Positions 1 through 40,502 of a stretch of DNA of 40,502 nucleotides are shown here, one piece after another. Position numbers and translations under genes: made by a program. The notes under the pieces are model-generated. The model did no database searches. It saw only the letters and a program-made list of their open reading frames with translations, and was not told the origin of the DNA. Numbering within the stretch: position 1 is the first letter of the stretch; each line of letters starts with the position of its first letter. This DNA is from Akkermansia muciniphila. Its GTDB lineage: Bacteria; Verrucomicrobiota; Verrucomicrobiia; Verrucomicrobiales; Akkermansiaceae. The DNA is taken from contig CAMAQB010000024.1 in NCBI GenBank assembly GCA_945860285.1, positions 1-40,502 on the forward strand. Direction: 5' to 3'.

Positions 1-922
1 AACGTCTCGTCACCGCAGTCCTAGTCGAAATCTCCGACGCATGGGAATCAGGAAAATCTTACCTCAAACCACAAAACTAACAAAATACACAAACCACCTA
101 CTTCAACTAAATGCCTTGAAAGATTTTACAGAAAAAATATTGCGCGGCCTTGTTATTTGCTGTGCAAGCCTCGCTTTGCTGGAACCGACCTCGGAATTCC
201 CGTTCGGCATCCTGATTTTCCTTTTCATTCCACGCCGAAACCATGACACTGCCGGTCGTGACTTCCGAGGAATGCAACGTCTGTCATCACCGAGCCATCG
301 CAACCGCATCGCTCATGCATCTGCCGTTGCGCTCCCGCGTTTGGAGGGGCCAGGCGGGCGAGTTCGCAGGGGCTGGAACCGGTCCCAGGGGTCGGTCCTC
401 GCGCGGTAACATGTTAGATTTTTGTTAGAAAATTCTCATCGCTTTTTGCCTCATATCAGTCGATTGGACACCTTGTGCAGTTTCCAGAAAGATTGGCAAC
501 TGGCTTTGTGATGTTGATGCGACCAGGTTGTGGGCGACAGTCTTTGCCCCAGTAATGTGACAAGATTGGAAATGGAAGGATTTCACACTTCCCATCCAGC
601 TGTCGATTCGCCAAACGGAATTCTAGCGATGAGCGAAGTCCCCACATTCTCCGCCGCTTTTCACGCAGAACTGGCATCAATCGCCAAAGTGACTGGAGTC
701 AGCAGTATCAGAGTATATCAAGTTGAATAGCGGCCGTAGTCTCGGACCTCATCAAGAGTAATTTGCAACTTTTTTTACGGCTGAATTTTCGGAGCGGTTA
801 TTGAGGTCAGGGCGCATGGGCTTTTTGACTGCGCTGGTTCTGGACCTTTGCTGGAGTTGGCTGCTGAAAGGGGGTGCTGAGCCGGGGGGGCAGAAATTGA
901 GCCAGGGCTGTCTTGAAGGCAC
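1..922. other. Long stretch without a supportable gene
   Basis: Several short open frames exist on both strands, but none has a recognisable domain, a plausible signal peptide or composition like the neighbouring genes. The first part is more AT-rich than the rest of the window. No tRNA, rRNA or clear hairpin was recognised. It could hold the promoter of a gene to the left, a small RNA or gene remnants; I see nothing specific. Confidence 0.5.
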
Positions 923-950
923 AAAAAAAGCCGCCGTTCGCACGGCAGCT
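923..950 (-). terminator. Rho-independent terminator of the Lys/Cys-rich protein gene
   Basis: Read on the minus strand, a GC-rich hairpin (GCTGCCG, loop around GCGAA, then CGGCGGC) runs directly into seven T. It begins about 25 bases after the stop codon of the gene ending at 974, the usual distance and orientation for an intrinsic terminator of that gene. Confidence 0.8.
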
Positions 951-973
951 TGGGAAATGATCGGGTCGGGAAA

Positions 974-1309
974 TCAAGCGAGGACGGTGCCTTCTTTCTT
1001 CTCTTCGCCGTCTTTTTTGTCGCCGTCCTTGTGTTTGCCGTCTTTGCCGCATTTGCCGCAATGAGCAAGGGTGCCTTCTTCTTTTTCAGCTTCCTTGTCG
1101 CACTCTTTCTTGCATTTGCCAGCGATCAGGGTGCCTTCTTCCTTTTCTTCTTCTTTATCGCACTTCTTCTTGCACTTGCCTTCGGCTACGGTGCTTTCTT
1201 CTTTCTTGGCTTCCGCGCCGTCCGTCTTCTTGCACTTGTCGCAATCAGCTGAGAACGCAAAGCCTGCGAATACGAAGGATGCGATGGTGGTCCACAATAA
1301 TTTTTTCAT
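974..1309 (-). CDS. Small exported lysine- and cysteine-rich repeat protein
   Basis: The product is 111 residues. The start at MKKLLWTT is chosen because it opens a classical Sec signal peptide (basic MKK, hydrophobic WTTIASFVFAGFAFS, likely cleavage before ADCDKC). The mature part is almost entirely Lys, Glu, Cys, Gly and Asp, built from about three 20-residue repeats of the type KEEGTLIAGKCKKECDK, and ends GKCGKDGKHKDGDKK. The paired cysteines (CDKC, CKKKC, CKKEC, CGKC) suggest metal binding or modification; this is inference. EGKC/CGKCG motifs recall bufferin-type Cys-rich peptides, but no DUF692/MNIO modifying enzyme lies nearby. It is a single-gene unit with its own terminator. Function unknown. 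Confidence 0.8.
   Translation of the reverse strand: MKKLLWTTIASFVFAGFAFSADCDKCKKTDGAEAKKEESTVAEGKCKKKCDKEEEKEEGTLIAGKCKKECDKEAEKEEGTLAHCGKCGKDGKHKDGDKKDGEEKKEGTVLA
1069..1248 (-). repeat. Three tandem 60-bp coding repeats
   Basis: Three consecutive units with an exact 60-base period start at 1069, 1129 and 1189; on the plus strand each begins near GGTGCCTTCTTC. They encode the 20-residue Lys/Glu/Cys repeats of the exported protein. The first two are closely similar and the third is diverged, so copy number could vary by slippage or unequal recombination while keeping frame. Confidence 0.8.
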
Positions 1310-1472
1310 GATTTGGTTGGTGTAATGGTTGTTTGTAGTAACTCGGTCGAGTGATGTGATTCTACTCGAAAAATACAACGTCGCTACCAAAATATTTTGT
1401 TTGTTGATTTTTTTCTTATTTTAATCTATTCCCCGGCTTGACCCGGCGGCTTGAGCCGCTAGCGTGTTGGCG

Positions 1473-2027
1473 ATGATGGAGATTGGCACCGCGCTGGGGG
1501 AAAACATCGGGCACGGGGCGGGTTGGACGGTGACCGGGCACGCGCTGGCTTGGGTGGTGACCGGAAGTTTGTTGTTTGTTGGAATCGTCGGCTGCCTGAT
1601 TCCGATATTGCCGGGCCACCCCATTTTATTGCTCGCAGCCGTGGCGCATCGATTGATCCTCGGCGATGCTTCGGGTCTGCATTGGTGGTCATTTGCGATT
1701 CTGGGTTTGCTGCTGGTTTTTTCCCAGGTTTTGGAGTTTTTGAGCGGGGCGGCGGGCACAAAATGGTTCGGTGGCAGCAAGTGGGGAGCGTGGGGGGCGC
1801 TCATCGGCGGCTTGGCAGGCATGTTTTTTTTTCCAATCGGCCTGATTTTGGGGCCCCTGATCGGAGCGCTGGCGTTTGAATTGATTTTTGCCAAGAAGGA
1901 AACGACACCTGCTGTGGTTTCGGGAATGGGAAGCGTGCTTGGCACGGTGGCGGGGATGTTGATCAAGCTCGCGATCGGTATCGTGATGGTGGCTTGGATC
2001 ATTCTCGACGCGCTGGAATTCGTATAG
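1473..2027 (+). CDS. DUF456 family membrane protein
   Basis: About 184 residues, almost entirely hydrophobic, with four or five predicted membrane segments. Typical DUF456 (PF04306) features are the early GCLIPILPGHPILLLAA segment and a Gly-rich central part (GGLAGMFFFPIGLILGPLIGA), where a glycine-zipper-like helix precedes FELI. The family is widespread in bacteria; no biochemical function is established that I can cite. The start is uncertain: GTG 1464, ATG 1473 and ATG 1476 are in frame. It is transcribed alone, away from the Lys/Cys-rich gene and towards the minus-strand gene ending at 2071. Confidence 0.85.
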   Translation: MMEIGTALGENIGHGAGWTVTGHALAWVVTGSLLFVGIVGCLIPILPGHPILLLAAVAHRLILGDASGLHWWSFAILGLLLVFSQVLEFLSGAAGTKWFGGSKWGAWGALIGGLAGMFFFPIGLILGPLIGALAFELIFAKKETTPAVVSGMGSVLGTVAGMLIKLAIGIVMVAWIILDALEFV

Positions 2028-2070
2028 TCGTGACGGAAGGTCGCTGCCATTTTGAATTGCCACCGCGCCG

Positions 2071-2844
2071 TCAATGCCCGGCCGGCAGCGCTTCGGAAAA
2101 AAGCGGCATGGTTGCGGAGAGGTTCAGCTTGGTGGGCGGCGATATGCTCAGAGTCCTGTTTTCTCCGATTTTGTAATCTCCGTAGGCAACAGGAGCCACC
2201 GTGAGATTGATGATCGGTTCATCGACAGTACCCAGATGGGAAATGTGAAGGATCGTGGCACAGTTGGGGATTTTCTGGATGTTCAGCAGGTCGCCGGGCT
2301 TGAACCAGGTGAATGCCGCTTTGTTGTCACAGGGGTAGAGATATTCGATCAGAACCGGATAGGGGCCGGGCGGGCGGAGTTTGTCCGGCTGCACCAAGGC
2401 CTGCGCGCGGATTGAAAATCCGGGGAAAAGGATGTCGGTTTCGACCAGCGGACGGATCTGGAGGATGCGATAGTTGCCCTCGATGTAGGTTGGCTTCTCG
2501 TCCTCGGTGTAGCTTTGCAAATAGGCTCTCAACAGCCGGCTGTTGGTTTTGGTGAGTTTTTTGCGGTTGGTCGGCAGAGCGTACAGGGCGTAATTCCGAT
2601 AGATGGTTTCGGGGCGGATCGATTCCCCCTGTGGCGCATCGAGCGCGGTGAAGGACTGGGGAACCGGTGCCCGACCGATTTTTTTCAGGATGTTGTAGTT
2701 CTGGGGCAGCTCCGGGTTGTTGAAGATGAACAGCGAAAGTATCCACGAGACGGTGCTGAAACAAATCGCCAGCGCATGGGCGAGAAGCCACCAAAAATAC
2801 GGAGGACGCTTGCGTGCGAAGTCGGCGATTTTCGAGCGGGCCAT
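2071..2844 (-). CDS. Membrane-anchored protein of unknown function
   Basis: 257 residues. A basic N-terminus (MARSKIADFARKRPP) is followed by one hydrophobic segment (about residues 18-42, WWLLAHALAICFSTVSWILS) and a soluble, presumably periplasmic domain. The domain contains YRNYALYALP, a TNRKKLTKTNSRLLRAY stretch and a conserved-looking PYPVLIEYLYPCDNKAAF. I do not recognise the family. Its start lies 6 bases after the stop of the A-type Fe-S carrier gene, so the two are probably cotranscribed. Ordinary codon use and the signal-anchor architecture support a real gene. Confidence 0.75.
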   Translation of the reverse strand: MARSKIADFARKRPPYFWWLLAHALAICFSTVSWILSLFIFNNPELPQNYNILKKIGRAPVPQSFTALDAPQGESIRPETIYRNYALYALPTNRKKLTKTNSRLLRAYLQSYTEDEKPTYIEGNYRILQIRPLVETDILFPGFSIRAQALVQPDKLRPPGPYPVLIEYLYPCDNKAAFTWFKPGDLLNIQKIPNCATILHISHLGTVDEPIINLTVAPVAYGDYKIGENRTLSISPPTKLNLSATMPLFSEALPAGH

Positions 2845-2850
2845 GATGGA

Positions 2851-3222
2851 TTACGAACAGGGCTGCCCTGCGGCGGGTTCGACCCCCGCATGCGGCGCTG
2901 GTTCAAAGGAGGTGCCGCAACCGCAGGCCCTGACCGCGTTGGGGTTGCTGATTTTGAATCCTGCATCGCTCAAAGAATCGGAATAATCAACATGACTGCC
3001 GTCGAGCACCGAGTGACTATCGGCGGCGATGAAAAACCTCACCCCGCTGGCATGGGTCACCGTGACATCGCCGGGCTCGGCGGTGCCGATCCGCATCGCA
3101 TATTGCAAACCCGCGCAGCCGCCGCGCTCGACCGCGAGCCGCAATCCCGCTGTGGCAGGGGCGTTTTTCTGGGTGAGCATGACGCTCAATGCCTGGGCGG
3201 CCTGGTCGGATATCGTGATCAT
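2851..3222 (-). CDS. A-type iron-sulfur cluster carrier (HesB/IscA/ErpA family)
   Basis: 123 residues. It begins MITISDQAAQALSVML, as in the family, and has the three invariant ligand cysteines: C36 in ERGGCAGLQYAM, and C100 and C102 in ACGCG. A-type carriers accept Fe-S clusters from scaffold proteins and pass them to apoproteins in the cytosol. About 20 residues follow the CGCG motif (to QPCS), longer than the usual few-residue tail, and contain an extra cysteine. It lies between ftsY and the unknown membrane protein on the same strand. No other isc or suf gene is nearby, so IscA, ErpA or SufA cannot be told apart. Confidence 0.92.
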   Translation of the reverse strand: MITISDQAAQALSVMLTQKNAPATAGLRLAVERGGCAGLQYAMRIGTAEPGDVTVTHASGVRFFIAADSHSVLDGSHVDYSDSLSDAGFKISNPNAVRACGCGTSFEPAPHAGVEPAAGQPCS

Positions 3223-3307
3223 CGGGCTGGGAAACTATACGCGGCTTTGTTTTTCAATGCGAATCAAATTGTGGACATTTTTCGAGCGAGCCATCACGCG
3301 AAATTTG

Positions 3308-4156
3308 TTAGATCATCTCATGGATGAACTTTTCGCGGTCGAACGCTTCAAAGGCTCCCGGTTCCTCTCCGGTGCCGAGGAAGCAGGTTGGGATTTTCAA
3401 TTGTTCGTGAATGCTCACCGCGATACCGCCCTTGCCCGAGCCGTCCATTTTGGTGACGATCAGTCCGTCGAGCGGGCAGGCCTTGTGGAATTCCTTTGCC
3501 TGCTGCAGAGCGTTGGCTCCGGTGCTGGCATCGACCACCAACAGGGTGAGGTGGGGAGCCGTCGGGTCGTTCTTTCCCATGACCCTGCGGATCTTGCCCA
3601 GTTCCTCCATCAGGTTGTGGCGGGTGTGCAGGCGACCGGCGGTATCGCAGATCAGGAAACCGGTTTTTGCGGCGATGGCTTTTTGATGGGCGGTGAAACA
3701 GACCGACGAGGGATCGGCATTGGCATTGCCGCGGACCACCGGAATGTGCAGTCGCTGACCCCATTGTTCGAGCTGCTCCACAGCGGCGGCGCGGAAGGTG
3801 TCCGCTGCGGCGAGCATGACACTATGGCCTTGTCGATGCAGCCAGTGGGCGAGTTTTGCGGCGGAGGTGGTTTTGCCCACGCCGTTCACCCCCACCAGCA
3901 TGATTACCGTTGGCAATCCATCGCTGCGCAGTTCCGGAAGCGGGTGTGAGGCGGGCAGTCGTTTGCCAATGTGCTCGCGGGCTGCGGCGATCACGTCATC
4001 CGCGGTGATTTTTCGTCCCAAGGCGCGCAGTTCGTCGGTGATGGCCATTGCGCCCTTGACTCCGAGATCGGCGGCGATGAGATCGGCTTCCAATTCCTCC
4101 CATTCGATTTCCGCGCGGTTGGTGATTTTGTTATACAGAGATTTGAAGAAGCCCAT
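3308..4156 (-). CDS. ftsY: Signal recognition particle receptor FtsY
   Basis: 282 residues, an SRP-type GTPase that docks the SRP-ribosome complex at the membrane for cotranslational insertion. An N domain (about 1-80) is followed by the G domain with G1 GVNGVGKTT, the DTFRAAAVEQL insertion-box region, G3 DTAGR and G4 TKMDGSGKGG, ending FDREKFIHEMI. The start MGFFKSLYNKI gives a short FtsY without the acidic A domain of Enterobacteria, as in many other phyla. G4 carries Met where Leu is usual (TKLDG) and Ser-Gly where Thr/Ser-Ala is commoner. The gene lies in a minus-strand run with a DUF1080 gene upstream and the Fe-S carrier downstream. Confidence 0.95.
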   Translation of the reverse strand: MGFFKSLYNKITNRAEIEWEELEADLIAADLGVKGAMAITDELRALGRKITADDVIAAAREHIGKRLPASHPLPELRSDGLPTVIMLVGVNGVGKTTSAAKLAHWLHRQGHSVMLAAADTFRAAAVEQLEQWGQRLHIPVVRGNANADPSSVCFTAHQKAIAAKTGFLICDTAGRLHTRHNLMEELGKIRRVMGKNDPTAPHLTLLVVDASTGANALQQAKEFHKACPLDGLIVTKMDGSGKGGIAVSIHEQLKIPTCFLGTGEEPGAFEAFDREKFIHEMI

Positions 4157-4186
4157 GGCAGGAGAAGCAAGCGGAGCAGGATTCGC

Positions 4187-4846
4187 TCAGAGGGTTTTAA
4201 TTTCGAGATGGCGCCAGCGGACATTGCAGGAATTGCCGCCGTGAACTTGCAGTGCGAAAAATCCCTCGGCGGTGAACTCCGGCGCGGTGTCGGTGTAGTC
4301 GACTCGTTTTTCGCCGTTGAGCCAGATCTGGATGTGCTTGTCCTCACAGAGAATGCGGATCTTGTTCCAGTCGTCCCACTTGATGAGCTGCTGCCCGATT
4401 TTGGTGAACTCAGTCTGTTTCTCCTTGTCGTTTTTGGCAGGGTAGAGCCAGCCGCGCCGCGCTTCGTCGTAAAGCCCCGCCGTCCAGGACCGGGCTTTGC
4501 TGTTGTCGTGCTCGCATTGATAACCATTGACCCTGCCGTCGTTGCCGGGTTTCTGCAAGGCGCGGAACATCATGCCGGAGTTGCCCGAGAGGTCGTCGAA
4601 TTTCATCTCAAAATGGAAATCGAAGTTCTTGTAGGTTTTGTCGCTGCGCAGGAATGTGTTGGATTTGGCATCTTTCCCGGAGCCGACGATGCATTCGCCC
4701 TCGGCCGCGAATTTGCCATCGCCATTGACAACGGTCCAGCCGCTGAGGTCCTTGCCGTTGAAGAGCGGCACGAAACCTTCCTCCGCATGGAGCAATGGCA
4801 GGGCGATAATGCCGAAGAGCAGCGTTAGGGAATGGTTCGTGGACAT
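4187..4846 (-). CDS. Exported DUF1080 (3-keto-disaccharide hydrolase-like) protein
   Basis: 219 residues from MSTNHSLTLLF, chosen over an upstream in-frame Met because it directly opens a Sec signal peptide ending near LLHAEEGF. The mature protein is one DUF1080 (PF06439) domain: FVPLFNGKDLSGWT at its start, NSGMMFRA, GYQCEHD, a WNKIRILCEDKHIQIWLNG strand and a final GGNSCNVRWRHLEIKTL. The fold is a concanavalin-like beta sandwich; some members hydrolyse 3-ketoglycosides, and the family is greatly expanded in Verrucomicrobia and Planctomycetes. Substrate here is unknown. It lies 30 bases upstream of ftsY on the same strand, probably by position only. Confidence 0.9.
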   Translation of the reverse strand: MSTNHSLTLLFGIIALPLLHAEEGFVPLFNGKDLSGWTVVNGDGKFAAEGECIVGSGKDAKSNTFLRSDKTYKNFDFHFEMKFDDLSGNSGMMFRALQKPGNDGRVNGYQCEHDNSKARSWTAGLYDEARRGWLYPAKNDKEKQTEFTKIGQQLIKWDDWNKIRILCEDKHIQIWLNGEKRVDYTDTAPEFTAEGFFALQVHGGNSCNVRWRHLEIKTL

Positions 4847-4919
4847 TGCTGTGACCAGCGAAGGTGGCGAGTGCGGCAATCAAATGCAAGCGAAACCACG
4901 GGCATGTCGGGGATTTTGA

Positions 4920-6071
4920 TCAGTCGAGGTTTTGCAATGCCGATTTCAGTTGCTGGATCGCATCAGGAGGATGGCTGGCGGAAAGTGAGATGCGCAGCCG
5001 GGCGGTGTTGCGCGCCACGGTCGGATAGCGGATGGCCGGCACCAGCAGCTTTTGCTGTTCCAGTTTCGCAGATGCTCCGAGGGCGCGGTCATTCGTGCCG
5101 AGAATCATGGGGATGATCGGGGTCGCCGGGGAGGCGGTCATGCCACCCGCCGTGAGGAGCGCGATGTTCTCCTGCAACCGACTTCGAAGCATGCGTCCTT
5201 CGTCCGAACAAATGATCGCAACTGCAGCGGATGCGGCATGGGCGAGCGCCGGCGGAGGGGCGGTCGAGTATATGAACGATCGGGCACGCTGGATCAACAG
5301 GTCGGCCATAATCCGCGAGGTGGCGATAAATCCGCCCGAAAGCCCCGCTGCTTTGCTGAGCGTGCCCATTTGCAGGTCGATGTCATTTTGCAAACCTGTC
5401 AATTCCGCCAGACCCGCTCCCTGTTCGCCGAGCACGCCGAACCCATGTGCTTCATCGAGCAGCAACAGGGCATCGTATTCCTTCCTGAGTCGCACCAGTT
5501 CCGCCAGGGGCGCGACGTCGCCGTCCATGCTGAACACCGATTCGGTCGCGATCAAGATCCTTGGCTCGCTGCCGTGTTTGGCGCGCAAGCCGCGGAGGAT
5601 TTTCTCCAGCCTGGAGGTGTCATTGTGTGGGAAAACCCGTACAGTGGCGGAGGATAACCGGGCGCCATCGATGAGGCAGGCATGCGCCAATTTGTCGAGA
5701 ACCACGAAGTCGTCGCGCCCGAGCAACGCGGGGATGGTTCCCATTGCCGCGGCATATCCCGAGCCGAAAAGCAGCGCTGCTTCGCTGTGTTTGAGTGCGG
5801 CGAGGCGCGATTCCAAATCCGCGTGGGCCGGCGAAGATCCGCTGATCAGGCGCGATGCCGTCGCTCCGCCTCCCCAGCGGTCGATGCCCTCTGCAAAGGC
5901 CTCCAACACGGCTCGATGGCAGGACAAGCCGAGGTAGTCATTGCCTGAAAAATTCCACATTTCCCGCTTGCCTTTGCGAACCAGCGCGCCCTGGACCCGT
6001 TCAACGGGATGGATGTTTCGCCACAGGTCTGCCTCCACGAGTCTGTCCAGTTCGTCTTTGATCGACCTCAT
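4920..6071 (-). CDS. bioF: 8-amino-7-oxononanoate synthase-type PLP enzyme
   Basis: 383 residues from MRSIKDELDRL, the start that best matches the length of BioF proteins; in-frame ATGs at 6092 and 6128 would extend it. It is an alpha-oxoamine synthase (fold-type I PLP enzyme). Visible features are NFSGNDYLGLS, the GSGYAAAMG glycine segment, DEAHGFGVLG with the PLP-contacting Asp and His, and TLSKAAGLSGGF with the Schiff-base lysine. BioF condenses pimeloyl-ACP/CoA with alanine in biotin synthesis. Close relatives (KBL, serine palmitoyltransferase-like enzymes) share all motifs and no other bio gene is adjacent, so the substrate is inferred. Confidence 0.85.
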   Translation of the reverse strand: MRSIKDELDRLVEADLWRNIHPVERVQGALVRKGKREMWNFSGNDYLGLSCHRAVLEAFAEGIDRWGGGATASRLISGSSPAHADLESRLAALKHSEAALLFGSGYAAAMGTIPALLGRDDFVVLDKLAHACLIDGARLSSATVRVFPHNDTSRLEKILRGLRAKHGSEPRILIATESVFSMDGDVAPLAELVRLRKEYDALLLLDEAHGFGVLGEQGAGLAELTGLQNDIDLQMGTLSKAAGLSGGFIATSRIMADLLIQRARSFIYSTAPPPALAHAASAAVAIICSDEGRMLRSRLQENIALLTAGGMTASPATPIIPMILGTNDRALGASAKLEQQKLLVPAIRYPTVARNTARLRISLSASHPPDAIQQLKSALQNLD

Positions 6072-6385
6072 CTGCTGCCGCGGCTTTACCATTGCCCGGA
6101 CAGATAGGCGAGTGCTTTCGTTTCGCATTCGACACCATTCTCGATTTCACAGTTTCGGCCAATGAGCTTTTTGCGAATTTTTTCCTATTGTTTGTATTTA
6201 CATCCGTTGTTCCCGTGATAGGTTGATGGCGTTCTGCAAATTGTTTTAGTACAATTCATGCTCACTAGGTTTTCCGATTCCATTCATTTAAATTGCAAGG
6301 TTGTTTCGCCCGGCTGCGTGGTTTCAATGAGATTACATTATAAATTCAATTATTCCCACATCAACCAGCCGACATCGAAGAGGCC

Positions 6386-9300
6386 GTGAACAAATTCCGC
6401 AAAAGCAAAGGCTTTACGCTGATCATCACCATCAGTCTGTTGGTCTTGCTTACGATTGTCGGCATTGGGCTGCTGTCGCTTTCGGCGGTGAGCTTGCGGG
6501 CCTCATCGCAGGGCAGCGCGATGTCGGCGGCCCGCAGCAATGCGCGGATGGCATTGATGCTGGCCCTGGGGGACCTGCAAAAAACGATGGGGCCGGACAA
6601 GGCGATTTCGGCGCCATCCGGGATCGTCAGCGCCACTCCCGCCAAAAACAATCTCACCGGAGTGTGGGCATCGTGGGACATGAACCCCAACGCGGCCAGC
6701 CTCAACTACGCTACTGAAAAAAACACCCGGTTCCGCAAATGGCTGGTCTCCGACAAGGATTTGGCGGCGACATGGGATCGCAATTATCCGACCACGCCGG
6801 CGACTTCCAAGGTCGTCGATCTCGTTGGCAGCGGATCACTGGGGGCGGGAGCTGCGGATACCGAAAAAGTCAAAGCTGGTCTGGTGCCGATCGAGCGCAA
6901 CGGCGTGTTGGAGGGCAATTATGCGTGGCACATCTCCGACGAAGCCGTCAAGGCCCGGATCAATTCCTATCGTGATCCCAGTCAAAACGAAACACTGGCC
7001 AAGAAGCGCGCGTTGATGTCGGGACAGCGGCCGGATGCGTCGGTGGTGACCGCGACCGATGGATCGAAACTTTCTTTTCTTCCCTCCGACCTGACTCCGG
7101 TGGAGTATGGCAGGGCTGCGGAATCATCGGGTAAGTTGATCTCGCTCAATCAGGCCGACGTTCCGAGCCAGACTCCCCGGATAGGCAAATTCCGCAACTC
7201 GGTGACACCCTATTCGTTAGGATTACTCACCAATGTGCGCAGCGGTGGTTTGCAGGAGGACCTTACCTCGTTGTTCGAGGGCACATCCCTGCCGATCAAA
7301 TACAATGCGAAGCGCTTGTATGACACCACGCACAAGATCACCGGGGTTTCGGATCCCCGCTGGACGGCTCTGGCCAGTTATTACAACATTTACAAAGGCA
7401 TCGCGACCCCGGATGCATCACCTACCTATTCCGGCGAGCCACCACAAACCATTTTCACTACGGCTCATGTGGCGTCGACGGGATTTTTCCCCGGCCCGGT
7501 GATTGCCCGTGCGGAGGTTCTTTTCAGCTTCGTGACAAGGGATTCTCACGCCGTATGGACCGGCGGACTGGCAAATTATGATCCTTCGCTGAAACGCATG
7601 GGGCATCTTGTTTATACTCCGGTGGTGACCTTGTACAATCCTTACAACGTCAGTCTGAAATTCGACAAACTGCAGATCGTGATCCGCAACGTGCCGATCG
7701 CATTCAGGTTTTTCGTCAACGGCAAACCGCAGATGAAGGAGCTGGTTTCCATCAATGAGTTGTTCGTCAACGGCAACGAAAAGGGGGAGAAATCATTCGC
7801 GATGGACATTGCCAACTGGACCGGCTACGATGGCGGAGCGACTTCCGGACCTATCGTCATGAAACCCGGCCAGACGCTGGTTTGCAGTCCCGCACTCGAT
7901 CCCTCGCTGACTTTCAGAAATGGACAGGGCAAGTTTTTCGATTTCCAAAACAACCTGACCGGCACCGACGTCAATGGCAATGTGACCGTGGCGATCCCCG
8001 CCAAGCCGGGATTCGCCGGGAAGTCCGTTGGTTATGATATCGACTGGCTCACTCCTTCTGAGTTTGACGATGGAATATCGAACGACAACCGTTTGGGAGT
8101 ACTGGGACTGGCCGACAACGACGATGTTTACATCGAATACGCGGTAAAGGTCCCGACCCGCGGCATCAAGGATCACTTCGAGGTCGGAGCCACGATCACG
8201 GTTGCCGGAAAGTCCAGGGCCTATGGCGGCTTGAATTTCCAATATGCCGACGACGCGACCCTGAAAAAATATTTCACGCAAACCTATCGATACCCGCAGT
8301 CCGGCGCATTCAAGGCCAGCTCGGCCTATCATTCGAACTCCATATCGCTCTCGGCACAGGGCAACGTCAAGTCGTTCGCACTTTTCTCCGCCACCGCGCG
8401 CACAACCAACGGCGGCGTTTATGAAACCAATTCGCGCAGCACCACTGCCGGAGCCATCAACGTGCTGCGCGACGGTCGCTTTGCCGGCAAACCATTCCTG
8501 CACAACAATCCGGCTCGCGCGCTGGCGATGATCGACATGAAAACGGAAACGCCGGGCATGCAGTCGCACGAGTTGAATTTCCTCCAGGTCAACAACAATG
8601 TGGACGACCTGTTTGAGATCGACGCGACAAACCGCGGCAACGTGCTGACCGGCAATACCACCACGCGTGGCATCAAGGCAGGGTCGTTTTTGGAACTACC
8701 GACCGGTCCAATGCTGTCGATCTCGGATTTCAGGCGATCCAATGCATTGACCACATCCTATCTGCCGAGTTTCACACAGCCGGTGTCGAACTCAAGCGTA
8801 TCGCCGCTGATGGATACCAGCAAGGTGCTGCAAACCGGGGTGATATCCTATCCCTTGCTCGACCACAGCGTGCTGGCGAACCACGCGCTCTATGACAAGT
8901 TTTATTTTTCCACCATCGCCCCCTACGGTGGAAAGTCCAGCACTGCGGTCTTCCAGGATTTCATGAATGGGAAGGCGCCGCTGCTGTCGCAGGCATACCA
9001 GCCCTATCTTCCGCAGGGCAAGTCGGTTAATGATGCCCTCGCGGAATTGCTCTCCGGCGGCAAACCAGCCCTGGGTGGATACCTGCTGGCTTCGCAGTAC
9101 CTGATGGTCAGGGGCGCGTTCAATGTGAACTCAACTTCGGTGCAGGCATGGAAGGCGATGCTTGCGTCGATGAAAGGCCTGCAAATTCCCACCCTCTGGC
9201 CGAAAACAGCGGCAGTGGAAATGAAGAGTCTCGTTAACACAAACTCCACCCCGGTCCTGCCGATGTCGCTGGTCAATGGCGGCAATGCCTCGAACGCCAT

Positions 9301-9928
9301 TTTTAATCCCAACATGATCGACAATGCAAAAAGCAACGAGTGGAACGGCTACCGGGAGTTGAACGAAGTGGATTTGGAAAAACTCGCCACCGCCATCGTC
9401 AAACAAGTGCGCGCTCGCGGTCCGTTTCTTTCGATGTCGGAATTTGTCAACCGCCAGATCGGAGCCAATTCGACGCTCACCCGCATGGGCGCGCTGCAGG
9501 CGGCGATCGAGGACGCCGGTCTCAATGCCGCCAGCTTCGCGAGCCAGATTCCTGTTGCGGCAGCCGATGTCGCCGATCAAACGCTTTACAAACACAAAAC
9601 CCCGGAAGCGGCGACCGGCAACCCCGCGGAAGGAGCTCCGGGATGGATCAACCAGGGCGACCTGATGCACGTCATCGAACCCCTCGCCACGGTGCGAGCG
9701 GATACCCTCGTGATCCGCGTTTGCGGCGAGTCGCTTGATCCCTCCGGCCGATTGCTGGCGCGGGCTTTCGCCGAAGCTGTGGTGCAACGGGTTGCCGACT
9801 ATGTCAATCCGGTGGATGCCCCGACCCTGAACGTTTATGATGCCGCCACCGCAAATGCCACGAATAAATCTTTCGGTCGGCGCATCAAGCTGGTATCATT
9901 CCGCTGGCTTTCGCCGCAGGAAGTTTAA
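6386..9928 (+). CDS. Verru_Chthon cassette protein A-like giant prepilin-like protein
   Basis: 1180 residues from a GTG start. The N-terminus is a type IV prepilin/pseudopilin signal: basic leader MNKFRKSKG, then FTLIITISLLVLLTIVGIG, with expected cleavage between G9 and F10. Position 5 of the mature protein is Ile, not the usual Glu, as in tip-type minor pseudopilins such as GspK. The rest is a long exported region rich in Asn, Gly, Ser and Thr; near the C-terminus DLEKLATAIVKQVRARG and MSEFVNRQIG recall the helical part of GspK-like proteins. The pattern fits TIGR02600. It would be inserted in the inner membrane and handled by a prepilin peptidase encoded elsewhere. No cassette B, C or D genes flank it. 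The upstream 257 bases are AT-rich and probably carry the promoter. Confidence 0.85.
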   Translation: MNKFRKSKGFTLIITISLLVLLTIVGIGLLSLSAVSLRASSQGSAMSAARSNARMALMLALGDLQKTMGPDKAISAPSGIVSATPAKNNLTGVWASWDMNPNAASLNYATEKNTRFRKWLVSDKDLAATWDRNYPTTPATSKVVDLVGSGSLGAGAADTEKVKAGLVPIERNGVLEGNYAWHISDEAVKARINSYRDPSQNETLAKKRALMSGQRPDASVVTATDGSKLSFLPSDLTPVEYGRAAESSGKLISLNQADVPSQTPRIGKFRNSVTPYSLGLLTNVRSGGLQEDLTSLFEGTSLPIKYNAKRLYDTTHKITGVSDPRWTALASYYNIYKGIATPDASPTYSGEPPQTIFTTAHVASTGFFPGPVIARAEVLFSFVTRDSHAVWTGGLANYDPSLKRMGHLVYTPVVTLYNPYNVSLKFDKLQIVIRNVPIAFRFFVNGKPQMKELVSINELFVNGNEKGEKSFAMDIANWTGYDGGATSGPIVMKPGQTLVCSPALDPSLTFRNGQGKFFDFQNNLTGTDVNGNVTVAIPAKPGFAGKSVGYDIDWLTPSEFDDGISNDNRLGVLGLADNDDVYIEYAVKVPTRGIKDHFEVGATITVAGKSRAYGGLNFQYADDATLKKYFTQTYRYPQSGAFKASSAYHSNSISLSAQGNVKSFALFSATARTTNGGVYETNSRSTTAGAINVLRDGRFAGKPFLHNNPARALAMIDMKTETPGMQSHELNFLQVNNNVDDLFEIDATNRGNVLTGNTTTRGIKAGSFLELPTGPMLSISDFRRSNALTTSYLPSFTQPVSNSSVSPLMDTSKVLQTGVISYPLLDHSVLANHALYDKFYFSTIAPYGGKSSTAVFQDFMNGKAPLLSQAYQPYLPQGKSVNDALAELLSGGKPALGGYLLASQYLMVRGAFNVNSTSVQAWKAMLASMKGLQIPTLWPKTAAVEMKSLVNTNSTPVLPMSLVNGGNASNAIFNPNMIDNAKSNEWNGYRELNEVDLEKLATAIVKQVRARGPFLSMSEFVNRQIGANSTLTRMGALQAAIEDAGLNAASFASQIPVAAADVADQTLYKHKTPEAATGNPAEGAPGWINQGDLMHVIEPLATVRADTLVIRVCGESLDPSGRLLARAFAEAVVQRVADYVNPVDAPTLNVYDAATANATNKSFGRRIKLVSFRWLSPQEV

Positions 9929-9935
9929 CAAAACC

Positions 9936-10649
9936 ATGAATCCATTCCGCATCGCCCTTGCTCTGTCACTGATGAACTTGTCGCAGCTCTCCGCCCAAGA
10001 GGCTGACAGTGCGATCCTCATCCGCTCGGTCTATCACAATCCCATCAGCCCGGTGGCGGATCTCTATGTCGCCGACAAGTCGGGTGCCATGGTGAAATTG
10101 AATCTTGTGGTGGAAGGTCTGGGCGCGCCGCAGGTGGCGCGCACGACCAATGGCACGCTGATGTTGTTTACCCAGCCGAATGTGGATCCGAAAAACCCCT
10201 CGGCTTCGCTCGCCGCCACCAGCAAGGTTCCCGAGCAGATCAAACAGGCGGATTTGTTGATTTTTCCCGCCCCGGAAAATGCCAAACCGCCCTACCGAGT
10301 TGTGCTGATCGATGATGCCCCGAACGTCTTCCGGAAAGGACAGTCGCGGGTGATCAACCTCACCGCCGTCGAGATCGCCTTGCAGGCCGGCGAACACAAA
10401 TTACCGCTGCCCTCGGGAAAAATCACCGAGGTTCCCGCCGTGACCAAGGTCAACGAATACAACATGGCGCAAACCAATTTTTACTACAAGCAGGCCGATG
10501 AATGGGTGGCGTTCACCGAACGACAATTGCAGTATCTCGACACCACACGGCGGATTTTCCTCGTCCACCTCACACCGGGTTCGACCGAACCGGTCGTTAG
10601 AACCATCGTCGACACCACCCCGGAAGTCCCCGTCAACAAGGGCAAGTGA
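9936..10649 (+). CDS. Small exported protein linked to the prepilin-like gene
   Basis: 237 residues from MNPFRIALALSLMNL, chosen because it starts a Sec signal peptide (likely cleavage after LSQLSA, before QEADS) and lies 7 bases after the stop of the prepilin-like gene. An upstream in-frame start would overlap that gene by about 90 bases and is unlikely. The mature part contains ISPVADLYVADKSG, a VNLVVEGLG-like strand pattern and a Gln-rich YNMAQTNFYYKQADEW stretch, mostly beta by eye. I do not recognise a domain. The tight spacing indicates cotranscription and a role in the same surface process (inference). Confidence 0.8.
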   Translation: MNPFRIALALSLMNLSQLSAQEADSAILIRSVYHNPISPVADLYVADKSGAMVKLNLVVEGLGAPQVARTTNGTLMLFTQPNVDPKNPSASLAATSKVPEQIKQADLLIFPAPENAKPPYRVVLIDDAPNVFRKGQSRVINLTAVEIALQAGEHKLPLPSGKITEVPAVTKVNEYNMAQTNFYYKQADEWVAFTERQLQYLDTTRRIFLVHLTPGSTEPVVRTIVDTTPEVPVNKGK

Positions 10650-10903
10650 GCGGAGCGCGCTTGAATGTCCAATGGTGCGGATTCACTCAATCTTGAGGGA
10701 AAGCACCCGAACGCCATTCCTAAGCACAATGCAGGGATTGAATGCATTGCTGAAGTGTGGAGAGAGGAAAATAGAGCAGGAATGTGAAGGATGTGGTGAC
10801 CATGATAAGCCAGTGTCGGCAGGCCATTTTTCGCATCACAGGGCCGGGAAAACATTTTTCGCGACAAAGCCGGGATAGCGGCGTTATTATAGTAACGAAG
10901 AAG

Positions 10904-12505
10904 ATGCGTAACGAGCGGATGGTATTGTGGTTGCTGGTGGTTCTGATCGTGGCCTTGGGCTGCGGGTGGTTCATAGGGCGATCCACGTGGACCGGTCCGG
11001 TGAAAAGCAAGCCCGTGGTGGCGGAATTTGACGAATCCACGGCAAATGCACCGCTGTGGGGCAAGCCCGGGACGTCGAATGAACGAAAGGCATCTTTTCG
11101 TCTGGACGACGGCGCATTGCAGACCGGGGCGCTGTCGGGCCAACGCACTCTGCGGTTCAACTCGCTCGAAGACCTCGAGGCATTTCTCAAACGGGCGGGG
11201 GACCGCATCCGGGTCATGGGCCGCCTGGACAGTCTCAAGGCCCTGCGTGTCTCGTTTCTCGATCCCGCTGATTTCAATTCATTGCTCGACGGCACCGAGG
11301 AACAGGGCTTCATTTATCCCGTCTACACCCCCAATCCAAGTGGCGGTGTGGTGCAGGACAATGTCGTGCCGCTTGGCAACAATTTGTTGGCCTGGCTGGG
11401 ACTGAAGTTGGCGGACCTGACTCTGGGAAGCGGGGTGAAAATTGCGTTGCTCGACACCGGGGTCGTGCCGCATCCCGCATTCAGCTCTGCGATCGAAAAC
11501 GTGATGATCGTCCCTGGCGCACAGAATTTCGAAGACTGGAACGGCCACGGCACTGCAACGGCTTCTTTGATTCTCGGGAATTCGCTGAGCATTCCCGGCG
11601 CGGCACCCGGGGCGCAGTTGACTTCGTATCGAATCGCCGACGACAACGGCACGTCCGACAGTTGGCTGATGGCGCAGGCAATCGTGCAGGCCGCCGATGC
11701 TGGTGCGCAAATCATTTCGATCTCGATGGGTTCCTATGGCGACAGTTCGCTGTTGCGCGATGCGGTGTTTTACGCCCAACAAAAAAAAGCCGTGGTGGTG
11801 GCTTCCAGTGGCAATGATGGATATACGCAGTCCGCATATCCGGCGGGATATCCCGGAGTGATTTCGGCGGTGGCGGTGGATGCCGAAAACAACCACCTGC
11901 TGTTTTCCAATCAGGCGAGCAACACCGCGTTGTCGGCTCCCGGCTGGGGAGTGAACGCGGCTTATCCCGGCGATGCCATCGTTTCATTCAATGGCACCAG
12001 TGCCTCCGCGCCGATCATTGCGGGGTCGATCGCGGCAGTGATGTCCTCTAACAATCTCAGCGCATCGCAGGCCGTGGCGATGATCTATCAATACACCAAC
12101 GAAACCGGTGCCGCCGGTGCCGATCCGCTCACGGGGGCTGGAGCGGTGAATCTCGGTCGCATTCTGCAAAGCGACAGCGGCAACATCCAGGATGCCGCGG
12201 TGGCTTCGCATTTCATCACACCGCCCGCCGAGGGCAGTTCCGCTTCCGTGCAGGTGAACATTCAAAACCAGGGCACCACCTCGTTGTTGAACATTCCGGT
12301 GACAGTGACCACGCCATCGGGTGTTACCGAACTAACAGTTGCTTCGCTGGCGCCAGGCGCGGTGAAAAGCTTCAACCTGTCGCTACCGAACAGCGCCTTT
12401 AAAAACGGTGCCGCAGTCACCGTGTCATCGCACATTACCGGTGCCGACGCGGTGCTGTACAACAACCAGCGCAGCACCACCTACAGTCCGCCACCAGCTC
12501 CTTGA
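10904..12505 (+). CDS. Membrane-anchored subtilisin-like serine protease (S8 family)
   Basis: 533 residues from MRNERMVLWLL. One N-terminal membrane segment (about 6-25) anchors a large periplasmic or surface part. The peptidase domain has the S8 triad: D184 in KIALLDTGV, H215 in WNGHGTATASLILG and S366 in FNGTSASAPIIAG, plus the oxyanion-hole N304 in ASSGNDG. About 100 residues before it could act as a propeptide. The C-terminal 110 residues (VQVNIQNQGTTSLLNIPVTV...) look like a CARDB-type beta-sandwich. It follows the exported protein on the same strand after 254 bases, so it may have its own promoter. All residues needed for activity are present. Confidence 0.93.
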   Translation: MRNERMVLWLLVVLIVALGCGWFIGRSTWTGPVKSKPVVAEFDESTANAPLWGKPGTSNERKASFRLDDGALQTGALSGQRTLRFNSLEDLEAFLKRAGDRIRVMGRLDSLKALRVSFLDPADFNSLLDGTEEQGFIYPVYTPNPSGGVVQDNVVPLGNNLLAWLGLKLADLTLGSGVKIALLDTGVVPHPAFSSAIENVMIVPGAQNFEDWNGHGTATASLILGNSLSIPGAAPGAQLTSYRIADDNGTSDSWLMAQAIVQAADAGAQIISISMGSYGDSSLLRDAVFYAQQKKAVVVASSGNDGYTQSAYPAGYPGVISAVAVDAENNHLLFSNQASNTALSAPGWGVNAAYPGDAIVSFNGTSASAPIIAGSIAAVMSSNNLSASQAVAMIYQYTNETGAAGADPLTGAGAVNLGRILQSDSGNIQDAAVASHFITPPAEGSSASVQVNIQNQGTTSLLNIPVTVTTPSGVTELTVASLAPGAVKSFNLSLPNSAFKNGAAVTVSSHITGADAVLYNNQRSTTYSPPPAP

Positions 12506-12523
12506 ATTGTGGGTGGCCTCGAG

Positions 12524-13249
12524 TTACTTGGCTTCCCGACCGGCTAGCGGACCCCAGATTTCCTCCATCAGCTTGAAAATATCCGGTTCGTCACGCTTCA
12601 GTTCTCCGGTCACGAAAGGGTAGAAGTCGTTCGATCCGAAATAACTCTCGGTCATTTCTGCAAAGAACTCCATTTGATTGGTGAGGCCGTAATGCTCGCG
12701 CATGTTACCCGGGCTGGTCATCACTGATTTATACTTCCCGCTGTCGCAGAATTTTTTCCATGCGGCGATCACCTTGGGGTTGTCGAAACCCAGCACCTGG
12801 TCGTGGTAAGCGTGGGCCAGTTCATGGAGAATGACCCAGGGCATGCGGTGGATGTCGAAGGACGATAGGAAATCCGCGGTCGAAGGGATGTGCACGCAGC
12901 GGGCCACGTTTTCTGCATAGCCATTATCCTTAAGCCAGCCGGCGGCGGGATGATATTGCATCGACTTTAGGTCTGCGTAGTCGTAATCGAGTTCGATGGT
13001 TACCGCGCGCAGCTTGGCGAGCGGTTTTTCGGACACAACAAAGGTGATAGCGACCAGACGCGAAGTCAGCAGCTTCAGTGCTTTTTCGCCTTCGGCAGCA
13101 TGAGCGCCTCCGGGAAGAAGTCGATTGTCGATGCGGATATTCCAGCCCTCGATGTCGCGCGATGTAAATTGCTTGGGCAGTCCTTCTTTTTCAGCGGCGA
13201 AAATCACGGGACTAAACAAGGCGAGCAGGGAAATGATGATTTTTTTCAT
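12524..13249 (-). CDS. Exported HExxH zinc metallopeptidase-like protein
   Basis: 241 residues from MKKIIISLLAL; the Sec signal peptide probably ends after VIFA. The central motif WVILHELAHAYHDQVLG carries the zincin HExxH (H142, E143, H146). Downstream, NQMEFFAEMTESYFGSNDFYPF supplies glutamates, one of which could be the third zinc ligand, as in gluzincins where a Glu about 50 residues on completes the site. Close relatives are, to my knowledge, annotated only as hypothetical proteins. It is convergent with the S8 protease gene, only 18 bases apart, and its stop codon faces that gene's stop. Hydrolysis is predicted from the motif; the substrate is unknown. Confidence 0.82.
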   Translation of the reverse strand: MKKIIISLLALFSPVIFAAEKEGLPKQFTSRDIEGWNIRIDNRLLPGGAHAAEGEKALKLLTSRLVAITFVVSEKPLAKLRAVTIELDYDYADLKSMQYHPAAGWLKDNGYAENVARCVHIPSTADFLSSFDIHRMPWVILHELAHAYHDQVLGFDNPKVIAAWKKFCDSGKYKSVMTSPGNMREHYGLTNQMEFFAEMTESYFGSNDFYPFVTGELKRDEPDIFKLMEEIWGPLAGREAK

Positions 13250-13384
13250 AATGCGGCGGATTGGTTGATGAATCATTGACGCGCCGAAATTCGCACAGAC
13301 CCGGTGGCCTGCAAAGGACTTTCTCTGACAGGTGAGGAAAACTCACGCACCTTGTTTGGTGGGGCCTGGTTTGATTCGCAATGA

Positions 13385-14503
13385 ATGCTTGATTGGTGGT
13401 TGCGGCTGTGTCAGGAGGGGCGCGTGCAAAACGATGTCAGAACCGTGCTCCAATACGTCCCTCAATTCCGCGGGCGTTTGTTTGTCGTGCTGATCGAAGC
13501 CGGAAAGCTGCCGGAATCGGCGGTGGCCGAGTGTCTTCTCGACCTCGCCGCACTGGAGGATGTCGGTGTCAAACTCGTGCTGGTCGTGCTTGGCGGTGAT
13601 GTGAAGGATTTTTACGATTGGGGACTGGAATGCGAAATCAAGGTCGCACGGACCCGGCATCCGCTGGACAGCGGACTGCTGTCGGCGGAGACGCTCGAAA
13701 TCCTCGCGCGCGGCCAAGTGCCGGTGGTTGATGGAACGGGACACGGGCCGTTCGACGATGTCGTTGTGGCTTTTGCCCTGAAACTCAGCGCGACAAAGCT
13801 GATCGCCCTGTTGGAAAAGGGGATTCTGGTCGACGGGGCGCCGATTCATGCGTTGCGTGCGGCTGATGCGGCAGCCGTGGCGGGCGGCGAGGGAGTTGTC
13901 GGAGTGGATTTATTGCTCGCCGCAGCGAAAGCCTGCCAGCAAGGGTTGTCGCGGGTGCACGTGCTCGATGGCATGCGGCAGGGCGTGCTGGTCGACGAGT
14001 TGTTCTCTAACGAAGGTGTGGGCACCATGGTGCATGCCGACAGCTATCGCATCATCCGCGCGTTGATTTCCGAGGACATTCCGGAACTGCTGGGCATGAT
14101 CGGTCGCTCGGTGCGCCGCAGTTTTCTTGTGCCTCGCAACTATGAGGAGATCGAAGCGCGGATCGAGGATTACCATGTCATGCTCATTGATGACAACGTC
14201 GTCGGCTGCGTCGCCCTGCACGAATATCCCGCGGAAAATTGTGCGGAGATTGCCTGCTTGTATGTCAAACAATATCACGAGGGCAGGGGATATGGTGCCG
14301 ATCTGGTGCGATACGCGGAAAAAACCGCTATCGAGCGCGGCGTGCCGCGGGTTTTCGCCCTGACCAACCGGGCGGCGGATTTCTTTCGAGAGCGCATGGG
14401 CTACGGCGAAGCTCAGGCTGAGGCGTTGCCCGAAGCGCGGCGGATTCTGTTAGAACATAGCGGTCGTGGATCACAGGTTTTTTTCAAGCAGCTCGATGTA
14501 TGA
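13385..14503 (+). CDS. argA: N-acetylglutamate synthase (amino-acid kinase-like plus GNAT domains)
   Basis: 372 residues. The N-terminal half resembles the amino-acid kinase fold of ArgA/ArgB (LFVVLIEAGKLPESAV, LVLVVLGG, QVPVVDG, HVLDGMRQGVLVDELF, then GVGTMVHADSYRIIRA). The C-terminal half is a GNAT acetyltransferase with the acetyl-CoA loop QYHEGRGYGADLVRYAE (Q/RxxGxG type) and GVPRVFALTNRAADFF. This pair defines ArgA, which acetylates glutamate in the first step of arginine synthesis. At 372 residues it is shorter than the usual 430-450, and the kinase-like half lacks a normal early Gly-rich loop, consistent with a regulatory (arginine-sensing) role. It ends 61 bases before the peptide-transporter operon; no other arg gene is near. 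Confidence 0.8.
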   Translation: MLDWWLRLCQEGRVQNDVRTVLQYVPQFRGRLFVVLIEAGKLPESAVAECLLDLAALEDVGVKLVLVVLGGDVKDFYDWGLECEIKVARTRHPLDSGLLSAETLEILARGQVPVVDGTGHGPFDDVVVAFALKLSATKLIALLEKGILVDGAPIHALRAADAAAVAGGEGVVGVDLLLAAAKACQQGLSRVHVLDGMRQGVLVDELFSNEGVGTMVHADSYRIIRALISEDIPELLGMIGRSVRRSFLVPRNYEEIEARIEDYHVMLIDDNVVGCVALHEYPAENCAEIACLYVKQYHEGRGYGADLVRYAEKTAIERGVPRVFALTNRAADFFRERMGYGEAQAEALPEARRILLEHSGRGSQVFFKQLDV

Positions 14504-14564
14504 AATTTTTCATTGCGGAATGGGCTTGCCAGAAGTCTGGCAATGGGCGAGAACTTGCGCGCTG

Positions 14565-16517
14565 ATGAGGATGACACGCGGCATAATGATACTCACTTTC
14601 GCTCTGGCCATGGCGGGTTGTCAGCGTGAAACCCAGGTGCAGAAGGCGAATCGCGAGAAAATCCTGCTGGTGTCCAATGGTGGCGACCCGAAGTCATTGG
14701 ACCTGCAATTGGTCACCGGAGTGATCGAAGCAAAAGTGATCGGCAGCTTGTTCGAAGGTCTGGTGGCCGACAGTCCTGACAGCGACACCAAAATGTTGCC
14801 GGGCGCTGCAGAAAAATGGCAGCATAATGCCGACTTCACCGCCTGGACATTTCATTTGCGCCCGGGTGCGAAGTGGTCGGATGGTGCGGATCTCACCGCG
14901 CATGATTTCATCTTTGCCTATCACCGGATGCTCCATCCCGATCTTGCCGCACCGTATGTTGAGATGCTGTATTTCTTGAAAAACGCAAAGGAGTACAACC
15001 AGAATTTGCGTTGCCTGTTGCTGGCCCGTGCGGGTGTGGTGAAAGGTGTAACGGCGGAAATGATCGCCACGGTCAATGCAGCGGGCGATGCCGCAATGGA
15101 CATTGCTGATCTCGGCAAGTCGCCGGACTGGAAGGATTTGTCGGCGGAGCAACGCAAGCGGTATGTCACCAACAAGGGTCTCGACAAACTCGAACGTCCG
15201 GCCTTGCGCTGGATTCTGCAAGACCCCGGCAAGCGGTTTCCCTGGCCTGAGGCTTTTGCTGACGAGGGCAGGCGCGCGCTGTTGACCGTGCTGGCCGAAA
15301 AGGCAGGCGACTCCTCGCTCCAGCCTCCCGCACCCGCCGTGGATTTGTTCGAGCTTGCCGACATTGGTGTTCGCGTGGAGGACGATTACACTCTGAAGTT
15401 CACCTTGAAAGAACCCGTGCCGTATCTGCCCGATGTCACGCGGCACTATACCTGGTTTCCCATACCCAAACACATCGTGCTTAGCTATGGCGGCATCAGT
15501 GATCGCGCCAATCCCTGGACCGAGGAAGGCAAGATTGTCGGCAACGGTGCCTTTGTTTTGAAAAGCTGGCGACTCAATGATTACATTCTTGTTACCAAAA
15601 ACCCCCGCTACTGGGATGCGGCCAATGTGCAGATCAACGGCGTGAAGTTTCTGCCGATCGAAAACTTCTACACCGAGACGCGGGCTTTCCTGGCCGGGCA
15701 GATTCACACGACCTATCAAATTCCGCCGGATCTGATTCCCAAGATGAAGGCCGAGTTTCCGCAGTACCTGCGCATGGAACCCTATGTCGGTTCGCGATTC
15801 ATGCGAATGAATGTGACCCGTCCCGGCCTCGACAATGTGAAAGTGCGTCAGGCGATGTCGCTCGCCATCGACCGCAAGACACTTTGCGACACCGTTTTGC
15901 TGGGATTCGCTCCGACCACCTCGTTGTCGCCGAACATGGGTGACTACAAACCTGCTCCGGTCCTTACCTTTGATCCCGAAAAAGCCCGCGCGCTGCTCGC
16001 CGAGGCGGGTTATCCCGGCGGCAAGGGTTTTCCGCGCTATGCGATCCTGATGTCCTCCGGCGGCACCAGGGCGACCACCGAAGCGATTCAGGCGATGTGG
16101 AAACAGAATCTGAACATCCTCGTCGACATCAAGGCGATGGACTGGGGGTCCTACACATCCGCGCAGCAGAAACTGGAATTTGACATCTCGATCGCGGGCT
16201 GGAGCGGCGACTATCTCGATCCCACCACCTTCCTGCTGATGTGGACAAAGGGCAACGGCAACAACAACACCGGCTGGTCGAGTGAGACATTTGAAAAAAT
16301 GCTCGATGAAGCCGCGCACAACCCCGACACCGCCGAGCGGTTGCGCATTTTCGAGAAGGCGGAAAAGCTGCTGATGGACGAGCAGCCGATCATGCCCTTC
16401 GCCTGGCAGGCCCGCAATTATCTTCACGATCCCGGCGTCAAGGGCTGGCATGCGTTGTTGTTGGACAATCACCCCTGGTCCGCCGTGCGCTTTGAAAGCG
16501 ATGCTCCTCCGCCATGA
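14565..16517 (+). CDS. oppA: Oligopeptide ABC transporter substrate-binding lipoprotein
   Basis: 650 residues from MRMTRGIMIL, chosen because it leads straight into a lipoprotein signal with lipobox LAMAGC. The SBP_bac_5 family pattern is clear: NGGDPKSLDLQLVTG, the FTAWTFHLRPGAKWSDG signature, PNPRYWD-like KNPRYWDAANV, VRQAMSLAIDRKTLC and an OppA-like GWSGDYLDPTTFLLMW near the end. Compared with ordinary OppA (about 540 residues), roughly 110-120 extra residues occupy positions about 142-260, between the first peptide-binding lobe elements and VEDDYTLKFTLKEPVPYL. It binds peptides on the periplasmic side and delivers them to the permeases encoded next, whose first ATG overlaps this stop (ATGA). 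Confidence 0.93.
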   Translation: MRMTRGIMILTFALAMAGCQRETQVQKANREKILLVSNGGDPKSLDLQLVTGVIEAKVIGSLFEGLVADSPDSDTKMLPGAAEKWQHNADFTAWTFHLRPGAKWSDGADLTAHDFIFAYHRMLHPDLAAPYVEMLYFLKNAKEYNQNLRCLLLARAGVVKGVTAEMIATVNAAGDAAMDIADLGKSPDWKDLSAEQRKRYVTNKGLDKLERPALRWILQDPGKRFPWPEAFADEGRRALLTVLAEKAGDSSLQPPAPAVDLFELADIGVRVEDDYTLKFTLKEPVPYLPDVTRHYTWFPIPKHIVLSYGGISDRANPWTEEGKIVGNGAFVLKSWRLNDYILVTKNPRYWDAANVQINGVKFLPIENFYTETRAFLAGQIHTTYQIPPDLIPKMKAEFPQYLRMEPYVGSRFMRMNVTRPGLDNVKVRQAMSLAIDRKTLCDTVLLGFAPTTSLSPNMGDYKPAPVLTFDPEKARALLAEAGYPGGKGFPRYAILMSSGGTRATTEAIQAMWKQNLNILVDIKAMDWGSYTSAQQKLEFDISIAGWSGDYLDPTTFLLMWTKGNGNNNTGWSSETFEKMLDEAAHNPDTAERLRIFEKAEKLLMDEQPIMPFAWQARNYLHDPGVKGWHALLLDNHPWSAVRFESDAPPP

Positions 16518-17443
16518 TCCGCATTTTATTCCATCGACTGATTCAAGGCGTTGTGGTGCTGTTCGTGCTCTACTCGCTGACTTTTTTCATGCTCAAGGCG
16601 TTGCCGTACGGCCCGTTTCAAGCCGACAAGGCGATGCCCGAGCATGTGAAGGCGAAGTTGATGGAACAGGTCGGACTGAACCAACCCTGGTACATACAGT
16701 ATATCCGACCGCTGAAAGCGATGTTGATGCACGCCGACCTCGGAGTCTCCACACGTCTTGAAGGCCGGCCGGTGATCGATATTCTGCAACAGGCGTTTAC
16801 GGTGTCGTTCCAACTCGGTGTGCTGGCGATGTCTCTCGCGGTGATGGTCGGCATTCCCGCCGGAGTGGTTTCCGCATGGCGCAAAAACAGCATGACGGAT
16901 TTCACGGTGATGGCGGTTGCGATGATCGGCCTATGCCTGCCGTCGTTCGTCATCGGCCCGATTCTCGCTGAATTTTTCGGCAGGAAATGGCAACTATTGC
17001 CGGTAATGGGATGGGAGACTAGTTCGCCCTCGACCTGGGTGCTGCCGGTCGCGACTTTGAGTCTGGTGTACGCCGCCTATCTGGCCCGGCTTACGCGCGC
17101 AGGCATGCTCGATGTGCTGTCGCAGGATTTTGTTAGAACGGCGCAAGCCAAGGGAGTGCCTATGTCGAAAATCCTCATCAAACACTGCCTGCGCGGCGGC
17201 TTGATTCCCGCCGCGGCATTCATCGGTCCCGCCTTTGCCGGCATCGTTTCCGGATCGCTGGTGATCGAGGCGGTGTTCCAAATCCCCGGCCTGGGCCGTC
17301 ACTTCATCAAGGCGATTGAAACCGATGACATCAATGTCATCATGGGGATCGTCCTGTTGTATGGATCGCTGATCATCCTTGGCAACATGGCATCCGACTT
17401 TCTCATCAGTTGGCTCAACCCGCGCGCCCGTTCCACTTCCTGA
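16514..17443 (+). CDS. oppB: Oligopeptide ABC transporter permease OppB
   Basis: 309 residues, the usual length for OppB/DppB. MIRILFHRLIQGVVVLFVLYSLTFFML is the typical first membrane helix; the N-terminal part has LNQPWYIQYIRPLKAMLMHADLG. Six membrane segments follow, with the cytoplasmic EAA loop that contacts the ATPase around DFVRTAQAKGVPMSKILIKH, and PGLGRHFIKAIETDD near the C-terminus. Its start codon overlaps the stop of the binding-protein gene by 4 bases and its stop is 6 bases before the second permease, so translation of the three is probably coupled. Confidence 0.95.
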   Translation: MIRILFHRLIQGVVVLFVLYSLTFFMLKALPYGPFQADKAMPEHVKAKLMEQVGLNQPWYIQYIRPLKAMLMHADLGVSTRLEGRPVIDILQQAFTVSFQLGVLAMSLAVMVGIPAGVVSAWRKNSMTDFTVMAVAMIGLCLPSFVIGPILAEFFGRKWQLLPVMGWETSSPSTWVLPVATLSLVYAAYLARLTRAGMLDVLSQDFVRTAQAKGVPMSKILIKHCLRGGLIPAAAFIGPAFAGIVSGSLVIEAVFQIPGLGRHFIKAIETDDINVIMGIVLLYGSLIILGNMASDFLISWLNPRARSTS

Positions 17444-17449
17444 CCAGTC

Positions 17450-18421
17450 ATGTCTGTCGTCGCACAAAAAGGATCATCGCTCAGGGCCGATGCCATGCAT
17501 CGCCTGAGCAGAAACCGTGCTGCCGTGATCGGCATGTACCTGCTTTTCCTGATCGTCGCCGCCTGTGTGATTCTGCCCTTCACTCCCTGGCTGCCCGATC
17601 CCAACAGCACGAATCTGTTAGGGAAAAACATGCCGCCGGGCGGGGAACATCTTTTCGGAACGGATCACCTCGGCCGCGATATCTTTTCGCGGGTGTTTTT
17701 CGGCGGGCGCATTTCCATTGCCGTGGCAGTGCTGGCGACATTCGTGTCGGTAAGCATCGGGGTCACCTATGGTTCCATTGCCGGGTATGCGGGCAGCAAG
17801 GTCGATGCGATGATGATGCGGGTGGTCGATGTTCTCTACGGCCTGCCGTTTCTGGTGATGGTGATCCTGCTGGGCAAGATGCTGGAAGTGGTGACGCAGG
17901 CGCTGTCCGATCTGATCATTGAGTTTTTCAGAACGCCCACTTCCACCGAGGAGTCGATCAACAGCGTGCGCACAGCGGTCGAGCCGCTGGTTTCCCTGGG
18001 GCCGCTGTTTCTCGCGATCGGAGCAATTTCCTGGCTGACGATCTCGCGCATCGTGCGCGCACAGGTGCAGGGCGTTAAAAAACTCGAGTACATCGAAGCC
18101 GCCCGCTCGCTGGGACTGTCGCACTTCACGATTTTGTTTCGCCACATTCTGCCGAACTGCATCGGTCCGATTATCGTGTATACGACACTAACGATTCCCG
18201 GGGTGATGTTGTTTGAAGCCGTTTTATCCTTCCTCGGTCTCGGGCTGAAGCCGCCTAACAGCTCCTGGGGTGTGCTGATCAAGGAAGGCTCCGACATGAT
18301 GCTCACCAATCCCTGGCTGCTGCTGTTTCCGAGTTTGTTTTTTTCGGTGACGCTGCTGTCCTTGAATTTCCTCGGTGATGGTTTGCGCGATGCCCTAGAT
18401 CCGAAGTCGTCGAAAGACTGA
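17450..18421 (+). CDS. oppC: Oligopeptide ABC transporter permease OppC
   Basis: 323 residues. It starts with a cytoplasmic segment (SLRADAMHRLSRNRAA) and a first helix, then has the OppC hallmarks EHLFGTDHLGRDIFSRVFFGGR, VDVLYGLPFLVMV, the EAA loop YIEAARSLGLSHFTILFRHILPN and LGLGLKPPNSSWG. Between the helix after YGLPFLVMV and LFLAIGAISWLTISR sit roughly 40 residues (EFFRTPTSTEESINSVRTAVE included) that ordinary OppC lacks. No ATPase genes follow before the minus-strand genes, so the OppD/OppF subunits must be encoded elsewhere. Confidence 0.95.
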   Translation: MSVVAQKGSSLRADAMHRLSRNRAAVIGMYLLFLIVAACVILPFTPWLPDPNSTNLLGKNMPPGGEHLFGTDHLGRDIFSRVFFGGRISIAVAVLATFVSVSIGVTYGSIAGYAGSKVDAMMMRVVDVLYGLPFLVMVILLGKMLEVVTQALSDLIIEFFRTPTSTEESINSVRTAVEPLVSLGPLFLAIGAISWLTISRIVRAQVQGVKKLEYIEAARSLGLSHFTILFRHILPNCIGPIIVYTTLTIPGVMLFEAVLSFLGLGLKPPNSSWGVLIKEGSDMMLTNPWLLLFPSLFFSVTLLSLNFLGDGLRDALDPKSSKD

Positions 18422-18564
18422 TTGACGGCTCAGGGATTGACCGTGCTTTGCAGTTGAAGCCCCCCCCGCTGACCGGAGATTGGCAGCAAGCCGTGGGCCC
18501 GGCCATCGTTCCCGGTAGTTGGCAAGAAGGCGAAAGGCGTGAAGAGCGTGCTTGGAGTTGTCGC

Positions 18565-19861
18565 TTAGGCGGGCTTGAGGGTGTAGCGTGAGGAAACAGA
18601 TAGGCGGATCGGGTAGGCGAGATCGAGCGCGGAACCGCCGCAATTCGGCACCACCGAGCATGAAATCAGCCTGGAATCGTGCAGCGTGGGATTGAGTCTC
18701 ATGGCGAATTCCACCGACGTGGGGAAGGCCGTCGCCGTCCGAGTCGTTGGACCCCGGAAGTCCTGTTAGACCGAGGCAGCCCTTCCAGGTGGCGAAGGGC
18801 ATGTCGATCGCGGCGGCCGATTTTGCCAGCAATCCGGAAAGGATTTCCGTGGCTGTCAGTGGCGCGATACCGGTGCTGTAGCGGGCATAGAACGCATGGA
18901 TGATTTCATTGACCACCAGCGTTTGGGCGTTGGTGTTTGGATGAAAATTCGCGCTGTATTGGCCGTTCAGCCACACATAGTTCAGGTCGCCATTGGTTGA
19001 TCAGGTATTGAAAAACGGCATGCCGTGGACGCACAACGGCGCTGTTCCCAGCAGGGACAGGGTTGGTGTGAAGATGTCCGCATAGCCGAGACCGCGCGCG
19101 GAGGAGAGCCCAGCAAGTTGCCGGTTGATGTCGAGCATTACGCTGGTGACCCGCGCGGTTTTGACCGGATCGGTCGGCCACTTGCTTTTGACATCAGGTG
19201 TGATGCCGATGTGGGGGAGATTGACCACGACGATCTGGATGTTTCGATTGAGCGTCCGCATTCGATCGAGAATGGCGGCCGCATCATTGATCAAATCGGC
19301 GATAAATGTCCCCGGCGAACCACCATTGTAGATGTTGCCATACACCTCGCGCAGGTCGTTGCCGCCGATAAAAAAAACCAGCCTTTACGCAGTGTTCCGC
19401 ACCTGGTTCTCGAGATCCCCGAGCCGAAAGGCCGTGTCTTGATCCAGTGTCTCCAGCGCGAGCAGCAATGACAGGTCGGGATCAGCACCGATCAGATCGC
19501 GGAACGTCGATTCCCCGGTGACGAAGCTGCGCAGTTGTTCGATCTTGAGCCCAGGCAGCGCCCAGTTGTATTCATGACGGAAGAACAGCGTTTTTAAAAA
19601 CAGTCGGTAGGTGCTGCGCGCGCCGATGTCGAATTGCTGATGCCTATAGCTCGTGTTGTTGAGTATCTCCACCCAATTCCGCACGTTGGGTCCGAAGTTG
19701 TCACCGAAAGTTCCGACAAAAGGATCCGACACCCGGAAACCGAACACCGCCTCATAGGCAAAAGTAAGCGAATCACCGAGGGTTACGCACTGTTCGGCGG
19801 CTGGGACCGGGCTGGCCTGGAGAAGGAATCCGACGAGCAGAGGGGCGAACAGTTTTTTCAT
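18565..19861 (-). pseudogene. Inactivated SGNH/GDSL-type hydrolase
   Basis: Read from MKKLFAPLLVGF (signal peptide ending near VPAAEQ), the GDSL block VTLGDSLTFAYEAVFGF is intact. The frame then hits an in-frame TAA (19385-19387) just before LVFFIGGNDLREVYG, which holds the conserved GxND block. It continues in the same frame through VVVNLPHIGIT to a second in-frame stop, TGA at 19001-19003, then through STNGDLNYVWLNGQYSANFHPN, where the catalytic Asp/His region should lie. Near 18720, after DSDGDGLP, a one-base gain moves the rest (VEFAMRLNPTLHD...YTLKPA) into another frame ending at 18565. Three lesions make a functional enzyme unlikely. The parent was a secreted esterase/lipase-like protein. 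Confidence 0.88.
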
Positions 19862-19890
19862 CAACTGAAGCGTACCGCCGGAATAGCCGG

Positions 19891-20787
19891 TCAAATTTCC
19901 GCGTCGAGAATGGAATGTGCGGATTTTTTCTCTTCTCGAATTCCGGCGACGATACCCGCGGGCAGGCCGAAACCAAAACCACAGACATGGCCGAGCACGT
20001 CGGTATGCGGGTCCTGGCTGGCTCCGAGCATACCGAGCAGCACCACGCCCGCCATGAACGGTGTGAGAATCCTGAGCCATGGCAGGTGCGGGCGGGAGGG
20101 CAGCGACTCGGCGATGCCCAGTCCCGAAAGGATGCCCAGCGCGGCGAAAACAGATGTGGAGGCACCGATCGAGCTGAAATGATCCGGATAGTGGGACCAA
20201 CAGGTGAGAGCATTGCCCAGTGTGCCGCAGAGCAGGGTCAAGCCCCAGCCTTTGAAGGGGCCGATCGAGCGGACCACAAAAGTGATGAAGGCGGCACCCA
20301 CCAGCAAATTGCCGATCAAGTGCATCAGATCGCCGTGCAGGAACAGTGCGGTGAAGGGACGCCACCATTCGCCGCGTTGGAACAATCCCACGCTCGACGA
20401 GCAGAGGCGGTCGTTGAGTGAATCATCGACGCCCTGCCAGTAGTAAACAGCGATCAGGAGCAATATCCAGTAGCCGCACAGCACCCAGCCAGGAGCATAA
20501 CGACTCCATGGTCTCCTTGTCGGCACTGTTTTTTCGGGCAACGAAATTTCCGCCGCATAGGCATCCAGTTCCACGGCGATGCGCGGTGCCGGGTGCATCT
20601 CGGCCTGCAGTTCGAATTCTTTGCGGTCCGCGCTCGCCTCTACCCGGCAGATCTCGCCCATCGCAAGGATCACCAGACCGTGGTCGTTCGCCTCCCGCAA
20701 CGTCGGATATTGCCCGACCGGAACCCAGCTCTCCCACTCGGAGTCGTCGGTCTGTTCGGCATCGTGTTGTCGTGTCAATTCCTTCAT
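19891..20787 (-). CDS. Rhomboid family intramembrane serine protease
   Basis: 298 residues from MKELTRQHDAEQ; an ATG 69 bases upstream is possible. The first 110 residues are cytosolic (ESWVPVGQYPTLREANDHGL, a small domain found before the membrane part in related proteins). Then come about six or seven helices with the rhomboid landmarks: WWRPFTALFLHGDLMHLIGNLL, the nucleophile S210 in IGASTSVFAALG, and H267 in DVLGHVCGFGFG. These enzymes cut membrane proteins within the bilayer. Both catalytic residues are present. The gene lies 29 bases upstream of the dead SGNH hydrolase gene on the same strand and is divergent from the PPK2 gene. Confidence 0.93.
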   Translation of the reverse strand: MKELTRQHDAEQTDDSEWESWVPVGQYPTLREANDHGLVILAMGEICRVEASADRKEFELQAEMHPAPRIAVELDAYAAEISLPEKTVPTRRPWSRYAPGWVLCGYWILLLIAVYYWQGVDDSLNDRLCSSSVGLFQRGEWWRPFTALFLHGDLMHLIGNLLVGAAFITFVVRSIGPFKGWGLTLLCGTLGNALTCWSHYPDHFSSIGASTSVFAALGILSGLGIAESLPSRPHLPWLRILTPFMAGVVLLGMLGASQDPHTDVLGHVCGFGFGLPAGIVAGIREEKKSAHSILDAEI

Positions 20788-20963
20788 GCTACGTTGCCCC
20801 AAAGGACTCGCACTGAGCTCCGGGCATTGATCTTTACCATCCACGGAAAATCGCATTCGTCAACAGGCGATTTCCAACCGTGTGTCAACGGCGTTCACGG
20901 CAGCGTGGAAAAAACCGGCGACGAAAGCTTGTCATGAAAGCTGGAACCCATCATAATGGGCGC

Positions 20964-21788
20964 ATGGATTTGTCCGAATTCGCTACTCGATACATCGTCA
21001 AGCCCGGAGCAAAACCGGACTTGAGCAAGATCGATGCGGATGAGATCAAATGGGTCCCGCCGAGGCATCGGCACCGTGGCGAGCGGATCTTCGAAAGGCT
21101 GCGCGATGAAATCCAGGCCCTGCAGAAAGTGCTCTATGCCGAGAACAAACATCGCATCCTGATCATACTTCAGGCGATGGACACCGGAGGCAAGGATGGT
21201 TGCGTAAAACACGTTTTTTCGCGCGTCGACCCACAGGGGATCTTTGTGAAGTCGTTCAAAAAACCGAGCAGCGATGACCTGTCGCACGACTTTTTATGGC
21301 GGGTGCATCCGCATGTTCCCGGCAATGGTGAGATCGTGGTGTTCAACCGCAGCCACTACGAGGACATCATCGCCGTTCGCGTGAAAAAGCTCCGCGGTGA
21401 AGATGTCTGGAAAAAACGCTACCAGCACATCATTGATTTTGAGAAAATGCTCAGTGATGAGGGGACGACGATCATCAAATTCTATCTCCATATTTCGTTA
21501 GAGGAACAGAAAACGCGGCTGTTGTCGAGATTGCAGTTGCCGGAAAAGCACTGGAAGCTCAACCCCGAAGATCTCAAGGATCGCGCGCTGTGGAGTGAGT
21601 TCATGAACGCCTATGAGGATGTGTTGGCCAAAACATCGACCCCCAACGCTCCGTGGTTTGTGGTGCCCGCAAACCGCAAGTGGTATCGCAATCTGGTGGT
21701 CGCGCAACTGGTGGTCGAGACGCTGCGCAATCTGCACATGGAATTTCCCAAACCAAAGTGGGATCCAAAGCAGATAAACGTGGTTTGA
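20964..21788 (+). CDS. PPK2 family polyphosphate kinase
   Basis: 274 residues from MDLSEFATRYIVKPG, which fits the usual PPK2 start; an ATG at 20934 would add ten residues. The P-loop kinase core shows Walker A ILQAMDTGGKDG, then VDPQGIFVKSFKKPSSDDLSHDFLWR and Walker B VVFNRSHYEDIIAVRV, and ends VAQLVVETLRNLHMEFPKP. This matches single-domain PPK2 enzymes (TIGR03709 type), which transfer phosphate between polyphosphate and nucleoside mono- or diphosphates in the cytosol. The direction and nucleotide preference cannot be read from sequence by eye. It is divergent from the rhomboid gene, with a shared upstream region of about 175 bases. Confidence 0.93.
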   Translation: MDLSEFATRYIVKPGAKPDLSKIDADEIKWVPPRHRHRGERIFERLRDEIQALQKVLYAENKHRILIILQAMDTGGKDGCVKHVFSRVDPQGIFVKSFKKPSSDDLSHDFLWRVHPHVPGNGEIVVFNRSHYEDIIAVRVKKLRGEDVWKKRYQHIIDFEKMLSDEGTTIIKFYLHISLEEQKTRLLSRLQLPEKHWKLNPEDLKDRALWSEFMNAYEDVLAKTSTPNAPWFVVPANRKWYRNLVVAQLVVETLRNLHMEFPKPKWDPKQINVV

Positions 21789-21842
21789 TTCATTTCCGGA
21801 AGAACACAATCGCAACAGCGGACTCGCCGTTATCCCTTTTCC

Positions 21843-24170
21843 ATGGCTCCAAAATCAACACGATCCCGCCGCACATTCATGCAACAGACCGGTGCCGGTG
21901 TTCTGGCGACGCTGGCGGCACGTGGTCAGGTTGTGGGGTCGCTTAACCAACCATCCGACCAAGCGGGCTTGATTCCGTCGCATCGGGAAATTCCGCTGCC
22001 GGGATTCCATGCCTATGCCGCGGGCCAAAGTGTGGTGGCCGGACAGTCGTTGGATTTTTTCGTGAGCAGCTCGGTGCCCTATGATTTCTCCATTGTGAAA
22101 CCCGGTGCCAGTGCGGATGACCCGGAAACGGACGAGGTGGTGCATCGATTTGCCTCCCTTCCGGCGGCACAACAGCCGATTCACCCTGGCTCCTACATCC
22201 ACATTGCCAAAGCGTTGACCCGGGAGCAGGTTCCCGCTGCGCTGGCGATGGAATGCTGGGTCCGCCTCTTCAAGAACGATGCGCAGCAGGGAATGATCAC
22301 CCAGGGCGACATCGAAACGTCGGGCATTGGACTTTCGCTTTCGGCGACGGGTGAGATTGTGTTTCAAGGCACGGCGCCGGTCATCGGACCCAAACTGCAA
22401 AAACATCGCTGGTATCATCTGGTCGGGCAGTGGGATGGCAGCGAAAATACCTTGTGGGTGGATGGCCAGCGCGTTGCCGCCACTGCCGCGACGGGTGCGC
22501 TGGCGTTCCCCCCTTCGCCGCTGCGACTCGGTGCTTCCGAACGTCAGGGTCGGGCCGATGTTTTTCTCGATGGCGATCTGGCGATGCCGGTGTTGTATGC
22601 GAAGGCGCTATCGGCGGGGGATATCCAACGGCGTTGTGCCGAGAAAGGCATGCAGGTGGCTGCGGGCAAGGACTTGCTGGCCTGCTGGCCCCTCAACGAG
22701 GAGGTGGGCGATGCGGTGGCGGATGTCACGGCCCACAAACGTCAGGGCCGGATCATCAATCACGGCACCTGGATGATTGGTGGACCGGGATTCGATGGCA
22801 CAAAAGTCCCGCGCTACGGCGTGGAGTATGATCCCGGAAAGGATGTGAGCCGGGGTCATGGACTGCGGCTGGCCAGCGATGATTTGTATGACTGCCGGTG
22901 GAAGTCGACGCATTCGTTCGCTGTTCCCGAGAATGCCGAATCAGGCATCTACTGTGCCCGCGCACGTTTCGAACTGAATGGCAAAGCCATGCTGTATCAC
23001 GTCACGTTCATCGTGCGCCGCGCCGCGAGCAAAGCCAAGGCCCCAATTCTGGTGCTTTGTTCGTCCAATACCTGGCTGTCCTACAGTTCCACTCCTTTTG
23101 CAGTCAACCAGCGCTGGAATCATTCGTGGGGAACGTACGGCTGTGAAAACAGCCATCCGCTCGCGCCGGCCTATTCCAATTACCGGGGGCATCACGCCGG
23201 ACAACCGTGTTTCCAACAGGGCTTGCGCATGCCCTGGCCGGCTGCGGGACCCGACGTGCTCTACAGTTCCAAGGCCACCGGTTACAGCCATCTGATGCGG
23301 GCCGAGCGATTCGCCCAAATCTGGCTGAAGCAGAACGGCTATGATTTTGACGTCATCACCGATCTGGACCTGCACCGCGATCCGGGGCAATTGATCGGTT
23401 ACCGCGTTTTGATGATCAACGGCCACAGCGAGTATTGGTCGAGGGAAGCCTACCAGGGCGTGGACGAATATCTCAAACAGGGCGGAAATGCGGTGGTTTT
23501 CTCCGGAAACACGATGTTCTGGCGGGTTAGTTTCAATCCGGAAGGAACAGTCATGGAGTGCCGCAAATTCGATGAACGCATCGGCGGACAGGAAGGCGCG
23601 CCGATCGGCGAAATTTTTCACAGTGATGACCGCCTTCGCGGCAGCCTCATGCGCGAGTGTGGCTTGCCCGCATGGCAGGTGCTTGGATTGGAGTGCGATG
23701 GCTGGGGTGGCATCGAAGGCAAGGAACTCGGTGTCTATCATCCCGAAACACCGGATCATTTCCTGTTCAAACAACCGGAAGCGGTGGCTTTGGCGCAGGG
23801 CGAGACATTTGGCCACGGACCCGGGGGGGCTGTGCCGCGGGCGGTAGGGCATGAATGGGATGTCAGGCTCGGGCGCCTCAAAGCATTGACGAAAAAACTA
23901 CCTTCCGGAGCGACGTTGCCTGATGAACCGGCGGGAATCGTCACCCTGGCGCGCGGAGTGCGGGAGCAAAAGGACGCGCTGGATTATTTCACCAACCCGG
24001 TGAAATCACCCGACGGCACCGTTGCGGAAATGATTTATTGGGAGCGTCCGCAGGGAGGGCGCGTTTTCCATGCCGGAGCCATCGCGGCAGGCTGGGTGCT
24101 CTCCGTCGACCCCAAAATGCAGGCACTCGTTAGAAATGTGTTGCATCATTTCGGAGTAACCAAGAAGTGA
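21843..24170 (+). CDS. Tat-exported LamG / N,N-dimethylformamidase beta-subunit-like protein
   Basis: 775 residues. The N-terminus SRRTFMQQTGAGVLATLAARG is a twin-arginine signal, so the protein is exported folded. A LamG-type concanavalin-like domain lies at about 120-290 (MECWVRLFK, HRWYHLVGQWDGSENTLWVDG). The C-terminal half resembles the large subunit of N,N-dimethylformamidase: KAPILVLCSSNTWLSYSS, GYDFDVITDLDLH, the NGHSEYWS motif with a candidate metal-binding Tyr, and GGNAVVFSGNTMFWRVSF. Dimethylformamidase holds iron through two Tyr and one Glu; Tat export would suit a cofactor-loaded enzyme. No small-subunit gene is adjacent, so amide hydrolysis is not assured. It follows the PPK2 gene by 54 bases. 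Confidence 0.85.
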   Translation: MAPKSTRSRRTFMQQTGAGVLATLAARGQVVGSLNQPSDQAGLIPSHREIPLPGFHAYAAGQSVVAGQSLDFFVSSSVPYDFSIVKPGASADDPETDEVVHRFASLPAAQQPIHPGSYIHIAKALTREQVPAALAMECWVRLFKNDAQQGMITQGDIETSGIGLSLSATGEIVFQGTAPVIGPKLQKHRWYHLVGQWDGSENTLWVDGQRVAATAATGALAFPPSPLRLGASERQGRADVFLDGDLAMPVLYAKALSAGDIQRRCAEKGMQVAAGKDLLACWPLNEEVGDAVADVTAHKRQGRIINHGTWMIGGPGFDGTKVPRYGVEYDPGKDVSRGHGLRLASDDLYDCRWKSTHSFAVPENAESGIYCARARFELNGKAMLYHVTFIVRRAASKAKAPILVLCSSNTWLSYSSTPFAVNQRWNHSWGTYGCENSHPLAPAYSNYRGHHAGQPCFQQGLRMPWPAAGPDVLYSSKATGYSHLMRAERFAQIWLKQNGYDFDVITDLDLHRDPGQLIGYRVLMINGHSEYWSREAYQGVDEYLKQGGNAVVFSGNTMFWRVSFNPEGTVMECRKFDERIGGQEGAPIGEIFHSDDRLRGSLMRECGLPAWQVLGLECDGWGGIEGKELGVYHPETPDHFLFKQPEAVALAQGETFGHGPGGAVPRAVGHEWDVRLGRLKALTKKLPSGATLPDEPAGIVTLARGVREQKDALDYFTNPVKSPDGTVAEMIYWERPQGGRVFHAGAIAAGWVLSVDPKMQALVRNVLHHFGVTKK

Positions 24171-24321
24171 TCGCACACGAGTTTTTTTGTTAGGATTGCC
24201 GGAAGGTGTCGGAAAGGGGCTCACTAGACGCGATGCAGGATACCTCAATTCTTCTCCACCTGCAGCCGCAGGAAGCGTTTTGCGTTGAAGGTTCCATTGC
24301 CCAAGCCATCAGGTGGTCGCA

Positions 24322-26170
24322 CTACGCTTCCAACACCGGATTTGGAGCGCTGGACGCGCTTTGCGCTTTGGCCGCTTGATCGCGGATCAGATTGGCGAGC
24401 AATACGTCAACCAGCGTGCCACCTCCACTCTGGCTGTTGGTGCCACCTCCGACAATGACTTCGGGAACCAGTTTGAAACCACTGCCGGCAAGGGCCTGGG
24501 CGACCTGGATGGCAGCGTAGTTGCCTGCTTCCATGGATTCAATTTTTGCTTTGGTAACTTCTGCTTCCGCATTGCCGATCGCGAGGGTCTTTTTCGCGGT
24601 GGCCTGTCCGACCGTGGTGACAACCATCGCATCGGCATCGGCCTGGATGGTTTTTGATTTCGCTTCACCCTCCGCTTTTTTCACAGCCGCCTGCGCATCG
24701 TAATCGGAGATCTGCACCTTGCGTTCGGCATCGACCACCCGGGCTTGGGTGTCTGCCAGGGCCTTTGCCTGTTCGAGTTGCTGGCGAGTGGTCTGGGCCT
24801 CGATCTGCGTGCCGTAGGTCACTTTCTCCTGTTCGGCGATCTTGCGGTCGGTGAGAGTTTTCATGAGCGACTCGGGCGGCACGATGTCGCCGATGAGAGT
24901 ATCGACCGCGCCCACGTTGTAGTCGGCAAGGGCCGCGGAGATCGCGCGCTTCGCATCATCTTGTCGTTCCTGACGTTCTTTCAAGAAGGCGATGGCATCG
25001 GAGCCCTGCGCAGCGTTGCGGAAGTAGTTTCCGATGGTCGGTTCGAGCACTTGGGTAACGAGGTTTGCCACACTGCCGAAGCGTGCGATCACTTTCGGGG
25101 CATCGTTGCGGGTTAATGTGAATGATCTGGCTGACATCGAGGTTGAACGTGAAACCGTCGGACGAGCGGACTGTGATGGTGCTAAGGTTTTGGTCGAGCC
25201 TGTGTGCTTCTGATTTGACCGTGGCCCAGTTGAGTACGACGTTCGCGGTAGGCACGCATTCGACCTTGCCTTGTGGGTCAGCGGATTGATCGGATATCGA
25301 CCTGGGTCGAGCGGAGTGACACAAACGCCCTTTTCGCCCGGTGACACCAGATTGCCGTGTTTGAAACCATCGCCTGTCACATCCACGCCGATGGAGCCTA
25401 CATAGGCGATCACCACGCCGACATTGGCGATCGGCACTTCGGTCATCGGATAGGTTTGCACCGTTGCGAAACGAGGGTTCACATAGTATCGGCCCGCGAG
25501 AAGCACCTGTTCCTGAGGGCCCTTGTAACCGCCGGCCTGGCAGAATAGCTGTCCGTCCTGAAACATGTTGTGCCCTGGAACCTCGCCACCGGCGATCTCA
25601 CCGGTCGGCAACGGCGCCCCTTCCTTGGTCGTCACGACACCGACCATGTTGTCTTCGATTTCCAGCGCCCGTTCGCGCATGACCGTGAAAAATACGGTGT
25701 TGATGCGATACTTGCCGGGAGGGATCACCGCCATCTGCGGTCCGCGCTCGCCGCCTTTCTCGATGAAGTCGCGGACGCTTTGGAATGAATCGCAGGCGAC
25801 GGCGTTGCAGATCACCCGACCGCCGGAAATCGGCTTGCCGCCCGCGGCTTCGACGATGCCGATCAGCCCTTCCTCGATTTCGATGAAGGGCTCGATGTGG
25901 ATTGAATATTGCCACGGCCACAACCAGAAGTGCAGACCGGGAGCCAAGGCATCGGCCTGGAGTCCCGCTTCGCCTTTGAGGGCGACAATCTCGCCATCGG
26001 CCAGTATTTTATGCTGCCCGAACAATACGAATTTCTTGGTTACGACCCCGATTCCGTTCTGTGGGATGATCACCACTCCGATGATTCGAAGGACATATCG
26101 ATAGCAAACGATGAACAAAACGACCCCCCACTAGGATGATCAAGGTTGAAATGATTTGTGTGTTTGTCAT
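24322..26170 (-). pseudogene. Band 7/SPFH (flotillin-like) protein gene with three indels
   Basis: The natural start is ATG at 26170, giving MTNTQIISTLIILVG, which must join VVLFIVCYRYVLRIIG in the next frame across a run of six C (26124-26129); removing one base restores a normal N-terminal helix. From a TTG at 26118 an open frame of 598 codons runs to the end. It has SPFH-type sequence (EQVLLAGRYYVNPRFATV), then a coiled-coil tail rich in Ala, Glu, Lys and Gln (about 430-560). Between a 5-base tandem duplication (25264-25273) and an extra base near 25110 about 50 codons are out of frame; the other frame gives normal family sequence (NVVLNWATVKSEAHRLDQNL ... VSQIIHI). Family members form membrane-bound oligomers in lipid domains. 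It is either damaged or affected by sequence errors. Confidence 0.8.
25264..25273. repeat. 5-bp tandem duplication inside the band 7 gene
   Basis: CCTTG is present twice in tandem (CAAGG twice on the coding strand). Removing one copy restores the frame into VECVPTANVVLNW, so the duplication is the likely frameshift event. Confidence 0.8.
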
Positions 26171-26330
26171 GGTAATTGATGTTCCGTAGCAGTGACCGGA
26201 TTATGGCTTGTCGGCTAAAATTGTAAAGAATTTCGCTGTGGTCTCGGACAGTTAGGCGGGCATAATCATCTCGTCCGAAGTCGATTCTCTGCCGCCTTGT
26301 GATGAGCGCATGCCACCCGTTGGTTGGCAA

Positions 26331-27230
26331 TCACAACTTATCATGGCCTGTTGAGGTGATCGATTCATGTGTGGTTGGATTGATTTCCACGTATTCAGCG
26401 GGTTCATACTTGACCAGGGCAAAGTTTCTGGTGGTGAGCTTTTCGTCTTCCACCTCACTGCGGCATTTCAGCGTCTTGTACTGCCAGATTTCGTTGCGGC
26501 GATAAAACTTCCCATCGATTTTCAGAAACGCGTGATTTTTTTCCTTCACACGATACTTGTGCGGCAATTCGTGATCACAGCGCAGTTCACCCTCTAACGT
26601 TTTTTCCGTCAGCCACAGCCTGAGTTGAAAACTGTGCGGGGTGTCATTGCGTAATCGATAGTCCACATAGTTGTAAAAAATCGACGCGCCCGTGCCGAAG
26701 GGAATGACGCGCCCTTCATCGGGAAACGGATCATAGCTGTGTTGACTGCGTTCGATCACGGTTAGCGGGCTGTGAAGCGCCAACCAATGGATGAGATTGG
26801 CGATTTGGCAAATTCCGCCGCCGATGCCCGAAATCGCCTTGCCGCGACTGAGTTGCAACCCTTCGACAAATCCCCGCTTGCGGGTTGGTTTCCCCACCAG
26901 ACGACAAAACGAAAACATCTCGCCCGGTCGAATGATCACGCCGGTAATGTGCCGCACCGCGATGTCGAGATTGATGATTTTGTTGTGTTGCAACTGTGGA
27001 TCAGAATCGCCAAGTTTGCGAATCAGCAATGAAGAATGCCGATGTACCCGATAGCCAAGAGGTGAGTCCTGCCGCTTTTGGGCAAATGGTTCCTTTTGCC
27101 GCCACCATTGCAAGCGTCGCTTGAGCCGGAAATACCAAACCCCGAGTGAATAGACCAATGGATTGCGATGACTCAGCCGGTCACAGCCTACCGAGGGAAG
27201 TCGGTTGGGAATGGATGTGTCCGTTGGCAT
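26331..27230 (-). CDS. VanW family protein
   Basis: 299 residues. The VanW domain (PF04294) fills the middle: NKIINLDIAVRHITGVIIRPGEMFSFCRLVG, GKAISGIGGGICQIANLIHWLALHSPLTVIERSQHSYDPFPDEGR and FGTGASIFYNYVDYRLRN. The family is named from vancomycin-resistance clusters but is widespread and its biochemical role is not established; the conserved GGGICQ segment is thought to be central. No resistance genes are nearby. There is no signal peptide, and the N-terminus is basic (FRLKRRLQWWRQK). It lies between lepA and the band 7 gene on the same strand, 94 bases downstream of lepA. Confidence 0.93.
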   Translation of the reverse strand: MPTDTSIPNRLPSVGCDRLSHRNPLVYSLGVWYFRLKRRLQWWRQKEPFAQKRQDSPLGYRVHRHSSLLIRKLGDSDPQLQHNKIINLDIAVRHITGVIIRPGEMFSFCRLVGKPTRKRGFVEGLQLSRGKAISGIGGGICQIANLIHWLALHSPLTVIERSQHSYDPFPDEGRVIPFGTGASIFYNYVDYRLRNDTPHSFQLRLWLTEKTLEGELRCDHELPHKYRVKEKNHAFLKIDGKFYRRNEIWQYKTLKCRSEVEDEKLTTRNFALVKYEPAEYVEINPTTHESITSTGHDKL

Positions 27231-27324
27231 GGATGAACTACGCTGCTGGCCGTATGGTTTATCAGCATGGGTGCGTGGATTCCATAAAATGAGGCGGCGT
27301 GCAGTAGTCCGGAAGCCTGCCTTT

Positions 27325-29124
27325 CTAGTCCCCTGTTTTCAGCACCTTGATGAAGGCCTCTTGGGGGATGTTGACCTTGCCGATGGCTTTCATCTTTTTC
27401 TTGCCCTCTTTCTGCTTCTCCAACAACTTCCGTTTGCGGGTGATGTCGCCGCCGTAGCATTTGGCGGTGACGTTTTTTCCCATGGAGGAAATGCTCTCGC
27501 GGGCGACGATTTTTCCGCCGACACAGGCCTGGATTGCGACAACAAAAAGCTGGTTCGGAATCACTTCCTTAAGCCGGCTGGCGAGGGCGCGACCGAAGGA
27601 CTCGGCTTTGTCGCGGTGCACGATGGTGCTGAAGGCCTCCACCGCTTCGCCGGCGATGAGCATGTCCATTTTCACCATCTTCGCCTCGCGGTAGCCGGAG
27701 TGCTCGTAGTCCATCGATCCATAACCACGAGTCATCGATTTAAGGCGATCATTGAAATCCACCAGAATCTCGGCGAGCGGCAGCAGGCTGGTCAGCATCA
27801 CCCGCGATTCATCGATGGTTTCGGTGTTGACGACCTCGCCGCGCTTCTCGAGGACCAAAGACATGATGTCGCCAATGTACTCGCCGGGCACCATCACGAA
27901 AACCTTGACGATCGGTTCGCGCACTTCCTTGATCATCTGTTGCTCGGGAAACATCGCCGGATTGTCAACGATCAACTCGGTGTTGTTGGTGAGGCTGACC
28001 TGATAGATCACCGATGGATAGGTGGAGATCACATCCATGTTGAACTCGCGGCGCAGGCGTTCCTGAATGATTTCCATGTGCAGCAGTCCGAGAAAACCGC
28101 AGCGGAAGCCGAAACCGAGTGCGGTGGAGGACTCATTCATGTAGGTGAATGCCGGATCGTTGATCTGCAGCTTGCCCATGGCCATTTTCAGGGCCTCATA
28201 GTCGGAGGTGTCGATCGGATAAATTCCGGCAAAAACCATGGGCTGGATTTCCTTATAGCCGGGAAGGGGGTCGCTGCAACCTCTGTTGGCATCGGTCACC
28301 GTGTCACCGATTTTCACCTCGGCGGCGGATTTCATGTTGGCAATGATGTAGCCGACATCACCGGCGACGAGTTGTTCGATCGCCTGCATTTTCGGGGTGA
28401 AAATGCCCACCTCCTTGACTTCGTAGTTGTTGTTGGTGGCGAACAGCTTGATTTTCTGGCCCCGTTTCACCGAACCGGAAAACACTCTAACGTACGAAAC
28501 GACGCCGCGATAGGTGTCATAGAGCGAGTCGAAAACCGAACAGCGCAGCAGTTTGTCGGGATTTTCTGTGGGAGGGGGAATGCGCTGCACGATGGCCTCG
28601 AGAATCTCCGTGATGCCGATGCCGTTTTTCGCCGACGCGGGTATCGCGTCTTCGGCGGGGATGGCGAGAATATCCTCCAGCTGTTTGCGGCATTTCGGAA
28701 CATCCGCCGCAGGCAGGTCGATCTTATTGAGGATGGGAATGATGGTGAGATTCTGCAACAGGGCCAGGTGCAGGTTGGCGACTGTTTGCGCTTCGACTCC
28801 CTGTGCGGCATCGACCATCAGCACGGCACCTTCACAGGCGGCAAGGGCCCGCGATACTTCGTAGGTGAAATCCACGTGGCCGGGAGTGTCGATCAGATTG
28901 AGCTTGTAGGTTTTGCCATCCTTTGCCTTGTAGGCCATCGTCACCGGATGCGATTTGATGGTAATGCCCTTTTCCCGTTCCAGATCCATAGAGTCCAGCA
29001 GTTGGTCCTGTTTTTCGCGATGGGTGATCGTATCGGTTGATTCCAACAGTCGGTCGGAGAGCGTGGTTTTCCCGTGGTCGATGTGGGCGATGATCGAGAA
29101 ATTTCTGGTGAATTCGATGGACAT
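27325..29124 (-). CDS. lepA: Elongation factor 4 (LepA), ribosome back-translocase GTPase
   Basis: 599 residues, the same length as E. coli LepA. It starts MSIEFTRNFSIIAHIDHGKTT (G1), followed by REKGITIKSHPVTM (switch I region), [16 protein letters not shown] (G3) and NKIDLPAADV (G4). The GTPase domain is followed by domains II, III and V and the LepA-specific C-terminal domain ending in the Lys-rich ITRKRKLLEKQKEGKKKMKAIG, whose basic tail contacts the ribosome. LepA acts on stalled ribosomes and in 30S maturation. All nucleotide-binding motifs are intact. It is the second gene of a minus-strand run starting with the TPR protein, 147 bases apart. Confidence 0.97.
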   Translation of the reverse strand: MSIEFTRNFSIIAHIDHGKTTLSDRLLESTDTITHREKQDQLLDSMDLEREKGITIKSHPVTMAYKAKDGKTYKLNLIDTPGHVDFTYEVSRALAACEGAVLMVDAAQGVEAQTVANLHLALLQNLTIIPILNKIDLPAADVPKCRKQLEDILAIPAEDAIPASAKNGIGITEILEAIVQRIPPPTENPDKLLRCSVFDSLYDTYRGVVSYVRVFSGSVKRGQKIKLFATNNNYEVKEVGIFTPKMQAIEQLVAGDVGYIIANMKSAAEVKIGDTVTDANRGCSDPLPGYKEIQPMVFAGIYPIDTSDYEALKMAMGKLQINDPAFTYMNESSTALGFGFRCGFLGLLHMEIIQERLRREFNMDVISTYPSVIYQVSLTNNTELIVDNPAMFPEQQMIKEVREPIVKVFVMVPGEYIGDIMSLVLEKRGEVVNTETIDESRVMLTSLLPLAEILVDFNDRLKSMTRGYGSMDYEHSGYREAKMVKMDMLIAGEAVEAFSTIVHRDKAESFGRALASRLKEVIPNQLFVVAIQACVGGKIVARESISSMGKNVTAKCYGGDITRKRKLLEKQKEGKKKMKAIGKVNIPQEAFIKVLKTGD

Positions 29125-29271
29125 GACTAAGCGGAGAGCAGCAAGGACGGAGCCTGCGCGGAGATAGAAAGCACGAAATGGCGCGCAGGTCTATCCCTCA
29201 ATTGCGAAAATGTCGGAAATCGACGAGGTGACGGGAGATGTGAACAAATCGTCCGCAAAAGGAAAGCGATT

Positions 29272-31881
29272 CTAGTCCTCCCAGACCATGTGTTCCAGGC
29301 TCAGCCTTCTGGCCCGTTCCGCGGCCTCCTTGGCACGAGGTGAGGGGAATGCTGAAAGTTTTTTCGCCAGGCCGATTGCCGATTCCCAGCGTGCGTTTTT
29401 TTCGAGCAGAGAAATGGCGTTGAATCCGCAGCGTTCGAAGTAGTCCCAATTGTTGGGGGCTTTGAGAAGGTGCGAGTCGATCACTTCATAATAGACCGAA
29501 AGCGCCTCGTCCGCCTTGTTGAGCTGTTCAAGGGTGAGACCTCTGAAGTAGCTGATCAGATGACGTTCCTCGCGGCTGATGCCGGGTGAGTCGAGCAGTT
29601 TTTGTTGCACTGCCATGGCGGAGTTGTATCGGCTTGGTTCCGAGCCACCCAGGGCATACAGGGCTTCCATCAACATGATCCCGGTGGGAATGCGCAATTC
29701 GGATTCGGGCGGCAATTTGTCGAACATGTCGGTCATTTCCTTGATTGCAATGACGAGATGGGCGGGCGATTTCGCATCGATCATGGTGCGGGCTTTCTCC
29801 AGAACGGCAAAGGGCGCGAGCGAAGTGGCGGACTGGATGACATTGTCAAAAAGCGTGATGGCGTCGGTCAGCGCCTGCGGGGTGCCGGTGCGTGCGGCGG
29901 CGCGGGCCGCGATCATCAAGGCCGGAGCTGCCATGCCGGGGTCCGTCTGCGCCAGTTTTTGCAGGGTGATTCTGGCATCGCTCAAGTCGCCGTTTTGATA
30001 GAGCGCGCCGCCCAGCAGCAGTGTGACTTTGTTGGCATCGGCGGAAGACGGGAAATTTTCCAGGAATTGCCGGCACAGGTTCACGGCTCCGGGCTGGTCA
30101 TTGGATGCAAGTGCGAACTGGATCCGCGCCACGAGGGTTTTTTCGGGGAACTGCTTTGATCCCTGCAATGTATCGAGTTGCGCCCTTGCCAGCGACAGCG
30201 CGGGTGGTTGTTGTTGCATGGCGCAGTAGGCCACCGCGAGTTGTGCTTCAGCGACCCGGTAGTGCGCTGGATTGTCGAGGATGAATCGATCAAGGACCGG
30301 CAACGCCGCCGCGGGGGAAGTCGACGCCATATAGAGCGCCTGTTCCAGTTGCAGGCTGGTCTTCAGGTCCGGTGCGGCTTTGGACAGCGACATCTGGAAT
30401 CCTTCCTCATCACTGTTGAGCAGTTGGGAAAGTCCGAGATCAAACATGGCCGACGTCTGGGCGGTGGAACTCAGCAGCTGTGTTGCTTTGTCAAAGTGGT
30501 GCGCCGCCTGTTGAAAATTTTTCTGCTGAAAAAAATCCGCTGCCAAAACAAGCAACGCTTCGATTTGCACGGATCCGCTGCTCTGTTGGGACAAGATGTT
30601 CTCCAGGATGTTTTGCGCCTTGTCGTTTTGTTTCTGCCGATAAAGCGATCGCGCATAAAAAAGCATGCCGTCAAGCGCCAGTGGGCTGTCGGGATGCTCC
30701 CATCGCAACCGAGTTATCAAATGGCGCTGCAGTTCCCTCGCTTCGGGCTCGGTGGCTCCCAATAGCGCTATGGCGCGCAGCATCAACGCGTGAGCGTGCA
30801 GTTGAGGGTGGTCGAACGACGGCAGAAACGGCATGTAATCGGCGGCCCCCGACGATGATTCGGGAAAGATGGCGGGATGTTTTCCCTGGGTATCGACGGA
30901 CCACTGTTCGAGCCTTTCCGAAATGAGGGTGTTCACAGGGTCCTGTCCGTTTTCCCTGCCCGAAACGAGAAATTCCAGCAAAGAAAAAGCCTCGGCAAGC
31001 AAAGGGGAGTCGGGCTGGTTCTGGATGAAGGAGAGCAGGGCATCGGTTGCCTCCGGTCTCTGATTAAGCGATGCCCGGGCCCGCGCGAGGCCGATGGCCG
31101 CCGGATGGAGAATCTCAGGGAGCTGGGTGCCTTCCTTTTGGTTTGTGGCGATGATTTCGGTGAAGGCGTCGGCTGCTTTTTGATAGAGCGTTTCGGCCAG
31201 CAGGATTTTCGCATGGAGGATCCGGGCCTCCAGCAGTGCTTTCCCCTTGAGGGATTTCAAATCGGGAAGTGCTTTTCTGGCTTCGGCGATTTTCCCCGTG
31301 TGCAACAACAGTGTGGTCTGGTCAATTTTCGCCCTCGAGGCATGTGGGGATTTCGTTAGTGTCAGCAGGTTGAGTCCGGCGATGGCATCGCGGTGGTTTC
31401 CCAACGCGGAGAGGAGTCGCGAGCGGGTCAATAGCGACTCGGCGAAATAGGGAGGGTTTTGAGTTGCCAGCAGACGTGTGAATAGATCGGCCGCCTCTCC
31501 AAACCGCCCTAGCGAGCTGAAGGCTTGCGCCTGCCAGAACATGGCCGCGGGCAGGTGGTGCATCTCCGGATTTTCCAGCACATTGAGCGCCTCCCGGGCC
31601 TGATTGGATCGCACGTGCGATTCGGCAAGAAGCAGGGTCAAACGTTGCACGTCCGCGGCACTCAAATTGGGTTGATCGAGCGCCGATTTGAAGCGCGCGG
31701 CCGCCACATCGGCAAGATGGGATGCGAGCGCGTTCATTCCCTGGCGTTCTTCTTCAGAGGATGATTTTGCAGTGGATTTCTGTTGTCCATGGCAGCTCAG
31801 GACCGCCGTGAGCCACAGCAGTGACCATAGAACGATGACAGAGGAGGTGCGGCGGAATGTTTTTGTGTCCAACGTTGGCAC
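29272..31881 (-). CDS. Exported TPR-repeat protein
   Basis: 869 residues from a GTG start (a TTG three codons later is the alternative). The N-terminal hydrophobic stretch VIVLWSLLWLTAVLSCHGQ is a signal peptide; the cysteine gives a poor lipobox (Leu at -2), so lipidation is uncertain. The rest is helical throughout, with repeated TPR-like pairs such as AMFWQAQAFSSLGRFGEAADLF, LLVLAADFFQQKNFQQAAHHF and LEKNARWESAIGLAKKLSAF. It resembles YbgF/BamD-type periplasmic scaffold proteins, but no enzyme domain is seen. Probably a protein-protein scaffold in the periplasm (inference). It lies upstream of lepA, divergent from lnt. Confidence 0.88.
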   Translation of the reverse strand: MPTLDTKTFRRTSSVIVLWSLLWLTAVLSCHGQQKSTAKSSSEEERQGMNALASHLADVAAARFKSALDQPNLSAADVQRLTLLLAESHVRSNQAREALNVLENPEMHHLPAAMFWQAQAFSSLGRFGEAADLFTRLLATQNPPYFAESLLTRSRLLSALGNHRDAIAGLNLLTLTKSPHASRAKIDQTTLLLHTGKIAEARKALPDLKSLKGKALLEARILHAKILLAETLYQKAADAFTEIIATNQKEGTQLPEILHPAAIGLARARASLNQRPEATDALLSFIQNQPDSPLLAEAFSLLEFLVSGRENGQDPVNTLISERLEQWSVDTQGKHPAIFPESSSGAADYMPFLPSFDHPQLHAHALMLRAIALLGATEPEARELQRHLITRLRWEHPDSPLALDGMLFYARSLYRQKQNDKAQNILENILSQQSSGSVQIEALLVLAADFFQQKNFQQAAHHFDKATQLLSSTAQTSAMFDLGLSQLLNSDEEGFQMSLSKAAPDLKTSLQLEQALYMASTSPAAALPVLDRFILDNPAHYRVAEAQLAVAYCAMQQQPPALSLARAQLDTLQGSKQFPEKTLVARIQFALASNDQPGAVNLCRQFLENFPSSADANKVTLLLGGALYQNGDLSDARITLQKLAQTDPGMAAPALMIAARAAARTGTPQALTDAITLFDNVIQSATSLAPFAVLEKARTMIDAKSPAHLVIAIKEMTDMFDKLPPESELRIPTGIMLMEALYALGGSEPSRYNSAMAVQQKLLDSPGISREERHLISYFRGLTLEQLNKADEALSVYYEVIDSHLLKAPNNWDYFERCGFNAISLLEKNARWESAIGLAKKLSAFPSPRAKEAAERARRLSLEHMVWED

Positions 31882-32024
31882 AACTCAGCGTAACACATAA
31901 CCTTGCGGTGGCAACCATTCATAATTCCGGATCGAAATCGTCCGAGTCGTCTGGTGAAATGACGGAATTTCCTTGGATGGCGGCGTTGTCCGGGCGTATG
32001 TTGCCGCGGATTGACGATTGATTG

Positions 32025-33746
32025 ATGAGACGCTTGCTGAAACTTCCGGCCGTCGTGTGTTCCGGGGCGGCGCTGAGCCTGGCCTATCCGGGGGCGAATT
32101 GGAGCGTTGTCGCCTGGCTCGCCTTGATGCCGCTGATGCTGGTGCTTTGGACCAACCAGGGCGCTGCGCGGAAACGCAAGGGGTTTCTAACAGGTTATCT
32201 CTACGGCTTTTCGTTTTTTGCCTTCAACCTATCATGGCTTTCCACGGTCAGTTGGCTGGGATTGGTCATACTGTCGGGCTATCTGGCGTTGTATCCCGCA
32301 CTCTGGGCGATGGTTTCCGCGCGCTGGATGAATCCATGGAGAAAACCGTGTGGCGGTGGCGTCTGGGCGAAGTCAGTGCATTCGCTGGGTTTCGCAATGA
32401 TGAACGCCGCGCTGTGGATCTTTCTGGAATGGCTGCGCGGCCGGGCGCTGACCGGCTTTGGTTGGAACGGCCTGGGTGTCGCGATGCATCAACAGCATGT
32501 CTTGATGCAAGGCGCCGACATTTTCGGGGTGGCCGGGCTTTCGGGTTTGATGGTTTTTGTGCAAGCCGTGGTGCTCCAGGTGACGGCGCGGATTCTGCGA
32601 GAGGAAAAACCGTTGAAACGCCGGGCCCATCCTGATCTGGCGCTCGCCGCCTTGTTGGTTTCAGCCACCTTTGCCTACGGTTTCTGGCGGATTTCGTCTT
32701 GCGGTGCCTGCGAGACTTTTCCTTTGAGAGTTCTGCTGGTTCAATTGAACATACCGCAGGAGGCCGCGCGGCAAACGATGTCGGCTGAAGACATTCACGC
32801 GGGTTTCGAAGAGGAGGTGGCCGCGGCGATGGATGAGGTGAAGGAACGCATCAGTGAAGCGCGGGAAAATCCCACGCCAACAGGCGGCGAGGGGGCCATT
32901 TTCTATCCCGACTGGCTCGTGCTTCCAGAGCAGGCTCTAACCGGTCGGTTGATGTCGGCCCCGGATGGCCTGCACGCGATGTGGCCGGAGAACGTATCGA
33001 CCGTGGAGGCGTTTCGTTCCGCTGGTGAATTCGACATCCTCACGGGCATGGGGGAACTGGAGGCAATCGCCACGGGGGAAATATTGAGCATCGCGGCGGA
33101 CCCGGAGGCATGGAATTCGCTTGTGGTTCTGCCCCGTGACGCATCATTGCAGTCCTACCGCAAAAAACATCTGGTGATGTTCGGCGAATACATTCCCTTG
33201 CTGGAGTCCTTGCCTTGGTTGAAAACGATTTATGAAAAACAGGCAGGCACGACTTTTGACGGTTCCTACTCGGCGGGAGTATCGCGTGATCCGCTGCCGA
33301 TGATCCTGCGCGGGCGGGCCTTGTCCATCATTCCTTCGATTTGTTTTGAAGATACCGTGCCCCGCGAACCACTGGTCTTTTTAAGGCCGGAAGCCCAGGT
33401 GATTGTCAACGTCACCAATGACGGATGGTTCAAGGAAAGCAGTGCCGCGGAACAACATTTCGCCAATGGCAAATTTCGTGCGATCGAATTGCGTCGTCCG
33501 ATGATCCGTTGCGCGAACAGCGGAGTCAGCGCCCTGATCGGCATCACCGGGCAAAGCCGGTCGCTCGTCAACGACCAGGGCAGCCATTTCACCAGAGGGC
33601 ATTTGTTTGGAACCCTGAAAATCCCCGAAAAGCCGCCCTGGTCGCCTTATCAAACATGGGGTGACATCCCCGTGATCATCGCCGGGCTTGTTTCATTGAT
33701 TGCGGCGCTGTGGTTGGATCGCAGACGGCAGCTTGTGGCCATTTGA
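32025..33746 (+). CDS. lnt: Apolipoprotein N-acyltransferase
   Basis: 573 residues from ATG 32025 (a TTG one codon earlier is possible). Six to eight membrane segments enclose a periplasmic nitrilase-like domain. The catalytic triad is present: E302 in LVLPEQALTG, K380 in YRKKHLVMFGEYIP and C440 in SICFED, equivalent to E267, K335 and C387 of E. coli. GWFKESSAAEQHFANGKFRAIELRRP is also typical. The enzyme adds the third acyl chain to lipoproteins at the periplasmic face of the inner membrane, the last step before Lol sorting. About 60 residues longer than E. coli Lnt, partly from a charged segment (EEEVAAAMDEVKERISEAR) before the catalytic Glu. Substrates encoded in this window include the OppA lipoprotein. 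Confidence 0.96.
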   Translation: MRRLLKLPAVVCSGAALSLAYPGANWSVVAWLALMPLMLVLWTNQGAARKRKGFLTGYLYGFSFFAFNLSWLSTVSWLGLVILSGYLALYPALWAMVSARWMNPWRKPCGGGVWAKSVHSLGFAMMNAALWIFLEWLRGRALTGFGWNGLGVAMHQQHVLMQGADIFGVAGLSGLMVFVQAVVLQVTARILREEKPLKRRAHPDLALAALLVSATFAYGFWRISSCGACETFPLRVLLVQLNIPQEAARQTMSAEDIHAGFEEEVAAAMDEVKERISEARENPTPTGGEGAIFYPDWLVLPEQALTGRLMSAPDGLHAMWPENVSTVEAFRSAGEFDILTGMGELEAIATGEILSIAADPEAWNSLVVLPRDASLQSYRKKHLVMFGEYIPLLESLPWLKTIYEKQAGTTFDGSYSAGVSRDPLPMILRGRALSIIPSICFEDTVPREPLVFLRPEAQVIVNVTNDGWFKESSAAEQHFANGKFRAIELRRPMIRCANSGVSALIGITGQSRSLVNDQGSHFTRGHLFGTLKIPEKPPWSPYQTWGDIPVIIAGLVSLIAALWLDRRRQLVAI

Positions 33747-34013
33747 ACAAAGCGACCGGCTTGATAACTGGCGAAAAAAAATACCGCTGTGCCGTTCAAG
33801 GAGCAAAGAGCCTCGTTCCTGTAAGCTCTCCAAATGTGGGGTCTAGCACGGAGCTTTGTCTTCCTGTGAAGGCATGACATTGCACCGCGTTTCGCGCCCC
33901 GGATATAACGCATCGGATCGGGCTTGCAACCTTTCGCGAACGCACACAGCAGTGATGTAAACCTAGATTGCCTGTTGATAAATAGCAACACGATTCCTGA
34001 AAAATATTCGGGC
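33747..34013. other. Intergenic space between convergent lnt and fusA
   Basis: No supportable gene. The right edge is the fusA terminator. I see no tRNA or repeat; a short AT-rich patch lies near 33960-34010. Confidence 0.5.
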
Positions 34014-34046
34014 AAAAAAAACGCGCTCCCATGGGAAGCGCGTTTC
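34014..34046 (-). terminator. Rho-independent terminator of fusA
   Basis: Read on the minus strand, CGCGCTTCCCATGGGAGCGCG forms a GC-rich hairpin followed by eight T. It lies 20-50 bases after the fusA stop codon, in the right orientation for that gene. Confidence 0.9.
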
Positions 34047-34067
34047 CTTGGTTGACCCTGGGCGGGC

Positions 34068-36158
34068 TTACTTGCGCAGCGCTTCTTCCCGGGCCTTCGC
34101 TTTGGCGATGACGTCATCGGAGACGTTGCGCGGGGTCGCGAAGTAGTGGCTGAACTCCATCGAGAACTGTCCGCGACCCGAAGTCATGGTTCGTAGGTCG
34201 CCGATGTAGCCGAACATCGCGCTCAGTGGAGCTTCGGCCTTGATGCGCACGCCGGTTGGACCGCTTTCCTGGCTCTTGATCATGCCGCGGCGACGGTTGA
34301 GGTCGCCGATGACATCACCGACATTCGCATCGGGCGTGAAGACATCGATTTTCATCACGGGCTCCAGAATTTGCGGACCCGCTTTGAGCATGGTTTGGCG
34401 ATAGGCTGCCTTGGCGGCGATTTCGAATGCCAGGGCCGAGGAGTCCACGGCGTGGAAACCACCGTCGACGAGTGTGACTTTGAAGTCGAGGCAGGGATAG
34501 CCCGCCAACGGACCTTTGTGGATCGAAGTCTTGAAACCTTTTTCCACAGCGGGAATGTATTCCTTGGGCACGTTGCCGCCGACCACTTTGGATTCGAAGA
34601 TGAAGCCATCGCCGGGCTCCAAAGGCTCGATGATGTAGCTGATTTTTGCGAATTGACCCGAACCACCGGATTGCTTTTTGTGGGTGTACTCGTCCTCGAT
34701 GCGTTTGGTGATCGTTTCACGATAGGCGACCTGTGGAGCACCGACGACTACTTCCACTTTGTGCGTGCGCTTCAGAATGTCGATCTTGATGTCGAGGTGA
34801 AGCTCGCCCATGCCTTTGAGAATCAGTTCGTTCGTTTCTTCATCGGTTTCCACGCGGAACGAAGGGTCTTCCTGGACCATCTTGCCAATCGCAGTTGCCA
34901 ATTTCTCGGCGTTCGCCTTGTCCTTGGCGGCCACGGCAATCGAGATCACGGGATCGGGGAACACCATCGGCTCGAGAGTTGCGGGCTTTTTCTCGTCGCA
35001 AAGGGTGTGGCCCGTTTGTACGTTTTTCATCCCCACGATGGCAATGATGTCACCGGCTTGCGCAGAGTCGATCTCTGTGCGGTCGTCGGCGTGCATCTCC
35101 ACCATGCGGCTGATGCGCTCGGTTTTTCCGGTAAAGGTGTTGAGGACGGTGTCGCCTTTTTTGATTTCACCAGAGTAGATCCGGGTGAAGGTCAGGGCGC
35201 CGAATTTGTCATCCATGATCTTGAAAGCCAGTCCGCGGAATGGTTTGGTGGGATCGACAATAGCGTATTCGCCAGTCGGATTGCCCTCGAGGTCCACTTC
35301 GGGTTGTGGCTTCACTTCGGTAGGGCAGGGGAGGTAGTCGATGACGGCATCGAGCACGTTTTGCACACCCTTGTTTTTGAAGGAAGATCCGCAATAGGTG
35401 GGGAAGAACGAAAGATTGATCGTGCCGAGACGAATGCACTTTTTGATCTCTTCAATCGTCGGCTCTTGTCCATCGAGGAAGCGCTCCATGATTTCGTCGT
35501 CTTGTTCGACGGCGGTTTCGATGAGGTCGGCGCGATATTCTTCGACTTTGTCAACGAGATCATCGGGAACCGGGCCGGTCACGTATTTTTCGGGCAGGCC
35601 GGATTCATCCCAGATGTAGGATTTTCTTTCGAGAAGATCGACAATGCCTTTGAAGCCCGTTTCTTCACCAATAGGCAGCACCATCACCAATGCCTTGGCG
35701 CCGAGGATGGTTTTCACTTGACTGACAACGCGATAGAAATCGGCTCCGACACGGTCCATTTTGTTGACGTAAATGACACGCGCAACTTCGGAATCGTTCG
35801 CGTAGCGCCAGTTGGTTTCCGATTGCGGTTCGACACCACCTGAGGCACAGAATACGCCGATGCCGCCATCGAGCACTTTCAACGAACGATATACTTCAAT
35901 CGTAAAGTCCACGTGACCCGGCGTGTCGATGATGTTGAAACGATAATCTCTCCAGAAGCAGGTGGTAGCGGCGGATTGAATCGTAATGCCGCGCTCTTGC
36001 TCTTGCACCATGAAGTCGGTCGTCGCCGCGCCATCGTGCACTTCACCGATTTTGTGAATTTTTCCGGTGAGTTTGAGAATCCGCTCGGTGGTGGTGGTCT
36101 TGCCAGCGTCCACGTGGGCGAAAATTCCGATGTTGCGATATTTGGTTAGGTCCTTCAT
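34068..36158 (-). CDS. fusA: Elongation factor G, second-type paralogue
   Basis: 696 residues from [28 protein letters not shown], chosen over an upstream in-frame Met because this is the normal EF-G start. GTPase motifs: G1 [10 protein letters not shown]2 [15 protein letters not shown]3 [21 protein letters not shown]4 NKMDRVG. Domains II to V follow, including the [15 protein letters not shown] segment and [46 protein letters not shown]. Overall it resembles the second EF-G found beside the str-operon copy in several bacteria (for example EF-G1B of pseudomonads) more than canonical FusA. No rpsL, rpsG or tuf is adjacent, which fits a paralogue. EF-G drives translocation and, with RRF, ribosome recycling. 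It ends at a strong terminator. Confidence 0.95.
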
Positions 36159-36382
36159 GAAGATGGGTATGTCAGATGTTTTGAGCAGCGCGACCGTGCG
36201 CGGGCGCATGTTCAGCGTATTTCTTTGCAATGATCAACAGAAATCAGACACTATTTCCGGAATCAAGAGGCCGTTCCCAATAGTCGTGCGAACCTCATTG
36301 GTCCAAGGTTTTTTTCCAAATGCTGAAAAAAGTGCATTATTATATTGACGCTCGTTCGATTAAATGCTGTTTTTCCAGCACC

Positions 36383-37276
36383 ATGAATTTGACATCATAC
36401 ATCGTGACGGAACTGGGCAGGCAAATCGGAAAATATGGCTGGGCCGCATGCGGGCTGGCAGGGGCATTGTATCTTTCGTCCTGTGCCACGGGGCCAATCA
36501 GCAGTGGACCTTATAAAAACGAAACTGGTTCAGCAGAGAGCCTGTCGAAACCCAAAGCGGCGGAAAACGCCCGATCCGATGGGCAAGCGGCCAATAGCAC
36601 TTCCGCCGATCCCTTCGCTAAGCCCACCAAGGAGCGACCCGGTCTGGCGACGGCATGGGGGGATTCGGTGAACTCTCCGATGACGGAAATGCGCTTCAGT
36701 CGCGCCAGTTCCGAACCGGCGGGTGTCGATGCCATTTTTTACAACAATCGCGAAGGATTGGAGGCCATGGGGGCTATGGGCACGCGAGTGGAGGGAATGC
36801 AGCAGGCAGCGGGAGGGATCGTTGAATGGGGCGTGAAAGGCGGCATTGGTTTGCTTCCGGCCTACAAGTCGTGGTCCTCGGGAGGATATCGACGTTTCGT
36901 GCAGGGTTCGAATGGCTCGACCTACAGCATCGTGATCAAAAACCGCTGCAAATGCCGCGTGCAGGTGGTTCTGAGCGTCGATGGACTCGATGTGATTGAC
37001 GGCAAGCCCGCCAGCAAAAAGCGTCCGGGTTATGTCATCGAATCCGGAAAAACAATGGAAGTGCGGGGTTTTCGCACCAGCTACAGCACGGTGGCGGCAT
37101 TCAAATTCAGCAGCGTTTCGCAGTCGTATGCGAATCTGCGTCATGGCGACACCCGGAATGTCGGCGTGATCGGCCTGGCGGTCTACACCGAGAAAGGTGC
37201 CGACCCATGGACGTGGATGCCCGCTGAAATGCAGAAGCGCGAGACCGCCAACCCATTCGCCACCCAGCCCCAGTGA
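36383..37276 (+). CDS. Lipoprotein of unknown function
   Basis: 297 residues from MNLTSYIVTELGRQIG, chosen because the following hydrophobic run ends in a lipobox (LYLSSCATG, Cys near residue 33). A low-complexity linker rich in Ser, Pro, Lys and Ala (about 40-90) leads to a C-terminal domain with YSIVIKNRCKCRVQVVLSVDGLDVIDGKPAS, a strand-rich pattern found in uncharacterised proteins of several phyla, and RNVGVIGLAVYTEKG. Divergent from fusA with about 225 bases between start codons. Likely tethered to a membrane after Lnt processing. No enzyme motif is seen. Confidence 0.82.
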   Translation: MNLTSYIVTELGRQIGKYGWAACGLAGALYLSSCATGPISSGPYKNETGSAESLSKPKAAENARSDGQAANSTSADPFAKPTKERPGLATAWGDSVNSPMTEMRFSRASSEPAGVDAIFYNNREGLEAMGAMGTRVEGMQQAAGGIVEWGVKGGIGLLPAYKSWSSGGYRRFVQGSNGSTYSIVIKNRCKCRVQVVLSVDGLDVIDGKPASKKRPGYVIESGKTMEVRGFRTSYSTVAAFKFSSVSQSYANLRHGDTRNVGVIGLAVYTEKGADPWTWMPAEMQKRETANPFATQPQ

Positions 37277-37320
37277 GGTGCCTGTGGTTTTGACTTGCTC
37301 AGGTGGGCCAGTCTTCCTTG

Positions 37321-37351
37321 ACCGCTGATGCCCCTGAAAACCGCTGATGCC
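37321..37351. repeat. Two direct copies of ACCGCTGATGCC
   Basis: Identical 12-base copies at 37321-37332 and 37340-37351, start-to-start 19 bases. CGCTGATG-type words recur in intergenic regions of Verrucomicrobia and Planctomycetes (recalled, not checked), so this may be a degenerate member of such a repeat family. Confidence 0.55.
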
Positions 37352-37669
37352 AAAGATTGGTTCGTTTTTTCAGAGGTTTCAGCGGCTCCCGGTCTTGTCA
37401 GTGGTTCTCTTCGCAAGCTCAATGGAATTTTTCATGCCTATCTTCATCCTCTTAACGAAACTCAGCCAAAAAAACGGGATGTTCACCGGCGGCGGGCACG
37501 ACAGATCCTCCCCATGCTCGTGAGCGGGCCAGGTGAGCGTCACAGTTTGAAAGCCACCTGCGGAGGCTTCGCTGCTCACTGTTCAATTACCCTATCAACT
37601 CATCTTTGCGGGTGAGGCGGTTCAAGTCTCTTTTTCCTTCCTATCCCGCTTGGTTCTTGATAGCGTCAG

Positions 37670-37683
37670 CAAGTGTACACTTG
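37670..37683. promoter_or_regulatory. Perfect 14-bp palindrome before hsdR (candidate operator)
   Basis: CAAGTGTACACTTG is self-complementary over all 14 bases and ends 36 bases before the hsdR ATG at 37720. Its position and symmetry suit a dimeric repressor or controller protein, but no regulator gene is present in the window. Also possible by chance. Confidence 0.45.
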
Positions 37684-37719
37684 AGGATGTTGCCCGTAAA
37701 AAATTCCATCACATGCCGT

Positions 37720-40455
37720 ATGTCGCACTTTAACGAAGACAGCCGGGTGAAAATCCCTGCCATTCTGCACCTCACAAGGCTCGGCTACTCTTATTTGTCC
37801 CTGAGGAATGTGAAGTGGGACGCTACCACGAACATCTTCCCCGAGCTGTTTTGTTCCAGCATCGCGGCGATCAATCCCTCTGCCACGTCCGATGATATCA
37901 ACCGGCTTCTCCAAGAAATCACGCTGCTTCTCGACAATGAAGATCTCGGCAAAGCGTTTTACGAGCGCCTGACGAAAAGCTCCGGTCTGAAACTCGTCGA
38001 CTTTGAGAATTTCGAGCGCAACACTTTCCGTGTCGTCACCGAGCTCACATGCAAAAATGGCGACGAAGAGTTCCGCCCTGACATTACGCTTCTGATCAAC
38101 GGGATGCCGCTTGTTTTCACTGAGGTAAAAAAGCCCAACAACCGGGACGGCATTCTTGCGGAACGAAACCGGATGAATGCTCGCCTTCACAATCCCAAAT
38201 TCCGGCGCTACATCAATCTCACCCAGCTCATGGTGTTTTCGAACAACATGAAATATGTCGACAATTCGCCCGAGCCGCTGGAAGGTGCCTTTTACGCATC
38301 ATCCTCATACGGTAATCCGGCCTTTAACTACTTCCGCGAGGAGGAAGAGCGCAATCTCACAGAACTGCTCACGCCCGAGGATGAGGAAGTCGAAGACCTC
38401 GTTCTCGCCGATACGAATCTCATCAGCATCAAGCACTCACCGGAGTTCACGACGAACAAAGATCCAGAAACTCCGACGAACCAACTCCTCACTTCACTAT
38501 TTTCGTTGGATCGTCTTGCCTTTCTGCTGCGTTTCGCCATCGCTTACGTTAGAACTCTGAAAGGATTCGAAAAACATGTCATGCGCTATCCTCAGATCTT
38601 TGCCACTAAGGCGATCATGAGGTTTCTCGAAGCCGGCATCCGCAAGGGCATCATCTGGCACACACAAGGTAGCGGCAAAACAGCATTGGCATTTTTTAAT
38701 GTGCATCACCTCACCGTTTGGTTTCAAAAACAAGGCATCGTTCCGAAATTTTACTTCATCGTGGATCGCATCGACCTGCTCGTACAGGCGCGGGACGAAT
38801 TCAAATCCCGCGGTCTTATCGTCCACACGATCAATTCCCGCGAGGCGTTCGCGAGGGATATCAAGTCCTCCAGTGCCATCCATAACAACAGCGGCCAAGC
38901 CGAGATCACTGTCGTCAACATCCAGAAGTTTCAAGACGATTCCGATGTCGTCCGCGCTTCCGATTACAACATCAAGCTCCAGCGCGTTTACTTCCTCGAT
39001 GAAGTCCACCGCAGCTACAATCCGAAAGGCAGCTTCCTTGCCAATCTCAACGAGTCCGATACCAATGCCATCAAAATTGGGCTCACCGGTACCCCGCTCC
39101 TTGGCGACAACGCGAGCTCGAAGGCGCTTTTCGGTAACTACATCCACAAGTATTACTATAATGCCTCCATCGCCGATGGCTACACTCTCCGCCTCATCCG
39201 CGAAGGCATCGAGACCAAATACAAACTGGCCCTCGCCGAAGCTCTCGCTGAAATCGAAGTTCTGAAAAAAAGCCAGGACCGCAAGCTGCTCTACGCTCAT
39301 GAAAAATTCGTCGAACCGATGCTCGACTACATCGTCAAGGATTTTGGCAACACCCGACTCCGGGAGAATGACGACAGCATCGGCGCGATGGTCATTTGTG
39401 ATTCTGCGGAGCAAGCAAAAATGATGGCGCGGATTTTTGAGGAAAAATACGCCAGCTTGCCCACCGCTGTCACCGAGCCTGCGCTCGAATATGGGATGGT
39501 CGCCGAGGATATCACCCCGATACGAGCAACTCCCCGGCACGATCTTTCCGTTCGCCGCCACGCTCTGATTCTCCATGACGTCGGCACCAAGGATGAGCGC
39601 AGGGAATGGGTGGAAGAATTCAAGGCGGGCAAAATCGACATCCTGTTTGTTTACAACATGCTGCTCACCGGATTCGATGCGCCACGCCTCAAAAAGCTCT
39701 ACCTCGGCCGCCTCATCAAGGCGCACAACCTGCTTCAGGCGCTCACCCGTGTCAACCGCACCTATAAGACCTTTCGCTACGGATACGTTGTCGATTTTGC
39801 CGATATCCAGACCGAGTTCGAGAAGACCAACAAAGCCTACTTCGATGAACTCCAGTCCGAGTTAGGTGACGAACTCCAACACTATTCCGCTCTCTTCAAA
39901 CCCGCTGAGGAAATCCTAACGGAAATCGAAGCCATCAAGGACGCGTTGTTCCATTTCGATACCACCAACGCAGAGGTTTTTTCGCAGCAGATCACCGCCA
40001 TCAAGGCCCGACAGGACGTGCGGGCTGTCATCAAGGCGCTCGATGATGCCAAGAGCCTCTACAATCTCATCCGCGCCAGTGGTCAGCACGATTTACTGGC
40101 CAAGCTCGATTTCCGCATGCTCACCCGCCTTTCCACCGAGGCTCACAATCATCTCGATCTCCTCAACAAGCGCGAAGCTCTGGAAAATCAGCACGACAAT
40201 TCCAGCCTCCTCAACATCGCCCTCGAGGACGTGATCTTTGCCTTCCGGAAAATCTCCGAGTCGGAAATGATCATCGCCGATGAACTCAAGGACAACCTCC
40301 GCCGCACCCGCGAGGGTCTCGCTGGCAACTTCGATCCTCGCGATCCCGTATTCATCGCGAGTTCCAAAAGCAAACGCAACGGTGAGAGAGAGGCCTCCGA
40401 CAAAAGTTTTAAAATTTTCAAAAGAGAAAGGGTTGTTACGCCCCTTCCCTTTTGA
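37720..40455 (+). CDS. hsdR: Type I restriction endonuclease R subunit, C-terminally altered
   Basis: 911 residues from MSHFNEDSRVKIPAILHL, the conserved family start. The N-terminal nuclease domain has FRPDITLLINGMPLVFTEVKK (PD-(D/E)xK core). The SF2 motor shows motif I WHTQGSGKTALAFF, the DEAH-like box YFLDEVHRSYN, motif III IGLTGTP and VLLTGFDAP-like YNMLLTGFDAPRLKK with ALTRVNRTYK (V/VI). After DNLRRTREGLAGNFDPRDPVFI (to about 40352) family members continue with EELxRLFKKKNL-type helices and over a hundred further residues; here they are replaced by about 35 unrelated residues and a stop. R cuts DNA at a distance using ATP-driven translocation and needs HsdM and HsdS, which are absent from the window. 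Function is therefore doubtful. Confidence 0.88.
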   Translation: MSHFNEDSRVKIPAILHLTRLGYSYLSLRNVKWDATTNIFPELFCSSIAAINPSATSDDINRLLQEITLLLDNEDLGKAFYERLTKSSGLKLVDFENFERNTFRVVTELTCKNGDEEFRPDITLLINGMPLVFTEVKKPNNRDGILAERNRMNARLHNPKFRRYINLTQLMVFSNNMKYVDNSPEPLEGAFYASSSYGNPAFNYFREEEERNLTELLTPEDEEVEDLVLADTNLISIKHSPEFTTNKDPETPTNQLLTSLFSLDRLAFLLRFAIAYVRTLKGFEKHVMRYPQIFATKAIMRFLEAGIRKGIIWHTQGSGKTALAFFNVHHLTVWFQKQGIVPKFYFIVDRIDLLVQARDEFKSRGLIVHTINSREAFARDIKSSSAIHNNSGQAEITVVNIQKFQDDSDVVRASDYNIKLQRVYFLDEVHRSYNPKGSFLANLNESDTNAIKIGLTGTPLLGDNASSKALFGNYIHKYYYNASIADGYTLRLIREGIETKYKLALAEALAEIEVLKKSQDRKLLYAHEKFVEPMLDYIVKDFGNTRLRENDDSIGAMVICDSAEQAKMMARIFEEKYASLPTAVTEPALEYGMVAEDITPIRATPRHDLSVRRHALILHDVGTKDERREWVEEFKAGKIDILFVYNMLLTGFDAPRLKKLYLGRLIKAHNLLQALTRVNRTYKTFRYGYVVDFADIQTEFEKTNKAYFDELQSELGDELQHYSALFKPAEEILTEIEAIKDALFHFDTTNAEVFSQQITAIKARQDVRAVIKALDDAKSLYNLIRASGQHDLLAKLDFRMLTRLSTEAHNHLDLLNKREALENQHDNSSLLNIALEDVIFAFRKISESEMIIADELKDNLRRTREGLAGNFDPRDPVFIASSKSKRNGEREASDKSFKIFKRERVVTPLPF

Positions 40456-40502
40456 TGGGTAAGATGTTACCGGTTGTCTCCTCGTCCAAAATTCAACAGC
40501 CA

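What the first reader, a model, noticed from the sequence alone, without database searches (positions are those of the whole stretch)
6386..12505. Solitary giant prepilin-like protein with an exported partner and a membrane-anchored protease
The 1180-residue protein keeps a prepilin leader but has Ile in place of Glu5, as in tip pseudopilins (GspK), and fits the Verru_Chthon cassette A family normally found with cassettes B-D. Here it stands alone, 7 bases before a small exported protein and close to an S8 protease. The trio could be a surface structure plus its processing enzyme. That is inference; the pieces have not been described together as far as I know.
Basis: partly seen in the sequence, partly recalled or inferred. 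Interest (0 to 1): 0.55.

Follow-up and report, generated by a model that had tools for sequence, protein, structure and literature searches.

The report
Giant pseudopilin tip with exported partner
A bacterium related to Akkermansia carries several copies of a two-gene unit, a giant protein built like the tip of a protein-secretion filament plus a small exported partner; the pair recurs in at least three families of its class, while the protease next to this copy is only a part-time neighbour.

Summary
The three open frames are real. The giant protein (6386-9928, 1180 aa) is not a Verru_Chthon_A member: 22.5 bits against a cut-off of 332.3, leader region only. Its model (pLDDT 91.6) has one clear solved match, the type II secretion tip pseudopilin GspK (Z 10.5, 244 of 280 residues, next row 5.1), though Foldseek alone found nothing significant. 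It is not solitary: its genome holds seven. In 96 of 109 distinct giant-gene loci with room downstream an exported-looking protein of about 240 aa follows at once, as in 10 of 10 chosen loci of two other families. Distances within giant and partner correlate at r = 0.95, as expected if they duplicated as a unit. The partner is a tandem beta-sandwich without a named family. The S8 protease is facultative: next in 13 of 102 loci. Best reading: a multi-copy, possibly interchangeable, giant GspK-type tip with a dedicated exported partner. Assembly, display and ligand are inferred. No description was found.

The parts
6386..9928 (+). A: giant GspK-type pseudopilin, 1180 aa, GTG start
   Evidence: ORF; model pLDDT 91.6, pTM 0.90; GspK 3ci0_K Z 10.5 over 244 of 280 residues, model 38..1180; profile family in 15 of 19 genomes searched, own included
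6386..6412 (+). prepilin leader MNKFRKSKG, predicted cleavage after Gly9; residue +5 (6425-6427) is Ile
   Evidence: sequence; such a leader found by pattern in 98 of 99 complete relatives, none with Glu at +5
6983..8665 (+). least conserved middle of A (about residues 200-760), likely the insert in the GspK fold; bounds approximate
   Evidence: mean top-residue frequency per 40 residues 0.31-0.54 here, against 0.62-0.68 in residues 1-80 and 0.56-0.68 in residues 1001-1040 and 1081-1180 (1041-1080: 0.40); weak Ig-like match to the lamin tail at 366-632, Z 5.1
9872..9925 (+). conserved C-terminal motif FGRR...SFRWLxxxE[VI]-stop, last strand of the model
   Evidence: 105 of 113 distinct A proteins match [FLM]R[WY][LMVI]xxx[DE][IVT] at the very end; strand 1165-1175 in the model
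9936..10649 (+). P: exported-looking partner, 237 aa, tandem beta-sandwich
   Evidence: ORF; homologue directly behind A in 96 of 109 loci; model pLDDT 94.8; PepT2 extracellular domain Z 12.4. Signal peptide judged by eye, no predictor run
10904..12505 (+). S8 subtilase with N-terminal hydrophobic segment; facultative neighbour (upstream GTG at 10784 also open)
   Evidence: PF00082 E 3.8e-36; CARDB tail just below its cut-off, 22.6 against 22.7; catalytic residues invariant in 12 aligned; follows the pair in 13 of 102 loci

Best explanation
The giant protein is a GspK-type tip pseudopilin. It should be cut by the genome's prepilin peptidase, keep its greasy N-terminal helix in the membrane, and, lacking Glu5, cap a type II secretion or type IV pilus-like filament. 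A large variable insert in the GspK fold would face outward and bind a ligand, either an exoprotein to be pushed out or a surface such as a polysaccharide. The small exported protein encoded right behind it is its dedicated partner, probably a periplasmic or tip-bound subunit that binds the insert. Several such pairs per genome probably act as alternative tips on shared machinery. Shown by computation: ORFs, leader pattern, fold, adjacency, co-inheritance of the pair, presence of machinery genes. Inferred: export of the partner, processing, incorporation at a tip, binding between the two, exchange of tips, nature of the ligand. The S8 protease is an optional helper, not a core part.
For: The only solved match of the model above Z 5.1 is GspK of the GspK-GspI-GspJ tip complex, Z 10.5. 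No Glu5 in 98 of 98 readable leaders. Conserved ends and variable middle. Partner directly behind in 96 of 109 loci and in 10 of 10 chosen loci of two other families; A and P distances r = 0.953, highest of 1000 permutations 0.166. Own genome has three strong T2SSE matches, a prepilin peptidase match just over its cut-off, three secretins and a four-gene pseudopilin cassette on C77. Tips made by paralogous minor pilin sets are reported in Myxococcus (PMC12075869, outline with abstract, and passages).
Against: No sequence-level match of A to GspK: no Pfam match for the 7 own members at E up to 1, no relevant PDB sequence. Foldseek alone gives nothing at E under 0.001; the GspK match rests on one aligner's second look at Foldseek's candidates. 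No pseudopilin genes were found beside the stand-alone As. Nearest neighbours agree between A and P in only 40 of 88 pairs, and for the C103 pair the partner of the closest A ranks 19 of 83. The pair is missing in the three loci examined of genus g3 (L176, L193, L195), so A can exist without P. No data on expression, binding or location.
Confidence: 0.6

Rival explanations
1. A is a membrane-tethered periplasmic or surface receptor: the prepilin-like helix is only an anchor, the GspK core no longer assembles, and P is its ligand-binding co-receptor, for example for polysaccharide uptake.
For: No pseudopilin genes found beside the stand-alone As; very large insert; seven copies; aquatic Akkermansiaceae are reported as particle-associated glycan users (PMC13174399, passages).
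Against: The ends that form the GspK core are the conserved part, and the GspK fold including the pilin sheet is kept.
Confidence: 0.22
2. A-P-S8 is an obligate trio: a surface structure and its processing enzyme.
For: Same order A-P-S8 in 13 of 102 A loci, in several branches of the A tree, and in 18 of 50 S8 loci; gaps from partner to S8 of -67 to 192 bases as called.
Against: 89 of 102 A loci with room have no S8 next; the best S8 match lies away from A-P in 5 of 10 genus genomes; the S8 label needs at least 6 changes on the A tree, and the fewest possible, 9, is not far below the shuffled mean of 10.6; S8 is followed by a C39-like protein in 30 of 50 loci.
Confidence: 0.1
3. A is a member of Verru_Chthon cassette protein A (TIGR02600) that lost its cassette.
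For: Shared leader region: 22.5 bits, E 2.4e-5; profile match over 60 leader columns; weak A-profile hits in 2 of 7 TIGR02600 loci, E 1.9e-4 and 3.9e-5.
Against: Far below cut-off; no match beyond the leader; different C-terminus in 7 of 7 and no partner in 7 of 7 true TIGR02600 loci.
Confidence: 0.03

Closest known systems
GspK / XcpX, tip minor pseudopilin of type II secretion
   Same: Prepilin-type leader without Glu5 (GspK's own lack of Glu5 is recalled), long N-terminal helix, pilin sheet and helical domain; structural match Z 10.5. XcpX is placed on top of the tip complex (PMC6211770, passages including the abstract).
   Different: 1180 aa against 280 residues in the GspK chain, with a big variable insert; no pseudopilin genes found beside it but an exported partner; seven copies in one genome; no sequence-level match.
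Verru_Chthon cassette protein A (TIGR02600)
   Same: Giant size, verrucomicrobial, prepilin-like leader
   Different: Below cut-off; no homology found beyond the leader; in 7 of 7 loci examined TIGR02600 genes have Glu5-type pseudopilin neighbours and a different tail, and no partner.
Kil Tip complexes of Myxococcus xanthus (KilLMN)
   Same: Paralogous minor-pilin sets with variable outer domains, reported as interchangeable tips of one pilus (PMC12075869, outline with abstract, and passages)
   Different: Tad pilus, three pilin-fold proteins per tip; here a single giant GspK-like protein plus a non-pilin partner. Homology not tested.
pulG-like pseudopilin expansion in Verruconatronum alginivorum
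   Same: Many pseudopilin paralogues in one verrucomicrobial genome, 67 reported; a pseudopilin over-expressed on alginate (PMC13274419, passages)
   Different: pulG-like pseudopilins; giant GspK-like proteins with a partner are not mentioned in the three passages I saw.

Membership tests
GspK-type minor pseudopilin | prepilin leader with small residue before the cut and hydrophobic helix | tested here: met
   pattern found in 98 of 99; helix 10-68 in the model
GspK-type minor pseudopilin | no Glu at +5 (recalled as a GspK trait) | tested here: met
   0 of 98 readable leaders have Glu at +5
GspK-type minor pseudopilin | GspK fold: pilin sheet plus helical domain | tested here: met
   3ci0_K Z 10.5, rmsd 3.6, 244 of 280 residues; next row Z 5.1. 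Foldseek alone not significant
GspK-type minor pseudopilin | sequence membership in a T2SSK family | tested here: not met
   no Pfam match for any of the 7 own-genome members at E up to 1
GspK-type minor pseudopilin | encoded with other minor pseudopilins (GspH/I/J) | tested here: not met
   no Glu5-type pseudopilin leader found by pattern in the window or in the stretches around the six other giants; a separate four-gene cassette lies on C77
GspK-type minor pseudopilin | binds GspI/GspJ at the filament tip | not testable with these tools
   no complex prediction or biochemistry available
TIGR02600 Verru_Chthon cassette protein A | score over the curated cut-off of 332.3 bits | tested here: not met
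   22.5 bits; 5 of 7 own members match at E up to 0.1, best E 2.4e-5
TIGR02600 Verru_Chthon cassette protein A | homology along the whole length | tested here: not met
   profile comparison covers 60 leader columns only
TIGR02600 Verru_Chthon cassette protein A | pseudopilin-like cassette genes adjacent (as for cassettes B-D) | tested here: not met
   found by pattern in 7 of 7 TIGR02600 loci, in 0 of 7 stretches around the own giants. Models of B-D themselves were not searched
Peptidase S8 (PF00082) | score over gathering cut-off and Asp/His/Ser triad | tested here: met
   125.3 bits against 21.8; triad invariant in 12 aligned
Mul1B family (NF052542) | score over the cut-off of 75 bits | tested here: not met
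   1 of 73 partners at E 0.057, the window partner not among the matches; the own genome's Mul1B match is on C10

The most novel reading that the evidence does not exclude
Verrucomicrobial bacteria of at least three families run a secretion or pilus machine with a set of interchangeable giant GspK tips, each carrying its own outward insert and its own exported beta-sandwich partner, so that a single kind of filament serves many different substrates or surfaces.
Probability: 0.4. Interest if true: 0.75.

Novelty: new variant of a known kind. Interest (0 to 1): 0.58.

Why it matters
How type II secretion recognises its substrates is a long-standing open question (recalled). A genome with seven alternative giant tips, most with a private partner, offers a natural experiment: delete one tip and see which exoprotein or surface contact is lost. 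It also points to a protein family and a partner family for which Pfam and NCBIfam gave no model over cut-off.

Tried and rejected
Mul1B link: one of 73 partners hit NF052542 at E 0.057. I searched that family in 15 genomes and looked at four of its copies: they lie beside a gene of 1037-1116 aa, the A and P profiles found nothing in those four stretches, and the four align with each other as another protein, which I read as helical by eye. Rejected; no direct profile comparison with the partner was run.

Obligate S8 trio: the first count (13 loci) looked strong, but the family-wide search (107 of 145 genomes at E up to 1e-30) and 50 loci showed a near single-copy gene that often sits elsewhere. 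The 50 are the 30 best matches plus 20 that I picked from lower ranks, so 18 of 50 is not a random estimate. For G005 and G008 only the better of two matches was examined.

Substrate neighbours: the largest neighbour cluster (31 proteins at 22 of 102 locus ids, 29 of 31 on A's strand) contains large secreted repeat proteins, 5 of 10 scanned with PATR/TIGR02601. PATR repeats are common in these genomes (74 matches in the own one) and the single-linkage cluster is mixed, so I do not claim enrichment.

Terminator or promoter between P and S8: no terminator-like site there, one promoter-like site at 10861-10890; 6 promoter-like sites in the region against 3.8 (sd 2.1) in shuffles; RNA fold of the gap z -1.22. 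Undecided.

Defence and phage families: no PADLOC match; PHROGs gave the S8 domain and a weak leader hit, E 0.0049.

Rows dropped or odd: 10 of 123 A-profile hits were not kept (repeat of the last 200 residues, or no C-terminus). Four of 113 had under 700 bases downstream and are outside the partner count. The partner profile was grown on ORFs within 300 bases behind A, with starts no earlier than -60, so the lower end of the offsets is cut. Against all 8178 ORFs of the loci it gave 105 hits; by recount 96 are the counted partners, 3 are repeats of counted loci, and 6, at L061 (two), L096, L101, L123 and L127, are further copies not directly behind the A listed there. The 13 loci without partner are; in L053 and L123 another A follows. 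Split As in L068, L080 and L123 were counted by their C-terminal piece only. On the A tree 11 of 103 rows carry the S8 label; rows with too little downstream counted as without it. The 10 loci of two other families were picked from the best leader hits, not at random; one of them (L166) was left out of alignment A8.
Full report
What is there. The window is contig C24 of a 3.7 Mb genome in 162 contigs. The 78 named loci that encode near relatives of the giant protein bear titles such as Akkermansiaceae or Verrucomicrobia MAG, Haloferula, Roseibacillus and Luteolibacter. The giant ORF runs from a GTG at 6386 to 9928, the partner from 9936 to 10649, and the S8 frame to 12505. The S8 start that relatives support is 10904. 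Upstream, on the other strand, is a bioF-like gene, just under the bioF cut-off; downstream, convergent, is a protein with sub-threshold M90 similarity.

Not a cassette A member. TIGR02600 scores 22.5 bits against 332.3, over residues 9-123. Of 57 genomes drawn from the class, 2 have a match over the cut-off. I fetched 7 such loci: by pattern 7 of 7 have Glu5-type pseudopilin genes next to them, and 7 of 7 end in FxP-type tails, not in the FRWL motif; none has a partner hit at E up to 10, and 2 of 7 give a weak hit to the A profile. Profile comparison with six of them finds only the 60-residue leader in common.

A family of its own. The own genome has seven giants and, apart from them, a four-gene cassette on C77: three small proteins with N-methylation-type leaders (two of three over the Pfam cut-off) and a K-like protein with a T2SSK hit below cut-off (17.4 against 24.2). 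Fifteen of 19 genomes searched, own included, have the family. By my hand count of the listed rows the other genus genomes have about 6 to 12 copies; that list is cut. From 123 profile hits I kept 113 distinct proteins with a C-terminus, on 102 locus ids. The +5 residue could be read in 98 of 99 complete ones: Ile 40, Val 35, Ala 8, Leu 6, Met 6, Thr 2, Ser 1, never Glu. The last residues match [FLM]R[WY][LMVI]xxx[DE][IVT] in 105 of 113; two of the eight misses are contig ends. In two other families of the class, 9 giants from G059, G050 and G068 align with this profile over 1036 columns (probability 100).

Fold. The AlphaFold2 model from 64 window and named-locus sequences has mean pLDDT 91.6 and pTM 0.90. 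Foldseek found no solved match at E under 0.001. VIA-align 2, which only re-aligns chains that Foldseek ranks, put GspK of enterotoxigenic E. coli (3ci0_K) first with Z 10.5, rmsd 3.6, 244 of 280 residues aligned between model residues 38 and 1180; the next row has Z 5.1, a lamin Ig fold on residues 366-632. So the ends of A form a GspK, and a large insert sits between. Conservation agrees: residues 1-80, 1001-1040 and 1081-1180 are the most conserved, about 200-760 the least. The C77 K-like protein shares 45 columns near the C-terminus (E 1.3e-4, probability 54).

The partner. Starting from the window partner alone, an iterated profile found a homologue directly behind A in 96 of 109 loci with at least 700 bases downstream, with starts as called from -56 to +150 bases and lengths as called of 215-296 aa, median 239. 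In the own genome 5 of 7 have it (C24, C40, C6, C103, C21); C51 is followed by two sulfatase-like genes (by eye) and C36 reaches its contig end. In ten loci picked from two other families, 10 of 10 show it behind A at E 5.8e-9 or better in a six-frame search. Pairwise distances of 88 A-P pairs correlate at 0.953; the highest of 1000 permutations is 0.166; the nearest neighbour is the same in 40 of 88. This speaks for inheritance as a unit; it does not by itself prove contact. No Pfam or NCBIfam family fits. The model (pLDDT 94.8) is two beta-sandwiches; the best solved matches are the PepT2 extracellular domain (Z 12.4, 176 residues) and, for the C-terminal half, HGSNAT (up to 9.8), AlgF (9.2), a domain of cytolysins (up to 8.7) and transthyretin (6.5). 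A shared fold shows no function.

The protease. S8 relatives directly follow A-P in 13 of 102 loci with at least 1500 bases downstream, in several branches of the A tree. Of 145 genomes of the family, 107 have this S8 type at E up to 1e-30, mostly once. Of 50 S8 loci examined, window's own included, 18 have the partner directly upstream and 30 a C39-like exported-looking protein directly downstream, 13 both; the name C39-like is mine, from a conserved N.CGPA stretch, and Pfam had no match for the one tested. Within the genus, taking the best match, it is linked in the own genome, G001, G002, G003 and G007, and not in G004, G005, G006, G008 and G009. On the A tree the label (11 of 103 rows) needs at least 9 changes, 6 forced by well-supported branches; shuffled labels average 10.6 and 17 of 500 are as low. 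The adjacency recurs too often for a genome of thousands of genes to give it by chance (inference), but the protease is not a fixed member.

Machinery. The own genome has three strong T2SSE matches plus five weaker, shorter ones that I take to be PilT-like, a prepilin peptidase match just over cut-off and three secretins. I did not work out which filament they form.

Mechanism. Shown: reading frames, leader pattern, GspK-like fold, adjacency, co-inheritance, machinery genes. Inferred: export of P, cleavage, tip position, outward insert, binding of P, exchange of tips on shared machinery, optional role of S8. A precedent for alternative tips from paralogous minor pilins is the Kil system (PMC12075869, outline with abstract, and passages); in type II secretion, XcpX (GspK) tops the tip complex (PMC6211770, passages including the abstract). 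Expansion of pulG-like pseudopilins in a verrucomicrobial genome is in print (PMC13274419, passages), and pilins and pseudopilins are reported enriched in two Verrucomicrobiae populations (PMC12487129, passages).

Novelty. Searches for 'Verru_Chthon' gave 0 papers, as did a four-term search. Other searches combining Verrucomicrobia with pseudopilin, prepilin, minor pilin or secretion terms gave lists, cut for all but, in which nothing, by title, abstract start or the passages read of three papers, describes giant GspK-like proteins with an exported partner. The library holds open-licence papers only. I call it a new variant of a known kind.

Noticed in passing
30 of the 50 S8 loci L196-L245 (listed): The S8 protease gene is followed by an exported-looking protein with a conserved N.CGPA stretch that I call C39-like; Pfam had no match for the one tested. 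In L211 and L212 an A gene follows this pair. The window has none after its S8.
   Followed up: partly
window 12524-13276 (-): HExxH metallopeptidase-like protein convergent with S8; only sub-threshold Pfam matches; in the fetched loci one close homologue (L100) and one weak (L054).
   Followed up: partly
The 8 g3 genomes listed have no S8 of this type.
   Followed up: partly
L029 6858-12701 (own genome C77): Four-gene pseudopilin cassette followed by an exported-looking protein that weakly resembles the partner (31 columns, E 7e-4, probability 26). L174 shows a similar layout.
   Followed up: partly
22 of 102 A locus ids, e.g. L072, L100, L109: Large secreted-looking proteins, several with PATR repeats, lie beside A, 29 of 31 on the same strand; several end in a similar F[AG]RLxV tail. 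Possible substrates; enrichment not established.
   Followed up: partly
L105, L119, L053: Tandem modules: A-P-S8 followed by a second A (L105, L119), and A directly followed by A-P (L053).
   Followed up: no
L107: A verrucomicrobial A-P locus in a MAG labelled Thioalkalivibrio; probably a binning error.
   Followed up: no
own genome C51 (L023): A secretin gene lies about 7 kb from the C51 giant paralogue on the same strand.
   Followed up: no
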